A stretch of 64,000 bases of DNA from a virus: IMG/VR virus record IMGVR_UViG_3300042924_003518, positions 1 to 64,000 of that record; one strand, given 5' to 3'. Of the stretch, positions 1 to 64,000 are shown piece by piece. The first letter of the stretch is position 1; each line of letters begins with the position of its first letter. The notes under the pieces are model-generated. The model made no database searches. It saw only the letters and a program-made list of their open reading frames with translations, and had not been told where the DNA came from. The position numbers and the translations under genes are program-made.

Positions 1-2
1 TT

Positions 3-824
3 AACGATTCGGATATTGATTTTAAAATTGAGGGTAAGGGTATTCGGTTTGGATTGTCGGGGATCAAGTTTATCTCTGATAAGATTGCAGAACGATATAT
101 ATCGGCACGACCTTTTAAGTCTTTCGAAGAAGTTAAAACCTTTACATTTACGAAAGGTAATGGAGTCAACAGCAGAGCATTAGAAGCACTAAGAATTATT
201 GGTGCTGCTACATTTCCAGATAATCCAAGAAATGATAATGAGATTCGTGAAAATCTTTATGAGTATTTAGGATTGCCTGAATTTACTCAAACAGTTCCAT
301 CACACTTTCATGCTTTTATTAATCCAGTAGAAGACTTTGAGGAAAAAGGATCCTTCATTCTTATGGGAATGGTAAAGGGTATAAAGCGTGGTAAGGGTTG
401 GAGTCGTGTAGAAATATTAGATAAAACTGGAAGTATAGGAGTGTTTGATGAAGAACAAACTACAATTGAGGCTGGACGAAGTTATATTGCACTCTGTTCT
501 GATAATAGAATTGTGTCTGCTGTTCCTGTAGATGAAATTAAAAATTCTGATGCAGCATTAGTTAAGTTTTTAAATTACAGGATGTTGCCTTATAAGGATG
601 AAGAGTTATTTGTGGTATCATTTAAACCAAGGATAACGAAAGCAGGGAAAAAGATGGCATCTTTAACTTTAGCAGATACGTCAAGAGAACTGCATTCTGT
701 AACTGTATTTCCAACAGCCTTTGCAAAAGCATATATGAAAATTGAAGAAGGCCATGCATATAAATTTGAGTTTGGTAAAACCAAAGATGGAACCGTAATA
801 TTGGAGGATGTAAATGTCGGTTAG
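3..824 (+). CDS. dnaE: DNA polymerase III alpha subunit, C-terminal part (5' end outside window)
   Basis: The frame is open from the left edge, so the gene begins outside the window. The first residues visible (IRFGLSGIKFISDK) match the DnaE segment that leads into the helix-hairpin-helix region, followed by a 'PFKSFEEV'-type stretch and then an OB-fold-like region (FILMGMVKGIKRGKGWSRV onward) as in replicative C-family polymerases. It would be the replicative polymerase of the phage. A TTG at 54 is an internal codon, not the start. It overlaps recA by 11 nt, which suggests translational coupling. The catalytic PHP and palm domains are not visible here. Confidence 0.8.
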   Translation, partial: NDSDIDFKIEGKGIRFGLSGIKFISDKIAERYISARPFKSFEEVKTFTFTKGNGVNSRALEALRIIGAATFPDNPRNDNEIRENLYEYLGLPEFTQTVPSHFHAFINPVEDFEEKGSFILMGMVKGIKRGKGWSRVEILDKTGSIGVFDEEQTTIEAGRSYIALCSDNRIVSAVPVDEIKNSDAALVKFLNYRMLPYKDEELFVVSFKPRITKAGKKMASLTLADTSRELHSVTVFPTAFAKAYMKIEEGHAYKFEFGKTKDGTVILEDVNVG

Positions 825-1827
825 CGTTGAAGATGTATTAGCACAACTTAATCCTAAGTTAAGAAAGAATATCTTGGTAGGAGATGAGGTGCCAAAGACT
901 GAATACGCAGCAACACCAAGTTACGGACTTAATCGTGCTCTAAATGGTGGGTTGCCTTATGGTCGTCAGGTATTAATTTGGGGATCAAAGTCATCTGCTA
1001 AGTCATCTTTATGCTTGCAGACAATTGCATTAGCGCAGGCAGAAGGAAAAATTTGTGCTTGGATCGACGCTGAAATGTCATATGATAAAACATGGGCAGA
1101 AAAATTAGGAGTAGATACATCAAAGTTGATTGTCTCTCAAGCCAGAACTATTAATGAAATGGTAGACGTAGGTGTTAATCTTATAGAGGCTGGTGTAGAT
1201 ATTATTGTTGTTGATTCTATTACATCTTTATTGCCTGCTATTTATTTTGAAAAAGATTCTACAGAATTAAAACAACTAGAAAATACAAAACAGATTGGCG
1301 CAGAGTCACGAGATTTTAGCAACGCTTGGAAGATGCTTAATTATGCAAATAACAAAGTAAAGCCAACACTATTAATTCTAATATCACAATCTAGAAATAA
1401 TATTAACGCAATGTACACAAGCCAACAACCAACAGGTGGACAGGCTACTAAATTTTATTCTTCTACTGTTGTTAAGTTGTTTTCGTCTGAATCAGATAAT
1501 CAAGCATTGAAAGGAAAAATATATGTTGGTGACAAGGCTATTGAAGAAAAGGTTGGTAGAAAGGTTAGATGGGAACTACAGTTTTCTAAAACCAGTGCTG
1601 CTTTTCAGTCTGGTGAATATGATTTCTATTTTAGAGGCGATAACCTGGGCATTGATGGGGTCGCTGATCTTGTTGACACTGCTGAATTAGTTGGAATTGT
1701 AGAACGTACAGGAGCGTGGTATTTGTTGCCAGATGGCTCTAAGGTGCAAGGTAGAGAAGGATTTGTTAATAGAGTAAGAGAGGATCTTGATCTACAAGAA
1801 ATGATTAAGGCTAAAATTAGTGGATAA
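814..1827 (+). CDS. RecA/UvsX-like recombinase
   Basis: A strand-exchange ATPase of 337 aa for phage recombination and replication restart. The P-loop is at residues 57-65 (GSKSSAKSS), the catalytic Glu probably E87 in IDAEMSYD, and Walker B at 129-134 ending in D134, followed by SITSLLP. The P-loop has Ala where the usual GK[ST] motif has Gly. The ATG lies after a good ribosome binding site (TTGGAGG, about 801-807) and overlaps the end of dnaE. It is slightly shorter than bacterial RecA and looks more like phage forms. Core function is confident; the consequence of the P-loop change is unknown. Confidence 0.88.
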   Translation: MSVSVEDVLAQLNPKLRKNILVGDEVPKTEYAATPSYGLNRALNGGLPYGRQVLIWGSKSSAKSSLCLQTIALAQAEGKICAWIDAEMSYDKTWAEKLGVDTSKLIVSQARTINEMVDVGVNLIEAGVDIIVVDSITSLLPAIYFEKDSTELKQLENTKQIGAESRDFSNAWKMLNYANNKVKPTLLILISQSRNNINAMYTSQQPTGGQATKFYSSTVVKLFSSESDNQALKGKIYVGDKAIEEKVGRKVRWELQFSKTSAAFQSGEYDFYFRGDNLGIDGVADLVDTAELVGIVERTGAWYLLPDGSKVQGREGFVNRVREDLDLQEMIKAKISG

Positions 1828-1996
1828 GTATTCAATCTATGAAGGAAAATTTCCTTGTAGGTCTTGTAAAAAAGAAGTCAAAACTATTAGAATCTATTCA
1901 TCAACTGGAATGGCATCTTGGATGTGTTCTGATAAACATTTATCCGAAGTTCAGTTATTTAAAGTTGGATATAAAAAGGTTAAAAAGTATGAGTGA
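1820..1996 (+). CDS. Small CxxC protein, unknown function
   Basis: A 58-aa frame starting at GTG 1820, overlapping the end of recA by 8 nt and the next start by 8 nt. It reads VDKYSIYEGKFPCRSCKKEV, then a basic stretch, and has CxxC at residues 13-16 plus a single later Cys (WMCSDKHLSEVQ). The tight overlaps at both ends and the coherent sequence support a real gene. Probably a metal-binding helper in the recombination operon; the function is not recognisable. Confidence 0.6.
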   Translation: MDKYSIYEGKFPCRSCKKEVKTIRIYSSTGMASWMCSDKHLSEVQLFKVGYKKVKKYE

Positions 1997-2288
1997 AAAG
2001 AGCGAGAGTAAAAGAATAGGTGCAAAGCAGCATAAAAATTCTGGTAGAAATACAAAGAAAGGCGATGCCACTTGGGAAAATTTTACGGTAGATTTTAAGG
2101 AGAACTCAAAATCTTTTACGCTAAATCAGGATGTTTGGGCAAAGGCAACTACGGATGCTATTAGAAATGGAAATGACCCAGCCATTGTAGTGGTGCTTGG
2201 CGAGGGCAGTAAGAAAACTAGACTTGCTATAATAGAGTTAGAACTACTAGAACAGATGGTGAAAAATGAACACAACAGATCAGCATAG
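1989..2288 (+). CDS. Possible PDDEXK-type Holliday junction resolvase, short
   Basis: 99 aa from ATG 1989; a longer upstream frame exists, but it would cover the preceding gene. Motifs include SGRNTKKGDA, VDFKENSKSF and ALVVLGEG-like 'IVVVLGEGSKKTRL', arranged as in small phage PDDEXK nucleases annotated as resolvases (D, then FKE/VDxK). It sits between recA and a Cas4-like nuclease. The family call is from motif resemblance only. A separate RuvC-like resolvase is encoded downstream, so this may have another DNA-processing role. Confidence 0.45.
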   Translation: MSEKSESKRIGAKQHKNSGRNTKKGDATWENFTVDFKENSKSFTLNQDVWAKATTDAIRNGNDPAIVVVLGEGSKKTRLAIIELELLEQMVKNEHNRSA

Positions 2289-2586
2289 TAATAAAACAAC
2301 AATAGAGATGATTAATGGTTTGTCAGAAATAGCAGACTATATGGAGGATGAAGAGTTAACCACTGCTCTTACCTTTATAGCAAAATTAATACTAAAGCCA
2401 GATGTACCAATGAATGTGGCTACAGTTGAGATAGTAAGGCTACAGGCTATAGCAGCCAAGATGGCTTTTAAGGCAACATGGATGGCTAATGTGGACAAGT
2501 CAGACAGAGGAAAGAAAAATATTTACTATACAGCAGCAGAGTCTATTAATAATCTTGTGTCTGCTCTCAAATACATAACTCGATGA
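2266..2586 (+). CDS. Hypothetical phage protein
   Basis: 106 aa, mostly helical, no membrane segment or cysteine cluster. It overlaps the previous gene by 23 nt and belongs to the same replication and recombination operon. I do not recognise the family. Confidence 0.6.
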   Translation: MNTTDQHSNKTTIEMINGLSEIADYMEDEELTTALTFIAKLILKPDVPMNVATVEIVRLQAIAAKMAFKATWMANVDKSDRGKKNIYYTAAESINNLVSALKYITR

Positions 2587-2593
2587 TATCTGA

Positions 2594-2599
2594 TATAAT
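2594..2599 (+). promoter_or_regulatory. -10 element (TGATATAAT) for the Cas4-like gene
   Basis: Consensus TATAAT with an upstream TG, 21 nt before ATG 2621, followed by AAAGGAA as ribosome binding site. No good -35 is visible. Confidence 0.5.
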
Positions 2600-2620
2600 T
2601 AACTTAAACAAAGGAATATA

Positions 2621-3481
2621 ATGGCAAAAAATTTATTAAAACAAGTAATGGTAAAAAATCAAGAAGCCGAAAAGCATTCTGTAGTAGAAGACGCATCATT
2701 TATTGAAGGGCTTATAGAAAAAATAGAGTCTGGATATATGACTAAGACTAAGCCAAAGTTTACTAAAAAACAAAACTTCTCTGCTTCTGGTCTAACCTAT
2801 GGTGCAGGTGAATGTCCAAGATATTGGTACCTGGCTTTTGATGGAGCCGTACATTATGATAATTCAGATGCATACGGAGTTGCTAACAGAACTAACGGAA
2901 CTTATGGACATAATAGAATTCAAGAAGCAATTAAAAATGCTGGGCTATTGGATGAAGACATGGAGTGGGATCCTATAGATCGAAAGTATGAAAAGCAAAC
3001 ACATCCTTCACTTGAGTTCCGTGCTAGAGTAGAAAATCCTCCATTCGATGGTTATGGTGATGTTATGCTAAATCATAATGGTGAGAGAATTATAGGTGAA
3101 ATTAAAACTGTAGGAAATGACGACTTTGAATACAAAAAGATGAGAGGTAAAGCAAAGAAGGCTCATCTAATGCAATTGTTAATGTATATGAAAATTTGGA
3201 AAATTGGCAAGGGAGTAATGATATATGAAAATAAAAACAATCATCAGTTATTAACTTTGCCAGTAACAGTAAACGATCATTACCGTCGGTGGGTAGACCA
3301 GGCATTTGATTGGATGAAGGTAGTTCGCAAGTCTTGGGAAGACAGGCAGTTACCAGAAAAACCATATAGATCAAATTCAAAGATTTGTAAGGTTTGTCCA
3401 ATTCAAAAGGCATGCGCTGAAGCAGAGACAGGGGTAATTAAAATTAAACCTCTGGAGTTGCTAGAAGATGAAAAGTTGTAG
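2621..3481 (+). CDS. Cas4/RecB-like PDDEXK exonuclease
   Basis: 286 aa. The nuclease core is visible: H96 in the helical lead-in, D146 in GYGDVM, E159-x-K161 in GEIKT, and Q184/Y188 (QLLMY), the QxxxY motif. An iron-sulphur cluster is expected from C65 (GECPRYWY) plus C255, C258 and C264 (KICKVCPIQKAC), the Cas4 arrangement. It would resect DNA ends for recombination or process phage DNA. No cas1, cas2 or CRISPR array is present, so it is a phage recombination nuclease and not a CRISPR adaptation protein. Confidence 0.8.
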   Translation: MAKNLLKQVMVKNQEAEKHSVVEDASFIEGLIEKIESGYMTKTKPKFTKKQNFSASGLTYGAGECPRYWYLAFDGAVHYDNSDAYGVANRTNGTYGHNRIQEAIKNAGLLDEDMEWDPIDRKYEKQTHPSLEFRARVENPPFDGYGDVMLNHNGERIIGEIKTVGNDDFEYKKMRGKAKKAHLMQLLMYMKIWKIGKGVMIYENKNNHQLLTLPVTVNDHYRRWVDQAFDWMKVVRKSWEDRQLPEKPYRSNSKICKVCPIQKACAEAETGVIKIKPLELLEDEKL

Positions 3482-3764
3482 ATGGTGCGATCACACTTTT
3501 GAATCAGAAATATCTTATCAGATATATTGTTCAGAAAAATGTAGAGAGCAAGCCACTAAAGAAAAAATTGCACAAAGATATATTCAGACCAGGCGACAAA
3601 AACGCAAGGGAAAGAATAGGCTTTGTAAGCAATGTGGAGAAAAGTTATCTATATATAATGACGAACCACTGTGCAACAAATGTGTAATTAATCCAAGTGA
3701 TGTTAAGAAAGCACTAAAACAAGTAAAGGGATTGTCAAATGACAAAAGCAAAAGAAGCAGATAG
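3468..3764 (+). CDS. Double zinc-ribbon protein
   Basis: 98 aa, overlapping the nuclease end by 14 nt. It has an N-terminal CRWC ... CSEKC pair (residues 4-24) and a second CKQC ... CNKC pair in the middle, joined by a basic segment, so two Zn-binding ribbons. Probably nucleic-acid binding. No specific family recognised. Confidence 0.7.
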   Translation: MKSCRWCDHTFESEISYQIYCSEKCREQATKEKIAQRYIQTRRQKRKGKNRLCKQCGEKLSIYNDEPLCNKCVINPSDVKKALKQVKGLSNDKSKRSR

Positions 3765-4353
3765 ATACTCATTTGACATGCCATCTAAAGTTCCTGGTGT
3801 AATTTGTTCAATAGATGCAAGCACTAATAATCTTGCTTTTGCAATTTATTCATATAAAAATTTAGATTGTTATGGCAAAATAACTTTTGAAGGCAGAGAC
3901 ATCTATGAAAAAATAACAGATGCCTGTAAAAAATCTAAAGCATTATTTGATTATTATAATTTAGTAGAGGCTGTTGTTATTGAGCATACTGTCTTTATGA
4001 ATAGTCCAAAGACTGCAGCAGATCTTGCCTTAATTCAAGGGGGCATACTTGGTGGAGCAGGATTGGCTGGAATTAAAGTAATAGGAAAGGTATCACCTAT
4101 AACATGGCAGAACTACCTTGGTAATAAAAGATTAACCAAGGAAGAACAAATTAAGATAAGATCTTCTAATCCAGGGAAATCAGATTCCTGGTATAAAGCA
4201 TATGAAAGAGAATTTCGTAAACAAAGAACAATAAGATTATTAGATGTTATTTATAGTAAAAAGATTGATGATAATGATGTAGCAGATGCCTGTGGCATAG
4301 GTCATTGGTCAATAAATAACTGGGATAAGGCTATTGGGGTTGACAAGGAGTAG
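3739..4353 (+). CDS. RuvC-like Holliday junction resolvase
   Basis: 204 aa with an RNase H-fold resolvase layout: first catalytic Asp D26 in SIDASTNNLAFAI, Glu E82 in VVIEHTVF, and the C-terminal acidic pair in KIDDNDVADACGIG. It should resolve branched replication intermediates before packaging, consistent with the nearby terminase. It overlaps the previous gene by 26 nt. Confidence 0.82.
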   Translation: MTKAKEADRYSFDMPSKVPGVICSIDASTNNLAFAIYSYKNLDCYGKITFEGRDIYEKITDACKKSKALFDYYNLVEAVVIEHTVFMNSPKTAADLALIQGGILGGAGLAGIKVIGKVSPITWQNYLGNKRLTKEEQIKIRSSNPGKSDSWYKAYEREFRKQRTIRLLDVIYSKKIDDNDVADACGIGHWSINNWDKAIGVDKE

Positions 4354-4355
4354 TC

Positions 4356-4511
4356 ATGGGTGCTAAACTATATACAAATGAACTATGGCTAAAAAAGAGA
4401 TATCATATTGATAAAAAATCTCCAGAAGACATAGCAAAAGAATGTGGGGTAAGTGTGGAAACTGTTTATGTATACCTTGCTAAATTTGGATTAAGGAAGT
4501 CAAAGAGATGA
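4356..4511 (+). CDS. Small helix-turn-helix protein
   Basis: 51 aa from ATG 4356 after AAGGAG. The C-terminal half (SPEDIAKECGVSVETVYVYLAKFGL) reads as a helix-turn-helix. It overlaps the next gene by 4 nt (ATGA). Probably a DNA-binding protein; could be a small regulator or a homing-type recognition domain. Confidence 0.6.
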   Translation: MGAKLYTNELWLKKRYHIDKKSPEDIAKECGVSVETVYVYLAKFGLRKSKR

Positions 4512-4870
4512 GTTTGAATCCAGTATTTAATGACATGAGTCGTTTTAAGTGTGAAGATCTATACCTATTAACAGCAGGCACATCTGCTGGTAAAGAAATA
4601 TGGGAGTCATGCCATGAAATAGCACACATGCTAATTAAGAAAAATATAGCATATGGAAATTCAGCATTAGAGCCTGTTCGTATTTTTAGTAAGGCGGACG
4701 CAAGAGAACAGTTGCATGTTAGGATTGATGATAAGTTAAGCAGAATAATGCGTGGTACATCATATGTTGGCGATAACGATATTGATGATTTAATTGGTTA
4801 TCTTGTTTTGCTTAAAATAGCAAAAGCAAAAGAGTTAGGATATCAGGAGGACTACGGACTTGTCGACTGA
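4508..4870 (+). CDS. DUF1599 / nucleotide-modification-associated domain protein
   Basis: 120 aa. It carries the family signature KNIAYGNSALEPVRIF ... RIDDKLSRI ... DIDDLIGYLVLLK. This domain is common in phages and has been proposed, from genomic context only, to be linked to nucleotide or base modification. No other clear base-modification gene lies beside it here, although oxygenases and glycosyltransferases occur elsewhere in the window. Confidence 0.7.
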   Translation: MSLNPVFNDMSRFKCEDLYLLTAGTSAGKEIWESCHEIAHMLIKKNIAYGNSALEPVRIFSKADAREQLHVRIDDKLSRIMRGTSYVGDNDIDDLIGYLVLLKIAKAKELGYQEDYGLVD

Positions 4871-5393
4871 AGAAGATTTAATTAAGCATCTTGACGAAAT
4901 TAATACAGTTGTAGGAGAATACCTAAAAGGTAATGATGCAACAAAAATTTCAAAAGATCTTGCTATTCCAAGAACTCGTGTAGTTCAACACATAAATGAG
5001 TGGAAAGTAATGGCATCAGCCAATGATGCTATTCGTGCTCGTGCAAAAGAGGCTCTCGCAGTTGCGGATACACATTATAATAAATTAATTGCAAAGTCTT
5101 ATGAGGTAATTGATGAGGCATCTCTGACAAATAACCTTGGAGCAAAAACACAAGCAATTAAACTTGTTATGGATATTGAGTCAAAAAGAATTGATATGTT
5201 GCAGAAAGCAGGCTTGTTAGAAAATAAAGAACTGGCAGAAGAAATGTTACAGATAGAAAAGAAACAAGATGTTTTGATGGCTATCCTTCGTGACATTGCT
5301 TCAGAATACCCACAGATTCGTGATGAGATTATGCGTAGACTTTCAGAAGTTGCCAAGAAAGATGAAGTGATTACAATTGTCCATGATGTTTGA
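4860..5393 (+). CDS. Probable terminase small subunit
   Basis: 177 aa from TTG 4860, chosen because AGGAGG lies just upstream (about 4846-4851). The N-terminal part has a helix-turn-helix (GNDATKISKDLAIPRTRVVQHINEWK) and the rest is long amphipathic helix, matching the DNA-recognition plus oligomerisation layout of TerS. It sits directly before and overlaps the large terminase. Assignment is by architecture and position. Confidence 0.6.
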   Translation: MSTEEDLIKHLDEINTVVGEYLKGNDATKISKDLAIPRTRVVQHINEWKVMASANDAIRARAKEALAVADTHYNKLIAKSYEVIDEASLTNNLGAKTQAIKLVMDIESKRIDMLQKAGLLENKELAEEMLQIEKKQDVLMAILRDIASEYPQIRDEIMRRLSEVAKKDEVITIVHDV

Positions 5394-7161
5394 TGATTTT
5401 CTTGAGGCATTAAAAGATAATCATTTTGAAGAAACTCCAGTAGATGCAAAAACTTTTGTTGAGTCCCCAGATTATTTAGGGCAGCCAGGACTGTCGACAA
5501 TTCAATATGACATTGTTGAGGCTATGAGTCAGATTTATCGTAAAGAAGATCTTCAGAATATTATGGGCGAAGAGGAAGGTGCAAGATATTATGAAAAATA
5601 CACAAAGAACGAAATTATTCTTCAACTTGGGAAGGGCAGTGGGAAGGACTTTACCTCTACTGTTGCTTGTGCTTATATTGTATATAAGTTATTATGTCTC
5701 AAAGACCCTGCAAGATATTTCGGAAAACCAAGTGGAGATGCAATAGATCTTATCAACGTTGCTATTAACGCACAACAGGCTAAGAATGTTTTCTTTAAAG
5801 GCTTTAAAACTAAGATTGAAAAGTCGCCTTGGTTTGCTGGCAAGTATGAGGCAAAGGTAGACTCAATCGGTTTTGATAAATCTATTACAGTTTATTCTGG
5901 ACACTCTGAGCGTGAGTCTCATGAGGGTTTAAATCTTTTGCTTGCAGTTCTTGATGAGATTTCTGGTTTTGCTTCTGAGGTTGCAACAGGAAATGAACAA
6001 GGAAAGACTGCTGATAATATCTATAAAGCGTTCCGTGGTTCTGTAGACTCTCGTTTCCCCGATCTTGGCAAGGTGGTTCTTCTTTCATTCCCACGTTATA
6101 ACGGAGACTTTATTTCTGAGCGGTATGAAGCAGTAATTGCTGACAAAGAAGTTGTATCAAAGAATCATAAGTTTATAATTAATCCACTGTTACCAGAAGA
6201 TGATAAAGATAATTGGTTTGAGATATCCTGGGATGAAGATCACATTAAGTCATATAAATATCCTGGAGTGTTTGCACTCAAGCGTCCGACATGGGAAGTC
6301 AATCCTACTCGTAAAATAGATGATTTTAAGATTGCTTTTATGACAGATCTTGGAGATGCTATGATGCGTTTTGCCTGTGTTCCTACTTATGCCTCTGACG
6401 CATTTTTTAAGCAAGCAGATAAGGTTCGTGCTTGTATGACGATTAGAAATCCTCTGGATCAATTCAGAAGATTTGAAGAAAACTTTAAGCCAGACCCAGA
6501 TAAAGTTTATTATGTTCATGCTGACCTTGCACAAAAGCATGACAAGTGTGCTGTAGCAATTGCACACGTTGAGAAATGGGTAAATGTTCAGGTCATTAAG
6601 GATTACGAACAAATATCTCCTATAGTTGTTGTTGATGCCGTAGCATGGTGGGAGCCAAAGGTAGAGGGTCCAGTAAACCTATCTGAGGTAAAACAATGGA
6701 TACAAAATTTACGTAGACTTGGTTTTAACATAGGGCTAGTCACGTTTGACCGATGGCAGTCATTTGATATTCAAAATGAATTACAGGCGGTAGGCATTAG
6801 AACGGAGACAGTATCTGTAGCAAAAAAGCATTATGAAGATATGGCAATGCTTGTATATGAGCAAAGATTGGTAATGCCTGCTGTTGAACTCTTGTTCGAA
6901 GAATTAACAGAACTTAAGATTATGAAAAATGATAAGGTAGACCACCCTCGCAAAAAATCTAAAGACCTTGCAGACGCAGTTTGCGGTTCTATCTTTGGTG
7001 CGATATCCTATACACCAAGGGACCAAAACCTTGAAGTAGACATCCATACCTTCCGTGGACAGCCTCGTAGAGTTGACACGCTCCCTGAGAACGTGATACA
7101 ATATAAACCTAGTCAAATAGAAGAGATTCAAGACTATTTGGATAGATTAAAAACAATATAA
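5377..7161 (+). CDS. terL: Terminase large subunit
   Basis: Packaging motor and nuclease, up to 594 aa from TTG 5377; ATG 5383 or 5386 are equally possible starts. ATPase motifs are Walker A GKGSGKD (residues 85-91) and Walker B LLLAVLDE (D193, E194). The nuclease domain has D383 in YYVHADLAQ, an acidic position in VTFDRWQS, and the C-terminal KDLADAVCGS. Full length and intact, which argues for a functional phage and not a remnant. Confidence 0.92.
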   Translation: MSMMFDDFLEALKDNHFEETPVDAKTFVESPDYLGQPGLSTIQYDIVEAMSQIYRKEDLQNIMGEEEGARYYEKYTKNEIILQLGKGSGKDFTSTVACAYIVYKLLCLKDPARYFGKPSGDAIDLINVAINAQQAKNVFFKGFKTKIEKSPWFAGKYEAKVDSIGFDKSITVYSGHSERESHEGLNLLLAVLDEISGFASEVATGNEQGKTADNIYKAFRGSVDSRFPDLGKVVLLSFPRYNGDFISERYEAVIADKEVVSKNHKFIINPLLPEDDKDNWFEISWDEDHIKSYKYPGVFALKRPTWEVNPTRKIDDFKIAFMTDLGDAMMRFACVPTYASDAFFKQADKVRACMTIRNPLDQFRRFEENFKPDPDKVYYVHADLAQKHDKCAVAIAHVEKWVNVQVIKDYEQISPIVVVDAVAWWEPKVEGPVNLSEVKQWIQNLRRLGFNIGLVTFDRWQSFDIQNELQAVGIRTETVSVAKKHYEDMAMLVYEQRLVMPAVELLFEELTELKIMKNDKVDHPRKKSKDLADAVCGSIFGAISYTPRDQNLEVDIHTFRGQPRRVDTLPENVIQYKPSQIEEIQDYLDRLKTI

Positions 7162-7189
7162 AAACAAAATGAATAATAAAAGGAGAAAA

Positions 7190-8350
7190 ATGAATTCATT
7201 TAAGAAGATCGCCCTTGTCATGGTTGCAGCCTTGGCATCGAGCACACTCGTAGTGACACCTGCAAGTGCCAATACCGTTTCAGTAGACGTAACAACTGAA
7301 GTATCTGGTTCTGGTACAGCAGCCTCACCATTCACAGTAAAGGTTCCTTCTGACAACGTAGTAAGCGTTGCAGATACCACAACTGCAACAAACAACGAAG
7401 CACTTCTTATCACCGCTACAGTAGTTGCTGGAACACCAGTAACATTTACTGCAGTAGGTGCTAACACACGCCTCGTATCTGCAATTGGTTCAACAGTAAA
7501 TGCATCTGCTGGATCATCATCAATTACAGTAACGCCTGCTTCAACAACAGCGACTGTATATGCATATACAACAAGTACTGCTGCTTCTGCTGTTACAATT
7601 TCTGTAACTGGTGCAGCAACAACAATCTATCTTAAGGGTGTTGCAGGTCCTGCATACGATCTTAAGATGTCAATCCCTGCTTCAGGAAATATTTCTGGCA
7701 AGGTAACTGCAACTCTTGATGTAGCAGATATTTTCGGCAACGCTGTTGCTGATACAGTAACTGTTACCACTCTTGGTGGCGCAACTGCTGGAACAGTAAC
7801 TGCTGATGCTCTTGTAACAGGTCGTTACACATCAGAGATCTCACTTCCTGCAACTGCTGGAACCGTTGCTGTTGGAGCATCTATTGTTGCCCCAACATCT
7901 GTTCCAACAATTAAGTTGGCAACAACTTCTCAGACTGCAATCGTAACAGTATCTGATCTTGCTGGAGCACTTGCTACTGCTAACGCTGCACTCGCTGCAG
8001 AAAAGGCTGCTCGTGCTGCTGATAAGGTGACTGCAGATGCTGCACTCGCTGCTGCTGTAGCAAAGGCTGCTTCTGATGCAGTTGCTGCTAAGGCTGCTGC
8101 TGATGCTGCTGCTATCACTGCTGCTGCTGAAATTGCTAAGTTGAAGGCTGATGCTGTAACCGCTAAGGTTGCTGCAGATAAGGCTGTTGCAGATGCACTC
8201 GCTGCTGCAAAGGTTGCTTCTGATGCTGAACTAGCAAAGGTAAAGGCAGAGAATACTGCTGCTATCGCTGCAATGAAGAAGGCATTCAATGATCTTGCCA
8301 AGAAGTGGAACGCAAAGAATCCAAAGGCAAAGGTTACTCTTGTTAAGTAA
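7190..8350 (+). CDS. Exported Ala/Thr-rich surface protein
   Basis: 386 aa from ATG 7190, chosen over an earlier ATG at 7169 because AAAAGGAG precedes it and a clean signal peptide follows (about residues 1-27, ending PASA). The middle is Thr/Ala/Val-rich and beta-prone. The last ~130 residues are an Ala-rich coiled coil with Lys/Asp spacing, ending in a basic tail. Base composition looks higher in GC than its neighbours, as in a host-derived gene. Virion or host-envelope protein cannot be decided. Confidence 0.7.
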   Translation: MNSFKKIALVMVAALASSTLVVTPASANTVSVDVTTEVSGSGTAASPFTVKVPSDNVVSVADTTTATNNEALLITATVVAGTPVTFTAVGANTRLVSAIGSTVNASAGSSSITVTPASTTATVYAYTTSTAASAVTISVTGAATTIYLKGVAGPAYDLKMSIPASGNISGKVTATLDVADIFGNAVADTVTVTTLGGATAGTVTADALVTGRYTSEISLPATAGTVAVGASIVAPTSVPTIKLATTSQTAIVTVSDLAGALATANAALAAEKAARAADKVTADAALAAAVAKAASDAVAAKAAADAAAITAAAEIAKLKADAVTAKVAADKAVADALAAAKVASDAELAKVKAENTAAIAAMKKAFNDLAKKWNAKNPKAKVTLVK

Positions 8351-8369
8351 TTAACAAATTAAAAGATTT

Positions 8370-8402
8370 GGGAGTCAGGAAACTGGCTCCCTTTTCTTTT
8401 TA
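8370..8402 (+). terminator. Rho-independent terminator
   Basis: GGGAGTCA ... TGGCTCCC stem (8 bp with one wobble, loop of 6) followed by TTTTCTTTTT, just after the exported Ala-rich protein gene. Confidence 0.8.
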
Positions 8403-8412
8403 AATAAAATGC

Positions 8413-8418
8413 TATAAT
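8413..8418 (+). promoter_or_regulatory. -10 element (TATAAT)
   Basis: TGCTATAAT directly after the terminator and 16 nt before a strong GGAGGA ribosome binding site (8434-8439), starting the next transcription unit. Confidence 0.6.
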
Positions 8419-8449
8419 AGTCTTATTAAATCTGGAGGAAGAAAGGACA

Positions 8450-10093
8450 ATTAAAAGATTAACCAGAATATTAACAGCAACTTTATTAGCCTTCGGATTC
8501 AACTTATGGCTTCCAGAAAACGCTAACGCAACCTGCGTAAACTTTATACAATCACAAACCATAGCAGCAGCATATGAAGGCGATGCCGAACCTACAGTGC
8601 ATCATATGGATACTTGCTCAGGTGACGACATATCTTATCAAATACCAATCGCAACTACCGTGACTTTTGACGGGGTACAATATGAAAACATTTACGCTAC
8701 AACTAACTCAGTAATTACATTTGGACAACCTGACGGTACATTTCATACCTATCCATCTACACCATCTATCTCCTTATATTCAATGGACTGGTTTCCAGGA
8801 GTAAGCAATACATCTGGTTTGGATATATATTATTCAGAGGGCGGATTTCAATTAAATCTAAATATGGTCCCATTCGGTAACTATGGGGCACAACCAAGTA
8901 CAGTAAATATCTTAGTGGCTATTACTAATACTGGCGGTTTAGCGGTGTCCTATAGTTATCAAGGTCCTGAATATCAAAATCTTAGAACAGGGGTAAGGCT
9001 TCATAATGGAGATATTGTTTCTCTTGAGGCCTGGGGTGCCACACAGGTTTCTCCTAATGCACCTGCCCCTACATTGCAGGCAGAACCTATTCCAGAGCCT
9101 TCTCCTACACCTACTCAGCAGCCGTCTCCAGAACCCTCTCCAACGCCCACAGAAGCCCCTATAACGCCTGAAGAACAGCAAGAGCAGGTAGCAGAGGCAG
9201 TTCAGTTGGCTGAAGAAATATCAGATTTAAATAATCTTATTGCTTCCATAAACGGTGAAGAATTTAGTGAACCAGATCCAGAACTACCTTTGGACATTGA
9301 GCCAACTCCAGACCCAAGTCCTGAGTCTACAAATGAACCAGATTTACCTGAACCTGATGTTGAGGTTGATCCAGAAATAATTACTCCAGAGGATCCAAGA
9401 TTCCCTGATGATGACGAGCAAACTGAACCAGAAGACCCCACTCCTTCTCCAAACCCTGATACCACAGATGAGGGGAACGAAGAGACTGATCCAACTCCAG
9501 AGCCTTCAGAAGAGCCTTCACCTCAGCCAACGGATACAGATCCAACTCCAGAGCCTGAACCTGAGCAACCTGTTGACGAAGATCCTGTAGTAGCACCAGA
9601 TAATGATAACACGGATAGCAGTCCTATTTCGGACAAGGAACTTAAGAAGTTAAATAAACTAATTAGTGTTAATGATTCTAAATTAATGGCAGCAGTATCA
9701 AACTTTTTAACTGAATTGAATCCAGAAGAAAAGAAAGAATTTGCAGAAGATCTTGGCATTAAGGCAGAAGAGGTTGCTCTTATTGCAGAGGTAGCAAAAG
9801 AAAATCCTGCAGTAGCAGCAGCCGTAGTTCAATTTGCTGAAAAGGCAGCACAAAATGAAGATGCTCCCATGCCATATACATTAGCAGATGCTGTAACAGA
9901 AATACAAACAGAGGCATTCTTAGCAGATCCGCTTGGCGTATTGACAGATATAGATTTTGAAAAAGTATTTAGCCCTTCAGAATGGGGTAAAGATATGACA
10001 GATGATCAGAGAGAAAAAGTTCAAGAGGTTGTGATCCCTGTTATTTTGGTAGGAAATATAGTTAGTTCAGTTATGTCACTAAGGAGGTTATAA
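8450..10093 (+). CDS. Exported Pro/Glu-rich protein with C-terminal membrane anchor; apparent ATT start
   Basis: 547 aa if translation begins at ATT 8450. That start gives a proper signal peptide (KRLTRILTATLLAFGF... ending ANA) and follows GGAGGA by 10 nt. The first GTG (8597) would remove the signal. After a beta-rich N-terminal domain come long PEPSPTP-like low-complexity stretches, then a helical acidic region and a hydrophobic C-terminus (VVIPVILVGNIVSSVMSLRRL-like) that can anchor it in a membrane. Function unknown; it looks like a surface stalk. Confidence 0.65.
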   Translation: MKRLTRILTATLLAFGFNLWLPENANATCVNFIQSQTIAAAYEGDAEPTVHHMDTCSGDDISYQIPIATTVTFDGVQYENIYATTNSVITFGQPDGTFHTYPSTPSISLYSMDWFPGVSNTSGLDIYYSEGGFQLNLNMVPFGNYGAQPSTVNILVAITNTGGLAVSYSYQGPEYQNLRTGVRLHNGDIVSLEAWGATQVSPNAPAPTLQAEPIPEPSPTPTQQPSPEPSPTPTEAPITPEEQQEQVAEAVQLAEEISDLNNLIASINGEEFSEPDPELPLDIEPTPDPSPESTNEPDLPEPDVEVDPEIITPEDPRFPDDDEQTEPEDPTPSPNPDTTDEGNEETDPTPEPSEEPSPQPTDTDPTPEPEPEQPVDEDPVVAPDNDNTDSSPISDKELKKLNKLISVNDSKLMAAVSNFLTELNPEEKKEFAEDLGIKAEEVALIAEVAKENPAVAAAVVQFAEKAAQNEDAPMPYTLADAVTEIQTEAFLADPLGVLTDIDFEKVFSPSEWGKDMTDDQREKVQEVVIPVILVGNIVSSVMSLRRL

Positions 10094-10094
10094 T

Positions 10095-10304
10095 ATGAAC
10101 ATGATTAAGAAGGTAGTTAAAGGACTCTTTAAGTGGTTTAAGGCTGCTATTATTGAGAGTATAGCCCAAGTATTTACCATCCTTGGCTTCTTTATTGCTT
10201 GGCTTACCCTTACAGGTACCGCCCAGCAGGTCGTGGGGGTAGCCACATTAATATCAATAGCCCTATGGCTTATCACCATCCCGCTTCGTGAAGAGAAAGA
10301 ATAA
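10095..10304 (+). CDS. Small two-TM membrane protein
   Basis: 69 aa, beginning just after an AAGGAGG site. A short amphipathic basic N-terminus precedes two hydrophobic segments (about residues 18-40 and 44-62). Position before lysis genes makes a holin-type role possible, not shown. Confidence 0.65.
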   Translation: MNMIKKVVKGLFKWFKAAIIESIAQVFTILGFFIAWLTLTGTAQQVVGVATLISIALWLITIPLREEKE

Positions 10305-10309
10305 CTTGG

Positions 10310-10315
10310 TATAAT
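10310..10315 (+). promoter_or_regulatory. Leaderless promoter -10 (TATAAT)
   Basis: TATAAT ends 6 nt before ATG 10322, so transcription should begin at the A of the start codon. No ribosome binding site is present. Confidence 0.6.
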
Positions 10316-10321
10316 ATAGAC

Positions 10322-10528
10322 ATGAAGATTTTACTATCGTGTATACTTGTATTAGGTCTTAGTGGCTGCGGGTATGACGGTCACTATCGCTATCCTTGTC
10401 AGGATCCAGCAAATTGGGATGCTAAAGAATGCAACCCTCCTGTTTGCGAGACATCTGGCACATGCACAAGAGATATAATTGGACAAGATGCTTGGGATGA
10501 GTATCAGAAAACGAAAGGCAATAAATGA
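10322..10528 (+). CDS. Small phage lipoprotein
   Basis: 68 aa with a type II signal peptide: MKILLSCILVLGLSGC, lipobox LSGC with the acylated Cys at residue 16. The mature part is Cys-rich (six more Cys). Phage lipoproteins often act in superinfection exclusion or lysis; which applies here is unknown. Expressed from a leaderless promoter. Confidence 0.72.
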   Translation: MKILLSCILVLGLSGCGYDGHYRYPCQDPANWDAKECNPPVCETSGTCTRDIIGQDAWDEYQKTKGNK

Positions 10529-10968
10529 GCAAGCAAAGATTAACACCACAAGATCTTGATGCACGACTTAAGTTTATTCTTGGTTGTACATTGGGAGCAA
10601 TTTTATTATTTACAGCATTAGGTATTTTATATGCTCTGATATTTGTAACTCAGCCAATAGGAGCACAGTCAGAAAATGATAAGATGTTCTTCAATGTTCT
10701 TGGTTCAGTTGCAACATTTATAACAGGAACATTGGCAGGTTTATTAATTGGACAGTCTGGTGCAAAGGATATAATGGCCGCACAACTATCTAATAAAGAA
10801 ATGGATGCTAAGAATACTCAGGCAGATAAAAAGTTAGAATCTGAAATTAAAATGGCAGAAGATAAACTTGACGCAGAACTTGACGAAGTAAGAGCAAGAC
10901 TTGCAAAGAAACCAGACGGCGAAATGCCAGAAGAACAACCAGTTGATACAGAGTGGGATAAGGATTAA
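10525..10968 (+). CDS. Membrane protein with coiled-coil tail, holin candidate
   Basis: 147 aa with two transmembrane segments (about residues 16-40 and 54-76) then a charged coiled coil and acidic tail. It overlaps the lipoprotein by 4 nt and sits 2 nt before the endolysin, so a holin-like role is the natural guess. No holin family motif recognised. Confidence 0.6.
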   Translation: MSKQRLTPQDLDARLKFILGCTLGAILLFTALGILYALIFVTQPIGAQSENDKMFFNVLGSVATFITGTLAGLLIGQSGAKDIMAAQLSNKEMDAKNTQADKKLESEIKMAEDKLDAELDEVRARLAKKPDGEMPEEQPVDTEWDKD

Positions 10969-10970
10969 TC

Positions 10971-11564
10971 ATGGCAGAAATGGGAACAGCAGAAAAATTA
11001 ATTGAAGTAGCCAAAGGCGAAGTTGGAACTATTGAAGGTCCAAAAGATAATGAAACCAAGTACGGTAAGTTTACCAAGGCTAACTTCCAACCATGGTGCG
11101 GTTCATTTGTTATGTGGTGTGCAAATGAAGCAGGCGTAAAAGTTCCTAATACTGTTTATACTCCAGGTGGTGCAGCAGCATTTAAAAAGGCAGGAGCATG
11201 GATTGATGCAGATATTGCTGATCCAGAGCCAGGTGACATTGCCTATTTTGATTTCCCATCAGATGGCGTAGACCGTATTTCACATGTCGGTATTGTTATT
11301 GAAGACAACGGCGATGGTACAGTCTGGTGCATTGAGGGAAATACTTCAAGCAATAAGAAGGGCAGCCAAAGAAATGGCGGAGAAGTTTGCAAACAACTTC
11401 GTGCCTATAAGAAAAATAAGAAAAATGTTTTGATTTCAATAGTAGGCTTTGGTCGCCCAAAGTTTGGCGGTGCAGCAGTAAAGAAATCTGATGAACCTAC
11501 AAAGCCTAATAAGACTGCTAAGAAACCTAAAACATGTCCAGAATGTGGACAAACTGTCAACTAA
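10971..11564 (+). CDS. CHAP-domain endolysin
   Basis: 197 aa peptidoglycan amidase or endopeptidase. Catalytic residues are visible: C43 (QPWCGSFVMWC), H105 (DRISHVGIV) and the acidic/polar E122-x-N124 (IEGN). A Lys/Pro linker leads to a C-terminal CPECGQTVN half zinc-ribbon. No signal peptide, so release needs the adjacent membrane proteins. Confidence 0.87.
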   Translation: MAEMGTAEKLIEVAKGEVGTIEGPKDNETKYGKFTKANFQPWCGSFVMWCANEAGVKVPNTVYTPGGAAAFKKAGAWIDADIADPEPGDIAYFDFPSDGVDRISHVGIVIEDNGDGTVWCIEGNTSSNKKGSQRNGGEVCKQLRAYKKNKKNVLISIVGFGRPKFGGAAVKKSDEPTKPNKTAKKPKTCPECGQTVN

Positions 11565-11593
11565 TTGACATATTTTTAGTTCAATGCTATACT
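11565..11593 (+). promoter_or_regulatory. Consensus sigma-70 promoter
   Basis: TTGACA (11565-11570), 17-nt spacer, TATACT (11588-11593), for the HslV-like gene at 11621. AGAAGGG precedes the start. Confidence 0.75.
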
Positions 11594-11620
11594 AAATTCT
11601 AAACATAGAAGGGTATTTAA

Positions 11621-12154
11621 ATGACTTGCATAGCAGTCGTTCGTGATAAAGTAAATAATAAAATATGGATGGCTGGTGATCGTGCTATCTCAGATGAAAA
11701 TACAGTTAATGTATCTTCTAGTCCTAAGATATGGAAAAAAGAAGGATACATGTTTGGGTATGCTGGATCTATGGATGGAGATAGAATAAGACATTTATTT
11801 GTACCTCCAGCATTTGAAGGTCGTGGCAGTATTGATAAGTTTATGTATAGCAAATTCCTAAAAGCATTACGTAATTTTTATGAAGGTTGGTGGGTTGATA
11901 CATCAACATCATCAGATTTCGGCATGATTATTTGTGTACGTGGAAAAATATATGAACATAATGCAGCAGATATGTCACTAACACAATATGAACAAGACTA
12001 TTTAGCAATGGGATCTGGTGGAGATTTAGCACTTGGTTCATTATACTCAACACAAAAACAAAAAGACGCAAGGAAAAGGGCGGTACTTGCAGTCAATGCT
12101 GCTATAAATCATTCAACATCTTGTAAAGGCCCTATTGACATTCTAAGCATTTAG
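11621..12154 (+). CDS. HslV/proteasome-beta-like Ntn hydrolase
   Basis: 177 aa. After Met removal the nucleophile would be Thr (MTCIAVV). The conserved Asp is D20 (MAGDRAIS) and the Lys K36 (SSPKIWK), spaced as Thr1/Asp17/Lys33 of HslV with a shift of about 2. The C-terminal AMGSGGDLALGSL also fits. It is probably a self-assembling threonine protease or a fold relative. No HslU-like ATPase is in the window. Confidence 0.75.
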   Translation: MTCIAVVRDKVNNKIWMAGDRAISDENTVNVSSSPKIWKKEGYMFGYAGSMDGDRIRHLFVPPAFEGRGSIDKFMYSKFLKALRNFYEGWWVDTSTSSDFGMIICVRGKIYEHNAADMSLTQYEQDYLAMGSGGDLALGSLYSTQKQKDARKRAVLAVNAAINHSTSCKGPIDILSI

Positions 12155-12163
12155 GTATATACT
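12135..12163 (+). promoter_or_regulatory. Consensus leaderless promoter
   Basis: TTGACA (12135-12140), exact 17-nt spacer, TATACT (12158-12163), then 6 nt to ATG 12170. The best-formed leaderless promoter in the window. Confidence 0.8.
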
Positions 12164-12169
12164 AAATAT

Positions 12170-12373
12170 ATGAATCATATGAATGAAGATGGCTTGTCTG
12201 TAGAGGAACAAGAGTTTGGTATTTGGTTACAAAACGGCATTGAAAGAGGCTGGATTAGTGATCCATATTGCCACACCCATGACGGTGGTTATCAGTATAT
12301 GAGTGAAGAAGAAGTAGAAGAATGGGAAGCAGGAGGCGACCCATGCGAACATGTAGTAAGGATATTTATTTAA
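12170..12373 (+). CDS. Conserved small actinophage protein
   Basis: 67 aa, acidic. The core NGIERGWISDPYCHTHDGGYQYMSEEE-type sequence matches, from memory, a small family recurrent in actinophages. One Cys/His-rich stretch could bind metal. Function unknown. Start is fixed by the leaderless promoter. Confidence 0.7.
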   Translation: MNHMNEDGLSVEEQEFGIWLQNGIERGWISDPYCHTHDGGYQYMSEEEVEEWEAGGDPCEHVVRIFI

Positions 12374-12374
12374 A

Positions 12375-13844
12375 ATGTGCGTTGTATGCGTTTCTGCGGT
12401 AACTATAGCATCATTAATTGCTCCAACTCCAACTCCAGTTGCACAAAATAATGTAAGTGAATATACAATTACCAGAGCAGCCTGCCCAAAATCAAAGGTA
12501 AATAAGATTGAGAACAATCGTATTTGTCTAAAAGATGGTAGATTTTATAGGTGGGCAGTTAAAAAAACTGTTACACCAATACCAGTTCCAAGCGTTAGTC
12601 CTACCCCAAGACCTACTGTAACACCAACTCCAACACCAACTCCAACACCAACACCGACTCCGACTCCGACACCGACACCAACTAAAACTACAGTTCAATA
12701 TGCACCACCATCTGTAGCGGGTGATAGCATTGAACGTTGTAAGTTAATAGAGTCAAGCCAAAGAAGAGGTTTCACTTGGGCTGGTTTTCCTAATTTACAA
12801 CCTCTAACCCAAAAAACTGGAACTGTAAAATGGGCATTCATCCCCGTGGATTTCTCAGATATGCCAGGAGAAAAGAACTTTAGATCTAGCATGGATATAC
12901 AAATGAATCTGTTATCTGAATGGTTTTATAATACCAGCGAGGGAAAGTTTAAAGTCGAATGGGTAGTATCAGATAAATGGATAACTTTACCTGGCGTATC
13001 TACAGATTATACTTTGACCAAAGGAGTCAATAGCACACCTGGTGGAGTTAAATTTTTTAGAACTGCAATGGCCACTGCAGATCCAACATTTGATTTTACT
13101 AATATTCAGACTGTCATTTTCATACTACCTGCAAATCAAAATATTGCCAACGAAGGAGAGAATGGCTTTCCTTGGGAGCAACACGTTAAAGACTATATAA
13201 CAAACGAAGGACGTATATCATCATTTTCAATTGCTGGTAAGTATCAAACGAAAGATAATAAGTCACTTTGGAATTATTGGGTACATGAGTTTGGACATTC
13301 GATAGGACTTCCACATGTCGGAGGAAATACAGGGTATTCTCCTTTTTGGGATTGGGATGTTATGGGAAACCAAGACGGGAGTACCAGAGAATTAAGTGGC
13401 TGGCTTCAATTTTTGATAAGATGGATGTCCGATGAAAAGGTATACTGTAAAGACTCTAAGTCTATAACTAAAGTAGAAATAGACTTGGTCCCACTTAGTA
13501 GCCAAGACTCTGGAATTAAATTAGCAATACTTCCACTGTCAGAAACAAAGGCCTTAATTGTTGAATCAAGAAGAGTTAATAAATTTTCTTGCACTACAAA
13601 AAAACCAAGGGATGGCGTGTTAGTCTATGTTTTAGATTTAACCCTGGGACATGGTCAAGATTTTTTGGTTCCTGTTATTCCTAATAATAGAAATAACATG
13701 GAAACAACAATATGCAATGGAAGTTTGTCAAATTCTAGTTTAGATGTTTTACTTTATGAAGGTGATAAAGTAAGTTTTGGTGGATTAACCATTGAGGTTA
13801 TTAAGCAGGGTAGTTTTGATAAGATTGTTGTTACCAAACAATAA
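12375..13844 (+). CDS. Secreted M6-like zinc metallopeptidase
   Basis: 489 aa. A hydrophobic N-terminus (MCVVCVSAVTIASLIA) lacks the usual basic residues but could act as signal or anchor. A (PT)n linker covers about residues 74-105. The catalytic motif is HEFGHSIGLPH (H304, E305, H308, H314), followed by WDVMGN, whose Met may be the met-turn. This HExxHxxGxxH metzincin layout resembles peptidase M6. The start is 1 nt after the upstream stop. A secreted protease is unusual for a phage; it may act on host surface or extracellular polymer. Confidence 0.75.
   Translation: MCVVCVSAVTIASLIAPTPTPVAQNNVSEYTITRAACPKSKVNKIENNRICLKDGRFYRWAVKKTVTPIPVPSVSPTPRPTVTPTPTPTPTPTPTPTPTPTPTKTTVQYAPPSVAGDSIERCKLIESSQRRGFTWAGFPNLQPLTQKTGTVKWAFIPVDFSDMPGEKNFRSSMDIQMNLLSEWFYNTSEGKFKVEWVVSDKWITLPGVSTDYTLTKGVNSTPGGVKFFRTAMATADPTFDFTNIQTVIFILPANQNIANEGENGFPWEQHVKDYITNEGRISSFSIAGKYQTKDNKSLWNYWVHEFGHSIGLPHVGGNTGYSPFWDWDVMGNQDGSTRELSGWLQFLIRWMSDEKVYCKDSKSITKVEIDLVPLSSQDSGIKLAILPLSETKALIVESRRVNKFSCTTKKPRDGVLVYVLDLTLGHGQDFLVPVIPNNRNNMETTICNGSLSNSSLDVLLYEGDKVSFGGLTIEVIKQGSFDKIVVTKQ
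12595..12690 (+). repeat. Thr-Pro coding microrepeat
   Basis: ACNCCN repeats encoding a TPTPTP linker in the metallopeptidase; prone to slippage. Confidence 0.8.
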
Positions 13845-13886
13845 TCTAATTTCAAAGATGATATAATAAGATAAAGGAGAAATACC

Positions 13887-14105
13887 ATGGAGTCAAAAAA
13901 GAAAAGTTTATTAAAAACTATTAGTTGGCCATTTGTACATTTTACATTTGTTGCTGGCATAATCTACTTTGTATTAAAATATTTTACTGGAGAAGCAGAG
14001 TGGGAGTATGTTGGTCTATATGGACTTATGTATCTTTCATTAGAGATGACATTTTTTTATTTGCATGAAAGAGTATGGGCTAGGTTTGGAAGGAAGGTAA
14101 AATAA
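13887..14105 (+). CDS. DUF2061-type membrane protein
   Basis: 72 aa, preceded by TATAAT (13862-13867) and AAAGGAG. The pattern KKKSLLKTISWPF ... SLEMTFFYLHERVWARF matches DUF2061 with two membrane segments. Function of the family is unknown. Confidence 0.7.
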   Translation: MESKKKSLLKTISWPFVHFTFVAGIIYFVLKYFTGEAEWEYVGLYGLMYLSLEMTFFYLHERVWARFGRKVK

Positions 14106-14206
14106 TGCGTATAAAAATTATAAGATTTGTAGCGAAAGTCCTTGGCTATGAACTTAGTACCGCCCCTCGTGGGATACCTGTTTGGCAGTTGCGAAAGAAA
14201 AAGTAG
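14105..14206 (+). CDS. Very small basic protein
   Basis: 33 aa (MRIKIIRFVAKVLGYELS...), starting at the last base of the previous stop and ending at TAG 14204-14206. Supported by tight overlaps only. No function recognised. Confidence 0.45.
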   Translation: MRIKIIRFVAKVLGYELSTAPRGIPVWQLRKKK

Positions 14207-14391
14207 TGCCATCATATGAATATGACTGTATGTCTTGTGCCATAAGATATACAAAGATTAGATCAATGTCTGATAATGATCCAGGGTATGACTGCGATAC
14301 TTGCAATAAGCCTTTAGTTCGTGTATACTCTAATGTAGGAGTCACATTCAATGGCTCTGGATTCTATACAACTGATAATAGAAGGGTATAA
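14206..14391 (+). CDS. FmdB-type zinc ribbon protein
   Basis: 61 aa from GTG 14206, which overlaps the previous TAG; a TTG at 14182 would add 8 residues. It matches the FmdB family: PSYEYDC with CxxC, second CDTC, then VGVTFNGSGFYTTD. A single zinc ribbon, often called a regulatory protein though the role is not established. Confidence 0.75.
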   Translation: MPSYEYDCMSCAIRYTKIRSMSDNDPGYDCDTCNKPLVRVYSNVGVTFNGSGFYTTDNRRV

Positions 14392-14392
14392 T

Positions 14393-14650
14393 ATGTTTAG
14401 TATGTTGAAGAACAAACCAGAAGAAAAGGTATGGCTTCTAGACGCAACAGATCGTTGTGATCGTTGCTCTGCCCAAGCATATGTGAAGGTAATTGGTAAG
14501 TCAGGATCTTCTCTTTTGTTTTGTGGTCATCACTACAATAAGGCAATGGATAATGCAATTGGGTATGATAATATGATGAAGTTTGCATTAGAAGTTATTG
14601 ATGAAAGAGAACGACTTGTGGAGAACCGATTAGTAGGGAGCGAAAACTAA
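14393..14650 (+). CDS. DUF7455-like zinc protein
   Basis: 85 aa from ATG 14393. The sequence DRCDRCSAQAYVKV ... LLFCGHHYNK has the CxxC plus CxHH arrangement of a small family frequent in actinobacteria and their phages. Function unknown. Confidence 0.68.
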   Translation: MFSMLKNKPEEKVWLLDATDRCDRCSAQAYVKVIGKSGSSLLFCGHHYNKAMDNAIGYDNMMKFALEVIDERERLVENRLVGSEN

Positions 14651-15066
14651 TGTACGAGTATAGAGTAAAAAAGGTAACGGGGGTAGTAGATGGAGACACT
14701 ATTGACGTGGACATTGATCTTGGTTTCAATGTTTCCTTCTCCCAACGAGTACGCCTTGCTGGTATTGACACTCCAGAATCACGGACCACGGATAAGTTTG
14801 AAAAAAGTCTTGGGATTGAAGCAAAAGAATACTTAAAGTCTAAACTAAAAGATGCCAAACTTGTAGTTATAAAAACAGAAAAGCCAGACTCTTCTGAAAA
14901 ATATGGTCGCATTTTAGGCTGGCTATATGTTGACGGTGATACGATTTCTATTAATGACCGTATGATTGAAGATGGTTATGCTTGGGGCTATCTTGGAGAT
15001 ACCAAGGTAAAAGATTTTGCTGCTCTTGCCCAGCAAAGGGAAATCGCAAAAAAGAAAGCAAAATAA
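14650..15066 (+). CDS. Staphylococcal-type thermonuclease
   Basis: 138 aa. The catalytic residues fall at the same numbers as in SNase: R35 and E43 (RVRLAGIDTPES) and R87 (KYGRILG), with DGDT near residue 14 for calcium. No signal peptide, so it acts in the infected cell, possibly on host DNA. The start overlaps the previous stop. Confidence 0.88.
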   Translation: MYEYRVKKVTGVVDGDTIDVDIDLGFNVSFSQRVRLAGIDTPESRTTDKFEKSLGIEAKEYLKSKLKDAKLVVIKTEKPDSSEKYGRILGWLYVDGDTISINDRMIEDGYAWGYLGDTKVKDFAALAQQREIAKKKAK

Positions 15067-15291
15067 ATGGACGCTAAGACTGATGCTTTAATAGAGCATT
15101 TAGTTTTACAGGGCGGTATTGAGATAGCAGATATAAATCTCGAAACTGGTGAAACTTACTATAATATAACAGATAAACTTAAAGAAATTTACCCTGAACT
15201 TTATCAGGACTTAGAAGATCAATTTAAGCATCATCTGTTTGTTCTTAATAAAATAGGACCAAAGTCAATGACTTGGAGAATAAGGAATTAA
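15067..15291 (+). CDS. Small paralogous protein, copy 1
   Basis: 74 aa. Its core (QGGIEIADINLETGETYYNI then TDKLKEIYPEL) is clearly related to the next gene. No known domain; resembles a small winged-helix-like fold found in tailed phages, but this is a guess. It begins right after the nuclease stop. Confidence 0.6.
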   Translation: MDAKTDALIEHLVLQGGIEIADINLETGETYYNITDKLKEIYPELYQDLEDQFKHHLFVLNKIGPKSMTWRIRN

Positions 15292-15292
15292 C

Positions 15293-15607
15293 ATGGAGAT
15301 AGAAGATTTAATTTTAAGCGGTGCCGTAGAGGTAGCAGGAATTGATCCTGAAACAGGAGAAATGCTATATAGTTTTACTGACAAACTTAAGGATGTTAGC
15401 CCAACTCTTCACAGAGAAGTAAATAATATGTTTAATTCACATGTTACAAGGCTATGGGAGTTGGATATGATTGACATGGATATTACATCCGAGAATCCAA
15501 TAGTTAGGCTAACCAAAAAAGCATTTCATCCAGTATTTCTGTCTAAACTAGATGAAGACGAAAAATATACTCTTCAGGAGATTAAAAGAAACCTTATAAG
15601 AGAGTAG
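15293..15607 (+). CDS. Small paralogous protein, copy 2
   Basis: 104 aa, with GAVEVAGIDPETGEMLYSF, TDKLKDVSPTL matching the preceding protein along about 60 residues and an extra C-terminal extension. Tandem duplication followed by divergence. Function unknown. Confidence 0.6.
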   Translation: MEIEDLILSGAVEVAGIDPETGEMLYSFTDKLKDVSPTLHREVNNMFNSHVTRLWELDMIDMDITSENPIVRLTKKAFHPVFLSKLDEDEKYTLQEIKRNLIRE

Positions 15608-15628
15608 TATAATTATCCTGGTGATTCT

Positions 15629-16051
15629 ATGGAATATATTATAGGATTTTTATCTGCCTTCGTTTTTGTATTTTTATTTATACAAATTCAATATCGGTAT
15701 GATGTGCTAAAAGAAAATATAAAACTTGCCAGATCTTCTCAAAGCACAAGGCATACTATGGTTGGTGCAGCACAAAGTTTTAATTTGGTTAAAACTAAAA
15801 AAAGAGATAGCCAATCTAATAGACATGATAAAAATATTAATATTAAGGTTATTATAATGGATGACCAGGCATATTGGATTAAAGACAATACCTTTTATAT
15901 GGCCGATATGAGCCATGGAAATGTTGATAAGGAAACTACCAGAGTAGTTGACACAATGACTATGAATAAGGTACAATTAGATAAGATGATATTCATCATA
16001 GATAGATTAAGAGAAGAGGCTTTTGATGATCGTTGGGGTGCAGGGAACTAG
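15629..16051 (+). CDS. Membrane-anchored phage protein
   Basis: 140 aa. An N-terminal transmembrane helix (about residues 2-22) is followed by a soluble domain with IIMDDQAYWIKDNTFYMADM and a VDTMTMNKVQLDKM segment. Family not recognised. Unusually, it overlaps the next gene by 26 nt. Confidence 0.62.
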   Translation: MEYIIGFLSAFVFVFLFIQIQYRYDVLKENIKLARSSQSTRHTMVGAAQSFNLVKTKKRDSQSNRHDKNINIKVIIMDDQAYWIKDNTFYMADMSHGNVDKETTRVVDTMTMNKVQLDKMIFIIDRLREEAFDDRWGAGN

Positions 16052-16376
16052 TAGTTTTAGTGACTACCAAGTTTTTCTTCGTGCCATGGGCGTTGCTCTA
16101 TCAAGCATGCCTGCCGAAGACGAGTACTTCTATATATACACTGCTGGTCCAGCAAACATTAATAAAATGGTTATGGAATTTGTAAATGTTTCTGAGAAGG
16201 GCATGAAGTCTCGTGGCAAGAAAATTAAGATGTTTAAGGTTGCTCCATCTTGGTTATCAGAAAATATATTAGATATTAATTATTTTGTATATTTATCAAA
16301 ACCAAATGAAAGCGCATCAAAGTTAGTTGCACAAGCACAATTAAATAATGTCGAAGTAGGAATCTTTCAATACTAG
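16026..16376 (+). CDS. Conserved phage protein, possible SLOG/Rossmann fold
   Basis: 116 aa from ATG 16026. It starts with MIVGVQGTSSFSDY and alternates beta strands and helices, ending FVYLSKPNES ... VEVGIFQY, a pattern suggesting a small Rossmann-like nucleotide-binding fold. Related proteins seem common in aquatic phages, from memory. No catalytic motif. Confidence 0.55.
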   Translation: MIVGVQGTSSFSDYQVFLRAMGVALSSMPAEDEYFYIYTAGPANINKMVMEFVNVSEKGMKSRGKKIKMFKVAPSWLSENILDINYFVYLSKPNESASKLVAQAQLNNVEVGIFQY

Positions 16377-16383
16377 GAGAATA

Positions 16384-16608
16384 ATGAAAGTAACATCGTT
16401 AGAAGAAATGGAATCAATCGTAGCAAGTAACAGTTCTTTGTTTTGGGATGGCTGGACTGTTGTCAGTAAGTATAAGTCTGATAAGGCTAAAACATCAAAG
16501 TATGGGATGTTTATTAAAAACGGTTGGTATATGACTAAAAGGTTTGAGCCTGATAGAAATGGTTGGGATATTCCAGAAAGGTTTGTTCCTGGATATGCAC
16601 AAACTTAA
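16384..16608 (+). CDS. Conserved small phage protein
   Basis: 74 aa, Trp/Lys-rich, starting after TAGGAGA. No motif beyond several aromatic residues (FWDGWTVVSKYK). It overlaps the WhiB start by 14 nt. Confidence 0.58.
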   Translation: MKVTSLEEMESIVASNSSLFWDGWTVVSKYKSDKAKTSKYGMFIKNGWYMTKRFEPDRNGWDIPERFVPGYAQT

Positions 16609-16888
16609 ATGGAAAGACGCAGCGACTTGCTTGGATTATGATACTAACTTATTCTTTGATAAATATGAAGAGGATGAGTTATTAAGACCAGCAATTGATG
16701 CGCTATGTATGCAATGTCCAGTTGTTAAAACTTGTTTTGCTGTAGGTGTATCAAGCAAAGAGTATGGAGTATGGGGCGGTATTTATTTAGAATCTGGAGC
16801 CATATCTAAAGAGTTTAACAGCCATAAGACAGAATCTGACTGGGGTAATACATGGAAGAATTTAACGCTTGATGAGGATCAAAAATGA
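16595..16888 (+). CDS. whiB-like: WhiB-family Fe-S transcription regulator
   Basis: 97 aa from ATG 16595 inside the upstream gene's end. Four cysteines in the Wbl pattern are visible: C12, then CMQC (about 38-41) and C47, followed by the diagnostic GVWGG turn. Wbl proteins are confined to Actinobacteria and their phages, and bind sigma factor region 4 or DNA. It could redirect host transcription or affect superinfection, as phage Wbl proteins can. Confidence 0.88.
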   Translation: MHKLKWKDAATCLDYDTNLFFDKYEEDELLRPAIDALCMQCPVVKTCFAVGVSSKEYGVWGGIYLESGAISKEFNSHKTESDWGNTWKNLTLDEDQK

Positions 16889-17061
16889 ACAACAAACAAT
16901 ACTTAGACTTCTTAAGACAAAAGAATAAAGATATTATGTCTAAGTGTTATTATTGTGACGGTTTTGCTATTAATATTATTGCTGATGGCTATGCTATTAG
17001 GCCAGTATGCAAGAATCATGATAGTAGATCCCTGGATGAAATAGAGGAAGATATATTATGA
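16885..17061 (+). CDS. Small CxxC/CxxH zinc protein
   Basis: 58 aa, overlapping both neighbours by 4 nt (ATGA). CYYC around residue 20 and CKNH near residue 46 can form one zinc site. Function unknown. Confidence 0.62.
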   Translation: MNNKQYLDFLRQKNKDIMSKCYYCDGFAINIIADGYAIRPVCKNHDSRSLDEIEEDIL

Positions 17062-17819
17062 TTATACAAATCATAGGTTTGCCTGGATCTGGTAAAACTG
17101 AATTAGCAAAAGCACTTAAAGAACGTATTAATGCAATTCATCTCAATGCTGATGAGGTAAGATCCACAGTAAACTCTGATCTTGGGTTTAGTCATGAGGA
17201 TAGGGTTGAGCAGGCAAGACGTATGGGAGAAATGGCAAGACTTATTGCCAGACAGGGTGTTGCTCCAGTTATCGTAGATTTTGTTTGCCCTACAAAAGAA
17301 ACAAGATCTGCCTTCGGTAGACCAGACATACTAATATACATGGAGACAATCGAAGAAGGTAGATACGAGGACACTAACAAAATGTTTGAAGTGCTTGAAG
17401 ATTTTGATATGGCCTTTATTAGTCATGAATGGAATGCAAATGAAAAAGCAACTGAGATAATTAAACAGTTTAAATTACATGATTGGTCTGCACCTACAAC
17501 TTTAATGCTTGGTAGATACCAGCCATGGCATGAAGGGCATCACGCTTTATATGTTGAAGCAGGTAAGCGTACAAATCAGGTACTACTTGGTGTTCGTAAT
17601 ACATATAATACAAGTGACAAAGATCCTCTTAAATTTGATCAGGTAAAAGAGTATATCGCTAAAGATGAATTTATGGATAGGGCAATGGTTCTAAGATTGC
17701 CAAACATTACTAATATTGTTTATGGTCGTGATGTAGGGTATAAGATTGAACAGGTTGAATTACCTGCAGATATTCAGGCTATCTCTGCTACACAAAAAAG
17801 AAAAGAGATGGGGTTATGA
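17058..17819 (+). CDS. Bifunctional P-loop kinase / nucleotidyltransferase
   Basis: 253 aa fusion. N-terminal part (1-140): APS-kinase-like P-loop GLPGSGKT (7-14), NADEVR and a lid-like region. C-terminal part (about 148-253): HxGH-type nucleotidyltransferase with GRYQPWHEGHHAL and the closing ISATQKR motif, as in NMN or cytidylyl transferases. Substrates cannot be read from sequence; roles in NAD salvage or in activating a small phospho-compound are possible. Overlaps at both ends place it in the operon leading to the halogenase. Confidence 0.75.
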   Translation: MIIQIIGLPGSGKTELAKALKERINAIHLNADEVRSTVNSDLGFSHEDRVEQARRMGEMARLIARQGVAPVIVDFVCPTKETRSAFGRPDILIYMETIEEGRYEDTNKMFEVLEDFDMAFISHEWNANEKATEIIKQFKLHDWSAPTTLMLGRYQPWHEGHHALYVEAGKRTNQVLLGVRNTYNTSDKDPLKFDQVKEYIAKDEFMDRAMVLRLPNITNIVYGRDVGYKIEQVELPADIQAISATQKRKEMGL

Positions 17820-18115
17820 ACAAAATAAATTATATTTGGGCCATAGTTAAGGATAGATGGCTTAGGCCTTATGATGATATTATTTTAAGATTTAACACAA
17901 AGGCTGGTCCAGAAGATCCTATGGTGTGGAGAATATTTATAAATGGCAATCAAACTTTGGCCAGTGATTTTGAGTTGCATGGGTATGCCTATGCTGTTTC
18001 TTCACAATATGAAGGAGACACAAAGTATAATGTCGGTTGCAGGGGTCGTGTAAGATGGGAAGGCACAAAAGCAATTATTACTACTGCTAGAAAGCAACCA
18101 GAGGAAATGCTTTGA
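17816..18115 (+). CDS. Hypothetical phage protein
   Basis: 99 aa, overlapping the upstream gene by 4 nt. Aromatic and charged, no cysteine cluster or membrane segment. Family not recognised. Confidence 0.55.
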   Translation: MNKINYIWAIVKDRWLRPYDDIILRFNTKAGPEDPMVWRIFINGNQTLASDFELHGYAYAVSSQYEGDTKYNVGCRGRVRWEGTKAIITTARKQPEEML

Positions 18116-18357
18116 TGTATACAGATGTTATGCGTAGAGCCTTTAGATCTCTTGACAATTTTGCTCCTAAAGGATTTCATTTAGAGTTGATAGATAATGA
18201 ACATTTTATTACCGTAAAGGCTAAGGAAGATCTTTTTATGCGTCTTCCAGACGAAGACAAAAGACGTGCTGTAGAATATATGGTAAGGGTTAAGAAGGCC
18301 TTGGAAGACAATGGGGCAATAGTTTTATTAGTTCGTGAAGGTGGCAAGGAACAATGA
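18115..18357 (+). CDS. Hypothetical phage protein
   Basis: 80 aa from ATG 18115, which shares a base with the upstream TGA. Helical and charged with a repeated VRVKKALEDNG segment. It ends 4 nt inside the halogenase start. Unknown function. Confidence 0.55.
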   Translation: MYTDVMRRAFRSLDNFAPKGFHLELIDNEHFITVKAKEDLFMRLPDEDKRRAVEYMVRVKKALEDNGAIVLLVREGGKEQ

Positions 18358-19898
18358 TTAAAAAGGTAGTTGTAGTAGGTGGAGGCACTGCTGGCTGGTT
18401 AACAGCACTCAAAGCCAAAAGATCATACCCAGACTTAGAAGTAACAGTTATAGAATCAAACGATATAGGAATTTTAGGTGCTGGAGAGGGATCTACACCA
18501 TTCTTAACAGATTTTTTAAATCATTTAGAAATTCCATTATCAGAATTAATTTTACACTGTGATGCAACTATCAAAAATGGAATTAAATTTACTAATTGGA
18601 ATAATGATAATGAATTTTTTTATCATGCATTTGCTTTGTCTGATAGGTCTTTAGGTTTTGAGCCAGCATCTGAACCATATCTATCTACTAGTTCTTTTAT
18701 GGTAGCAGGATTATCAAAAAATGATAGTCTTAAAGAAATCAATTTTATGGAAAAAGTTTCAGAAAATAATAAGGTTCCTTTTATTCTTAAAGATACAAAA
18801 CAGTCATTTGGATTTTCCCAAGAAAAAGAAGGCATTAACAAATATAATCAGATAGGTGCTATATCAATTCACTTTAATGCCGTTAAACTTGCAAATAAGT
18901 TAAAAGAAATAGGACTGATTCGTGGAATTAAACTTATTGAAGGAACAATTATTAATGTATCTTTAGATGAAAATAATAATGTAGAAAGTTTAACATTAGA
19001 AAATAATGAAAAGATTTATTGTGATTTTATTTTTGATTGTAGTGGTTTTCATAGATTAATTATAGGAAAAGTCTTTAATGCAAAATGGAAAAGTTATAAA
19101 GACTTTTTGCCAGAAGACTCTGCTGTTCCATTTTTTATTGAAATGACAGAAGATATACCACCGTACACAGAGGCAATAGCAATGAAATATGGTTGGATAT
19201 GGAAGATTCCATTACAGGATAGATTTGGATGCGGGTATGTATATGACTCTTCTTTAATATCAGAAGAAGAAGCAGTAAAAGAAATAGAAGAATTTTTAGG
19301 ATATGAGCCAAAGTATCCAAGAAAAGATAAGGGTGGATTTAGGTTTAGTGCTGGATCTTATGAGGAGTTATGGATAAATAACTGCATCGCAGTAGGTCTT
19401 GCTGCTAACTTTATTGAGCCTTTGGAAGCAACTTCTATCTGGGTAAGTGTTACAGAACTTACAAACATTTTTAATAATCCAGCATGGCTTTTTGATAACT
19501 CCCAGGCAAGAAGAGATGAATTCAATAAAACTATGTTAGAGATGAACGATGACATATCTGACTTTATTTATTTTCATTATATGACTTTAAGAAAAGATAC
19601 TAAGTTCTGGGAAAAATTTTCTTATGAAAATGCTCCAGCAAGACTTAAAGAAAAAATTAATGTATGGCAACATAGATTGCCAGCAAAGTCTGATGTAGGG
19701 AAAGCATGGGCTAGTGCTAGTTGGTTCCAAATTGGAGCGGAACAAAATACAATAAACAAGAGCATAGCAAAAAATTACTTAGAACTATCAAAAGATTATA
19801 AGGCTGGATTAGAGATGTATGACTATTTTGTTAATTATCAGAACTATAAGGTTTCAGAGTGTACTGATCATAGAAAGTTTTTGGACTCACTAAAATGA
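18354..19898 (+). CDS. Flavin-dependent (tryptophan-type) halogenase
   Basis: 514 aa, full family length. FAD-binding VGGGTAGW (8-15), GAGEGSTP (43-50), a candidate catalytic Lys K74 in TIKNGIKF, the diagnostic WxWxIP motif as WIWKIP, and FIEPLEATSIW, which carries the active-site Glu position. Such enzymes use FADH2, oxygen and halide to halogenate tryptophan or other aromatics. The cyanophage enzyme VirX1 shows that phage members can be active. Substrate here is unknown; FADH2 would come from a host reductase. Confidence 0.85.
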   Translation: MIKKVVVVGGGTAGWLTALKAKRSYPDLEVTVIESNDIGILGAGEGSTPFLTDFLNHLEIPLSELILHCDATIKNGIKFTNWNNDNEFFYHAFALSDRSLGFEPASEPYLSTSSFMVAGLSKNDSLKEINFMEKVSENNKVPFILKDTKQSFGFSQEKEGINKYNQIGAISIHFNAVKLANKLKEIGLIRGIKLIEGTIINVSLDENNNVESLTLENNEKIYCDFIFDCSGFHRLIIGKVFNAKWKSYKDFLPEDSAVPFFIEMTEDIPPYTEAIAMKYGWIWKIPLQDRFGCGYVYDSSLISEEEAVKEIEEFLGYEPKYPRKDKGGFRFSAGSYEELWINNCIAVGLAANFIEPLEATSIWVSVTELTNIFNNPAWLFDNSQARRDEFNKTMLEMNDDISDFIYFHYMTLRKDTKFWEKFSYENAPARLKEKINVWQHRLPAKSDVGKAWASASWFQIGAEQNTINKSIAKNYLELSKDYKAGLEMYDYFVNYQNYKVSECTDHRKFLDSLK

Positions 19899-20179
19899 AC
19901 TTTAAAACAGAATGGATAAACGCTTTAAAAACTATGGGGCATAAAGAGTATTGGAATAAACCTAATACTGTTGAGTTCTTTGCATTTATGACCAAGGCAG
20001 CAATTATTATTCCAGGGCTTTTATTCAATACACAGATTTGGTGGCTTTATATAATTGCTTTAATAACTAGTTTAGCATTAATCTGGTCATCAACTGTCAA
20101 GACATTGCCCACAATTATTTGGTTCAACATCCTCTGGACAATTCTTGCTTTAACTGCTATACTAAAGTATTGGCTATAA
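19895..20179 (+). CDS. Membrane protein next to halogenase
   Basis: 94 aa with three hydrophobic helices after a charged N-terminus (FKTEWINALKTMGHKEYW). It overlaps the halogenase by 4 nt (ATGA), so it is co-translated. Might anchor or transport for the halogenase pathway, but there is no direct evidence. Confidence 0.62.
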   Translation: MNFKTEWINALKTMGHKEYWNKPNTVEFFAFMTKAAIIIPGLLFNTQIWWLYIIALITSLALIWSSTVKTLPTIIWFNILWTILALTAILKYWL

Positions 20180-20187
20180 GGAGAATA

Positions 20188-20673
20188 ATGCAAACATTTT
20201 TACCATCTGCTAACCCAGTAACGGCTGCCCGTATGCTTGATAGCAAACGTCTTAATAAACAGATACTTGAATGTTATCAGATACTTAACGTACTGTCTGG
20301 CAAGTCTCCTACTGGTGGCTGGCGTAATCATCCTGCTGTTCTTATGTGGAAAGGTTATGAGCGTGGTCTATGGACATATGTACAGGCTATGATTATAGAA
20401 GCAAAGTATCGTGGCATCAAAACAGAAAATAACGAGGCTAATCTTAATAGACTTAAAGATCAGTGCTGGAATCAGTGGGGAAATAATAGACCGTCGTTCT
20501 GGACTGACAATAATAAATTAATGCGTGTAGTTACTACACATAAAGCAAGTCTATTTGATAAAGACCCCATGTACTATTCTAAGTTTAGTTATGCCAAGCA
20601 TAGTTTATATAATCAGCCATGCTGCTCTACATGTAAGTATTACTGGGTAACTCATGAGGATCGAAATGCTTGA
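20188..20673 (+). CDS. MSMEG_6728/Pyr_excise-like protein
   Basis: 161 aa from ATG 20188 after AAGGAG. The start MQTFLPSANPVTAARMLDSKRLNKQ, then GWRNHPAVLMWKGYE, matches a family sometimes annotated as pyrimidine-dimer DNA glycosylase. UV repair would suit a phage of sunlit water, but the enzymatic role of this branch is not certain. The C-terminus has CCSTCKYY, an added zinc-like motif. Confidence 0.65.
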   Translation: MQTFLPSANPVTAARMLDSKRLNKQILECYQILNVLSGKSPTGGWRNHPAVLMWKGYERGLWTYVQAMIIEAKYRGIKTENNEANLNRLKDQCWNQWGNNRPSFWTDNNKLMRVVTTHKASLFDKDPMYYSKFSYAKHSLYNQPCCSTCKYYWVTHEDRNA

Positions 20674-21037
20674 GTTTATTATTTTTTTAGTAGTATTCAT
20701 AATTGTAGTTTCTTTATCAGTAATGATTATAAGATTAAAAAATCTTAATACACAACTTATTGTTGCAATAGATCAGTCAATTAGAGATATAGAATATGTT
20801 AGTGCAAGATTTAACAATAATAATGAGTCTATAGAAAAAGAACATTTACTTGCATTTTTAAATGAGACTCGTGATATCGCATATAAATATATTGAAGATG
20901 TTCATATTGCATTATTAGAGTACAAAGCAGAGATTGAGTATGATTTAGAAAATCCAAGTGATCTGTCTATTCATAGATTTAGAAAAGCATTTGACAAATT
21001 ACAGGAAATATATCCGAAGGACGTACCAAATGATTAA
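20666..21037 (+). CDS. Single-TM protein with cytoplasmic helical domain
   Basis: 123 aa from ATG 20666, chosen because GAGGA lies 5 nt upstream. One N-terminal transmembrane helix is followed by a long charged helical part. No family recognised. Confidence 0.55.
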   Translation: MLEFIIFLVVFIIVVSLSVMIIRLKNLNTQLIVAIDQSIRDIEYVSARFNNNNESIEKEHLLAFLNETRDIAYKYIEDVHIALLEYKAEIEYDLENPSDLSIHRFRKAFDKLQEIYPKDVPND

Positions 21038-21221
21038 TGCAAGAGGTATACCTACATGCAAATGTCCAGAATGTGGTTGCGTATATTTTAATGCAGTTGT
21101 TCAGTTTGACCCCACAGACTACGAAATAGGGCTATATTTTTTAGACGGTAGTTGTAGGGAATGTGGCACATTAATAACATTACCAACACCATTAGATAAA
21201 ATAAAGGAGAATGAATTATGA
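21030..21221 (+). CDS. Zinc ribbon protein
   Basis: 63 aa from ATG 21030, overlapping the previous stop. CKCPECGC and CRECG give two knuckles around an aromatic core. Unknown function. Confidence 0.62.
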   Translation: MINARGIPTCKCPECGCVYFNAVVQFDPTDYEIGLYFLDGSCRECGTLITLPTPLDKIKENEL

Positions 21222-21376
21222 AAGAGATTATATTTTCAATACTTACAGGCTTTGGCTGTGGTGTGGTTTTTGCAGCATTCAAACTACCAGTTCCAGCCCC
21301 ACCAGTGTTTGCTGGAGTTGCTGGTATAATTGGTTTATGGCTCGGTTACGATGCCATAAGTAGATTCATATCCTAG
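21218..21376 (+). CDS. XapX-domain membrane protein
   Basis: 52 aa overlapping the upstream stop by 4 nt. Two short hydrophobic helices around KLPVPAPPVFAGVAGIIG, the XapX (DUF1427) signature. Function of the domain is unknown. SD AAAGGAG lies upstream. Confidence 0.72.
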   Translation: MKEIIFSILTGFGCGVVFAAFKLPVPAPPVFAGVAGIIGLWLGYDAISRFIS

Positions 21377-21385
21377 GAGGAAAAA

Positions 21386-21661
21386 ATGAAACTAACAAAG
21401 AAACATAAAGATATTCTAAAGTCTTATGCTAGATCGTATGTCGTAGCAGTTGGTGCAGCATACACAGCACCAGGTTCAGATCTTGGAGTAGAAGGTCTTT
21501 TGTTGGCAGGTTTAATTGCAGTAGCAGGACCAGCAATTAGAGCAATCGACAAGAAGGATCCAACATTTGGTTTGGTAGCAACTGTAGTTGATACAGAACT
21601 TAAGAAATTAGAAAAGAAGGTTGCTTCAAAAAAGAAAGCACCAGCAAAGAAGTCTAATTAA
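21386..21661 (+). CDS. Small membrane protein with Lys-rich tail
   Basis: 91 aa after AGGAGGAAAAA. A hydrophobic Gly/Ala-rich middle (about 20-52) with GPAIRAIDKKDPTFG, and a KKKAPAKK tail. Holin-like topology is possible; the family seems recurrent in phages but unnamed. Confidence 0.58.
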   Translation: MKLTKKHKDILKSYARSYVVAVGAAYTAPGSDLGVEGLLLAGLIAVAGPAIRAIDKKDPTFGLVATVVDTELKKLEKKVASKKKAPAKKSN

Positions 21662-21685
21662 TTTAGATAGAATATAAATAAAATT

Positions 21686-21719
21686 TGGAGGTGTTATTAA
21701 TTTAGCATCTCCATTTTTT
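21686..21719 (+). terminator. Rho-independent terminator
   Basis: TGGAGGTG / CATCTCCA stem (8 bp, one wobble) with a 12-nt loop and TTTTTT, ending the 14-21.6 kb operon. Confidence 0.8.
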
Positions 21720-21737
21720 ATGCTATAATAAAATTAT

Positions 21738-22805
21738 ATGAATACAAAATCTATATTTATACCAATTGCTGCATGTGAAGAAAAATTTATAAAACAAACA
21801 ATACAGAGTGCATTATCGGCAGCAAAAAATCCATCCGAAATATATTTTGGAGTATTTAATAATATACTTGACAAAAAAAATTCTTTGCTTGATGATGAGT
21901 TTATGACTAAAAATGATCAAATATTTTATACAGAAATACTTAGTCCAATTCCTTTAGGTGTAGGTTTTGGTAGAGCAAATGCCTCTTTATTACAATTTTA
22001 TAGTTTTGATTACATGTTTCAAATAGATGCTCATACAATATTTACTAAAGACTGGGATGAAAAAATTATTTCAGTTTTTAATAAAATTAAAGATGAAAAT
22101 CAAATTGATGAAGACAAACTCGTTTTATCTTCAATATGCCCTATTTCTTGGACCTATAACCCAAATAACATTGAAGAAATTCTTATGCCAGATTTTATAA
22201 AAAATACTTTTGTAAAAATTGATCCATATAATTTAGAAGAGTCTTATCCACTTATAAATACAAAAGATTTAACTATTCCAGAAATTGTTTATAATGGAAA
22301 GCAAGGAGACATAACTATCGATGCCTATGTAGACTTTCCAATAGTTTATGGAAAACATGGGGGTCGTGGGGAAAAAGATTATGAAGAAACTAATTGTGTT
22401 CATGCTTCTTTTGTATTTTCAAAAGCAAATATAATCAGAGAAATTTTACACGACGCACTTGACCCCTTTAATGGAGACCAGTCAAATTATTCTATTAGAT
22501 TATTATCAAGAGGATATAAAATATTTAGTCCAAAGGCCCCTTTAATTTCAACATTAAATAAATTTAAAATAGAGCAAATCGATAATAATTTTAAAAATAC
22601 AGACATCTTTTTAGATCAAGATGATTGGAGAGTTGCAAGGGTTACTTCGCAAAGAGATAATTGTTATATAAACTATTTAAACAATAATGCACATTTATTT
22701 TTTAATAAAATGATAACAGGAAAATATTTTGGATATTGGGGTGCACCAGATCAAAAATCTCTTGATGAAGCAAAAAAGAAAATTAATTACCCTGAAAGTT
22801 TGTGA
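21738..22805 (+). CDS. GlcNAc-type GT-A glycosyltransferase (PF11397-like)
   Basis: 355 aa. The core GVGFGRANAS ... YMFQIDAHTIFTKDWD resembles the family of eukaryotic Skp1 GlcNAc transferases, with the metal site in QIDAH. Very AT-rich even for this genome. TATAAT lies 8 nt before ATG, so it is nearly leaderless and forms its own unit. The acceptor (virion protein, DNA or cell wall) cannot be told. Confidence 0.7.
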   Translation: MNTKSIFIPIAACEEKFIKQTIQSALSAAKNPSEIYFGVFNNILDKKNSLLDDEFMTKNDQIFYTEILSPIPLGVGFGRANASLLQFYSFDYMFQIDAHTIFTKDWDEKIISVFNKIKDENQIDEDKLVLSSICPISWTYNPNNIEEILMPDFIKNTFVKIDPYNLEESYPLINTKDLTIPEIVYNGKQGDITIDAYVDFPIVYGKHGGRGEKDYEETNCVHASFVFSKANIIREILHDALDPFNGDQSNYSIRLLSRGYKIFSPKAPLISTLNKFKIEQIDNNFKNTDIFLDQDDWRVARVTSQRDNCYINYLNNNAHLFFNKMITGKYFGYWGAPDQKSLDEAKKKINYPESL

Positions 22806-22870
22806 TATAATATAAAGGTACCTGCCCAAAGGGGGGTACTTAAAATGACTCGCTTAACAAGGAGGAAAAA
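22806..22870 (+). promoter_or_regulatory. hsp20 promoter and structured leader
   Basis: TATAAT 22806-22811 overlaps the upstream stop. A GC-rich hairpin follows: GTACC (22818-22822) pairs with GGTAC (22835-22839) and CCC with GGG inside. Then a 10-codon frame (ATG 22844, stop at 22876) overlaps the hsp20 start, with AAGGAGG inside it. It could act as a translational control or RNA thermometer. Confidence 0.5.
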
Positions 22871-23290
22871 ATGGTAAGTACATGGTCATTGGATCTTTTC
22901 AAAGATCCTTTTTTTATCGGTTTCAACAGAGAGTTGGACCGTCTTTCAAATATCCATCGTGAGGCAACTCGTCAATCCTACCCACCATATGATGTGGTTA
23001 AACTTGATGAGGACACTTACAAACTATCTTTAGCCCTTGCTGGATTTAGCAAGAGTGAGGTAGAGGTTTCTGTGGATAATGGAAGTCTAATTATCAAGGG
23101 TGAGAAAACCGAAGAGTCCTCTTCTGAGGTACTTCATAAGGGTATCGCAACCAGAAAATTCACACGCACCTTTGCTCTTGGAGAGTATATGGAGGTTGAT
23201 CGTGCTGAAATGGCAGACGGTATTCTTAGCGTCTTTGTGGAAAGAAACATCCCAGAAGAAAAGAAACCAAAAACTATCAAAATCAAGTAA
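22871..23290 (+). CDS. hsp20: Small heat shock protein Hsp20
   Basis: 139 aa alpha-crystallin domain chaperone: YPPYDVVKLDEDTYKLSLALAGF-type start of the domain, SLIIKGEKTEE, and GILSVFVERNIPEEKKPKTIKIK with a terminal IKI motif. Hsp20 is widespread in large aquatic phages and holds unfolded proteins during infection. Start follows AAGGAGG. Confidence 0.92.
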   Translation: MVSTWSLDLFKDPFFIGFNRELDRLSNIHREATRQSYPPYDVVKLDEDTYKLSLALAGFSKSEVEVSVDNGSLIIKGEKTEESSSEVLHKGIATRKFTRTFALGEYMEVDRAEMADGILSVFVERNIPEEKKPKTIKIK

Positions 23291-23315
23291 GTAACAGTAT
23301 TGTCATACTGACCAC

Positions 23316-23338
23316 CTGAGCATGTGGAGAAACTGCTC
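23316..23338 (+). terminator. 3'-end hairpin, GAGCA family copy 1
   Basis: CTGAGCATG ... AACTGCTC: GAGCA (23318-23322) pairs with TGCTC (23334-23338), then TTTTATTAT, 27 nt after hsp20. The same hairpin occurs five times on the minus strand at 38-41 kb. Confidence 0.6.
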
Positions 23339-23343
23339 TTTTA

Positions 23344-23523
23344 TTATGCGTTTTTAATGTCAGTAATGATAGCGTCAGCAAGAGCCTGATCAAAATGATG
23401 ATGACCTTCAGCAAGTTTGTTAAATGCTGGCTGTAGTCTATTAATAATACTATTTTTTGTAGCCTGAATTATCTGATTGGCGATAATCTCTGCTTGCTGT
23501 TCTGAAGTTAGTTGTTGATTCAT
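23344..23523 (-). CDS. Small hypothetical protein
   Basis: 59 aa on the minus strand (MNQQLTSEQQAEIIANQIIQ...), amphipathic helical, convergent with hsp20. No domain recognised. Confidence 0.55.
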   Translation of the reverse strand: MNQQLTSEQQAEIIANQIIQATKNSIINRLQPAFNKLAEGHHHFDQALADAIITDIKNA

Positions 23524-23561
23524 GCCTTAATTTTACCATAAAATATGGTATACTATTTATT

Positions 23562-24710
23562 ATGCCATATCGTATAGGTGCTAAAGGGTCCAATGGTTGT
23601 TCTGGATACCCCGCTTTAAAGGACACAGGAGAGGTTATGGGCTGCCATAAGACTCGTTCTGAGGCTGCAGCACAGATTTACGCTATAAACCGTTCTGAGG
23701 GCAATATAGGCAAGGCAATGGTTAAAGAAGGCGATATGGTTATGGCTCCACATGAAGAAGAAATGTATGTTGGTCGTGTTGTTCACGTTATGACAGAGGG
23801 AATGCTTGGAACTCCAGGATCTGAATATGCTCTTGAAGCAAGTGCAGAAGAGCCTGCTATTTTAATTCAACTGTTTGAAATGGAAGAGGGCGAATTAGAA
23901 GAGACGGAATACTTCGTTGGTGCAAAAGCAGCAGATGTAATGATTCTGCCAGATACGATGTCAGATGATGAAATGGATAAGTCAATTTCTGGCAACTCTT
24001 CAAATGATGATGAAGAAGACGATGAAGAAGATGATGTTAAAAAAGCATACGAAGGCTGCGGTTGCCCTATGTGCAAAGAATTAGATGTAACATGTGATCA
24101 ATGCCCACAATGTCAATCTGGTGAAATGAAATCAGATTGTTGTGCAAATGTAAACAAACAGGCACCATGTTGGGATGGCTATGTACAGCGTGGTATGAAA
24201 CCAGGAGCAAATGGAAGACCAGTTCCTAACTGTGTTCCTGCTGAAAAGGCTGATGATCTTTGGGAAGATGATGATACTGTTGTTTATGAAACAGATTCGG
24301 TATCGAAGGCTGAGGGATATTCTCCGCCAGCAGGTGCTCGTGCAGCAGCACGTAAAGCAATTAGATTTAAAGAACAAGGTAAAGCAAAAGGTGCAGGTAC
24401 ATCAGTAGGTTGGACTCGTGCAGGTCAATTAGCACGAGGAGAAACATTATCACTAAGCACAGTTAAAAGAATGTATTCTTATTTTTCTCGTCACGAGGTA
24501 GATAAAAAGGGTAAAGATTGGGCAAATCAATCTAATCCTTCTAATGGGTACATTATGTGGTTAGCATGGGGTGGGGATGCTGGCTATTCTTGGTCAAGGA
24601 GAATAGTAAACTCTGAAAAAGATAAAAAAGTATTTTCAGATATACTTAATCCTATTCAAAAACAAAGTAATAGAAAGCGTGGTAGTGGCAATGTCTTCTG
24701 GCAAGTATAA
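23562..24710 (+). CDS. Large modular phage protein, possible structural/processing role
   Basis: 382 aa. N-terminal CHKTRSEAAAQIYAI-type small domain, an SH3-like middle, a long acidic DDEEDDEEDD stretch, a Cys-rich patch (CGCPMC ... CDQCPQC ... CC) and a C-terminal domain with GWTRAGQLARGETLS ... YIMWLAWGGDAG. The last domain is found in many phage head or protease-linked proteins of unknown role. TATACT lies 7 nt before ATG (leaderless). Confidence 0.55.
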   Translation: MPYRIGAKGSNGCSGYPALKDTGEVMGCHKTRSEAAAQIYAINRSEGNIGKAMVKEGDMVMAPHEEEMYVGRVVHVMTEGMLGTPGSEYALEASAEEPAILIQLFEMEEGELEETEYFVGAKAADVMILPDTMSDDEMDKSISGNSSNDDEEDDEEDDVKKAYEGCGCPMCKELDVTCDQCPQCQSGEMKSDCCANVNKQAPCWDGYVQRGMKPGANGRPVPNCVPAEKADDLWEDDDTVVYETDSVSKAEGYSPPAGARAAARKAIRFKEQGKAKGAGTSVGWTRAGQLARGETLSLSTVKRMYSYFSRHEVDKKGKDWANQSNPSNGYIMWLAWGGDAGYSWSRRIVNSEKDKKVFSDILNPIQKQSNRKRGSGNVFWQV

Positions 24711-24837
24711 AAGAAGCGATAAATTTAATCCAATACAAATTAAAGATGGAAATATTGTTCGTCTAAGAAAAGATGGAACAGTCAAAGCAGTACTTGGTAA
24801 ATATGGCGAGTACAGCAAAAAGAATAAGTCTAATTAG
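24691..24837 (+). CDS. Small basic protein
   Basis: 48 aa overlapping the upstream gene by 20 nt (MSSGKYKRSDKFNPIQIKDG...), Lys-rich. Its stop lies in CTAATTAG, the palindrome shared with the convergent gene. Unknown function. Confidence 0.5.
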   Translation: MSSGKYKRSDKFNPIQIKDGNIVRLRKDGTVKAVLGKYGEYSKKNKSN

Positions 24838-24985
24838 ATAAATACTTTTTCATTAGTTCCATCATTTCAATAGTATACTTATCATAATCTATTTCTATAA
24901 TAAGATTACCATCAACTAATTTATGGATCTGAATTTCTTTACCAATATTAAATAATATATCTTTAATTTCTTTTTCTAAATCCAT
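24830..24985 (-). CDS. Small hypothetical protein, leaderless
   Basis: 51 aa (MDLEKEIKDILFNIGKEIQ...), acidic. Upstream on this strand, TATAAT ends 6 nt before ATG (24992-24997 in plus coordinates). It overlaps the convergent small gene by 8 nt at the palindromic double stop CTAATTAG. Confidence 0.6.
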   Translation of the reverse strand: MDLEKEIKDILFNIGKEIQIHKLVDGNLIIEIDYDKYTIEMMELMKKYLSN

Positions 24986-25001
24986 AACCAAATTATATCA
25001 G

Positions 25002-25073
25002 AGCCTCCTGTAGGATTTGAACCTACGACAACCCGCTTACAAGGCGGGTACTCTACCCCTGAGTTAAGGAGGC
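25002..25073 (-). tRNA. tRNA-Thr (TGT)
   Basis: Acceptor GCCTCCT/AGGAGGC, anticodon loop CTTGTAA with TGT, T-arm with GTTCAAAT. It lies 8 nt after the katG stop, so it is probably co-transcribed. Confidence 0.9.
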
Positions 25074-25081
25074 AACCCCTA

Positions 25082-27166
25082 CTATCTTACATCAAATCTA
25101 TCAAGCATCATTACCTTATTCCATGCCTGAGCAAAATCATCCATAAACTTTTGTTCTGCATCGTCAGAAGCATAGACTTCTGCAATAGCACGAAGTTCTG
25201 AATTAGATCCGAAAATAAGATCAACACGACTTGCGTTACCTATAAGATCACCACCAACATATCCTTCAAAATTATTGATAGATGTTTGTTTCCAGGTAAT
25301 TTGTCCAGATAACAAACTGATCAAATAACCATTGCTTAGTCTGTTTGTCATTAATGTTCTCATTCCACTCAATAGAACAACCATCTCTACTGGTGTTAGG
25401 TTTAGCATATTTGCCTTTTCAACTAAAAGAACTTCTGAAGGAGTTATAACTCCATCTTTTAAATAATTCTTAAAGCCATCTGCAATCGGTTCAAGAACAC
25501 TAAATGATTCCACATCTGTTTGTTCTTGTGTTGCATCTGTTCTTCCAGGTGTAAATGGTACTACAACCTTTTCTTCAGATACCTTTTCGATAGCAGCGCA
25601 TCCAGCAAGAACAATTAAGTCTGCTAATGATGCTGAGTATTCCTTCTGCAATGTTTCTAAATAATTAATTACAGTGGAGATAACTTCTTTATTGTTGGAG
25701 TCCCAACTTATTTGAGGTTCCAAGCGAATACGTGCACCATTTGCTCCACCACGCTTATCTGTTTTACGGAAAGTAGATGCAGAAGACCACGCAGTATATA
25801 CGAAATAATATAGTGGTATACCAGAAGACTTAATAGCCTTCTTGATAGACTCTACATCAATATTCATATTAACATTGCTTGGTACTGGATCTTGCCAAAT
25901 TAGTTCTTCTGTAGGAACTTCTTTGCCAAGATAACGAGCAACAGGACCCATATCTCTGTGTGTTAGTTTAAACCAAGCACGAGCAAATTGATCTGAGAAA
26001 TAGTCAAAGTCTTCTAAGAATCTTCTTGAAATCTTTTCGTATTCTGGATCAAACTTGAGAGCCAAATCTGCTGTTGTCATCACTGGAGCATGAAACTTTC
26101 CTTCAACATGTGCATCTGGTACTAAATTAACAGCAGATTCATCTGTAGGAATCCATTGTGTCGCACCAGCAGGAGACTTTACCTGCTTCCAATCATACTT
26201 AAATAGAATCTTTAAGTAGGAGTTATCCCACTTAGTTGGTGTAGGAGTCCATGCACCTTCAATACCACTTGTAATGGTATCTTCTGCATTACCCTTACCA
26301 AATGAATTCTTCCAGCCAAGGCCCTGCTCTTCAATAGATGCGCCTTCTGGTTCTGGTCCAACATTCTTGGGATCTCCAGCACCATGTGCTTTACCGAATG
26401 CATGTCCACCAGCAATAAGAGCAACGGTCTCTTCATCATTCATTGCCATTCTTGCGAATGTCTCACGGATATCTCGTGCAGATAACAATGGATCTGGATT
26501 ACCGTTTGGTCCTTCAGGGTTGACATAAATCAAACCCATTTGTACAGCAGCAAGAGGATTCTCTAACTCACGATCACCGCTATAACGGTTGTCTGCAAGC
26601 CATTCCTTTTCGCTACCCCAATATGTATCGTCTGCTTCCCAAACATCTACACGACCTCCACCAAAACCGAAAGTTTTAAAGCCCATGTTTTCAAGAGCAA
26701 CATTACCAGCAAGAATCATGAGGTCTGCCCATGAAATCTTCTTTCCATATTTTTGTTTGATAGGCCATAAAAGTCTACGAGCCTTATCTAAATTACCATT
26801 ATCTGGCCATGAGTTTTGTGGGGCAAATCTATGTAGACCTTCTCCAGCACCACCACGACCATCAGTTGTTCTATATGTTCCTGCGCTATGCCATGCCATG
26901 CGAATGAATAGTGGTCCATAGTTGCCGTAATCAGCAGGCCACCAATCTTGCGAGGTAGTTAGAAGTGTATCAATATCCTTCTTGACTGCATCAAGATCTA
27001 AACTATTAAACTCTTCAGCATAATCAAAGTCTTCTCCCATTGGATCTGACTTAGATGAATTCTTTCTTAAAGGAGACAAGTCTAATTGGTTTGGCCACCA
27101 ATCTTTATTATATGTTCCTTCATTATTTAAACTGTTACCCGTAAATGGGCACTTTGCTTCTGACAT
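25082..27166 (-). CDS. katG: Catalase-peroxidase
   Basis: 694 aa, full two-domain KatG that decomposes hydrogen peroxide. All catalytic residues are present with a constant offset of 15 from the M. tuberculosis enzyme: distal R89, W92, H93 ([11 protein letters not shown]), the cross-linked triad W92-Y214-M240, and the proximal haem ligand H255 (GGHAFGK). D122 is also in place. It lies between tRNA-Glu and tRNA-Thr genes, with its own TATAAT and an AAGGAA site. No frameshift. Composition is AT-rich like the phage, arguing against recent contamination. Confidence 0.96.
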
Positions 27167-27194
27167 TACATTTCCTTCTACTAGTAGTTATTCC

Positions 27195-27200
27195 ATTATA
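27195..27200 (-). promoter_or_regulatory. katG -10 element
   Basis: TGATATAAT on the minus strand, 28 nt before the katG ATG, in the 43-nt gap to tRNA-Glu. Confidence 0.65.
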
Positions 27201-27209
27201 TCAAACTCG

Positions 27210-27281
27210 TAGCCCCAACGGGAATCGAACCCGTCTTCCCAGATTGAAAATCTGATGTCCTAACCGATAGACGATGGAGCC
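27210..27281 (-). tRNA. tRNA-Glu (TTC)
   Basis: Anticodon loop TTTTCAA, T-arm GACGGGTTCGATTCCCGTT-type; acceptor pairs with two wobble pairs. 72 nt. Confidence 0.87.
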
Positions 27282-27285
27282 AATG

Positions 27286-27359
27286 CGATCCGTATCGGAC
27301 TTGAACCGACGACCTCTACCGTGACAGGGTAGCGTTCTAACCAACTGAACTAACGGACC
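27286..27359 (-). tRNA. tRNA-Asp (GTC)
   Basis: Acceptor GGTCCGT/ACGGATC, anticodon loop CTGTCAC, discriminator G73. 74 nt, 4 nt from tRNA-Glu. Confidence 0.9.
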
Positions 27360-27363
27360 ATAT

Positions 27364-27413
27364 GATACAGACACGATAGGTCTTCCTATTCCCATTCCTA
27401 CCGTGTCTGTATC
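27364..27413 (-). other. 17-bp hairpin in tRNA cluster
   Basis: GATACAGACACGGTAGG pairs with CCTATCGTGTCTGTATC (one G-U) around a 16-nt loop, between tRNA-Asn and tRNA-Asp. It does not fold as a tRNA and has no T-tract; perhaps a processing signal or small RNA. Confidence 0.7.
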
Positions 27414-27414
27414 G

Positions 27415-27487
27415 CTGATCTGGCAGGTCTCGATCCTGCGACATCTCGATTAACAGTCGAGTGTTCTACCAACTGAACTACAGATCA
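27415..27487 (-). tRNA. tRNA-Asn (GTT)
   Basis: Acceptor TGATCTG/CAGATCA, anticodon loop CTGTTAA, discriminator G73. 73 nt. Confidence 0.9.
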
Positions 27488-27502
27488 ATATTACTATTGT
27501 AG

Positions 27503-27575
27503 CACCTCTGATTGGATTTGAACCAACGACAAACGGATTAGAAGTCCGCTACTCTATCCACTGAGTTACAGAGGT
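27503..27575 (-). tRNA. tRNA-Arg (TCT)
   Basis: Acceptor ACCTCTG/CAGAGGT, anticodon loop CTTCTAA, discriminator G73. Reads AGA, a codon abundant in AT-rich genes. Confidence 0.9.
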
Positions 27576-27579
27576 TTAG

Positions 27580-27652
27580 TGCCCCTGGTTGGATTCGAAC
27601 CAACGCTTGCACGATTTTAAGTCGTGTGCCTCTACCACTGGGCTACAAGGGC
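27580..27652 (-). tRNA. tRNA with TAA anticodon (Leu codon) but short variable arm
   Basis: Acceptor GCCCTTG/CAGGGGC, anticodon stem CACGA/TCGTG with loop CTTAAAA (anticodon TAA), variable region only 5 nt, A73. Bacterial tRNA-Leu normally has a long variable arm, so charging identity is uncertain. Confidence 0.8.
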
Positions 27653-27656
27653 AAAG

Positions 27657-27730
27657 TAGAGCAGGTAGGACTTGAACCTACGATAACCGAATTATGAGTT
27701 CGGGGCCTTGACCAACTTGGCTACTGCTCC
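27657..27730 (-). tRNA. tRNA-Met elongator or tRNA-Ile2 (CAT)
   Basis: Acceptor GGAGCAG/CTGCTCT, anticodon loop CTCATAA. Not an initiator (no C1:A72 mismatch or GC-rich anticodon stem). CAT modified to lysidine would read AUA; sequence alone cannot decide. Confidence 0.85.
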
Positions 27731-27739
27731 TTAAACCTA

Positions 27740-28552
27740 TTATCTATCTGTTCTTGTACCATCTCTCCATGCAATAATTGTTTTTTTAATAGATTTTAAA
27801 AATGGATCCATATTAAGATTTACTTGAGGCCAACCACCCGCAGAACCCATACAGGCTGGGACAGTAATTTGACTTTTTTTAGTAGACTTTATATATTGTG
27901 TCATATATTTAGCAAAGTCTGCTGGAACATATCCTACATGCTTATTGTTAATTAAAACCATGACAGCATATCTATCAAACTTATTATTAGGCTCAAGTTT
28001 TAGTATAGCATTTGGATAAAACTCTCTTTCTCCTATAGCATTTAATTTAGAGTTAGACTCTAGCAATTTTCTTGTTGTGATAAGTCTGTGAGACTCACCA
28101 ACTACCTCATACTTATATTTTGTTTTATTTGGATATAACCAAAAATTAGTACAGGTTCCGTCTGGTGTGTTGTACTCTACAATAGACTGTTCATATCTAT
28201 ATTTTTCCATACCACATTGATTATTTTCATAAATATTTTCTGGCAGCAAAATTTTAAACTGAATTACAAAGTTTGAACTCCAAGTAGAATATTCTTGTAA
28301 TGCTTGCTGATATTTTAAAATATCTGTTGTGAGTATTTTTTGAACTCCAGGATATAAAATCTTTATTCCGTATTTTTTTAAAAGACTTCCATTATCAAAC
28401 TTTTTATCAACGCTAATTACAGTTTCTGTTAAGGGGTCGACGACACAATGTTCCGAAGGGTCAAAAATTGGTTTTTCTGGAATAATATCTGCATGAGATA
28501 TAGGGGTTGCAGTAAAAACGATTGCAAAAATAATAGCGATAAGTTTTTTCAT
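27740..28552 (-). CDS. Secreted HIRAN-domain protein
   Basis: 270 aa with a Sec signal peptide (about residues 1-21, ending SHA). The C-terminal part has the HIRAN pattern: NAIGEREFYPNAILKL, EPNNKFDRYAVMV, then HVGYVPADFAKYM. HIRAN normally binds DNA ends inside the cell, so an exported version is odd. Four or more cysteines could form disulphides outside. Transcribed from a consensus promoter and upstream of the tRNA cluster. Confidence 0.72.
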   Translation of the reverse strand: MKKLIAIIFAIVFTATPISHADIIPEKPIFDPSEHCVVDPLTETVISVDKKFDNGSLLKKYGIKILYPGVQKILTTDILKYQQALQEYSTWSSNFVIQFKILLPENIYENNQCGMEKYRYEQSIVEYNTPDGTCTNFWLYPNKTKYKYEVVGESHRLITTRKLLESNSKLNAIGEREFYPNAILKLEPNNKFDRYAVMVLINNKHVGYVPADFAKYMTQYIKSTKKSQITVPACMGSAGGWPQVNLNMDPFLKSIKKTIIAWRDGTRTDR

Positions 28553-28591
28553 TGTAAAGTCTTTCTGTTTGAGTTGTTTGCTTACATACTA

Positions 28592-28621
28592 ATTATAGAA
28601 CAAGGCAAGGCAGATTGTCAA
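28592..28621 (-). promoter_or_regulatory. Consensus promoter for HIRAN gene and tRNA cluster
   Basis: On the minus strand TTGACA, 18-nt spacer, TATAAT, 40 nt before the HIRAN ATG (28552). Both hexamers are perfect, one of the strongest promoters in the window. It could also drive the six tRNAs. Confidence 0.78.
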
Positions 28622-28632
28622 GTACCGCCGTA

Positions 28633-29292
28633 TTATTGTTTAGATTGATAATTTCTATCATTAAACATGCCATCATGAAAGGCACATATTAAATCTAATG
28701 ACATATCATCATGATATTTATCATATAGTTCTGCTCTCATACCCATAAACGAAGACTCTCTAAATCCCCAAAACTCAGTCATTGCTTTAAATATTTCAGT
28801 TGAAACTTTATTATGTTTTTTACCAAGAAAGGCTGCATTAGATATCCAATAACCATATTCCTTTCCAGATATAAGTCTTTGTATGCCATCCTCAACCCCT
28901 ATTGGTTGATAGTTATTGTCTTCATCCATTCTAAATTTTACGACGGGAGACATACAAATCATTTCTTTATCTGGATTCTTTTCAATAACCTTATCAATTG
29001 GAAACAAGCATACAGAATCCATATCTGCCCATATTCCACCATGTTCATAAACCATTACCTCTCTCCACACATCTGCTTGATTTAATGGAGAGTTATTTCT
29101 ATCAAAAAAGTTTAATATTTGTTTGTTATTAAGTTTTTCAATATATGATCTCATCTGACTATTAGGAACATATCTATATTCCCAATCAGGATTCATAACT
29201 TGCCAGGTTTTGCTTGTATTTTTGTAGATATCTGGAAGATCTTCGTAATCCCATTTATGGGTTTGCCAAATTATTTTTGGAAATGCTGACAT
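28633..29292 (-). CDS. DXD sugar transferase (Gly_transf_sug / OCH1-like)
   Basis: 219 aa. Starts FPKIIWQTHK, has NQADVWREVMVYEHGGIWADMD with the DXD metal site, as in PF04488 enzymes. A second member lies at 51320-52021 next to collagen-like tail genes. Likely adds hexose to a polymer or protein acceptor; substrate unknown. Confidence 0.8.
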   Translation of the reverse strand: MSAFPKIIWQTHKWDYEDLPDIYKNTSKTWQVMNPDWEYRYVPNSQMRSYIEKLNNKQILNFFDRNNSPLNQADVWREVMVYEHGGIWADMDSVCLFPIDKVIEKNPDKEMICMSPVVKFRMDEDNNYQPIGVEDGIQRLISGKEYGYWISNAAFLGKKHNKVSTEIFKAMTEFWGFRESSFMGMRAELYDKYHDDMSLDLICAFHDGMFNDRNYQSKQ

Positions 29293-29298
29293 TATACT

Positions 29299-29580
29299 TT
29301 ACTCCAATCCTTTTGATATATCAATTGTATCATTTGATGGTTTTATTTCTGGCAGGGTATATCGATCATTCTTCGTAATCTTATATAATAACTGTCTTAG
29401 TCTTTCGCAATCATCGTGTCTCCACCATGTATAACAAAACAGTTTATCTTCAGACTCTACAAGGTTAGGACAAGACCTATACTCCTCTACGATCTGGTCT
29501 ATAATGACCTTCTGTGCCTTCTTACAGCCATTACAGGGACAGACCCAGTTAGACACCTTTAACCTTTTTAATAATATCAA
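29299..29580 (-). CDS. Cys-rich hypothetical protein
   Basis: Up to 93 aa; GTG at 29556 is an alternative start that overlaps the upstream stop by only 8 nt. It contains CPCNGCKKAQK and two more Cys (YRSCPNL, LFCYTWWRHDDC), so metal binding is likely. Unknown function. Confidence 0.52.
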   Translation of the reverse strand: MILLKRLKVSNWVCPCNGCKKAQKVIIDQIVEEYRSCPNLVESEDKLFCYTWWRHDDCERLRQLLYKITKNDRYTLPEIKPSNDTIDISKGLE

Positions 29581-29740
29581 TTACAAGCATTCTCATGCCT
29601 AATGCATTTAACTGCATTCCGTTGCTTTCAAGAGGTATTTGTTCTATTTCAGAAATAATTTTATCTTTAACACTCTTTATAACTTTATGAGTTCCATTAC
29701 ATGTAGGATATTCAGTTGAAAAGCCACATCCACATTGCAT
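29549..29740 (-). CDS. CDGSH-like iron-sulphur protein
   Basis: 63 aa. Residues 3-18 read CGCGFSTEYPTCNGTH, fitting the mitoNEET ligand pattern CxCx2Sx3PxC[D]G[ST]H with Asn in place of Asp (C3, C5, C14, H18). Such proteins hold a redox-active 2Fe-2S cluster. The rest is helical. Part of the same minus-strand operon as the Cys-rich gene. Confidence 0.68.
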   Translation of the reverse strand: MQCGCGFSTEYPTCNGTHKVIKSVKDKIISEIEQIPLESNGMQLNALGMRMLVIDIIKKVKGV

Positions 29741-29767
29741 ATTATTTATTCTCCTTTATTGTTGTTT

Positions 29768-30109
29768 TCATTTTTTAATAATCCTAAAGCCGTCGCCTGT
29801 TTCTTCATCTTCATAATCCCAAAGATCCCACTTCTCCCAATATGGGACACCATCTTCATCGTAATCATCCCAACCTTTGCCAGACAAGTCCATCCTTAGT
29901 CTATATGTTGTACCATATTTTGCATATAACGGCCAAAATTTATCCCATAGAAAACAATTTAGTTTATATTTCCAGCCAGTGTAGCCTGCATCTTCCATAT
30001 AAGAAATCTCCAACAAACCTCTGGATGCAATAGATCCAGAAAAATTTGCAATCCATCGCAATGGTGGCAAAGACTTATGCTCTACAATAGAATCATCGAA
30101 TAGATCCAT
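29768..30109 (-). CDS. Hypothetical phage protein
   Basis: 113 aa, very Trp/Tyr/Asp-rich (GWKYKLNCFLWDKFWPLY, GKGWDDYDEDG). No known domain. It overlaps the upstream gene by 17 nt. Confidence 0.55.
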   Translation of the reverse strand: MDLFDDSIVEHKSLPPLRWIANFSGSIASRGLLEISYMEDAGYTGWKYKLNCFLWDKFWPLYAKYGTTYRLRMDLSGKGWDDYDEDGVPYWEKWDLWDYEDEETGDGFRIIKK

Positions 30110-30257
30110 TACGAATCAACTCCCATTCTCCAGTTTCTCTTGCAACAAAAACATTTCCAGTCTCTCTATCAACGAGTAAATATTTTTCAGGACAGTTAGT
30201 TCTTAATGTAATCACAGTCTCTTCAGACATTTCTGTAAATTCAACTTGTTTCCTCAT
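30093..30257 (-). CDS. Small hypothetical protein
   Basis: 54 aa (MRKQVEFTEMSEETVITLRT...), with CPEKYLLVDRETGNVFVARE, a beta-rich repeat-like pattern. Overlaps neighbours at both ends. Confidence 0.55.
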   Translation of the reverse strand: MRKQVEFTEMSEETVITLRTNCPEKYLLVDRETGNVFVARETGEWELIRNGSIR

Positions 30258-30418
30258 ATACTTACTCCAATCAAAATACCTATTAGAAAACTAAATAAGC
30301 CTACAGACCAATAAAAAGTAGTTCTCATATATGCGATAGTAATATCTTTAATTACTTCAGTTGGTATAACAATTTCGTATCCTTCATTATCTGGATCTGG
30401 AAAACTATATCTTTTCAC
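30254..30418 (-). CDS. Small single-TM protein
   Basis: 54 aa from GTG 30418 after AAGGAG. Cytoplasmic N-terminus (KRYSFPDPDNEGYEIV) then one C-terminal transmembrane helix. Stop overlaps the next ATG (ATGA). Confidence 0.55.
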   Translation of the reverse strand: MKRYSFPDPDNEGYEIVIPTEVIKDITIAYMRTTFYWSVGLFSFLIGILIGVSI

Positions 30419-30522
30419 TTATGCTCCTTAAGGTGTCTATTAAGTGTATCATGGGCAAATATACCCCAACGGACTTCGGTCTCTTTTTTGCAAATAGGGC
30501 AAATTACAACTTTACTTGTCAT
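30415..30522 (-). CDS. C2H2-like zinc microprotein, leaderless
   Basis: 35 aa: CPIC at residues 8-11 and H30/H34 (RHLKEH), a C2-x18-H-x3-H arrangement. TATAAT ends exactly 6 nt before its ATG on this strand (30529-30534 in plus coordinates). Confidence 0.6.
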   Translation of the reverse strand: MTSKVVICPICKKETEVRWGIFAHDTLNRHLKEHK

Positions 30523-30570
30523 ATATTAATTATACAGTAAAGGTATCAGTTTGTAAAGTTTAATATTTTA

Positions 30571-30672
30571 TTAGATTAAACTAAAAAATATAACAGCCCC
30601 AACAATTACAATTACACTTAATAAAATAGATCTCTTTGTTTCTTTAGACCATTCTTTCATTTCAATTGCCAC
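30571..30672 (-). CDS. Membrane microprotein
   Basis: 33 aa from GTG 30672: a basic stretch (MKEWSKETKRS) then a single hydrophobic helix. It begins 2 nt after the upstream stop, with GGGGGTAG as possible ribosome binding site. Confidence 0.45.
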   Translation of the reverse strand: MAIEMKEWSKETKRSILLSVIVIVGAVIFFSLI

Positions 30673-30674
30673 GA

Positions 30675-30905
30675 CTACCCCCAATACTTGAATGTAAAGT
30701 GCTTTTCGCAAACGTCTATAATCTTGCCAGTCTTTTGTCCTGGCTGAGTATACTTTGCTTCTTCATCACAATAAAAGCACTTTGTTGTTTCCATATTCTC
30801 ATTATAGCATCTTGGACAACTTTGGATAAGATTCGGGGTATTTACAGAAGCAGTATACATAACCCCGCAGTTATAGCATAATATATTAAGAATCAATTTG
30901 TCCAT
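30675..30905 (-). CDS. Double zinc-knuckle protein
   Basis: 76 aa. CYNC ... CPRC forms one ribbon and CFYC ... CEKH a second. Overlaps the upstream gene by 13 nt. Function unknown. Confidence 0.65.
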   Translation of the reverse strand: MDKLILNILCYNCGVMYTASVNTPNLIQSCPRCYNENMETTKCFYCDEEAKYTQPGQKTGKIIDVCEKHFTFKYWG

Positions 30906-31042
30906 GTCTCTGGTTCGTCTAACTCTAAAACTTCAATAATTTGTTCTGCTAATTCTTTGGCCAGTTTATCTTTATGTTTACCCTTAAGGCTATCATAAAT
31001 AATATCAGAAATGGTTTGTACAAGGGATTCGTGGGATAGCAT
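30893..31042 (-). CDS. Small helical protein
   Basis: 49 aa (MLSHESLVQTISDIIYDSL...), acidic C-terminus. TATAAT 9 nt before the ATG overlaps the upstream gene's stop. Confidence 0.52.
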   Translation of the reverse strand: MLSHESLVQTISDIIYDSLKGKHKDKLAKELAEQIIEVLELDEPETWTN

Positions 31043-31052
31043 AATAAAGCAA

Positions 31053-31214
31053 TTATAGTTGGTCTTTTGTCAAGGCCTCAACTATGATCCTGGCCCTTTC
31101 TCGCATTTCCCACTTCTCGTGTTTAGATAATTTAGGCTTATCTGCTACACGATTGATATTTTTGCTGTATCTTTTTTGACCAGCCTGAGATTTTGACTCA
31201 TTTGATTGTTTCAT
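31053..31214 (-). CDS. Small basic protein
   Basis: 53 aa, Lys/Arg/Gln-rich (MKQSNESKSQAGQKRYSKN...), probably nucleic-acid binding. Overlaps the upstream gene by 4 nt. Confidence 0.5.
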   Translation of the reverse strand: MKQSNESKSQAGQKRYSKNINRVADKPKLSKHEKWEMRERARIIVEALTKDQL

Positions 31215-31444
31215 TTTTTACCTGACATTTTTGTTTTTACCCATGAGCCTATTTTACAGATCATAACCTTAGCCCTCAGTTTTTCTCCGTAGTCGGGATG
31301 TTCCATCATAGAGCCAAGATACTCTTCTCCTGTTTCCATATCAATCAACTTCCACTTACCTGGTGCTCTGGTATGAATAATAAGATCAATTGGGTGATCG
31401 TAATTATCTACCTCTGTACCATCTAATAGTTTACGCTTGGACAT
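31211..31444 (-). CDS. Hypothetical phage protein
   Basis: 77 aa from ATG 31444 (GTG 31450 is also in frame). Contains LLDGTEVDNYDHPIDLIIH and a DMETGEEYLGSMMEHPDYG motif. Unknown function. Confidence 0.55.
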   Translation of the reverse strand: MSKRKLLDGTEVDNYDHPIDLIIHTRAPGKWKLIDMETGEEYLGSMMEHPDYGEKLRAKVMICKIGSWVKTKMSGKK

Positions 31445-31970
31445 ATTCACTCAAATCTGCAGCAAAACCTACTGCTCCTCTTGGATTATCTAAAAAGTTT
31501 ACCCCATGGTTAGTTTTGGCAGGTATATAAACTAAGTCTCCAGGCTCAACCATATAAGTCTGACCTCCATTGGCTACCCATTGTACACTACCTTGACACT
31601 GCCAGTAAAAATTATCTAATGGATCATTATGAGATGGAATATTGCTTATACTATTTGAAAGATTTACATAGTAGTTTGATAAACCCAAGACCACATCATA
31701 CTCTTTAAACTTATCAATTACTTCAATGCATTTTTGAGGTGCTGTGGTTTGCATCACATATAAGTATAAGTCTTGTTTTACTATGATATTTCCGTGTAGT
31801 TTTCCACCAAGAGACTTATCATAATCTCCTAACTCTTTTATTTTCGACTTTTCTTTTGATTCTGAATATACTATATTAGCAAACTCATCCCAAGTTAATA
31901 CGTTATTATGGAAACCTTTAAATACTTTGGTAGTTCCACTTCTTTTACATTCAATAAATTCTTTAATCAC
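31431..31970 (-). CDS. Cupin/JmjC-like oxygenase-fold protein
   Basis: 179 aa. PSHNDPLDNFYWQCQGSVQW carries an H-x-D metal site, and PGDLVYIPAKTNHGV the distal His, as in cupin-4/JmjC hydroxylases. It lies in a block with three Fe(II)/2OG oxygenases. Shorter than typical JmjC proteins. Could hydroxylate a protein side chain; substrate unknown. Confidence 0.68.
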   Translation of the reverse strand: MIKEFIECKRSGTTKVFKGFHNNVLTWDEFANIVYSESKEKSKIKELGDYDKSLGGKLHGNIIVKQDLYLYVMQTTAPQKCIEVIDKFKEYDVVLGLSNYYVNLSNSISNIPSHNDPLDNFYWQCQGSVQWVANGGQTYMVEPGDLVYIPAKTNHGVNFLDNPRGAVGFAADLSEYVQA

Positions 31971-31989
31971 TTATAGAACCCAAGTAAAC

Positions 31990-32778
31990 TTAACAGTCTT
32001 CTCTTGAAGATAAAAAAGATTTATTGATATCTTCCCAACATCTTCCATAAAGAGTATGTCTATTACCTTTAGTTACCTTAGTAACACGATGCTCAAACTC
32101 CTTATATAATGGAATGTTAATTAGCATACCTGGTTCTGGTTTGATGGAGTAATCCTTGTTTTTAAATTCTAAAATACCACCATTAAAATTATCATTAATA
32201 TAAACATTAAATGATGCAGATATAATTGTTTCTGACATAACTGCAGCCTTATTAGATGATTCAGCGACTATTGTAAATTGTTTTTCTTTTGTATCTTCGT
32301 CATCTCTCTCGTAGTGCCAACCCATGGCCCAATCAACATCTTTCACTTTTTGATCTGGATTGTAAACAAGAGGTTCATCTTCTGAAACTTCAAAAAATGA
32401 TTGCAGTGCTCCAGCACCAGCAAAGTATTTTGGCAAAACAGACTCTAATCTATCCTCAATATCATTAAGAAATGGTACTGGAACAAATACTGGATTATTT
32501 TTTGGATGAGGTGGAATTAAAATGCCATCTTCGCCATACTCAGGAACATAGCCAAGAAACTTATTTCTAATATTTCCACCATATGGGGAGCGCATAGTTG
32601 GATACCATCCGTTTGGATCAATTGCTTCTTTATTTAGCCATTCAAGTTCTTCTTCACTCAAAAAGTTACGAATAACCCAAAGATCTTTTTCGATGAACTC
32701 TTTGCGTGGCTCCCAGATATCCTTCAGGGTTTGCAGTTTTTGTGGATCTTTAACTTCTAATAAATCGTAATTAGGCAT
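31990..32778 (-). CDS. Fe(II)/2-oxoglutarate oxygenase (prolyl-4-hydroxylase-like), copy 1
   Basis: 262 aa. WHYERDDED supplies the first His and an acidic ligand (HxE or nearby D), then SFNVYINDNFNGGILEF, PGMLINIPLYKEFEHRVTKV with the second His, and an R in GNRHTLYGR for 2-oxoglutarate. TATAAT lies exactly 6 nt before its ATG. Divergent from copy 2 across 54 nt. Confidence 0.8.
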   Translation of the reverse strand: MPNYDLLEVKDPQKLQTLKDIWEPRKEFIEKDLWVIRNFLSEEELEWLNKEAIDPNGWYPTMRSPYGGNIRNKFLGYVPEYGEDGILIPPHPKNNPVFVPVPFLNDIEDRLESVLPKYFAGAGALQSFFEVSEDEPLVYNPDQKVKDVDWAMGWHYERDDEDTKEKQFTIVAESSNKAAVMSETIISASFNVYINDNFNGGILEFKNKDYSIKPEPGMLINIPLYKEFEHRVTKVTKGNRHTLYGRCWEDINKSFLSSREDC

Positions 32779-32832
32779 ACAAAGATTATATCATAGTATA
32801 AAATATATTATTTTTAGTGCTATAATATGTAA
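32779..32832. promoter_or_regulatory. Divergent leaderless promoter pair
   Basis: TATAAT 6 nt before each ATG: 32785-32790 for the minus gene and 32821-32826 for the plus gene. Only 54 nt separate the two starts, so the oxygenases may be co-regulated. Confidence 0.7.
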
Positions 32833-33630
32833 ATGAAAATTACAGAACTTCCCATGGGCATACTTTATATAGAAGATGCCCTTCCTGAATCAGAATACTT
32901 TATACAGCAAATAGAGAAATATGATCTTGACGAATTAACACACTCAGTCATACCGCCGTGGGAAGACTGGAGAGATAGTCGTCCAGTAAAAGGCAGTGGC
33001 TCAGAAAATGACTGGAAAATGCAGATAGATACATATTCAAAAGGCAAACAAAAATTATTTGATTGGGATAGATCTGCCAGTAACTATAATTTATTTTGGC
33101 CAAGACCAGAATATGTGTTTGAAGATTATGCACACAAAACTGTAGAAAAAACTATTGATCTTATAGATAAGCCGTACAAAGAAATTATAAAAATTTGGTC
33201 TGAAAAAACTGGCAATAAAGATTTAGAGTATATATCTAAAAACTATTTTCTCAGAAAGTATAAAGTAGGAGGTAAAATAGGTCCACATGTTGACAAAAAT
33301 GTAGACAATCCATTAAATACAATGGATTGGTCAGTTTTATTTTATCTCAATGATAACTATTCTGGGGGAGAGATACTGTTCCCAGATTTAGATATTAAAA
33401 TAAAACCATCTGCTGGAAGTGCGTTAATATTTCCTTGTACAACAGTGCATGTTGCTGAAGAAGTTACTGATGGTGAAAAATATTATATTTTTATGGTCAT
33501 ACATTCTGAATTTGGTTATTCTTCGGCGTTGGGTGAAGAATATCATCTAATGAATGAGGCAATATTAGAGCACAAAGGTGTAACAGATCATATATTGCTT
33601 GATATTAAAGCACAAAGATATAAAAAATAA
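32833..33630 (+). CDS. Fe(II)/2-oxoglutarate oxygenase, copy 2
   Basis: 265 aa. IGPHVDKN gives the HxD pair, WSVLFYLNDNYSGGEILF is the family strand, and ALIFPCTTVHVAEEV carries the distal His. The 2OG-binding Arg position reads GEKYYIF, so a Lys replaces Arg. Leaderless. Confidence 0.8.
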   Translation: MKITELPMGILYIEDALPESEYFIQQIEKYDLDELTHSVIPPWEDWRDSRPVKGSGSENDWKMQIDTYSKGKQKLFDWDRSASNYNLFWPRPEYVFEDYAHKTVEKTIDLIDKPYKEIIKIWSEKTGNKDLEYISKNYFLRKYKVGGKIGPHVDKNVDNPLNTMDWSVLFYLNDNYSGGEILFPDLDIKIKPSAGSALIFPCTTVHVAEEVTDGEKYYIFMVIHSEFGYSSALGEEYHLMNEAILEHKGVTDHILLDIKAQRYKK

Positions 33631-33664
33631 TATCATCTTTCAAGTTCGGCGGAAAATAGAATAA

Positions 33665-33700
33665 CAAACCCTCTTATGCTCTAAACGAGCAATAGGGGTT
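33665..33700. other. Imperfect inverted repeat
   Basis: AACCC ... GGGTT with inner GCTC/GAGC, between two oxygenase genes. Not followed by Ts. Role unknown. Confidence 0.5.
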
Positions 33701-33723
33701 AATATCTCTAATATGGCCTATGT

Positions 33724-33729
33724 TATAAT
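33724..33729 (+). promoter_or_regulatory. -10 element for oxygenase copy 3
   Basis: TATAAT followed by a 23-nt gap to ATG 33753. Confidence 0.5.
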
Positions 33730-33752
33730 TAAACTCTACAGATAGGGTTTGT

Positions 33753-34271
33753 ATGTTCATATATGATGATAATTTCCTAAGCGACCAGGAAATAGATGAT
33801 ATAGATACTATATTCAATTCTGTTTATAAATGGCAATATTGTAATATTTTAGATAAGGTCGATGATGAAGGTAACATCAAATACTTTACCTCAGACCATG
33901 AAGAAAATACACCAGAATATAAGGCTACAAGGTTTATCCTAAATAAAATGCTAAACAAATACCAAATTGGCGAGGGTATAGTGAGTAGAGTCAAATTCAA
34001 CATGACACCCCCTAATACAAAGACTATAGTATCAACCCCACATACAGACATGTCCGCATATCACCTGGTTTTTCTATATTACGTTAATGATGCATACGGA
34101 GACACCTTGATCTATGATGGTTTGGAGATAGTTCACTCAATATCACCCAAACGTGGTGCTGCTATCTTGTTTGATGGTTCTAAACATTCATGGTGTACAC
34201 CACATATGGGACCAATGAGACAGGTTATTAACGTTAATTATATACCCCGCTCAAAAATAACATCTTATTAA
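33753..34271 (+). CDS. Fe(II)/2-oxoglutarate oxygenase, copy 3
   Basis: 172 aa. TPHTDMSAYHLVFLYYVND has HxD, GDTLIYDG the GD-strand, and AILFDGSKHSWCTP the distal His, with R in PMRQVINVNYI for 2OG. Smaller than copies 1 and 2, like minimal phage prolyl-hydroxylase folds. Confidence 0.8.
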   Translation: MFIYDDNFLSDQEIDDIDTIFNSVYKWQYCNILDKVDDEGNIKYFTSDHEENTPEYKATRFILNKMLNKYQIGEGIVSRVKFNMTPPNTKTIVSTPHTDMSAYHLVFLYYVNDAYGDTLIYDGLEIVHSISPKRGAAILFDGSKHSWCTPHMGPMRQVINVNYIPRSKITSY

Positions 34272-34391
34272 ATATACCGTCGCAAATAATGGTTTTATAA
34301 TTACCCAATGCATTTACATAGATTTAGTACCCATGCAGATGACACCAAGATAATCTATTTTTGTACTGTTTGTGGATGGGAAAAGACAGAG

Positions 34392-34444
34392 TTATCCACA
34401 GGGTTATCATCGGTTTGACATTAGTTATCCACAAGTTATCCACA
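34392..34444 (+). promoter_or_regulatory. Three DnaA boxes (TTATCCACA)
   Basis: Perfect matches at 34392-34400, 34425-34433 and 34436-34444, spaced 33 and 11 nt, that is, whole helical turns. Confidence 0.75.
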
Positions 34445-34542
34445 GATAAATCTTACTGATTATATTATTGGATAGGGTTAAAGTGGAGTGAAGTGGAGGA
34501 TAGTGGTGAATGGAACGTTTTTATAGATGGCGTTCGTAATCC

Positions 34543-34593
34543 CAAACCTCACAAACCCTCACACCCAATATCTTCAAACCTCACAAACCCTCA
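34543..34593 (+). repeat. Direct repeat, 19 nt x2
   Basis: CAAACCTCACAAACCCTCA at 34543-34561 and 34575-34593, 32 nt apart. Confidence 0.9.
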
Positions 34594-34774
34594 TACCATA
34601 TATGCCCGATATTGTCAAACCATCATATAAGGTTTGGGCATTATACATCCAAAACCATGGTTTGTCAATAGGGTTCGTAATCTATTTTGGATGAAAATTG
34701 CCAAATATCCAGGAAAAATTCCAATAAGTTCGTAATACTTTTTAAAATGTTTTAAAACCAGGAAATATGGTTTG

Positions 34775-34999
34775 TTATTCCTTTATAGGGGGATTATAGA
34801 GAGGTTCGTAATCTTTTTTAACTTCTCCCGCCGTTTTGTAGAAGGCAGGGATGAATGGTTTGAGAGGTGCCTTTGCAATTGAGTATAACATACCAGTCAA
34901 AACCGTCATGTCTTTTGTAAAAGAGTCCCAGTCAGATTGCTGATCATGTCTGTGTTGACTTTTGTTTTGATACATCTTTGAAAAGTGACGGGGACTCAT
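34775..34999 (-). CDS. Small hypothetical protein inside origin-like region, leaderless
   Basis: 74 aa (MSPRHFSKMYQNKSQHRHDQ...). TATAAT lies exactly 6 nt before the ATG on this strand (35006-35011), supporting it as real. Basic/His-rich N-terminus could bind DNA. Unknown function. Confidence 0.6.
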   Translation of the reverse strand: MSPRHFSKMYQNKSQHRHDQQSDWDSFTKDMTVLTGMLYSIAKAPLKPFIPAFYKTAGEVKKDYEPLYNPPIKE

Positions 35000-35328
35000 A
35001 TAATTATTATACTCCCGTTTATTCCCGCCAAACTTTCTGGAGGGGGGAAGAAATCGGCGTTCGTAATGTCTTTAAAAAACGGCGGGGTATATAAAAGACA
35101 TCGTAATACCCCTAGTACTATACAAACAATCATACACTATGGCTTGAAGGTTTGACAAACCAAAAATATTATGCTATATGGTTTGGGGAAAATATGGTTT
35201 GGATCGTAATCTTTCTGGGAAAAATTTACAATGGTTCGTAATACATTCGTAAAATGGTTTTATGGTTTGTGGTTTGATATGGTTTCTAGATATCTACCTA
35301 GGCGGCCCCGCAAGGGGGACTTAGATTT
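35000..35328. other. Candidate replication origin, right half
   Basis: No gene seen. Contains five TTCGTAAT-type iterons, repeated ATGGTTTG words (35180-35280), the palindrome GGTTTGACAAACC (35149-35161), and a CCTAGG site (35297) with a CCCC/GGGG hairpin just after the next minus-strand gene. Confidence 0.55.
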
Positions 35329-35619
35329 TTAGTCTTCGTCCTCTTGCTTGGCTTCTACGATTTCAAGGATTTCGTTTAGGCTATCCAAACCCTCAATTTC
35401 TTCCTCTGACAATTCTAATGCTGCCAAGAATAGATTGAAAGTTTCATTTACATAGTCCTCTGCCATAGGGTTTGGTGTTACCACTCCCGTAGCAATAAAC
35501 CATGACAAAGGCAATCCAATGTCATTATAAGAAATGAACTCTTTGAGTTTTTCGTCATCTCTGTATTCAAACCAGAACTGACCTAAAATCCCGCACTTAT
35601 CCGAAAAGGGTACCGACAT
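35329..35619 (-). CDS. Hypothetical protein
   Basis: 96 aa, acidic C-terminus (ALELSEEEIEGLDSL...). First gene of the minus accessory block next to the origin-like region. Overlaps the upstream gene by 23 nt. Not recognised. Confidence 0.58.
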   Translation of the reverse strand: MSVPFSDKCGILGQFWFEYRDDEKLKEFISYNDIGLPLSWFIATGVVTPNPMAEDYVNETFNLFLAALELSEEEIEGLDSLNEILEIVEAKQEDED

Positions 35620-35842
35620 GTTGTTCTCCTAAATAGTCTGACATAAGTTTATCATGTTCTTCCCCTGCTGTCAAGGCAAGAACTTCAAGGCGGTGCCATA
35701 CAATTGGTGGGTGGTTTCTCACCAAATGATAGCCAACAGCCTCAAGGTTTAGACCCATGTCTTCGTTGATTATCTTTGCTATTCTCTGTGCTACTTGTAT
35801 TTCTTTGGTATTCTGTGGTGCTCGTCTAACACTGTAAGCCAT
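35597..35842 (-). CDS. Hypothetical phage protein
   Basis: 81 aa starting after AAGGAGGAAC, with a -10-like TACAAT upstream. Contains AYSVRRAPQNTKEIQVAQRI and GYHLVRNHPPIVWHRLE. No domain recognised. Confidence 0.58.
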   Translation of the reverse strand: MAYSVRRAPQNTKEIQVAQRIAKIINEDMGLNLEAVGYHLVRNHPPIVWHRLEVLALTAGEEHDKLMSDYLGEQHVGTLFG

Positions 35843-35865
35843 AGTTCCTCCTTATAGATTGTATC

Positions 35866-35945
35866 AAAAAAAGATGTGGGAGGCAAGTCCGTAGACAGTC
35901 GAACCTGCCCCCCTGGCAACAAGCGAAGGTACCCAGTCTTCGCTT
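35866..35945 (-). terminator. Double hairpin terminator
   Basis: On the minus strand: AAGCGAAG/CTTCGCTT (35921-35945), then a 10-bp stem GGGGGGCAGG/CTTGCCTCCC (35878-35913, two wobbles), then TTTTTTT. It follows the gene ending at 35945. Confidence 0.75.
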
Positions 35946-36304
35946 TATTTAGTGACCGTCGTCACAAGATTGTAGTTAATAAAATCATTAATGGAATGCC
36001 AGGCCTCACCCTCACCAACTGTCATGTCAGTGAAATCAATGGTGATTGGATGGTCCAAGAATCCTTGGTCTGACGGGTCCATGGCATAAATTCCATATCC
36101 TGTCTCATCCAGAATAGATTCTTTAATAATATAACTAATAGCCATTCGAGTCGCATACGGGATATCACCCATTTCAATACGTGGCATTGCATGTCCAAGC
36201 GCTGCTGCCAGCAGTTCATACATATGGCTTTCGTCCCAGTGACTGTATAGGGTTACAGCCTGGTCCTCTGATTGTTTAAATACGAAATTACAACGTGCTC
36301 CCAT
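35945..36304 (-). CDS. Conserved actinophage protein
   Basis: 119 aa after AGAAAGGA. The layout GARCNFVFKQSEDQAVTLYSHW, AAALGHAMPR, YATRMAISYIIKE and ITIDFTDMTV matches a family common in actinophages, from memory, function unknown. Confidence 0.68.
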   Translation of the reverse strand: MGARCNFVFKQSEDQAVTLYSHWDESHMYELLAAALGHAMPRIEMGDIPYATRMAISYIIKESILDETGYGIYAMDPSDQGFLDHPITIDFTDMTVGEGEAWHSINDFINYNLVTTVTK

Positions 36305-36375
36305 TAGGAGTCCTTTCTGTAGTAGGGTTTATGTTAATGGTATCAAATTCCAGCGGCAATGTCAATTGGATCCAA

Positions 36376-36711
36376 TCATTCATCATCAAGATACTCTCCT
36401 GTAAAATCGATTACAACCATTCCAACTCTGCCGTCCTCATTAATATGGGCATAAACTGGATATAAACCGTCACCATAGCCAGTAGAAAATGCTACTGCTT
36501 GATTTCCTAATTCACCAAAGCCCTTGGTAATGGTAGCGTTGCAAGCACCGAGGTAGCCATACTCACCAACTCTATTAACATGGTCGTCAAAGTTATCTAC
36601 TTCTCTGTCCCAGTTTTTCCACTCATCTAAATAGCATGGGTCTCCAATAATGGCTTGACCACTGTCTACTGCAAACTGTCCTATTAGTATTAACTTATCT
36701 GTCTTAAGCAT
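36376..36711 (-). CDS. DUF4241-like protein
   Basis: 111 aa from ATG 36711; the upstream frame extension is not needed. VDSGQAIIGDPCYLDEW, then GDGLYPVYAHINEDGRVGMVVIDF matches the DUF4241 pattern. Role unknown. Confidence 0.65.
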   Translation of the reverse strand: MLKTDKLILIGQFAVDSGQAIIGDPCYLDEWKNWDREVDNFDDHVNRVGEYGYLGACNATITKGFGELGNQAVAFSTGYGDGLYPVYAHINEDGRVGMVVIDFTGEYLDDE

Positions 36712-36988
36712 TGTCTGTCTCCTTTTGTTTAATAGCGAAAGATATATCATACGTCAAACCGTAGCAAAGTGCAAGTGCGTCTGTATATCCCTCCCAATAT
36801 TTACGTTCCATTGATTCCATGGCGTCGGAATAGTCGTTTTCTTCCTCTACCTCTTGGGCCATGCGTAGTTCTGCTTCAGCCTCATACATCATATTCTTTA
36901 GTTGTCCGTGCATGATGTCGATACCTTCAACACCAAGATTAACTAACTTTTGTAAACGCTCATCGAGCACGGTAGGTGATATTTCCAT
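36704..36988 (-). CDS. Helical hypothetical protein
   Basis: 94 aa, coiled-coil-like (EAEAELRMAQEVEEENDYSD), overlaps both neighbours. Not recognised. Confidence 0.55.
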   Translation of the reverse strand: MEISPTVLDERLQKLVNLGVEGIDIMHGQLKNMMYEAEAELRMAQEVEEENDYSDAMESMERKYWEGYTDALALCYGLTYDISFAIKQKETDNA

Positions 36989-37722
36989 TATGCCTTTTCC
37001 AATCTATAGTCGGGTACATGCTTTTCATCCAAGTATACCTTGTGGTCCTGACATTCTGCAACACAGTCAAGGTCAGCCTCGCCCATATAGTGACATACAT
37101 TACATATCTCACCGCAGTCATTCTCACAATACTCAAGACTGTTAAGTTCATCACAGTCACGACACTTGTTCTCGTATTCCTCAACGGTAGTGATAAAACC
37201 ATTAAGCAATGTAACTTCCCCACCCCAACCTGTTTCTTCTTCATAAGATAGATTGAAGTTGAGAGTAGGATATTGTTCTGATAGTTTAGTTATAGCCTGA
37301 ATAGGTGGAGACCAAGCGGTATTGAATTTATATCCAAGAACTGTAGTGCTCTCCTCATATAACTCAGTATCAGGATACTTATCGTTATCGTGAACAGCAA
37401 CGTCCCATTTGGTTCCCCAATTGCGAACATTCCAGTCGTACCAATGATTACCCTTGAACATAAGAGATTCCTCTAAAGGCAGGGTATGGTCAGGTTGCTT
37501 GATATATTCCTCGTCTGAAATACCGTCTTGTCTATGATTATATATATTATGAAATGCAAACACAGGATTAGGGTAAGTAGTTTGAGATACTTCCATTTGT
37601 CCAGTTGTAGCATTCCATGAATCATGGTCTTTTACAAATGGTTTGTTGAGTTGTCGTTTGATATCTGCAATCAGGGTTTCGTCACCTGATATGTCAAGAT
37701 AGTTGTAGCACCAATTGGGCAT
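36988..37722 (-). CDS. DUF1281/YubB ferredoxin-like fold protein with Cys-rich tail
   Basis: 244 aa. The MPNWCYNYLDISGD start and GYKFNTAWSPPIQAI ... YEEETGWGGEV pattern matches the Api92/YubB family found on phages and plasmids. The C-terminus adds a Cys cluster (CRDCDEL, YCENDCGEICNVC). Promoter TTGACA-17-TAAAAT and AGAAAGGA precede it. Function unknown. Confidence 0.75.
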   Translation of the reverse strand: MPNWCYNYLDISGDETLIADIKRQLNKPFVKDHDSWNATTGQMEVSQTTYPNPVFAFHNIYNHRQDGISDEEYIKQPDHTLPLEESLMFKGNHWYDWNVRNWGTKWDVAVHDNDKYPDTELYEESTTVLGYKFNTAWSPPIQAITKLSEQYPTLNFNLSYEEETGWGGEVTLLNGFITTVEEYENKCRDCDELNSLEYCENDCGEICNVCHYMGEADLDCVAECQDHKVYLDEKHVPDYRLEKA

Positions 37723-37782
37723 TGGGGTCCTTTCTGTTGGGTTCGTAATGCAATTTTAGCAAAATGTCAGGGGTATGTCAAG

Positions 37783-37926
37783 TTACTCCCAATATTGCAC
37801 AATAGTCCTAATGGTAGTATGGATCTGACAATCACAGTCATCCGATGTGTCTCTGTCATCAAAATGAGATAGGTTATCTTCATAGATCTCTGTAACTAAT
37901 TCATCAATGGTGTACAGTCTGCTCAT
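37783..37926 (-). CDS. Small acidic protein
   Basis: 47 aa (MSRLYTIDELVTEIYEDNL...), overlapping the upstream stop by 4 nt. Asp-rich with CDCQ. Unknown. Confidence 0.5.
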   Translation of the reverse strand: MSRLYTIDELVTEIYEDNLSHFDDRDTSDDCDCQIHTTIRTIVQYWE

Positions 37927-38120
37927 TGTAGGCCTATCTTAGTAAGTACGTAATTGAATGCCGCTACCTGTCCATTAATAAAATTATATTCAAAGTCAAG
38001 GTCAGCAAAGTCTTTAGCAGCAGGGTCAAGTGCTTCCATTTCATCAGCAAGATTGCGTAGGTCTTCTTCCAAACCATTACGCATTTTAAATATGTGGGTT
38101 GTTAGTTCGTCTATTGTCAT
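37923..38120 (-). CDS. Hypothetical protein, leaderless
   Basis: 65 aa from ATG 38120, chosen because GATAAT ends 6 nt upstream; an in-frame ATG at 38138 would lie upstream of that transcript start. Helical, unknown function. Confidence 0.58.
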   Translation of the reverse strand: MTIDELTTHIFKMRNGLEEDLRNLADEMEALDPAAKDFADLDFEYNFINGQVAAFNYVLTKIGLQ

Positions 38121-38252
38121 ATATTTATTATCCCACAATCCAGCAAAAAAAGCAAGTGCTACGTAATAAAATATTTACAAAAATACAATGTCCGATTTGT
38201 CGGTTTTGCTAGGCATTTTTTGTTATGATCTGCAAATTGAAAAATAAAAATT

Positions 38253-38273
38253 GAGCAGTTTTATTTCATGCTC
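38253..38273 (-). terminator. 3'-end hairpin, GAGCA family copy 2
   Basis: CCTGAGCATG-N6-AACTGCTC in transcription sense, 12 nt after the DUF932 stop and followed by AATTTTTATTTTT. Confidence 0.6.
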
Positions 38274-38284
38274 AGGAAATTTTG

Positions 38285-39301
38285 CTATGCGAGTTGCAAA
38301 GTATTTTTTACAACAGTTAGCAAGCGATTTTTTTCTGCTGTAATTGTTGCGTCAAAACCAGAAGCAGCAGCGAGCATTGCCTCAGTATTTCCACCACGAG
38401 CAGAACGATGCCAATCAAGGCGTTCAGTAAGAGCATTGAAAGCACCCCACGCATTGCCAGCAATCATGCCATTGAACTCACCTGTGTAGATGTCATTGAT
38501 AACATCAACCTTGTTAGTCCAACGAGTAAGTGCGCCCTTCTTTTCTTCATCAGGCTTAGGATACGCAGCGAGAACAATATCATTGAACTGTTGCGCTGTG
38601 ATTTCTTTCTCAATCATTTGTTTAGCCATGATGTCGAAAGCGTCCATGTAAGCATTAGCAAGACCAAGAGCCTCACGAGCAATTTGAACTTTACCATTAG
38701 CGGTCTGTGTGTGGCGAATCTTGAAAGATTGCTTGATAGCATTACGCCCACGCTTAGAGCCAAGAGCAAGGTTTAGAGTGTTAGCGCATACAACACGAAC
38801 AGGTGTTATACTTGCTTGAATAGCAATAGAGCCGTCATGTGATGTATTGATGAGAAGATAAGTTTTGACCTTATCCGCAACACCATTTGGGTCTAATACA
38901 GTTTCACGCTCAAGAGCAAGAGAACCGAATACAACACGACCTCCACGAATAGAGCCAGCAGTTTCCCAACGACCTCCGCCGTCAAGAATATTATCACCGA
39001 ATGAGAATAAATCTTCATTCTGTAAAACATGATAACGCTCACCAACAACACCGAGAATATCGGTCTGTGTGTTATCCGTAGGGTTAGTGCGAACAACATA
39101 TTGATAAGATTTATCTGACGATAAGTGAGATGGAACATTTACGTCCTCAAGACGAACATTCCAATTGTTTAGATTAGCAGCAGATAACATTTCTGCTGTT
39201 GTTTTTTCTTCCGTGAATACTGTGCCAAGACCATGCCAAGCAGGTTCACGGAATGATGCGAAAGAAGCAACGCCATTTTGCGTTTCTAATTCATGCGCCA
39301 T
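38285..39301 (-). CDS. DUF932 phage/plasmid protein
   Basis: 338 aa from ATG 39301 after AGAAAGGA; the frame continues upstream but without a site. FREPAWHGLGTVF, YQYVVRTNP, NEDLFSFGDNIL and VVCANTLNLAL are typical of DUF932. The family occurs widely on phages and plasmids; function is unknown. Confidence 0.85.
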   Translation of the reverse strand: MAHELETQNGVASFASFREPAWHGLGTVFTEEKTTAEMLSAANLNNWNVRLEDVNVPSHLSSDKSYQYVVRTNPTDNTQTDILGVVGERYHVLQNEDLFSFGDNILDGGGRWETAGSIRGGRVVFGSLALERETVLDPNGVADKVKTYLLINTSHDGSIAIQASITPVRVVCANTLNLALGSKRGRNAIKQSFKIRHTQTANGKVQIAREALGLANAYMDAFDIMAKQMIEKEITAQQFNDIVLAAYPKPDEEKKGALTRWTNKVDVINDIYTGEFNGMIAGNAWGAFNALTERLDWHRSARGGNTEAMLAAASGFDATITAEKNRLLTVVKNTLQLA

Positions 39302-39382
39302 TATTTTTTGTCCTTTCTGTAAGTGATTTATCAATCTTAGCATAACCCTCTGACAATTGCAAATCCTGGTACGTAAATGTCC

Positions 39383-39392
39383 CGACACGCCG
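39383..39392 (-). promoter_or_regulatory. CGGCGTGTCG motif copy 1
   Basis: CGGCGTGTCG on the minus strand, upstream of a TTGTCA-type promoter for the DUF932 gene. Confidence 0.55.
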
Positions 39393-39436
39393 TAAATTTG
39401 ACAAAATAAGATTTTGCGGGCTAGGCAATTTTTAAA

Positions 39437-39541
39437 GAGCAGTTTACGTGGACGTGCTCAGGTCCCTTGCATGCTCCCTAAAGAAAGGATGAAAGAGGAG
39501 CAATGCTTGCAGATCTTGGCCCCTTTCATGAAGGCCAAGAA
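39437..39541 (-). terminator. Three hairpins after gene 39547
   Basis: In transcription sense: CTTGGCC/GGCCAAG (39517-39541), then GCATTGCTCC/GGAGC-ATGC (about 39468-39514, one bulge), then the GAGCA-family hairpin copy 3 (39437-39459). A dense 3'-end structure. Confidence 0.55.
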
Positions 39542-39546
39542 ATTTA

Positions 39547-39987
39547 TTAGTCTACACGAGAGATGTGGTCAACTTCTACATCAACTTCAACGTCGTGTGA
39601 ATGTGAATCTGCATAAACGGTTAAGTCTATGTCGTCGATATCAAAGTTTGCTAAATCACTAAGTGGTACAAGTACACGACCAGTAATTGTGGCTGTTGCC
39701 TCGAATTCAATTTCCTTAGTTGGGTTGAATCCAAAAATGCTGCAGATATCAGAGACAATATCTTCTGAATCCATATCAAGATAATCAGGAAGACGATTCT
39801 CTAACTGATTTACTTTATTAATGTATTGAGACAGACTGGCTGCATTAGAACGATTCTGATACAGGTCCCACTCAAGGTCCACAACCTTTACGGTTGGATA
39901 TGTAGCGGCACCATTCTCAATAACCTTATAAGTTACGAGTTGATTGGAGTTGTAGTGTTCGGGTACTACGGTTTCTGTTGTTTCCAT
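39547..39987 (-). CDS. Hypothetical protein
   Basis: 146 aa, acidic (DYLDMDSEDIVSDICSIFGF) with a beta-rich C-terminal half. Overlaps the next gene's stop by 1 nt. No domain recognised. Confidence 0.58.
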   Translation of the reverse strand: METTETVVPEHYNSNQLVTYKVIENGAATYPTVKVVDLEWDLYQNRSNAASLSQYINKVNQLENRLPDYLDMDSEDIVSDICSIFGFNPTKEIEFEATATITGRVLVPLSDLANFDIDDIDLTVYADSHSHDVEVDVEVDHISRVD

Positions 39988-40250
39988 TATTCAATATCCT
40001 TTCCCATGGAATCCATTTCCTTTATTGTTTCAAGCATATCATTTAGTTGGCTTTCAGTCAAGCAGGCATGAGTAACTAAAGTAGCGGTCATTGCTGATAG
40101 ATGAGCAGAATACATAAACATTGCTTTAGCAAAGTCCTCGTCGCTCATTTCATTTCTGTGATGATAAAGAGCAGAAGCCAAATCCATAACACTCTCGTCA
40201 TGAACTGCGTCCTGCGTTGCCATTTGTATTGCTATTGCGGTGCTAATCAT
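39987..40250 (-). CDS. Hypothetical helical protein
   Basis: 87 aa after AAGAAAGGAT, Ala/Met-rich helical. Not recognised. Confidence 0.57.
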   Translation of the reverse strand: MISTAIAIQMATQDAVHDESVMDLASALYHHRNEMSDEDFAKAMFMYSAHLSAMTATLVTHACLTESQLNDMLETIKEMDSMGKDIE

Positions 40251-40378
40251 TTATTTATCCTTTCTTAGATAATATAATCATAACATTTTTTAGAGGGGAA
40301 ATCAAATCGAGAACGTAAACTATCTCACATAGTGGACTGTGTTTTAAATCACATTGCCTAGGCGATTTTTTGAGAGGG

Positions 40379-40399
40379 GAGCAGTTTATACTCATGCTC
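40379..40399 (-). other. 3'-end hairpin, GAGCA family copy 4
   Basis: CCTGAGCATG-N5-AAACTGCTC downstream of gene 40492-40659; not followed by a T-tract. Confidence 0.6.
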
Positions 40400-40408
40400 A
40401 GGAGTAAG

Positions 40409-40484
40409 GTTACTCAAGGGACTTTCGCAGAAAGATCAACACAATTCGATTTTGTGTCGCAGTCTGCCTTGAACACAGAGTAAC
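40409..40484 (-). ncRNA. Structured RNA element, 76 nt
   Basis: Closing stem GTTACTC/GAGTAAC (40409-40415 with 40478-40484), then CAAGG/CCTTG, GCAGA/TCTGC (40427-40431 with 40463-40467) and apical ACACAA/TTGTGT (40439-40444 with 40452-40457). Lies in the 3' region of the 40492-40659 gene, just before hairpin copy 4. Strand is inferred from the neighbours. Confidence 0.5.
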
Positions 40485-40491
40485 AATTTTA

Positions 40492-40659
40492 TTAGTAAGT
40501 CTTTACCATAGCAAATCGTTGCTGACCATTTGCCAAACGAAGCATTACACGAGTTACATTTTTACTTTGTGGAACAAACTTTTCAATTCGTCCTGTAACG
40601 CCTGTCTTGCTGGTAGTAAATAAATCTCCTACCTGATAAGTGTAGCCTCCGAGTGTCAT
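40492..40659 (-). CDS. Small SH3-like protein, paralog A
   Basis: 55 aa: TYQVGDLFTTSKTGVTGRIEKF, basic beta-rich sheet pattern. Paralog of the gene at 41256-41423 with the same length. AGAAAGGA precedes the start. Function unknown. Confidence 0.6.
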   Translation of the reverse strand: MTLGGYTYQVGDLFTTSKTGVTGRIEKFVPQSKNVTRVMLRLANGQQRFAMVKTY

Positions 40660-40688
40660 TTGTTTTCCTTTCTGTCTATTTTGTTAGT

Positions 40689-40709
40689 GAGCAGTTTTAT
40701 CTCATGCTC
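40689..40709 (-). other. 3'-end hairpin, GAGCA family copy 5
   Basis: CCTGAGCATG-N5-AAACTGCTC, 12 nt after the stop of gene 40721. Confidence 0.6.
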
Positions 40710-40720
40710 AGGAGAGTGAA

Positions 40721-41143
40721 TTACAAGTATCGGGCGATAGCGTTGTAAGTTGAGGTAGAAACTACTTCCTCATCTGTCATCTTGAGAATACGAATAGCGT
40801 TCTCAATTTCATCTACCATTTCTTTGTATTGCCACTCATGATAAGTGTCAAAATCCTTTTCAGGTTGAGCAGGTAGGTCAATAGAACCTTTAGGCAAATC
40901 AAAAGAAACATGAACCATGCCATTGTATCTTAGATTAGCAGATAAGTCCTCTGCCTTGTTGATAGCGTTGAGAGAAAGTTTAGCAACATCTTTAGACCAC
41001 TTTTCGTGAGCCTTGTTGAACTTCTCCTCGTTAGTTGCTTGATTAGCCTTATCCTTTTGGATTTGTGCTAACTTAGTTTCTAAAGCCTTGATAACTTTAG
41101 TCGTAGCGATTTTCACGCTAATTGCTTTTTGGCTTCTTGCCAT
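40721..41143 (-). CDS. Hypothetical phage protein
   Basis: 140 aa, Lys-rich helical N-terminal half and a VSFDLPKGSIDLP segment. Own TTGACT-17-TAGACT promoter and AAGAAAGGA. Not recognised. Confidence 0.6.
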   Translation of the reverse strand: MARSQKAISVKIATTKVIKALETKLAQIQKDKANQATNEEKFNKAHEKWSKDVAKLSLNAINKAEDLSANLRYNGMVHVSFDLPKGSIDLPAQPEKDFDTYHEWQYKEMVDEIENAIRILKMTDEEVVSTSTYNAIARYL

Positions 41144-41210
41144 TTTGTTTTCCTTTCTTATGGGTTTTGGGTTATTTATAGTCTAACATTTTTCAGTTAG
41201 AAAGTCAAGT

Positions 41211-41233
41211 GAGCAGTTTTAGTAGTCATGCTC
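41211..41233 (-). other. 3'-end hairpin, GAGCA family copy 6
   Basis: CCTGAGCATG-N7-AAACTGCTC after a small TTCCT/AGGAA hairpin, downstream of paralog B. Confidence 0.6.
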
Positions 41234-41255
41234 AGGACTTTTCCTGTATTAGGAA

Positions 41256-41423
41256 TTACTTTGCTGTCCAAGTTGTCCAGCGAGGTGTGCCATTGACATC
41301 AAGTTTGACACGAACAGTTGAGCCGTCCTTGTTTGGCTTGATTTCTGTGATAGTGCCTGTAACCTTTGACTTCTGTGAGGTGTATAGGTCGCCTACCTTG
41401 TAGGTTGCTGTTGCTACTGCCAT
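41256..41423 (-). CDS. Small SH3-like protein, paralog B
   Basis: 55 aa: TYKVGDLYTSQKSKVTGTITEI, clearly related to paralog A at 40492-40659. TTGACA-17-CATAAT promoter upstream. Could be a KOW-like nucleic-acid binding fold; unproven. Confidence 0.6.
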   Translation of the reverse strand: MAVATATYKVGDLYTSQKSKVTGTITEIKPNKDGSTVRVKLDVNGTPRWTTWTAK

Positions 41424-41533
41424 TTTCTTTCTCCTTTGTTAGTTGTTTTCTTACTTGTTATTATTATGACATTTATTTTTTGCTGTGTCAAGTTATTTCT
41501 GACATTTCTCACATTTTGAGATTGTGAGATAGG

Positions 41534-41602
41534 TCACTTTAGGGGGGGATAGAAAAGCACCCATAGGAGCATAGCCCACCCTAATAATAGTATTATTTTC
41601 AT
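41534..41602 (-). CDS. Membrane microprotein (22 aa)
   Basis: MKIILLLGWAMLLWVLFYPP, then LK: one hydrophobic helix. AAGGGACAG sits just upstream, after the gp88 stop, supporting translation. Could be toxin-like or lysis-related; unknown. Confidence 0.42.
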   Translation of the reverse strand: MKIILLLGWAMLLWVLFYPPLK

Positions 41603-41609
41603 CTGTCCC

Positions 41610-42329
41610 TTACTTTTTCTTTGCGCTAAATACTATATCAGATTTCTCGTCAATACACAAGCCACAAGACACGCATGCGCTGCCTGCCTGTGAGATTAGG
41701 GGAATAGCCTTTTTATTCTCAGGACACTTAGCACCAGGCTTGCCTATCATTGCCTTTAGGTCTGCCTGCCCAATTGCGAAGGTATCCGCAAGGTATGCCA
41801 ATCGAATGCCCTTTTCCTTATTTAGACTAATAGCAATCTCTTTGTTATCTTTATCTGTTGAATAGTATAGAGATAAGTTATCTATATTCTTTAGCATATT
41901 AGCAGCAGAGGCTACACGTGTATAAACCCAGAATTTGATATCAGGGTTATTTAGAATAACGTGTTTCCATGCGAATGCGTACTCATCAGAAAAGAAGTCC
42001 CCGTCCCAGTGAATGCGGAATAGCAGAGGAGCGTCTTTCTTTTCACAATCTTTTCTAAAGTCTTCAATCATTTCCTGCAGCAGGTTTTCCATAGTGTCAT
42101 GGTCTGCGTCTTTTAGTAATTCCCAATTGTGCAGGAGTACAGCCTTTACTCCTTTGTATACTCTTTCAAGTTTTCCTGCGTAACAAACACTTTCACAAGT
42201 ATTGGTGGCACCAGGGCACGAGAAAGCCTTTCCAGCAGGCAATCCAAAAGTGTTGGCAATTGTTGGGGTTTTTCCATTGGGTGAGACGGCATTAGTTACC
42301 TTTCTGTCCATGCTACGTTTTAGTTTCAT
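41610..42329 (-). CDS. Gp88-family protein
   Basis: 239 aa. Cysteine clusters SCPGATNTCESVCYAG near the N-terminus and CVSCGLC near the C-terminus, with FRIHWDGDFFSDEYAFAW and IKFWVYTR, match the gene product 88 domain known from actinophages. The Cys pattern suggests an Fe-S cluster; function unknown. Promoter TTGACT-17-TATAAT and AAAGAAAGGA upstream. Confidence 0.8.
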   Translation of the reverse strand: MKLKRSMDRKVTNAVSPNGKTPTIANTFGLPAGKAFSCPGATNTCESVCYAGKLERVYKGVKAVLLHNWELLKDADHDTMENLLQEMIEDFRKDCEKKDAPLLFRIHWDGDFFSDEYAFAWKHVILNNPDIKFWVYTRVASAANMLKNIDNLSLYYSTDKDNKEIAISLNKEKGIRLAYLADTFAIGQADLKAMIGKPGAKCPENKKAIPLISQAGSACVSCGLCIDEKSDIVFSAKKK

Positions 42330-42361
42330 GGGTTCCTTTCTTTATTTTTATTATAACATTT

Positions 42362-42493
42362 TTATTTTGATAAGTCAAATTTTTTGTGTTTAACTTTGCG
42401 GGAGTAGGATTTTTTATTCCTTAATGGAGTTGCAGCATTAGATCTGCGTAATTCCATAAGTCTGCGTAATTCCTCAGCCGTTTTTTTCATCAT
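42362..42493 (-). CDS. Small basic protein, leaderless
   Basis: 43 aa with a repeated EELRRLMELRRS motif and KSYSRKVKHKK, probably nucleic-acid binding. TAAGAT lies exactly 6 nt before ATG. Its end overlaps the gp88 promoter. Confidence 0.48.
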   Translation of the reverse strand: MMKKTAEELRRLMELRRSNAATPLRNKKSYSRKVKHKKFDLSK

Positions 42494-42549
42494 GTAATAA
42501 TCTTATCATAAAAATAACAAAAATGCAAATGTCCGAATTGTCCGAATCG

Positions 42550-42555
42550 CCTAGG
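42550..42555. repeat. CCTAGG site
   Basis: CGCCTAGGCG palindrome just after a gene end. One of six CCTAGG sites at 35297, 40357, 42550, 44505, 46118 and 46127, usually within GCCTAGGCGATTTT-like context. Confidence 0.6.
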
Positions 42556-42561
42556 CGGTTT

Positions 42562-42795
42562 TTAGAAGTTTTCTATAAATAATTCAAAACGTTCATCATC
42601 AGTTATATCTGAAATTTCTTTTTCACCAAATTCATTTTCATAGGTGACAACATAACCAAATTTTGCTGGGGCAATTTCAATTACTCTAACAACTTCATCA
42701 TTCAAACCAATTAGATCTCCTACTTCTAATTGGTCTGCGTTGAGAATATCTACCAAGCGAAAGTCTTCTTCCATACGAATCATTGTATCAGACAT
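42562..42795 (-). CDS. Hypothetical protein
   Basis: 77 aa, ADQLEVGDLIGLNDEVVRV then YVVTYENEFGEKEI, beta-rich, SH3-like pattern. Overlap-free, 0 nt from its neighbour. Unknown. Confidence 0.55.
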   Translation of the reverse strand: MSDTMIRMEEDFRLVDILNADQLEVGDLIGLNDEVVRVIEIAPAKFGYVVTYENEFGEKEISDITDDERFELFIENF

Positions 42796-43005
42796 TTAGC
42801 GAATGGATACCTCTCCATTACGATAAAAGGTTTTTGTATACATTTTACCTGTTGGGTCTGATAGGTTGTAGGTTGCGTATTCCTTAGCATCTCCAAAGTC
42901 TACGCATTTATCCCACACATTTACGGCTTCAAGCATGTCTGATACTCGCAGGGTATTTACAAGGCTTCCGTCATAGGAAGTAGTAAGTGAGTAAGTGTAT
43001 TCCAT
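42796..43005 (-). CDS. Small conserved phage protein
   Basis: 69 aa, beta-rich (YTYSLTTSYDGSLVNTLRVS, NLSDPTGKMYTKTFY). Not named; the pattern recurs in phages. Confidence 0.55.
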   Translation of the reverse strand: MEYTYSLTTSYDGSLVNTLRVSDMLEAVNVWDKCVDFGDAKEYATYNLSDPTGKMYTKTFYRNGEVSIR

Positions 43006-43006
43006 T

Positions 43007-43147
43007 TTAGATTTCCTCCATCGCTATTAGTTCGTCATTTACAAGTCTGAAGCCTGTTGAGATTACTACCTCGCCATCTTCTCCTTCATGGAAGAACGCT
43101 TCAGGGAATAGGTCAAGAACCTTTACTACCATTTCATCAAATTTCAT
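43007..43147 (-). CDS. Small conserved actinophage protein
   Basis: 46 aa: MKFDEMVVKVLDLFPEAFF ... DGEVVISTGFRL. A short family seen in several actinophages, from memory; role unknown. Confidence 0.58.
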   Translation of the reverse strand: MKFDEMVVKVLDLFPEAFFHEGEDGEVVISTGFRLVNDELIAMEEI

Positions 43148-43428
43148 TAGACTTCCTCTCTTTCAATAAGCCACGCATCAAGGTGGTGTTGTTCAATAAT
43201 AGCCCAAGCAGGAGCAGTAGTCAAACCTTTATAACTTACACCTTCAGGCATAGGAATTTCTAAATCCCAAAGTCCTGCGTCATTCACAGCGTCAATGGCT
43301 TCAACACAAGGTTGAACCATGATAGGTGGAACGGGTGGGTAGTGATTAGCAGACAAGTGAATTCTAATCTGCTTCTCAATAGCCATATCATCAAACAACG
43401 CTAAATCGTGTGCGAAATTACTTCCCAT
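43147..43428 (-). CDS. Conserved phage protein
   Basis: 93 aa from ATG 43428 (a longer frame exists upstream). VPPIMVQPCVEAIDAVND, GVSYKGLTTAPAWAI and HHLDAWL match a recurrent family. Unknown function. Confidence 0.62.
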   Translation of the reverse strand: MGSNFAHDLALFDDMAIEKQIRIHLSANHYPPVPPIMVQPCVEAIDAVNDAGLWDLEIPMPEGVSYKGLTTAPAWAIIEQHHLDAWLIEREEV

Positions 43429-43429
43429 A

Positions 43430-43642
43430 TTAGTAAGCCTCCTGTGTTGTAAATAATTGAGGCTCACTTAGTAAGCCATTGTCAAATAATACTGAGCCGT
43501 CTTCGTCAAGGATTAGCCCGTAGATATTACACTCGCAGTCCTCCATGTCGTAGTCCTCGCCATTAGCAAATCCATGATAACCCTTGCCGTAGCATAGGTC
43601 GCAGTTAGCAATAGTCCGTAGTGCGTATTCCAATTTATCCAT
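43430..43642 (-). CDS. DnaJ-type zinc-finger-like protein
   Basis: 70 aa with CDLCYGKGYHGF ... CECN, the CxxCxGxG knuckle followed by CxC. Promoter with TTTGTCAGTCCCCC motif and GAAAGAAAGGA upstream. A shorter relative is at 46684. Confidence 0.6.
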   Translation of the reverse strand: MDKLEYALRTIANCDLCYGKGYHGFANGEDYDMEDCECNIYGLILDEDGSVLFDNGLLSEPQLFTTQEAY

Positions 43643-43685
43643 TTTTTATTTCCTTTCTTTCAATAATCTAACCTTATCATGGGGG

Positions 43686-43692
43686 ACTGACA
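43686..43692 (-). promoter_or_regulatory. TGTCAGT element copy 1
   Basis: TTTGTCAGTCCCCCATGATAAG on the minus strand, upstream of gene 43430-43642. Five related sites lie at 44414, 46029, 46206, 46393 and 46632. Confidence 0.5.
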
Positions 43693-43713
43693 AAATCAAA
43701 TCCCCCACGCCCT

Positions 43714-44211
43714 TTACCACGAAGAAGTGTAGTAAAAGGACAATTTGGACATTTCGGGTAGAGCAAATACTCTGTCCAATTTAGCCTTAGTATTCTTTAG
43801 GTCTTGCCAATACCATTCATCGATATCAGTACCGCCAAAGAAAAATCCTGCTTGTGGGGGTAACAAGTTAGGATTACGCTCTGCCAAAGCCTTATTCACA
43901 AGATCAAGTAGAGATTTCAATTTCTCATGGGATACATAGTATTCTCCACAATTATCTTCTCCACCCTGAACATTCTTTACAAACCAAGCGTGTATCTGAT
44001 TAGCCTTGCGCCAATAAGCACAAGTTACTTCAACATGAACGCCATAGATATCAACAGCAACATCTTTCATTCCTGCTGTTTCAACAATATTATTCCACAA
44101 AGGGAATACCACTTCAGGAGAGTCATAAGACAATTCATCATTATCCTGTAACGCCTGCCAATTTACTTTTTCCACATACTTTTTAGCGTGGAGATACATA
44201 TCCAAACCCAT
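43714..44211 (-). CDS. Conserved phage protein (MGLDMYL family)
   Basis: 165 aa starting MGLDMYLHAKK, with CAYWRKANQIHAWFV and GTDIDEWYWQDL. A widespread phage family of unknown function. Start AATAAAATGG overlaps the previous gene's end region. Confidence 0.72.
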   Translation of the reverse strand: MGLDMYLHAKKYVEKVNWQALQDNDELSYDSPEVVFPLWNNIVETAGMKDVAVDIYGVHVEVTCAYWRKANQIHAWFVKNVQGGEDNCGEYYVSHEKLKSLLDLVNKALAERNPNLLPPQAGFFFGGTDIDEWYWQDLKNTKAKLDRVFALPEMSKLSFYYTSSW

Positions 44212-44212
44212 T

Positions 44213-44368
44213 TTATTGAGCCTCCTCTACAACATCGACAACATCAAACACATCAAACTTTGCTAATTCGTTTTCAGGCAAATTTAGAAAAGTTTTATTT
44301 AGAGCAAATACAGCAGATAAATCTGAGTCTGCTTCAGTAACAAAACTAATTAGAACATTTTTTTTCAT
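44213..44368 (-). CDS. Small hypothetical protein
   Basis: 51 aa, beta/alpha pattern (KKNVLISFVTEADSDLSAV), acidic tail. AAAGAAAGGA precedes it. Confidence 0.55.
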   Translation of the reverse strand: MKKNVLISFVTEADSDLSAVFALNKTFLNLPENELAKFDVFDVVDVVEEAQ

Positions 44369-44429
44369 TAGTTATCCTTTCTTTATTTTCAGGCTTCCAG
44401 CCTATCATTTTCTACTGACATTTTCAATC

Positions 44430-44439
44430 CGACACGCCG
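44430..44439 (-). promoter_or_regulatory. CGGCGTGTCG motif copy 2
   Basis: Followed after 2 nt by TTGAAAATGTCAGT, so it abuts the -35 region of gene 44213-44368. Confidence 0.55.
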
Positions 44440-44480
44440 ATAAATCTGTGGGGAAATTCACATTGTAACGTAATTCACAT

Positions 44481-44510
44481 TGTGGATAAACCTGTGGAAA
44501 ACCCCCTAGG
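44481..44510. promoter_or_regulatory. DnaA box plus CCTAGG
   Basis: TGTGGATAA (44481-44489, reverse DnaA box) followed by CCCCCTAGG (CCTAGG 44505-44510). Similar pair at 46106-46123. Confidence 0.55.
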
Positions 44511-44527
44511 CGATTTTAGTTGAAAGT

Positions 44528-44626
44528 TCAAGCATTTTTAGCAGCGCACACAAAACACTTTAGATCTGCGATAAAAATTCTACCGCAGATTTCGCATTTA
44601 CTAAATTTAGTTTTCTTTCGTGGCAT
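44528..44626 (-). CDS. Zinc-ribbon microprotein
   Basis: 32 aa: CEIC then CFVC, one zinc ribbon with a PRKKTKFSK basic start. Overlaps the next small gene by 20 nt. Confidence 0.5.
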   Translation of the reverse strand: MPRKKTKFSKCEICGRIFIADLKCFVCAAKNA

Positions 44627-44693
44627 TTCTAATTATAAAATAAATTGAAAGCACTAAACCAATTTGAACAAGTGTAGTTAGAATTCTCATCAT
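44607..44693 (-). CDS. Membrane microprotein (28 aa)
   Basis: MMRILTTLVQIGLVLSIYFI, then basic tail. Starts overlapping the previous TGA (ATGATGA). Confidence 0.42.
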   Translation of the reverse strand: MMRILTTLVQIGLVLSIYFIIRNATKEN

Positions 44694-44884
44694 ACTGGAA
44701 TTAGTCCTATCTCATCAACACCGCAAGCAGTTTCAAATTTTGCTTTGTCGAACATTTCGTTTTTAGTTGAGAAATAAACTGCGAAACTTTCCACGAGGTC
44801 TTCATAGACCTGCGGGTGAATTTCATCTTTGACATCATTTAGAATTGAGGCGATAGCCTTGAAGTGTGATTTAGTTAGTGACAT
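44690..44884 (-). CDS. Conserved small phage protein
   Basis: 64 aa helical: LTKSHFKAIASILNDVK ... FDKAKFETACG, a family often seen in phages. Unknown function. Confidence 0.62.
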   Translation of the reverse strand: MSLTKSHFKAIASILNDVKDEIHPQVYEDLVESFAVYFSTKNEMFDKAKFETACGVDEIGLIPV

Positions 44885-45144
44885 TATTTATTTTCCTCAT
44901 CTAATAGAATGAAAGCAGTTGAGCCACCTTCGTTGATTTTTTCTAATTCATTTACTAATTCTGTATGAGTTAGAATTGAAGCATCACCTAACAAGTCTGT
45001 AATTGCTTGAAGATTCATTTGAGTAAATACGCCTGCGGGAAGCATAGCAATTTGATTTGCCATTGGTGAATTATTATATACTCTTGAAATAAATTTTACA
45101 CCTTGAGCGGTAAATGGGTAATCTGTATAAGTTGTTGTAGTCAT
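44884..45144 (-). CDS. Conserved small phage protein
   Basis: 86 aa. YPFTAQGVKFISRVYNNS, MNLQAITDLLGDASI. Stop shares a base with the next start. Unnamed family. Confidence 0.58.
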   Translation of the reverse strand: MTTTTYTDYPFTAQGVKFISRVYNNSPMANQIAMLPAGVFTQMNLQAITDLLGDASILTHTELVNELEKINEGGSTAFILLDEENK

Positions 45145-45257
45145 TAGTTATTGCCTTTCTTAGTTGTTGATACAATTTTAGCGATTTTCTCTGAGTTTGT
45201 CAATTGTTGCGCTTTGCGCTGTGCTTCAATATAAGCCTTGAATTCATCAAGTTTCAT
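45144..45257 (-). CDS. Very small basic protein
   Basis: 37 aa (MKLDEFKAYIEAQRKAQQLT...), overlaps both neighbours by 1 nt, so translation is coupled. Confidence 0.5.
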   Translation of the reverse strand: MKLDEFKAYIEAQRKAQQLTNSEKIAKIVSTTKKGNN

Positions 45258-45469
45258 TAGTCTGCCACCTTTACGGCGACAGTAGCCCATTCGTCATTGA
45301 AACGACCTGTTGGGCGGTAGCGAATAGCGAAAGCCTCATAGCCTTCTGATAAATAAATATCCTCACGCTTTTCTGCGTGGTTGATAATTCCGCCATTGAA
45401 ACGACGGCGTAGAGAACGAGGTGCGTAGTAAGTATCTACCAGCAAATCTTCAATTGAATAAGTTTTCAT
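45257..45469 (-). CDS. Conserved phage protein
   Basis: 70 aa: YYAPRSLRRRFNGGIINHAEKRE then EGYEAFAIRYRPTG and WATVAVKVAD, a recurrent phage family. AAAGAAAGGT site. Unknown function. Confidence 0.68.
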   Translation of the reverse strand: MKTYSIEDLLVDTYYAPRSLRRRFNGGIINHAEKREDIYLSEGYEAFAIRYRPTGRFNDEWATVAVKVAD

Positions 45470-45526
45470 AGTTTTTACCTTTCTTTATGTATCCTATTAT
45501 TTCATATTTTGGCGTAGAAATCAAAT

Positions 45527-45536
45527 CGACACGCCG
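45527..45536 (-). promoter_or_regulatory. CGGCGTGTCG motif copy 3
   Basis: 2 nt before TTTGATT in the promoter of gene 45257-45469. Confidence 0.55.
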
Positions 45537-45550
45537 TTAGTTTTTGTGAT

Positions 45551-45697
45551 TTATCTCTCAGCCTGTTTTAGTAGGTAGGCATTATTGAGAGGGCGTGGAT
45601 TATTAGAGAATAAACTCTCAACCACGGCTTTATCCTTTATCGCTTGGATTTTGCGTTGCTCTTGTTGAGCCTTTAGTATTCTATCAAATGTAGTCAT
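45551..45697 (-). CDS. Small basic protein
   Basis: 48 aa (MTTFDRILKAQQEQRKIQAI...). Promoter TTGACA-17-AATAAT and AAAGAAAGGT. Unknown function. Confidence 0.55.
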   Translation of the reverse strand: MTTFDRILKAQQEQRKIQAIKDKAVVESLFSNNPRPLNNAYLLKQAER

Positions 45698-45752
45698 TTT
45701 TCGACCTTTCTTTATAATTTTATTATTTCATACTTTTGTAAAAATGTCAATT

Positions 45753-45762
45753 CGACACGCCG
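45753..45762 (-). promoter_or_regulatory. CGGCGTGTCG motif copy 4
   Basis: CGGCGTGTCGAATTGACA: the motif ends 2 nt before a perfect -35 of gene 45551-45697. Confidence 0.65.
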
Positions 45763-45782
45763 TAGCGTGGGTGTGATTTACC

Positions 45783-45980
45783 TCACACAGGGAGAATATC
45801 TGTTCCGTAGTATTCTACGGCTTCAACAATGTTCATCATGCCTTTATAGTCACGGCAAGAGTAGCAGATAGCGTTCCAACCATCTGTTAGTGATGAGCAA
45901 AATACGCAGATTTTATCTGTTAAGCAGAAATCCATTTCAATTAACAAATCTACTACTTCATTTCTATTTAGTGTAGTCAT
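45783..45980 (-). CDS. Small zinc protein
   Basis: 65 aa with CVFC and CYSC knuckles. Promoter region has TTTGTCAGTCCCCCCTGATAGG. Unknown function. Confidence 0.58.
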   Translation of the reverse strand: MTTLNRNEVVDLLIEMDFCLTDKICVFCSSLTDGWNAICYSCRDYKGMMNIVEAVEYYGTDILPV

Positions 45981-46250
45981 TTTCTGACCTACCTTTCTTT
46001 TTGTTATACTGGTATCCTATCAGGGGGGACTGACAAATTAGCCTGTTTTTCGGGCGTGTCGGGAAACTATTTTTGTGACCTTAGACACATAACTTATACA
46101 CAGCCTGTGGATAACCCCCTAGGTTGCCTAGGAAAATCGGACATTTAGGACATGTGATACAGAACACAAAATATTTTTTATTTTATCGGCGTGTCGTGTT
46201 GACTTTGTCAGTGTTCTATGTTATTATTCTCCTATAAAGAAAGGTTAGTT
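45981..46250. promoter_or_regulatory. Divergent control region
   Basis: 270 nt between minus and plus blocks. Holds TGTCAGT elements facing both ways (46029 minus, 46206 plus), GGGCGTGTCG (46052) and CGGCGTGTCG (46187-46196), DnaA boxes TTATACACA (46094-46102) and TGTGGATAA (46106-46114), two CCTAGG sites (46118, 46127), and the promoter TTGACT-17-TATTAT for the plus genes. Confidence 0.65.
46187..46196 (+). promoter_or_regulatory. CGGCGTGTCG motif copy 6
   Basis: CGGCGTGTCG then 2 nt, then TTGACT; the only plus-strand copy next to a -35, the same distance as on the minus strand. Confidence 0.6.
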
Positions 46251-46358
46251 ATGAGTAAGAAAAAATGTATGTTGTGTGGTCAGACCACTTATGTCTCTAA
46301 GCGCAGTATCCCTGCGATATGTCCGAATTGTGTAGATTCGCTAAATAGTGTGAGATAA
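46251..46358 (+). CDS. Zinc-ribbon microprotein
   Basis: 35 aa: CMLC then CPNC. TTGACT-17-TATTAT promoter and AAAGAAAGGT. Unknown function. Confidence 0.58.
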   Translation: MSKKKCMLCGQTTYVSKRSIPAICPNCVDSLNSVR

Positions 46359-46441
46359 ATCACACGGGGGACACCACAGACACCCCCCAAAATGTCAGTG
46401 GCAGGGTATAGAATAACAGTATTAGAAAAAAGAAAGGTTAG

Positions 46442-46627
46442 GTGGCAAATATGCTAAACCTAAGTTATACAGCACAGAAAGAGGATACTCTCGTTTCTGT
46501 ATCAAATCGCCTCATGGTTAGTGAGCGTCAAATAAATGACCTATTAGATACTCTTGTATCAAGTGGTTATGATATTCTCTCAACAGAGATTACAGACGGA
46601 GATTATTCTCCACATTGGCAAGGTTAG
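46442..46627 (+). CDS. Small hypothetical protein with HTH-like pattern
   Basis: 61 aa from GTG 46442 or ATG 46451. VSERQINDLLDTLVSSGYDI reads as a helix-turn-helix-like segment. AAAGAAAGGT upstream. Confidence 0.52.
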   Translation: MANMLNLSYTAQKEDTLVSVSNRLMVSERQINDLLDTLVSSGYDILSTEITDGDYSPHWQG

Positions 46628-46683
46628 TCCTTGTCAGTGCCCCCTGATAGAATTACATCAACAAAAAAGAAAAGGATAAATAA

Positions 46684-46794
46684 ATGATAAACTCAGTTCA
46701 AACAATAGATTGCGATACATGCTCAGGCAGAGGGCACATCTTTTATGGTGATAACGAGGATTACGCCATTGAGCCTTGCGAGTGCGTGTTATAG
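46684..46794 (+). CDS. DnaJ-type zinc-finger microprotein
   Basis: 36 aa: CDTCSGRGHIF ... CECV, related to the knuckle in gene 43430-43642. AAAAGGAT site. Its stop overlaps the next GTG. Confidence 0.57.
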   Translation: MINSVQTIDCDTCSGRGHIFYGDNEDYAIEPCECVL

Positions 46795-46943
46795 TGGCAG
46801 GGTATAGCGTAGAACAATTACGCAGAAAAGCACACTTAGAAAATGGCGGGACATTAGCAAATTATGACCGCTCACATTACTTACATGATAAAATAGAATT
46901 AGGAGAAAATAACAATGATACAAGTAAAACTAACAACAGTTAG
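46794..46943 (+). CDS. Possible small overlapping protein
   Basis: 49 aa from GTG 46794 (TAGTG overlap). Basic N-terminus (SVEQLRRKAH). Overlaps the next gene by 29 nt, so it may be shorter or spurious. Confidence 0.4.
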   Translation: MAGYSVEQLRRKAHLENGGTLANYDRSHYLHDKIELGENNNDTSKTNNS

Positions 46944-47118
46944 CGGAGAGTCTAAGACTATTCCGTTTTACAATAAACAAGCAGTAGAAAATTTTATAGG
47001 TTTCTTTCCAGCACAGTTGCCAAAAGGTGTTGCGGTTTGTATTGACGCACCACTTATCGGAATTCACAACGGGTGGATTGTCGGGGAAAAGCAGGCAGTG
47101 GAACAACTTATTGACTAA
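46915..47118 (+). CDS. Small conserved phage protein
   Basis: 67 aa after AGGAGAAAATAAC. Beta-rich with FYNKQAVENFIGFFP and GWIVGEKQAVEQL. Unknown. Confidence 0.58.
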   Translation: MIQVKLTTVSGESKTIPFYNKQAVENFIGFFPAQLPKGVAVCIDAPLIGIHNGWIVGEKQAVEQLID

Positions 47119-47140
47119 GTAGCGGATCTATAAATAAAAG

Positions 47141-47172
47141 AAGTGGTGGGCTATGTGCTCACTATTTTTTTT
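47141..47172 (+). terminator. Possible terminator
   Basis: AGTG...CACT hairpin-like sequence followed by eight Ts at the end of the small plus-strand cluster; the stem is imperfect. Confidence 0.45.
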
Positions 47173-47229
47173 GCTTTTTTATTATTATTTCCCGTATCAT
47201 ACATTTCAGCAAAAAATTCAGATTTTTGG

Positions 47230-47235
47230 TATAAT
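47230..47235 (+). promoter_or_regulatory. Leaderless promoter -10 for AdoMet decarboxylase
   Basis: TATAAT followed by GGATCC (6 nt) and ATG 47242. Confidence 0.65.
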
Positions 47236-47241
47236 GGATCC

Positions 47242-47631
47242 ATGATATTACATAAGCACATGTTAGTAAACGCAAAGGTGTCTAACCCCATCAGATCAGA
47301 AGATGAGGCGGTAGAGTTCTTAAAAGACCTAGTTCGCAGGGTAGATATGAAAATAATTAAGGGACCATTTGCATCATATGTAGATGCTCCTGGCAATAAA
47401 GGTTTGACAGCAATTGTTATGATTGAAACAAGCCATATAGCATTTCACATTTGGGACGAGGTAGATCCAGGATTACTGCAATTCGATCTATACACCTGTG
47501 GTAGCCTAGATAAGTTCACAGTACTTAATGCACTGAATGAAAGGTTTGATATAAAGGCTATTGACTGGGTTATCTATGATAGAGAAAATGGTTTCGTAGT
47601 AGAAGACATCTACATGTCAAAGGAACGCTAA
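47242..47631 (+). CDS. speD: S-adenosylmethionine decarboxylase proenzyme
   Basis: 129 aa from ATG 47242; a longer upstream frame is ruled out by the leaderless promoter. Pyruvoyl precursor Ser is S64 in IETSHIAFHIW, with H69 and C86 (DLYTCG) at the catalytic positions. Typical bacterial enzymes have Glu directly before the Ser; here it is Thr (E62-T63-S64). It makes decarboxylated AdoMet for spermidine synthesis. Cyanophages also carry speD. No spermidine synthase is in the window. Confidence 0.85.
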   Translation: MILHKHMLVNAKVSNPIRSEDEAVEFLKDLVRRVDMKIIKGPFASYVDAPGNKGLTAIVMIETSHIAFHIWDEVDPGLLQFDLYTCGSLDKFTVLNALNERFDIKAIDWVIYDRENGFVVEDIYMSKER

Positions 47632-47774
47632 TGTCCGAATCACAAAAAATTTCAGAAAACGACAATATGGGTCGTGAAAAGTTTTGGGAAGATCTGGGTA
47701 GAGCAGAAAACGACGGTCTAGCACTTAAATTATTCAAAGATCAGTGCTGTTCAGAGTGTTCTTGTAAAAATTAA
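47631..47774 (+). CDS. Small Cys-rich tail protein
   Basis: 47 aa, overlapping the speD stop by 1 nt. C-terminal CCSECSC cluster could bind metal, metallothionein-like. Unknown. Confidence 0.5.
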   Translation: MSESQKISENDNMGREKFWEDLGRAENDGLALKLFKDQCCSECSCKN

Positions 47775-47784
47775 AAACCTGTCG

Positions 47785-47790
47785 TATAAT
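47785..47790 (+). promoter_or_regulatory. -10 element for GPx-like gene
   Basis: TATAAT 19 nt before ATG 47810, with AAGGAGG between. A leadered promoter. Confidence 0.6.
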
Positions 47791-47809
47791 TACCTCAAGG
47801 AGGTCATAT

Positions 47810-48661
47810 ATGACACTTAAATCTATATACGATATATCATTAGATTCTGCCGACGGGCAGACCAACTTCCTAGAGCAATTTAGAGGAAAAGTAACCCTAG
47901 TTGTTAACACTACGGTTGGATGCGGTAACGCAAATCAAATGGAAGTTTTACAATGGCTACAAGATAAGTACGGTGGAGAGCACTTTCAGATAGTTGCTAT
48001 TCCAACCAATGACTATTGTGGTCCTGGAATCACACACGGTAAATGGTCAGAAGGTATTACTTGTGGAGCAGACTCAGCAAATTACGGAAAAGATGTTTAT
48101 GGAACAACTTTTCAATTCTCACAAATGGTATCTTCAATTCCAGGTTCAGGCGTAAGCCAGCAGTTAGGAGTAGAGCCAGGACATAACGGACTTGGACAAC
48201 CTTTTGGTGAACCACACGAGTTATATCTAGAAATCAGAAAGCACCAGATTGCTGCTAAAGAAAAAGTAAACAATACTGGAATGGATCACAGAGAAATGTT
48301 TAGAGATAAATACTTCTCCTGGTGGTTAAATCGTGGTTTCTATGATGGACTATACATGGGTGGAAACTTTGAAAAGTATCTTGTCGACAAGGATGGATAT
48401 GTTGATAAGCATTTCCAATGCACAATTCTTAACTGGGACTCTGAAAAGACAGTAAAAGAAATGGCAGCAAAGGAAGGAAGATCAGATCAGATCGACATCG
48501 GCATGGGACGCTCTAAGAAAATATTTGAAGAAGAGTGGACAGTTGTATGTCAGAATATTGAAGAATTAATGATGGGACGCAAGTCTATTATTAATCCAGT
48601 AAATAACTTGGTTGCTCCTTCAGATGCTTCTAGCATTAAGGAACCATCACTTAGCATATAA
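47810..48661 (+). CDS. Glutathione-peroxidase-like oxidoreductase, extended
   Basis: 283 aa. The N-terminal half is GPx-like: SIYDISLDSADGQ, GKVTLVVNTTVGCGNANQMEVL with active Cys C38, then AIPTNDYCGPG. Usual GPx is ~160 aa; here a ~120-residue extra segment (ANYGKDVYGTT ... WWLNRGFYDG) separates or extends the fold. Probably a thiol peroxidase using thioredoxin. Strong ribosome binding site and terminator frame it as a single-gene unit. Confidence 0.68.
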   Translation: MTLKSIYDISLDSADGQTNFLEQFRGKVTLVVNTTVGCGNANQMEVLQWLQDKYGGEHFQIVAIPTNDYCGPGITHGKWSEGITCGADSANYGKDVYGTTFQFSQMVSSIPGSGVSQQLGVEPGHNGLGQPFGEPHELYLEIRKHQIAAKEKVNNTGMDHREMFRDKYFSWWLNRGFYDGLYMGGNFEKYLVDKDGYVDKHFQCTILNWDSEKTVKEMAAKEGRSDQIDIGMGRSKKIFEEEWTVVCQNIEELMMGRKSIINPVNNLVAPSDASSIKEPSLSI

Positions 48662-48668
48662 AAGTAAA

Positions 48669-48712
48669 ATACTCTAGCCTTGTTTTTTAGACATCGCTAG
48701 AGTATTTTTTTA
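48669..48712. terminator. Bidirectional terminator
   Basis: AATACTCTAGC/GCTAGAGTATT, 11-bp perfect stem, followed by Ts. Serves the GPx-like gene and perhaps the convergent minus gene. Confidence 0.85.
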
Positions 48713-48726
48713 TATATATAAACGTT

Positions 48727-48912
48727 TTATTCTGCTACATAGTCGAGTGTACTACGATTAATAATACAGCCCAAATCGTTGACGGCAGCCTCTTGAGTTT
48801 CTGCTTCAACTACAATTACAATATTTAGATCACGAGGTAGAGCAGGTGCATCTATTTCTTTAAGATGCTCATTCCACTTTTCGTTATCTAGTTTAAAAGT
48901 ATATTTAGACAA
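48727..48912 (-). CDS. Small hypothetical protein
   Basis: 61 aa: NIVIVVEAETQEAAVNDLG, an ACT-like or ferredoxin-like pattern. Overlaps the next gene by 8 nt. Unknown. Confidence 0.57.
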   Translation of the reverse strand: MSKYTFKLDNEKWNEHLKEIDAPALPRDLNIVIVVEAETQEAAVNDLGCIINRSTLDYVAE

Positions 48913-49090
48913 GTAAACCAGCCTCCTTTAGTTTTTCATATACGTTACTTAGGATAAAAGTTAGGCTTGGCTGGCTTTGTTGAATTTGTGACTCAACGTC
49001 AGCATCTGCCATACCAGACTTCTTACCTAATTCTCTATTGTCGTTATTCACGCTCTGAAGCATCATGTAAATTACTTCATCTTTTTCCAT
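48905..49090 (-). CDS. Small hypothetical protein
   Basis: 61 aa, helical and polar (VNNDNRELGKKSGMADADVE). Not recognised. Confidence 0.52.
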   Translation of the reverse strand: MEKDEVIYMMLQSVNNDNRELGKKSGMADADVESQIQQSQPSLTFILSNVYEKLKEAGLLV

Positions 49091-49094
49091 TTTT

Positions 49095-49298
49095 TCACCA
49101 CTTTCCTATAGGACATTTTGCGCTTCTTAGTGTTGTCTTAAGTTTCATAAAACAACCACACTTCTTACATTTTACCATACGACGATTAAAGTGTTCGCAC
49201 GTATTGCATATTTCAAGGCGGGACTCAATTAAATCTCTATCGCTTCTTGGCTGACTAGGATCAAATAGATCACTAAACTTAACATCGTCTCCCACCAT
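49095..49298 (-). CDS. DUF6171-like zinc protein, paralog 1
   Basis: 67 aa with ICNTCEHFNRRMVKCKKCGC and CPIGKW. Same signature as the gene at 58888-59127. A TATGAT/TAGAAT box lies a few nt before ATG. Unknown function. Confidence 0.65.
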   Translation of the reverse strand: MVGDDVKFSDLFDPSQPRSDRDLIESRLEICNTCEHFNRRMVKCKKCGCFMKLKTTLRSAKCPIGKW

Positions 49299-49328
49299 TA
49301 CATTCTATCATAAAACAATCAGCAATGC

Positions 49329-49334
49329 TATAAT
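49329..49334 (+). promoter_or_regulatory. Leaderless promoter -10
   Basis: TATAAT, then GAATAA (6 nt), then ATG 49341. Confidence 0.65.
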
Positions 49335-49340
49335 GAATAA

Positions 49341-50078
49341 ATGAAAGAGACTACTACCATATACTGGTCATCTAATCTAGATAATCAATCTCAAATAGAC
49401 CAATGGCCATTAAAAAATCCAGAGCCTGTAGTAAATTATTTTTTGAATAAAAATATAACAGAAGACCCAAGGACAAGCATATTTAACTGTCCTGCATCAG
49501 CAGCATTTTTTAAAAATCTATTTGTATTTAAATCAAACCTAAGCGATAGATGCGATTGGCCTGAAGGATATCTATCTGAAATAGTAAATACAAAGTTAGG
49601 TAAGTTAGATGGCTTCAATAATAAAATACCAATAATCCAAGAACGCAAGTCAGCAATAAGCGGGTATATAGATTTAATCTATTCAATAAACTTTGTAATG
49701 TTTGCAGACAAGCCATTAAAGATAAGACTCTCATCTCCAAGTTATCCACCTTCTGCTCCATCTAATAGTGCAATGTTTACTAGTGGTGAATTTGATTTTG
49801 GCAGATGGTTTAGACCTGCTGTGCTTAACTGGTTTGTCCCATTAGACAATACTGAGTTTGTTATAAATGAAGGAGATGGGCTATTCTACGCTCAGGCATT
49901 AACAGATGAAAAAATAGTTTTTAAAAGGTTTGTACCAAACGATCAAATTAGATTTTTAACTTGGTTAATGGGACAAGAAGGGCGGGGACTTAAATTGGAA
50001 TCCAGATACCAACTTGCCGAGGGTAAAAACATACAACAACAAATTCTTGACGAAATTAAAAAAACCGTAATAGACTAA
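49341..50078 (+). CDS. Hypothetical phage protein
   Basis: 245 aa, starts MKETTTIYWSSNLDNQSQID. LSSPSYPPSAPSNSAMFTSGEFDFGRWFRP region and a helical end. No metal motif clear. May be a cyanophage-type structural or enzyme protein; not recognised. Abuts the convergent gene. Confidence 0.57.
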   Translation: MKETTTIYWSSNLDNQSQIDQWPLKNPEPVVNYFLNKNITEDPRTSIFNCPASAAFFKNLFVFKSNLSDRCDWPEGYLSEIVNTKLGKLDGFNNKIPIIQERKSAISGYIDLIYSINFVMFADKPLKIRLSSPSYPPSAPSNSAMFTSGEFDFGRWFRPAVLNWFVPLDNTEFVINEGDGLFYAQALTDEKIVFKRFVPNDQIRFLTWLMGQEGRGLKLESRYQLAEGKNIQQQILDEIKKTVID

Positions 50079-50846
50079 CTACCAATCCATCTTGTCATAA
50101 TAAGTAACAGAATACTCTCCACCAAACACTTCGGCATATGAGAAAATATCACACATATATTTCTTCATGGTCGTCAAACCAACTTTATCCGACATATACT
50201 TCAAACCATGTGTCAATGTTTCATGTGAAACCTTCTCTTGGACAAATGCCTCATTAATGGTTTGCATATACCGCTCTTTGCCATACCGCTTGGATGTAAA
50301 GGATTGTATTGGATATACCGTCCGAAATTCCTCATCCACACCTTTGGCAATATCTGTGTTTTGGATCACATATTCTACTGCAGGACATTTCATCCTATCA
50401 GACCATGTTCGCATGTTATCGCTGTAAGATTCCATATTGCGTAGTGTGGAGTCAGCGTAGGCCATGCGTATTATTTCTGCTGCCGATGTTTCGATCTCTG
50501 TTGCGAACGCAATTAAAAATGCGGTTGCGAATGGAAACTTGTCGCTGTATTTTGTAATGCCAAAGTGAACATTTGGGTTAAAACTTTTCGCCGACATATT
50601 ATCATTTAATAAGCGCATGTGATTGCCAACCGAAACATAGTCTGGGTGATTCATGTCACAATCGACGAACAAACAATCTCTAGGACTAATCCCGCTTGCC
50701 AAACATAATATGTTCTTGTCATACGTGCCAACTACTTTAGAGCCGTTATATCTATTTAGTAACTGCGCCGAAATGAAACCATCCATATCTGGCGAAATTA
50801 TTAAATTTGTAGAATGCTCTATCGTCTTTAGTATTTCAGTTTTCAT
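50079..50846 (-). CDS. DHH-like phosphoesterase candidate
   Basis: 255 aa. LIISPDMDGFISAQLL and LFVDCDMNHPDYVSVGNHM resemble DHH family motifs I and II/III (RecJ/NrnA type), with Asp residues for metal. The canonical DHH triad itself is not seen, so activity is uncertain. Starts near divergent TATAAT of the next gene. Confidence 0.5.
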   Translation of the reverse strand: MKTEILKTIEHSTNLIISPDMDGFISAQLLNRYNGSKVVGTYDKNILCLASGISPRDCLFVDCDMNHPDYVSVGNHMRLLNDNMSAKSFNPNVHFGITKYSDKFPFATAFLIAFATEIETSAAEIIRMAYADSTLRNMESYSDNMRTWSDRMKCPAVEYVIQNTDIAKGVDEEFRTVYPIQSFTSKRYGKERYMQTINEAFVQEKVSHETLTHGLKYMSDKVGLTTMKKYMCDIFSYAEVFGGEYSVTYYDKMDW

Positions 50847-50879
50847 TTTATTAAAACTCCGTGTTATAATTTTCCCATC

Positions 50880-51167
50880 ATGTCAGTACAAGAATGGTCA
50901 GGATTAATTCTTACAGTTCTATCAATTGTAGCACTAGTTGCTGGTGGAATCAAGTGGTTGACAAAACATTATTTTGATGAGATAAGAGCAGAGTTCAAAC
51001 CTAATGGCGGATCAAGTTTAAAAGATGCCGTTAATAGACTAGAAAGAGACGTGACTCATCTTAAAGATCATATGTTAAAAGAAGAACTCGAGCAAAGCAA
51101 TATGCAAAAAAAACTCGATCATATGTATGAGATTCTTTTAGATTTTGTAGCAAACAATAAAAAGTAA
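50880..51167 (+). CDS. Membrane-anchored coiled-coil protein
   Basis: 95 aa: one N-terminal transmembrane helix (LILTVLSIVALVAGGI) then charged coiled coil (DAVNRLERDVTHLKDHML). Similar to DUF2746-type phage proteins. TATAAT 9 nt before ATG. Confidence 0.6.
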   Translation: MSVQEWSGLILTVLSIVALVAGGIKWLTKHYFDEIRAEFKPNGGSSLKDAVNRLERDVTHLKDHMLKEELEQSNMQKKLDHMYEILLDFVANNKK

Positions 51168-51319
51168 TATATATTATATATAAATAGTATCTCTTAGGGA
51201 AAGCCCCCCCTCCCCCCATAGATTTTTTATTACATCTAATGGTGGAAGAAAGACTGCATCTCTAGTGCAAAGCCCCTACAAACCCGATAACCACTATACC
51301 ATAAAAACTTTTTTGATGT
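51168..51319. other. Intergenic, poly-C tract
   Basis: Contains CCCCCCC-T-CCCCCC at about 51207; no gene or terminator recognised. Confidence 0.5.
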
Positions 51320-52021
51320 TTACATTAGAGAATTAATGCTTTCATCATCTAAATTAAGTATTTTTTTAAGGTAATCTCTATAACTCATTACATTGCCGTA
51401 ATAGTCTATTTTTTCTACTTCAAAATCTGACATTCCAGTTTTATAACTTTTACCATGATTGCCAGCACTAAAAAATGGTTTGTAATTCTTCATTGCCTCG
51501 TTAACAAATATGGTATGTATGTCGATACTATTCATATGTATTTGTTCAGAAATATGCTTGCGTTGTAAATCAAAATTTTTATATTGACTTACAATTTCAT
51601 CTATCATATTTTTTAAAGACTCAGATCCTTTCGGTGCCGCAAACATTGCATTATTTATGTGAAGACTATCACCAGGGTTGTTATCGTATGGCTCAGTAAT
51701 AAGAAAGTTATAGTTTTCATCTTGCATCATATAACTTAGTGGTTTTTTACACCAAGAGTCCATATCTACGTATACCCCGCCAAACTCATGAACTACTGCA
51801 ATTCTCCATATGTCAGCCTGAAACATATTCTTTTTTCTTCTATATATATCTTGTAGTTCTGGGTATTTTTCTTTTATGAAAGTTTCCCTTTCATTATGAT
51901 CCACATACCTGTGATCCCAGTCTGGGTTTGCCATTTTCCAACTAAGCATGCACTTTTTTAAATGTTCTGGAATATTCTCATATTCATAGTTGTGAGTTTG
52001 CCAAATTATTTTTGGAATCAT
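51320..52021 (-). CDS. DXD sugar transferase (Gly_transf_sug / OCH1-like), paralog
   Basis: 233 aa. IPKIIWQTHNYEYENIP, NMFQADIWRIAVVHEFGGVYVDMD with the DXD motif. Paralog of 28633-29292. TATAAT lies exactly 6 nt before ATG. It ends the gene block next to the collagen-like tail cluster. Confidence 0.8.
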   Translation of the reverse strand: MIPKIIWQTHNYEYENIPEHLKKCMLSWKMANPDWDHRYVDHNERETFIKEKYPELQDIYRRKKNMFQADIWRIAVVHEFGGVYVDMDSWCKKPLSYMMQDENYNFLITEPYDNNPGDSLHINNAMFAAPKGSESLKNMIDEIVSQYKNFDLQRKHISEQIHMNSIDIHTIFVNEAMKNYKPFFSAGNHGKSYKTGMSDFEVEKIDYYGNVMSYRDYLKKILNLDDESINSLM

Positions 52022-52150
52022 AAGTGTATTATATACTGATTATGTCCGTTTTGTACCACTATGATATACTTTAATTGCTTACCCCTTGATCTGTCTCTCA
52101 TACCCACCGATCCTGGGGTAAGTCCATATTTCATGGTATAATCTTGTATT
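52022..52150. promoter_or_regulatory. Divergent leaderless promoters with inverted repeat
   Basis: TATAAT for the minus transferase (52028-52033) and for plus gene 52151 (52137-52142). Between them CTTACCCC (52078-52085) and GGGGTAAG (52115-52122), an 8-bp inverted repeat 29 nt apart. Confidence 0.55.
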
Positions 52151-52549
52151 ATGGCTAATCTCTGTGCTCCCGAAATTTTTGGTGCTGATCCAGCAACCAT
52201 TCAATGGAGAGTTATTCGTGGAGATACAGCAACATTAAGAGTAGAATTTAAAGAAGATGATGAGGCTTCATCTTATAATACAGAAGGATGGATTTATCGT
52301 TGCACAGCGTATGATCAATCTGGCAATGTATTAGATGCTTTAGATTGCGAACCAGGCGAAGGATTTGTAGATATTACTGCTTATGCTTCAGTTACTAAAA
52401 ACTGGGGAAGTGGCTATAAGGCTACCGTCGCAGAATTGCCTTTTGATGTACAGGTAATTATTCCAGAAGAAATTGAAGATATTATTTGGACACCAGTTGT
52501 TGGAACAATTTATGTTATAGGTGACGTAACACCAGGAGGTACTTTATAA
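52151..52549 (+). CDS. LtfC-like beta-sandwich tail protein, paralog 1
   Basis: 132 aa. IQWRVIRGDTATLRVEF then beta-rich; the 'RGDT' start and trailing VGTIYVIGDVTP resemble long-tail-fibre LtfC-type domains. Similar to proteins at 54567 and 60377. Structural. Confidence 0.6.
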   Translation: MANLCAPEIFGADPATIQWRVIRGDTATLRVEFKEDDEASSYNTEGWIYRCTAYDQSGNVLDALDCEPGEGFVDITAYASVTKNWGSGYKATVAELPFDVQVIIPEEIEDIIWTPVVGTIYVIGDVTPGGTL

Positions 52550-52806
52550 TGGCAGTTATTAAGATTGTCCCTATGCCAGGTGCAAAGGGCGACAAAGGAG
52601 ATCCTGGATTAACGGGTCCACAAGGTCCAGCAGGAGATACATATTTTGTTTTAACAGATATGCCTTCATCATCATTAGGCAAGATCGGAGATAAGGCTGG
52701 ATATATTGCTTACTCATCAGATCATCTTTATTTTTGCATAGAAGATTACGAAGATGGAAATGTTCACATTTGGAAAAGAATTCCTTGGGAAAGTTCTATC
52801 TGGTAA
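52549..52806 (+). CDS. Collagen-like tail protein, short
   Basis: 85 aa. Residues 11-29 are Gly-X-Y (GAKGDKGDPGLTGPQGPAG), then a small beta domain. Overlaps the upstream stop by 1 nt. Likely a fibre spacer. Confidence 0.68.
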   Translation: MAVIKIVPMPGAKGDKGDPGLTGPQGPAGDTYFVLTDMPSSSLGKIGDKAGYIAYSSDHLYFCIEDYEDGNVHIWKRIPWESSIW

Positions 52807-52818
52807 AAGGAGAAAACA

Positions 52819-53100
52819 ATGGCACAACACTCAATCGTAGCACTAACAAACTCGACACCAGTAAGACTTACTCCAAATGGTAAGCATGGTGGTATGGACA
52901 TAACGCTTCAAAATATTAATGACACTGGATATATCTATATTGGTGGAAATGACACAGTTTCTTCAACCGATTATGGTTTTAGAATTATGCCAAACCACTC
53001 AATATCTTTTGAACTTCCAAGCGCCGATGCATTATATGCAATTGGCTCAACAACAATGAACTTGGCAGTAATGCAGACTGGTTTGGAGAGCCAAAACTAA
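52819..53100 (+). CDS. Conserved tail-module protein
   Basis: 93 aa: VRLTPNGKHGGMDITLQN, beta-rich, common between tail genes. AAAGGAG upstream. Unknown exact role. Confidence 0.6.
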   Translation: MAQHSIVALTNSTPVRLTPNGKHGGMDITLQNINDTGYIYIGGNDTVSSTDYGFRIMPNHSISFELPSADALYAIGSTTMNLAVMQTGLESQN

Positions 53101-53810
53101 TGGCACGGTTTACACACCCTGGTATTGGTGGGGGTTCTGGAGGAACTGGACCACAAGGAGATCCAGGACCACAAGGAGAACCAGGTCCTGCAGGCGCTAA
53201 TGGTGCAGACGCATTATGGAATTTTGTTGGTGAATATAATAACGGAGCAGATTATAATATTGGCGATGTAGTTACATACGCTGGAGGAACTTATTACAGA
53301 GTCGGAGAACCAAATCCAGGATATCCACCAGGAACATCTTATTGGACAACAATTGCAGAACCAGGTCAAGACGGTGCAGACGGTCAAGATGCAAACTTAG
53401 ACACTGGAACAACAACAATTAATTCTTACAATCCAGTTTGGAGCGGTACAGGATTAGCATATACCAATACTCCTGCTACTGGATCATATATTAAAATTGG
53501 TAATCTTGTGATAGTTCAAATAGATGTTTTATTTTCAACAGTTACTAATTTTGGAACTGGACAATATTCTCTTACTATACCACTACCATCTAAATATCAT
53601 ACAGATGTCTATGGCGGATCAATTCATAATATAACAAACCAGGGTATTGATCATTACAGTCTTAAGGGGCATTTGTCTCCAGCAAGTTCAACAATGACAG
53701 TTTGGAACATTGGTAGTTCTGCACAAGATCAACCATTTGACCATAACTCCCCATTTATTTTAGAAACTACTGATAGATTCCATATGTCTTTTTCTTATAT
53801 TTGTGAATAA
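53100..53810 (+). CDS. Collagen-like tail-fibre protein
   Basis: 236 aa. Gly-X-Y from about residue 17 ([16 protein letters not shown]), then a chitin-binding-like segment ([17 protein letters not shown]) and a beta-rich C-terminal domain. Candidate receptor-binding fibre. Confidence 0.7.
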
Positions 53811-53827
53811 TATGGGATAATAACTCC

Positions 53828-54550
53828 ATGCCAGTTTCTAAATCCATGGACTTTCCAAATAGCAGCAAAAAATCTAGTTATGCTGCACAAGTAGTTCAAA
53901 CACAAACAACAAATGCAGATGTATTAATCAACTATGTACCCGTTCCTGGGCCACAGGGGCCTCAAGGACCACAGGGCCTACCTGGACCTCAAGGACCTGC
54001 TGGAAAAGACGGCACACCAGGCCCCAAAGGCGAAAGAGGCACACCTGGTAAAGACGGTCTAAGTTCCTTATCTTCGTCTGGACAACAAGCAGGATGGGCA
54101 GCATATTTTAACGATAACAGAAAACCAGTAAGCCTTGGCATTGATCGTGGAGAAGATGGCTGGGTAAATGTTTGGGTAGATTCGAAGGGCAGTAATACAA
54201 ACGAGAAATATCTGCCAGAAGGATGCACAAGCCTATGGAATGCAGAACAAAGAATGCTTAATCTACACGGCCTAAAAATAGGATCGCAAGTAATTGTCAC
54301 TTATAACTTTGAGTTAACTACTAACTCTAATAATACAGAGGTTTGGATGAGAACATTTTTCCCTAAATCTACCACCGAAATTTCACAGTTTGTAGCATCT
54401 TTAAAATACCAATATGTCTACAATATGTACGTAACACAACATTTCTTTATAGAAAATAACTCCATGTGGAGTTCTGGGGCAGTACCTCAAATCAGAACCG
54501 ATTACGACTCCTCAGTAATAATGAATTCTATATATGTATCTGTGATATAA
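53828..54550 (+). CDS. Collagen-like tail-fibre protein, long
   Basis: 240 aa, leaderless (GATAAT 6 nt upstream). Gly-X-Y about residues 41-77 ([13 protein letters not shown] ... GTPGKDG), then a C-terminal globular domain (GWAAYFND ... [14 protein letters not shown]). Typical of trimeric fibres. Confidence 0.72.
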
Positions 54551-54566
54551 TTAACACGGAGGGATC

Positions 54567-55001
54567 ATGGCATTTCCAGGAACTTATAATATAAACTACT
54601 ACATAGGTGACACTTATGAGTTTCGTGTATATCCAAAAACAGCAAATGGAGATGCGTACTCTTTATCTCCATTCGTATACGATGATGATAACAATCCAGC
54701 AACTGTAGATTTTGATAGTGCTGTTTTTGCTTTTGCAGAAGAACGTGCTTCAGGCGGTCCAACAACACCAGACCCTGCTGGATATCATGAATGTTATGCA
54801 AAAATTTCTGACGATAGAACATATGTTACATGTGCAATAAGACCAGATGATGCACAGTATTTAGATCCAACAAAAACATATGTATATGATGTACAAATAA
54901 GTAGACACGCTGGCGGTGCAGACTACAAAACAGTTATAACACTAATGACTGGAAACATAACAGTAACGGGTCAGGTAGTAGTTCCTGATAACATAGGATA
55001 A
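54567..55001 (+). CDS. LtfC-like tail protein, paralog 2
   Basis: 144 aa. YYIGDTYEFRVYPK, DVQIS, TLMTGNITVTGQV match the beta-sandwich. TATAAT 15 nt upstream and GGAGGG site. Structural. Confidence 0.6.
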   Translation: MAFPGTYNINYYIGDTYEFRVYPKTANGDAYSLSPFVYDDDNNPATVDFDSAVFAFAEERASGGPTTPDPAGYHECYAKISDDRTYVTCAIRPDDAQYLDPTKTYVYDVQISRHAGGADYKTVITLMTGNITVTGQVVVPDNIG

Positions 55002-55003
55002 AG

Positions 55004-55582
55004 ATGGCAGAGGTAGTTTTAAGTACCGAAGACTTAGTTGTTTTAGGTGGACCAGATACAATAAATGTTGAAGTAGATTTTGGTCCGCAAGGAGATCGTG
55101 GCAGTTTAATATTTGTAGGTAATGGAAAACCAAATGTAGTTGATATAGGACAAGATCCTAATATTTTTGATCTCTATGTAAATTTACTTACAACAGATGA
55201 TGAATATTTAATGTTATACCAGTACGTAGATGTACTTGGAACATTACAATGGCAAACATTAACTAAATTAATTCCTAATACATATGTAACAAATAAAAGT
55301 ATAGATTTTACAACTCAAAACTATTGCTATATTCCAATTTCAGATATTGTAGATCCATCCTATATCGGATCAACAGACGCATCTAATTTTAGTGTACAAG
55401 TTACATTTGCAACATCAGCAGGATATCCAATAGTTAGTTCAATTAAAACAGAAAAGATAGAAGCAAACTTAGTAGATCCAGAAAGATTAAAAATAACATT
55501 TTATGCCAAGGAATTTGATGGAACCAACTGGTCAGACATATCTGGATCCAGGACGGCCAACCTTCACATTTCGGTGGTATAA
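55004..55582 (+). CDS. Tail/virion protein
   Basis: 192 aa, beta-rich, one FGPQGDRG. Probably a fibre or baseplate component; not recognised further. Confidence 0.57.
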   Translation: MAEVVLSTEDLVVLGGPDTINVEVDFGPQGDRGSLIFVGNGKPNVVDIGQDPNIFDLYVNLLTTDDEYLMLYQYVDVLGTLQWQTLTKLIPNTYVTNKSIDFTTQNYCYIPISDIVDPSYIGSTDASNFSVQVTFATSAGYPIVSSIKTEKIEANLVDPERLKITFYAKEFDGTNWSDISGSRTANLHISVV

Positions 55583-55600
55583 TCTAAGGGGTGATTTAGG

Positions 55601-56614
55601 ATGGCAGCAGAAGATATTGGTGGAATTTATACCACTAAGCAACCAGGTTATGACGATACCGCAGACATACAGGCTGCCCTAAAGTTATTTTTATACGGAG
55701 CAGAAGGAACCCCACCAGCAACTCTTGCACAAGTAAGTGGCGGTATAGCACAACATTTAAAAAGTATTAGACAAGACTTAACAACCGTAGATGAAAGAGG
55801 AATTGGATCAGACTATTTAACCAGTACAGAGATAGAAAATTTATCATCTCCAACTGATGGTTTTATCGCTATGGATTCAACTTCAACTGGCGGATCAATA
55901 ATAACAACATATGCAACAGCCTTATATCAAAATGATGCACCAACAGAAAACTTAGTTGATGGAATGGTTTGGGTAGATAAAGATGCTTCGCCAAGAAGAG
56001 CATACATTTATAATGAGTCTGCAGAAACTTGGGATATTATTGATAATATTCAAAGCGTTATAGATGCATCTGGAGATATTATTTATGGAACTGGAAATGA
56101 TTTAATTTCTAGATTGCCTATTGGGCTAGAGGGACAACTACTAACAGTGTCGTCTGGTCTACCTTCATGGCAAGATAATCAACAAAAATCATGGGTACAA
56201 AAATCATCTGGAACATTATCTGGATCAAGCATTAGCGTATCTGGATTAAATGGAGAAAAACTATTTGTTGTTTTGCATGACTGGAGTCATGATGATGCAA
56301 CAGATAGCGCAATGCTTTCTATAAATTTTAATAATAACACTGGCCCTAACTATATAAATACTGGAGGACTTTTAACTGCGAGTGCATTACACTCTCCAGC
56401 ATTTAATGATTCTTCAACTCATGATATAACAATATATGTTGATCTTGCAAACACATCTTCAATTCTTAAGCCAGTATCTACAATTGCAGACAACTCTTCT
56501 GGTCAATACTTCGGATATTTTAGAGACACTACTCCAATATCTTCTATACAAATAACACTTTCTCCATTGGGTCAGTTTGACAATGGAACATATCAAGTTT
56601 GGAGTTACGAATAA
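55601..56614 (+). CDS. Tail-fibre-like structural protein
   Basis: 337 aa. N-terminal VDGMVWVDKDASPRRAYIYN-like domain also seen in phage fibres, then beta-rich C-terminal domain (HDWSHDDATDSAMLSINF). TATAAT at 55576. Confidence 0.6.
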   Translation: MAAEDIGGIYTTKQPGYDDTADIQAALKLFLYGAEGTPPATLAQVSGGIAQHLKSIRQDLTTVDERGIGSDYLTSTEIENLSSPTDGFIAMDSTSTGGSIITTYATALYQNDAPTENLVDGMVWVDKDASPRRAYIYNESAETWDIIDNIQSVIDASGDIIYGTGNDLISRLPIGLEGQLLTVSSGLPSWQDNQQKSWVQKSSGTLSGSSISVSGLNGEKLFVVLHDWSHDDATDSAMLSINFNNNTGPNYINTGGLLTASALHSPAFNDSSTHDITIYVDLANTSSILKPVSTIADNSSGQYFGYFRDTTPISSIQITLSPLGQFDNGTYQVWSYE

Positions 56615-56829
56615 TGGCTAAGTCACCTAATATAACAACTAAGATTGTTGAAAATGGCATTGAGCGTAATATGACAAATGAAGAATTTGAATCATATAAG
56701 AAAGTAACCCAAGAAGCATCTGTATTAATTCAATCAGAAAAAGATGCTACTGTAGCAAAAGAAATTGCAATTGCTAAACTTGTTGCATTAGGACTAACAG
56801 AGTCTGATCTAAGGGCGGTGAAATTTTAA
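56614..56829 (+). CDS. Small chaperone-like protein
   Basis: 71 aa, helical and charged, overlapping TAATG with the upstream gene. Possibly assembly helper. Unknown. Confidence 0.52.
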   Translation: MAKSPNITTKIVENGIERNMTNEEFESYKKVTQEASVLIQSEKDATVAKEIAIAKLVALGLTESDLRAVKF

Positions 56830-57458
56830 TGGCACATATTAGTTCAGATAGCAAAGTTGCATATATGTATGATGCTGCATCCGAAACTTGGTATGCAATC
56901 GCTGGCGTTGCTAATACAAATGTTCCTTACACTTGGACTCAAGTACATAACTTTGGCGCAGTAGTAACTGTAAATGATGTTATTCGTGCCAAGGCTGGAG
57001 TAAATAGATTTCAAAACCCTAGTTCAAGAAATGCTGTAATTGCATCACCCGTTAAGGGAACTGTTTGTTTTATTGAGCAAACAGATGGTGGAACAGATAT
57101 TAACCAAGTTCAAATTTATAATGGAACTTCTTGGGTTGGTATGTTGGATACTGCCTATCTTGCTACAAAGACTAATGACTATACTTTAGGCCTTGCAGAT
57201 GCAGGACAAACATTATTAATTGATTCTGCTACTGATAGAACAATTACAGTTCCACTGAATTCTTCTGTACCGTTCGCTATAGGGCAGAGACTTGATGTAA
57301 TAAGATTAAATACTGGCAACGTAACTTTTGCTGCTACAGTTGGTGTAACAATTAATAGCAAAAATTCAAACAAGAAAATTGCTGCAAGGTATTCTGGCGC
57401 AACTCTTATCAAAACTGATACGAATACCTGGGTCCTTATTGGCGATTTGATGGCGTAG
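56829..57458 (+). CDS. Structural virion protein
   Basis: 209 aa. Adhesin-like SKVAYMYDAASETWYAIAG and a C-terminal NDYTLGLADAGQTLLIDSAT beta pattern, typical of virion decoration proteins. Overlaps by 1 nt. Confidence 0.58.
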   Translation: MAHISSDSKVAYMYDAASETWYAIAGVANTNVPYTWTQVHNFGAVVTVNDVIRAKAGVNRFQNPSSRNAVIASPVKGTVCFIEQTDGGTDINQVQIYNGTSWVGMLDTAYLATKTNDYTLGLADAGQTLLIDSATDRTITVPLNSSVPFAIGQRLDVIRLNTGNVTFAATVGVTINSKNSNKKIAARYSGATLIKTDTNTWVLIGDLMA

Positions 57459-57465
57459 GTCCGTA

Positions 57466-58866
57466 ATGCTAAGTTCATTATGGCCGTTTTTAGCAAAGGG
57501 AATGGTAAAGGTCCCGCAACTTGTAGGTCTTTTAAAGAACGTAGCAATTACCACAATAACAAACTCAGGGCTTAAGAATGTTGGTGACTCTTCTATAGTT
57601 ACTTCAGATTCACAACTTGATAATAAGGTTGCTTCTCAAGTTCCAGTAGCAGACACATTAGTTGATTATGATACTGATGTAACCTTTGTTTATTATACTT
57701 ATGTTGCCCCTCCATTCTTCCCACCTACATTCCAGTCACCGTTCTTCCCACCTACATTCCAGTCACCGTTCTTCCCACCTACATTCCAGTCACCGTTCTT
57801 CCCACCTACATTCCAGTCACCGTTCTTCCCACCTACATTCCAGTCACCATTCTTCCCACCAACATTTACACCGTTCTTCCCTCCAACGTTCCAGCAAGTA
57901 TTAAATTATTACGGATACTGTGATTTAGCCAATAACCCTGTTGGTCCTTTCTCAACAACATTGTCCTGTGCTGAAGCATATACTATTCAGGAAAACGCAA
58001 ATGGATACCCACCAATTGGATGGGTTTGCGGACCAACAGCACAAAATGGAACTCCAGAATGCACCATTACTCCATTCTTCCCACCATTCTTCCCTCCATT
58101 CTTCCCACCATTCTTTAGTTCAGGAACAACAACATACTACTTCTGCTGCGATGATAATACTGTTGGATCTGTTACTGCTGCAAACTCAACAGAGGCAACT
58201 AATGCTGCTGAGACTTTCTGTTTCACAATAAGTGCATCATTGACTGGCTCTGTTACAACAACTCCGATAACATCTTGCACCACTCCTCCGTTCTTCCCAC
58301 CTACATTTACACCGTTCTTCCCACCAACTTTCCAGTCACCATTCTTCCCACCAACGTTCCAACAGACTACAACAAGTTACTACGGATACTGTGATTTCAA
58401 TAACAATCCAAACGGTCCTTTCTCAACAACATCGTCCTGTGCTGATGCATATGCTGCTCAAGAAAACGCAAACGGATATCCTCCAATTGGATGGGTCTGT
58501 GGTCCTACACAAGCATCAGGAACTCCTACATGTACGGTTAATCCATTCTTCCCTCCGAACTTCCAGGCGCCATTCTTCCCACCAACATTCCAGGCGCCAT
58601 TCTTCCCACCAACATTCCAGGCGCCATTCTTCCCACCAACATTCCAGGCGCCATTCTTCCCACCAACGTTCCAGAGTCCTTTCTTCCCACCAACGTTTAG
58701 TGTTACACCATTCTTCCCACCAACGTTCCAGAGTCCTTTCTTCCCACCAACATTTACAAGTACTTGTACACTAGAATGCGGAAGCCAAGCAGGCGGTGGG
58801 GCAGGATATGACTGTCCACCTTCACTGTACTGTACCTCTACTACATGTGGTAACTGTACATTCTAA
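57466..58866 (+). CDS. PASTA-domain protein with FFPP repeats
   Basis: 466 aa. Residues 14-80 form a PASTA-like domain (VPQLVGLLKNVAITTI ... VASQVPVADTLVD). Then arrays of PFFPPTFQ (about 21 FFPP cores) at 83-143 and beyond, interrupted by two homologous Cys domains (YYGYCD ... GWVCGP) and a third Cys region, ending with a CxxC-rich tail. PASTA domains bind muropeptides, so it may contact the actinobacterial cell wall. Very unusual repeat. Confidence 0.72.
   Translation: MLSSLWPFLAKGMVKVPQLVGLLKNVAITTITNSGLKNVGDSSIVTSDSQLDNKVASQVPVADTLVDYDTDVTFVYYTYVAPPFFPPTFQSPFFPPTFQSPFFPPTFQSPFFPPTFQSPFFPPTFQSPFFPPTFTPFFPPTFQQVLNYYGYCDLANNPVGPFSTTLSCAEAYTIQENANGYPPIGWVCGPTAQNGTPECTITPFFPPFFPPFFPPFFSSGTTTYYFCCDDNTVGSVTAANSTEATNAAETFCFTISASLTGSVTTTPITSCTTPPFFPPTFTPFFPPTFQSPFFPPTFQQTTTSYYGYCDFNNNPNGPFSTTSSCADAYAAQENANGYPPIGWVCGPTQASGTPTCTVNPFFPPNFQAPFFPPTFQAPFFPPTFQAPFFPPTFQAPFFPPTFQSPFFPPTFSVTPFFPPTFQSPFFPPTFTSTCTLECGSQAGGGAGYDCPPSLYCTSTTCGNCTF
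57712..57894 (+). repeat. 27-nt tandem repeat coding PFFPPTFQS
   Basis: Nearly perfect repeats of 27 nt (unit CATTCTTCCCACCTACATTC-like) encoding SPFFPPTFQ. Confidence 0.85.
58543..58757 (+). repeat. Second 27-nt repeat array coding PFFPPTFQA
   Basis: CGCCATTCTTCCCACCAACA-like units encoding APFFPPTFQ about eight times. Confidence 0.8.
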
Positions 58867-58887
58867 TTTATAGATTGAAAAAATAAA

Positions 58888-59127
58888 ATGGAAGAAAAAA
58901 AGTCACCATTAAAAAGATATATAGAAAATCTTGGTGAAACAAGACCTTGGCATTTATTAAATCCAAGCGTAGAAAAAACAACTATAGAAAATGCAAATAA
59001 AAGATATCAAATATGTCTTGGTTGTCCAGAATTAATTCAACTTACAAAACAATGTAAAAAATGTGGATGTTTAATGTATGCGAAAGTTAGTTTAGAAAAA
59101 TCTTCATGCCCAATTAATAAATGGTAA
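58888..59127 (+). CDS. DUF6171-like zinc protein, paralog 2
   Basis: 79 aa: RYQICLGCPEL, then CKKCGCLM and CPINKW, same as gene 49095-49298. Located in the tail module, unlike paralog 1. Confidence 0.68.
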   Translation: MEEKKSPLKRYIENLGETRPWHLLNPSVEKTTIENANKRYQICLGCPELIQLTKQCKKCGCLMYAKVSLEKSSCPINKW

Positions 59128-59131
59128 AAAA

Positions 59132-59175
59132 AAATAGGGCCTGATATAAAAATATTTTATTATCAAGCCCTATTT
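59132..59175. terminator. Bidirectional terminator
   Basis: AAATAGGGC-TGATA ... TATCA-GCCCTATTT hairpin between convergent genes. Confidence 0.8.
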
Positions 59176-59177
59176 AA

Positions 59178-59738
59178 TTAATGTGGAAATTTTGCCATTA
59201 ATTCCCTTGTTCTGGGGGTTATACCTTTCCAGGCACTCCAGTTTTCCCCGCCATTAGACATATGAAATGCAATTTGAGCATTTATGACGGGATTAAACAA
59301 GTCAACATTATGATCTAAGTCATACTTAGTACGACGATCAGGACCAAGCATTCCAAGCATATTTATTTGAAAAATACCATAAGAACTGTCTCCAGTTTCA
59401 TAGTTGCCATTAAATGCAAAAGGTCGACCATTACTTTCTTTTTTAGCAATAGCCCATGCCTCCTTGAGATTTTGACCTTCAAAACCTACTAGTTTCAGTA
59501 GATTTTTTAGATCTTTATCAGATAGAGATGTAGCGTTTTGATATTTTTCTAACTGATCTTCTTTAGCCCTAGAAACACTTTTGGCCACTTGCGTGGCCTC
59601 TATAGTCTCTTCAAGCACGATAGTTTTACTATCTAATCGGTTTTCAGAAGCATTGGCGACATTTGACCAAACGCCAAACATAGCCAATATGCTGAGTGTA
59701 CCAATGATGTTCCTGTTATTATTCATAAAGTTAATCAT
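59178..59738 (-). CDS. Lysozyme/lytic-transglycosylase-like secreted protein
   Basis: 186 aa from ATG 59738 after AAGGAGG. Signal/membrane segment near residues 14-30. Catalytic Glu is probably in AIAKKESNGRPFAFN, then YGIFQIN and NPVINAQIAFHMS, typical of the SLT/goose-lysozyme fold. Promoter TTGACT-18-TATACT. Probably virion-linked or an accessory lysin. Confidence 0.72.
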   Translation of the reverse strand: MINFMNNNRNIIGTLSILAMFGVWSNVANASENRLDSKTIVLEETIEATQVAKSVSRAKEDQLEKYQNATSLSDKDLKNLLKLVGFEGQNLKEAWAIAKKESNGRPFAFNGNYETGDSSYGIFQINMLGMLGPDRRTKYDLDHNVDLFNPVINAQIAFHMSNGGENWSAWKGITPRTRELMAKFPH

Positions 59739-59843
59739 AGTTTCCTCCTTAGAAACGAATGACACCTTTTTAGGGGTGCCATGTTACTTCTTAGTATAAC
59801 ACAATTTAGGGAAGGTAGTCAAATAATGATATAATTATTCTCT

Positions 59844-60359
59844 ATGGCTGAAATAACTAATAACTATGGTCTAACATATCCAGAGGCAACAGACTCTGTA
59901 AATGTGCATAATGATATTAAAAAATTAGCAGATGATGTTGATGATGCGATATCTTCTCTTGATGCTTCAAATGTGCGGGTAAAGGTAATAAATAATTCAG
60001 GATCAACTATAGGTGCAGCAAAACCAGTATATGCTGTAGGTCACACAAATAATAAAACACAGATTGCATTATTTACTTCAGGTCTTTCAGATAATAAACC
60101 TTTTCTTGGTTTGACAAAAACATCATTAGCAGACGGTGCAAGCGGAGAAGTTGTTGTTGCTGGTGTTTTAACAAATGTTAATACAAGTAGTTTTGCTGTA
60201 GGAGAATTATTATATGTAGATTCTTCTGGTGCTCTTACAACTACTGTAAATGGAGGAGCAATTGGAATCGTTGCCGTTGCCAATCCTACAACTGGAGTAA
60301 TCGTTATACAGGCAAAAGGTAATGGAACATGGGGAGCATTGAAGGCTGGATTAGCCTAA
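59844..60359 (+). CDS. Virion decoration-like protein
   Basis: 171 aa. ASNVRVKVINNSGSTIGAAKPVYAVG and GVLTNVNTSSFAVGELLYVDS give repeated beta units, typical of fibre or head decoration. TATAAT 8 nt upstream. Confidence 0.6.
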   Translation: MAEITNNYGLTYPEATDSVNVHNDIKKLADDVDDAISSLDASNVRVKVINNSGSTIGAAKPVYAVGHTNNKTQIALFTSGLSDNKPFLGLTKTSLADGASGEVVVAGVLTNVNTSSFAVGELLYVDSSGALTTTVNGGAIGIVAVANPTTGVIVIQAKGNGTWGALKAGLA

Positions 60360-60376
60360 TATGATATAATCAACAC

Positions 60377-60766
60377 ATGGCTACCTTCCGAAATCAACCC
60401 ACAGACTCTTATGCATTAGGTGCTGCCCCACCAGAAATTCGTTGGACGGTAGTTAGAGGAGACTCTGCAGCATTTAGAGTTTATGTAACCAATGACGTAA
60501 GAGAGCCATTGTACTTAGAGGATTGGGAAATTAAAATGGACATTTATCGTCCATCTACTGACAACATTATTGTTTCATTATCTCCAGAGCCAATTGAATT
60601 TCAAGATACAGAAGGAAGTTTTACAGTTAATCTAACATCTGCACAATCAGAACTTTTAGAGACAGGAGATATCTTTGACATTCAACTCACAGAACTTTTG
60701 TCTGAGGGAAGAGTCTGGACGGTAGCCAAAGGATCAATGGTTATCCTTGAAGATGTAACAGAATGA
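60377..60766 (+). CDS. LtfC-like tail protein, paralog 3, leaderless
   Basis: 129 aa: IRWTVVRGDSAAFRVYV, WEIKMDIYRPS. Leaderless TATAAT at 60365. Structural. Confidence 0.62.
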   Translation: MATFRNQPTDSYALGAAPPEIRWTVVRGDSAAFRVYVTNDVREPLYLEDWEIKMDIYRPSTDNIIVSLSPEPIEFQDTEGSFTVNLTSAQSELLETGDIFDIQLTELLSEGRVWTVAKGSMVILEDVTE

Positions 60767-61011
60767 TTAATCAAAATCTTATACCAGTAAACCAAGAACT
60801 ATTTAACACAACACATAGAAGATCTCACGCACAGATCAAAGAAATAGATAAAAGGTATGTAAGGTTTGATCACATACAACCAAAAGCGAAAATAGAAGAA
60901 GTTCTGCCTTTCCGTGTCCAATTTATTAATGTTGGTGTATTTGGATATTCAAAGAATAATCCACCCCCAATACCCCTTCAAATTATTGGATACAGTAATT
61001 ATATTTTGTAA
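60763..61011 (+). CDS. Small tail-module protein
   Basis: 82 aa overlapping by 4 nt; basic then beta-rich. Not recognised. Confidence 0.52.
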   Translation: MINQNLIPVNQELFNTTHRRSHAQIKEIDKRYVRFDHIQPKAKIEEVLPFRVQFINVGVFGYSKNNPPPIPLQIIGYSNYIL

Positions 61012-61034
61012 CAAAAAGGAGTTATAATATCACC

Positions 61035-61481
61035 ATGGCAAAGATATCCATACCTACACTAAAGACAAAGTTTGAAACTGGGGATCGCCCCACGCAACAA
61101 GATTATGAAGATTTAATTGACTCAGCCTCAGCCCGTTCTACGGACCTTGGCTCAATGGGCAATAATGAAAATACAATTACAGGTATTGAGAATGCCACAG
61201 TAATTGATAACTTTGATGCCACAGAGTGGCGTATGGTTAAGTATATTGTTTCTATTGCTAAGACAACAGCAGGCGACAATAAATTCTATGCAACAGAGTT
61301 GACCATCTTGGTAGACGGTACAAATGTAAACGTCTCTGAATATGGCACAATAGACAATGATGGGAATATTGGCACCATTAGCGTCTCCAGGACTGGAAAT
61401 ACAGTGGCCTTGACGGTTACTCCAGACCCTGCGATTAAGCCAGTCACAGTTCGTTTTGCACGAATTGGACTTAAGGCATAA
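61035..61481 (+). CDS. Virion protein, leaderless
   Basis: 148 aa. The C-terminal NVSEYGTIDNDGNIGTISV resembles the end of the next protein (ITEYAMVGTNGSLGSVSA), a shared beta domain. TATAAT 6 nt upstream. Confidence 0.6.
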   Translation: MAKISIPTLKTKFETGDRPTQQDYEDLIDSASARSTDLGSMGNNENTITGIENATVIDNFDATEWRMVKYIVSIAKTTAGDNKFYATELTILVDGTNVNVSEYGTIDNDGNIGTISVSRTGNTVALTVTPDPAIKPVTVRFARIGLKA

Positions 61482-61497
61482 CTAAGGAGATAATAAA

Positions 61498-63402
61498 ATG
61501 GCAACAGTCGTAAAAGACTTTAAGGTAAAGAATGGTCTGATTGTTGAAGGCACAACAGGTACCATCAACAACCATGACATTCTTACAAAGAAACAAGACG
61601 ATCAAGATTACATCGTCAATTTAATTGGTGGCACAGCCACTTCAGCAAATACCCCAAACACAGTTGTAAAGCGTGATGCTAATGGCAACTTTGCTGCGGG
61701 TACAATTACAGCAAATCTTACAGGTGATGTAACTGGTAATGCAGATACAGCAACAGCACTTGAGACTTCTCGTACAATTTCATTAACTGGAGATGCAACA
61801 GGTTCAGCATCTTTTGATGGCACTGCAAATGCTCAAATTACAGTAACCTTGGATTCATCTTTTGCAACAGATGCAGAAGTTGAAACAGCAAAGAACCAAG
61901 CAATTGCTGCAGCAGAAACATACACAGATGGAGAAATTCAAGACGAAGTTATTGCTCGTGATGCAGCAATTCTTCTTGCTAAGAATGATGCAATTGCAGA
62001 TGCAGCATCAGATGCAACAACAAAAGCAAACGCAGCACTTTCAGATGCTAACGATTACACAGATGCTCGTGAAATTGCAATAACAACCGCATATGAGTTA
62101 TACGCAGACAATGCAGCAACAACTGCAGAAAATAATGCTAAGGCATATGCAGATGGTCTATCTTCTGGTCTTAACTGGAAGGCAGCAGTAAACCTTCTTG
62201 CAACTTCTAACGTAAACGTAGCAGGAGATTTTGTCGGAGCAGTAATCGATGGACATGCACCACTAGATATTAACGATGGTGGATATCGCTTGCTTCTTAC
62301 AGGACAAACAACAGATTCAGAAAATGGTATCTGGGAACTTTCAGTATCAGGTGCAACACTTGTAGCATCTCGTCCAGCAGATGCAGATGCTTTCTCTGAA
62401 TTGGTAGGAGCAGCAGTCTTCGTAATGGAAGGCAACAACTATGCTTCAACAGCATGGGTACAGGCTGATCACTATCTATCATCTTTCGCTGGTCAGGATT
62501 GGACACAGTTCTCAGGTCAAGGTACATACCTTGCTGGTAACGGTTTAACTCTTGATGGTACAACATTTGAAATTGATGAGACTGTAACTGCAACTCGTGC
62601 ATTTGCTTCTGCTGAAGCACTAGATGCAGAAAATGCAGCAAAGGCTTACACAGATACTCGTGAAGGTATAATCACAACTGCATACGAAGGATACGCTGAT
62701 GGCGTAGCCCTTACTGCAGAACAAAATGCTAATATCTACACAGATGGAAAGATTTCTGATGAAGTTTCAGATCGTAATAATGCAATTACAAATGCTATCA
62801 ATGCACTTAGCACAACAGACATCGAAGAAGGTACAAATGAATACTTTACAGATGCTAAGGCTAAGACTTCAGCAGCAGACCTCTTAACTGGTCCTGGAAC
62901 AACCCTTACAAATATCACAATTACAGGTAATGGTTCAGGTCTTGTTATTACCGCAGAAAACGGTGTTGCAGATTCTGATACAGATGATCTTGATGAGGGT
63001 ACAACAAACCTTTACTTCACAGATGCTCGTGCAGTATCTGCTCTTGAAGCAGTTGTTCCAAACTTCACAGCAGTTGAACTCAACTCAGTTGCAAAGCAGG
63101 TAGCAGCAACCGCTTCTATCGCTACAGCAAGCACAAACACAGCAGTTTCATGGTTGAAGGCAGAATATCGTTCTGCTGAATTCCTAGTTAAGATTGCTAA
63201 TGGATCTCATACAGATGTATCCAAGGTTATCTTGACACTAGACACTTCAGACAATGTCGCTATTACAGAATACGCAATGGTTGGAACAAATGGTTCTCTT
63301 GGATCAGTTTCAGCAGATGTTTCTGGCAACGATGTTCGTCTTCGTGTCACAACCGCTAACAACACCTCAACAGTTGCTGTTATCGGAACGCTTTTAGCAT
63401 AA
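61498..63402 (+). CDS. Large tail-fibre protein
   Basis: 634 aa. VVKDFKVKNGLIVEGTTGTI start shared with the following gene, then coiled-coil segments (AAAETYTDGEIQDEVIARD) and repeated DAR...YTD helices, a C-terminal beta domain like that of the previous gene. Higher GC than surrounding genes. Likely receptor-binding fibre. Confidence 0.7.
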   Translation: MATVVKDFKVKNGLIVEGTTGTINNHDILTKKQDDQDYIVNLIGGTATSANTPNTVVKRDANGNFAAGTITANLTGDVTGNADTATALETSRTISLTGDATGSASFDGTANAQITVTLDSSFATDAEVETAKNQAIAAAETYTDGEIQDEVIARDAAILLAKNDAIADAASDATTKANAALSDANDYTDAREIAITTAYELYADNAATTAENNAKAYADGLSSGLNWKAAVNLLATSNVNVAGDFVGAVIDGHAPLDINDGGYRLLLTGQTTDSENGIWELSVSGATLVASRPADADAFSELVGAAVFVMEGNNYASTAWVQADHYLSSFAGQDWTQFSGQGTYLAGNGLTLDGTTFEIDETVTATRAFASAEALDAENAAKAYTDTREGIITTAYEGYADGVALTAEQNANIYTDGKISDEVSDRNNAITNAINALSTTDIEEGTNEYFTDAKAKTSAADLLTGPGTTLTNITITGNGSGLVITAENGVADSDTDDLDEGTTNLYFTDARAVSALEAVVPNFTAVELNSVAKQVAATASIATASTNTAVSWLKAEYRSAEFLVKIANGSHTDVSKVILTLDTSDNVAITEYAMVGTNGSLGSVSADVSGNDVRLRVTTANNTSTVAVIGTLLA

Positions 63403-63431
63403 CAAAATAAATAGAAGAGGGAGTGGTAATC

Positions 63432-63887
63432 TTGGCAACAGTCAACAAGGACTTCAAGGTTAAAAATGGACTTATCGTCACTGGTGGCGGAAGTTTCGGA
63501 GGTACAGTAGATGTAGCAACGCCTACATTAGGTACTCACGCTGCAACTAAGGCATATGTTGACGCATTGTCTGGAGGAATTCCAGTAGGTTCTACCCCTC
63601 CCTCTTCACCTGAAAATGGTGATTTATGGTTTGACACATTAACATCAAGAGTTAATGTTTATTATTCTGGATCATGGCTAACAATGGCAACAATCGATGA
63701 TACATTGAACTTGCCACAACATATTCATGATACAGCAATTGATGGAACAGGACTTATTGTTTCTACCTTCGTAAGTGGAGGTAGTTTTAATGACCCACAA
63801 GGTTCTCCAGTAGATGGTGGATCTTATAATACCAACTCATGGACTATGGTTTATGATGGCGGTAGCCCAGTAGATAACTTCAACTAA
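63432..63887 (+). CDS. Tail-fibre-related protein
   Basis: 151 aa from TTG 63432, chosen because GAGGGAG lies 9 nt upstream and the start VNKDFKVKNGLIV matches the previous fibre. Structural. Confidence 0.6.
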   Translation: MATVNKDFKVKNGLIVTGGGSFGGTVDVATPTLGTHAATKAYVDALSGGIPVGSTPPSSPENGDLWFDTLTSRVNVYYSGSWLTMATIDDTLNLPQHIHDTAIDGTGLIVSTFVSGGSFNDPQGSPVDGGSYNTNSWTMVYDGGSPVDNFN

Positions 63888-63897
63888 AAACTGATGT

Positions 63898-63903
63898 TAT
63901 AAT
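63898..63903 (+). promoter_or_regulatory. -10 element for last gene
   Basis: TATAAT with AAGGAGAG later and ATG 63947. Confidence 0.5.
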
Positions 63904-63946
63904 TAGCACAGAAATAAAACGGTAGAAATACCACAAGGAGAGATAA

Positions 63947-64000
63947 ATGGCAACAAGAATGCAACAGCGCAGAGGAACCGCAGCACAGTGGTCAGGCGCT
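63947..64000 (+). CDS. Tail-fibre protein, N-terminal part (continues outside window)
   Basis: ATRMQQRRGTAAQWSGA, a start typical of phage tail-fibre or tail-spike proteins. Preceded by CACAAGGAGAG. Only 18 residues visible. Confidence 0.6.
   Translation, partial: MATRMQQRRGTAAQWSGA

Follow-up and report, generated by a model that had tools for sequence, protein, structure and literature searches.

The analysed window, a 64,000-nt stretch (positions 1–64,000 of the 85,937-b virus record IMGVR_UViG_3300042924_003518 in IMG/VR), contains an interval almost free of coding sequence, which lies at the border of a minus-strand block and between two gene blocks that both point into it (Table 1). 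No ORF of at least 80 aa is found between 34271 and 35329, and at a 50-aa threshold the same interval has three, of 55, 74 and 56 aa. It holds three perfect DnaA boxes (TTATCCACA), all on the forward strand and spaced 33 and 11 nt apart, which the initial annotation had read, together with the iterons, repeats and AT-rich sequence around them, as a candidate replication origin. These features are present as described. The window has six matches to TTATCCACA, where shuffled sequences average 0.85 and reach 3 at most, and the boxes at 34425 and 34436 are separated by a 2-bp gap, in keeping with the box pair at most 3 bp apart that is one mark of a basal unwinding system (BUS). The AT-rich stretch adjoining the boxes is real but moderate (34431–34470 is 75% AT and ranks at the 95.5th instability percentile of the window). 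A 19-nt direct repeat is also found, and words of the GGTTTG/CAAACC type number 16 in 34385–35310 against 0.79 expected. The palindromes fare less well: the inverted repeats do overlap as palindromes, but their complementarity, at 75–86%, is not impressive. Two features had been overlooked, namely an array of AGTGG-type repeats and the position of the site at the probable edge of a terminal repeat.

Table 1 Features of the candidate element and its surroundings, in window coordinates
Feature	Position	Strand	Basis or remark
Interval almost without coding, between two converging gene blocks	34272–35328		ORF scan
DnaA box 1, perfect TTATCCACA	34392–34400	+	Motif match
DnaA box 2, perfect TTATCCACA	34425–34433	+	11 nt ahead of box 3
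DnaA box 3, perfect TTATCCACA	34436–34444	+	Motif match; kept in relatives
AT-rich stretch with TTACTGAT (34453–34460) and a run of N-T-N triplets (DnaA-trio-like)	34445–34475	+	Candidate unwinding element
MraZ-operator-like array AGTGGAG-N3-AGTGGAG-N3-AGTGG, 10-nt period	34482–34506	+	Exact match
Putative physical end of the genome, at the left terminal-repeat edge (predicted cut near 34512/34513)	34503–34513	+	By-eye alignment to recorded Streptomyces phage edges
Terminus-proximal TTCGTAAT	34533–34540	+	Repeat counts, distance to array
19-nt direct repeat CAAACCTCACAAACCCTCA	34543–34561 and 34575–34593	+	Repeat search
Further eight TCGTAA repeats, each on the forward strand (8-mer positions 34674, 34729, 34805, 35060, 35100, 35203, 35235, 35246)	34674–35253	+	

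Two further DnaA-like sites lie about 10 and 11.7 kb past the core, at 44481–44489 and 46095–46114, in a zone of diverging genes; the second is an inverted pair (TTATACACAGCCTGTGGATAA). Within 44430–46190, several gene starts are preceded by GACACGCCG or its complement, a word that is promoter- or operator-like by eye.

Conservation of the box region in related phages

The core (34392–34540) recurs in at least 120 IMG/VR contigs, as found by a scan for TTATCCACANATANATNTTACTGAT, which occurs 125 times in the loci collected, 93 of them non-redundant. Phage origins of this form had been called rare; with the core in so many contigs, that rarity is not supported. The repeats, whose absence from close relatives had been named as grounds for abandoning the origin, do recur among these relatives. 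A second box (≤1 mismatch) precedes the last box by 12 nt in 63 relatives, by 11 nt in 25 and by 21 nt in 3, and is missing from 2, leaving 88/93 with a pair at 11–12 nt spacing. A BUS would also show at least three trios within 16 bp. At least five N-T-N triplets are found in 80/93, a count in which the first four triplets are fixed by the search pattern and the stretch is AT-rich; past the part so fixed, T-runs average 2.19 in the trio frame, compared with 0.94 and 0.81. The triplets would read 3'-NAN-5' on the other strand, which is the strand placement of DnaA-trios. This arrangement shares with the basal unwinding system of B. subtilis-type oriC, as set out in PMC8287927, the tandem boxes 2–3 bp apart, the short spacer and a trio-like triplet run, and differs from it in that the phage has no detected DnaA and in that TTACTGAT stays at ten sites without boxes.

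A 2-kb query against named phages gave Escherichia phage P483 as its sole match, over the box region, where 58 nt match at 85% (E 6e-7) with TTACTGAT and the array outside the match; box clusters therefore occur in other phages. With a 176-nt query, the array was covered by none of the best 20 of 53 matching records. A host oriC was considered as the source of the core and set aside on finding TTATCCACANATANATNTTACTGAT in 0/198 genomes from the order to which G049, an Actinomycetota MAG, belongs (perhaps not the host order), and a perfect tandem box pair in 0/11 small genomes; this exclusion is weak.

The nine TCGTAA iterons reported in 34385–35310 were counted again, all in one direction, and TCGTAAT occurs there eight times forward and never in reverse (Markov mean 0.13, maximum 3 in 2000). 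TTCGTAAT is found 14 times in the window against 2.0 expected, with 6 of the 14 in this region. Near the core in the 93 non-redundant relatives, TCGTAAT occurs downstream in 371 forward and 0 reverse copies in 81.6 kb, and upstream in 63 forward and 3 reverse copies in 78.2 kb. The repeats that correspond to 34533–35253 of the window are strictly one-directional across relatives. Since they would lie beyond the predicted terminus, inside the terminal repeat, the TCGTAA repeats need not belong to the origin.

An array of the mraZ-operator type

MraZ, a regulator very widespread among bacteria, is known from the division gene cluster. An MraZ operator is taken here to comprise at least three direct AGTGG-type repeats at a 10-nt period upstream of mraZ or the dcw cluster. 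AGTGGAGNNNAGTGGAGNNNAGTGG matches the window exactly at 34482–34506, whereas 100 shuffles gave no match even with three mismatches, and the array has the three repeats at that period. It does not have the genomic position, as PF02381 was found in 0/48 phage records and the flanking genes converge.

A scan of bacterial genomes with the array pattern gave at least 119 loci. Among the bacterial matches listed, 92 of 119 array loci are followed within 400 nt by the beginning of an ORF with what we take to be the MraZ start pattern (D.KGR), and all four downstream ORFs tested belong to PF02381. The 27 listed loci that lack a mraZ-like start comprise 10 low-complexity matches, 6 at the edge of a stretch and 11 unexplained cases. 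MraZ is present in 55/60 genomes from the class of G049. Thirty mraZ leaders of this class were examined and the start was located in 29; at least two GTGG repeats at a 10-nt period lie upstream of 27 of these starts (Markov mean 0.6, maximum 3 of 29) and at least three upstream of 17 (Markov mean 0.01, maximum 1). The exact two-repeat word is found in 13/118 genomes of the class, and 12 of 17 such loci examined have a mraZ-like start downstream of it; the exact three-repeat word is found in 6/100 genomes of one bacterial family; the exact words being less common, hosts often use variants. Two streamlined one-contig genomes (1.34 and 1.38 Mb), both of which begin with an apparent dnaA by eye, carry AGTGGGGAATTGAGCG and AGTGGGGGATTAAGCG in the mraZ leader, and 33/130 phage cores share with these two leaders a tail (AGTGG, 2–8 nt, [AG]AGCG), a pattern that was picked after seeing the data and has a shuffled rate of 0.003.

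The phage array has the same three AGTGG repeats, 10-nt period and leader consensus as the mraZ operators of bacterial dcw clusters, and differs from them in that it is not upstream of mraZ and is tied to a predicted phage terminus. Very probably it is an operator of the MraZ type, to which MraZ, described in PMC8475190 as a repressor of its own gene cluster, would bind. A phage-encoded MraZ or DnaA was rejected as the binder, given that model searches found PF02381 in 0/48 and the DnaA C-terminal domain in 0/32 phage records, many of which are fragments.

Spacing of boxes, array and CGTAAT

Phage array sites were pooled from the core, array-only and array-plus-box scans, a pooling that favours boxes, and low-complexity (AGTGG)n matches were removed before the sites were counted. 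At least 120 distinct sites were found; among those listed, 88 have TTACTGAT and a box, 10 have TTACTGAT without a box, 6 have a box only and 16 have neither, although in two of these 16 (L304 and L341) a box lies downstream. In the 85 loci that the array-only scan added, the sites number 36 with TTACTGAT and a box, 10 with TTACTGAT only, 5 with a box only and 16 with neither, 12 low-complexity matches having been dropped. TTACTGAT, which is fixed by the core search pattern, is also present at 46/67 sites from the array-only scan.

Of the 93 relatives, 56 have three array repeats (≤1 mismatch, 10-nt period), 23 have two, 6 have one and 8 have none; with at most one repeat in 14/93 boxed relatives, the parts are separable. 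The box-to-array distance is 44–46 nt at 94/133 array sites, low-complexity sites included. The ten box-less sites with TTACTGAT lack any box (≤1 mismatch) in the 90 nt upstream, and their loci contain no perfect one; the phage contigs with TTACTGAT and the array but no perfect DnaA box are L292, L295, L299, L301, L329, L344, L348, L363, L367 and L370. Kept at these ten sites, TTACTGAT may serve another protein.

CGTAAT follows the array within 160 nt at 107 of the 112 phage sites with enough sequence. Its distance from the array start is 51–53 nt at 86/92 sites of the TTACTGAT class and 111–113 nt at 11/20 sites of a second class, which is without TTACTGAT. In the six second-class loci examined, minus-strand ORFs follow the array in all six and plus-strand ORFs stand just before it in four, and their proteins resemble, by eye, those past the site in L009.

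The phage and the predicted edge of its terminal repeat

Around the site, 10.5 kb are shared at 100% identity with another IMG/VR contig, which is 117,492 b long. The 85,937-b record spans the joined ends of that contig (99.96% over 75,501 b and 100% over 10,401 b, some 35 b separating the two matches), and this overlap may indicate a circular map of about 117.5 kb. The phage encodes DnaB_C, DnaG-type, DnaE, RecA and WhiB proteins, and its TerL is 50–57% identical to those of Streptomyces phages over most of its length (Yaboi about 56%). WhiB, present in 30/32 related phage records, points to actinobacterial hosts, a use of whiB also made in PMC6802176. As one part of the combined-element reading set out below, which we hold at even confidence, the phage would be a freshwater actinophage, a distant relative of the Stanwilliamsviridae, and streamlined small-genome actinobacteria are its presumed hosts; it is not filed in that family, the comparison being one of TerL and gene order.

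Four Streptomyces phages of that family (Yaboi, Karimac, Wofford and Braelyn), whose TerL is related to that of the phage, have recorded repeats of 10.8–12.6 kb with GTAAT at the edge. Like the window, they carry boxes shortly before the repeat and, within it, TCGTAA repeats; Yaboi likewise has a minus-strand block past the edge. Unlike the window, whose own terminal repeat is predicted, they have inverted rather than tandem boxes, no TTACTGAT or array at the edge, and Streptomyces hosts. Relative to the repeat edge the boxes stand at -93 and -69 in Yaboi (a 12,432-b direct repeat, second copy starting at 118819), -81/-69 in Wofford, -93/-71 in Braelyn and -93/-69 in Karimac, such that 4/5 Boydwoodruffvirinae examined have DnaA boxes 69–93 nt before the edge. 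Coruscant has no DnaA box near its repeat; four Loccivirinae have repeats of 0.8–1.8 kb with boxes 5.3–6.4 kb upstream of the edge; and in the Rhodococcus phages a single box was found 13.9 kb upstream in Weasels2, against none in the examined stretch of Francesca. GTAAT stands at the recorded edge in 8/11 named phages, lies about 24 nt earlier in Blueeyedbeauty and is lacking in two Rhodococcus phages. Neither TTACTGAT nor two array repeats occur from 200 nt before to 60 nt after the edge in any of the 11.

At the predicted cut, the window reads gatagtggtgaatg and then GAACG, and Karimac reads gatagtgtgtaatg and then GTGCA; the two agree in 11/14 letters up to the cut, and each has TCGTAA at position 22 of the repeat. 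The site is likely to be where a long direct terminal repeat has its left edge, a certainty lowered a little because the window, unlike several relatives (for example L064 and L037), has no literal GTAAT at the predicted cut. The yardstick is partly experimental, since the ends of cluster BE1 were set from read starts and a twofold rise in coverage (PMC5764925) and those of Coruscant with PhageTerm (PMC7650747); the edge in the window is a prediction. Four of 119 listed contigs end 5–20 nt past the predicted cut, a weak pattern noticed post hoc. Contig ends at the exact cut were also sought, and rejected: a repeat-start scan gave 12 stretches, none starting at its own stretch edge. Long terminal repeats are likewise found in T5 and SPO1 (10,139 and 13,185 bp, as cited in PMC5764925).

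Origin, packaging site or both

Recruitment of host DnaA, as the initial annotation proposed, is the most likely role of the boxes, and we consider it probable that the site is a replication origin at which DnaA would bind and initiate. The pair at 11 or 12 nt in 88/93 relatives, the AT-rich stretch next to it, the phage's own DnaB-type helicase, DnaG-type primase and DnaE, and a DnaA C-terminal domain in 0/32 records are consistent with this role. What did not stand, besides the rarity, is the GC skew inflection expected at the site: cumulative GC skew peaks near 24–26 kb of the window, about 10 kb away. GC skew was rejected as an origin marker, as it follows gene direction.

The same element might serve packaging only, with TTACTGAT, the AGTGGAG repeats and the terminus forming a terminase recognition region in which the repeats are small-subunit sites, MraZ-like by convergence, and the boxes are accessory. 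The locked distance between array and terminus would fit such a region, as would the ten TTACTGAT sites without boxes and the overlap of the third repeat with gatagtggtgaatg, which is akin to the Karimac terminus. We nevertheless regard it as unlikely, given that the second class places its array at another distance from CGTAAT, with a separate terminus-like word between in the loci examined, that two array repeats occur at the recorded repeat edge in 0/11 named phages, and that the array equals bacterial mraZ operators across three repeats. A decoy or regulatory site, which would titrate host DnaA and MraZ or act as an MraZ-controlled promoter without any replication start, appears less likely again. 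No adjacent gene needs a promoter where both gene blocks converge on the interval, a single three-repeat copy would be a weak sponge, and the distance to the terminus element is conserved; against these points stand the autorepression by MraZ reported in PMC8475190 and the post hoc tail shared with the mraZ leaders of the two small-genome actinobacteria.

We rate lowest the possibility that the true origin lies elsewhere, for example in the divergent zone at 44.4–46.2 kb with its DnaA-like sites, or at the skew maximum around 25 kb. The skew tracks gene orientation, and the window has one perfect box only at each of 44481 and 46106. The inverted pair 11.7 kb downstream does resemble that of Wofford, and G002, the one relative in which the conservation of the 44481 and 46106 sites was examined, carries tandem boxes at the position equivalent to 44481.

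The reading that we prefer, and to which we give an even chance, is that 34390–34540 (150 bp) combines a DnaA-dependent origin, an MraZ operator and a packaging terminus in one cis-element. Of these parts the operator is the most secure, followed by the terminal-repeat edge and then by the origin. The boxes, the array, the repeats, their conservation, the fixed spacings and the lack of a DnaA or MraZ model in the searched phage records are direct observations; initiation, binding by DnaA and MraZ, where the cut falls, which bacteria are the hosts and all causal steps that follow are what we infer from them. Host DnaA would bind the box pair and open the adjoining AT-rich stretch, where the phage DnaB-type helicase, DnaG-type primase and DnaE polymerase could load. 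MraZ on the array may help or gate initiation, or mark the terminus, and terminase would cut about 68 nt past the last box. For MraZ, gating initiation and marking the cut are both possible, and a decoy role is less likely. Against the combined element stand the GC skew peak about 10 kb off, the ten box-less sites with TTACTGAT and the array, the named Streptomyces phages without an array, the Loccivirinae boxes 5.3–6.4 kb from the edge and the DnaA-like sites at 44481 and 46106.

A broader and doubtful extension is that a large group of freshwater actinophages wired replication and packaging to the host division regulator, having captured a mraZ operator whose occupancy gates initiation or cutting. 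T5 and SPO1 are not known to have a DnaA or MraZ site at the repeat edge. An origin at the repeat edge, if there is one, would offer an answer to how phages duplicate very long terminal repeats, here one of 10–12 kb, before packaging. A conserved MraZ-type array at the joint origin and terminus of a phage would place MraZ in a setting new for it and, if the reading is true, tie the DNA metabolism of the phage directly to the division programme of its host. In metagenomes, the element serves as a marker of a large actinophage group. Among the papers listed in literature searches there was no earlier report of a DnaA/MraZ/terminus element, and DnaA does not occur in the main texts of PMC5764925 and PMC7650747.

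Other proteins of the phage

Several further proteins were observed. Just before the site (32833–34271) lie 2OG-Fe(II) oxygenase-like proteins, one clear and one under the Pfam cut-off, and many more are seen by eye at 68–77 kb of G000 (L130/L131). A tryptophan halogenase family protein is encoded at 18354–19898 (PF04820, E 6e-105). Beside a cluster of seven tRNAs, a 694-aa peroxidase-family protein (25082–27166) has two PF00141 stretches and looks like a catalase-peroxidase. Proteins built of PFFPPTFQ- or FFPPFFP-type repeats are found at 57466–58866 of the window and at 1946–3037 of L130.
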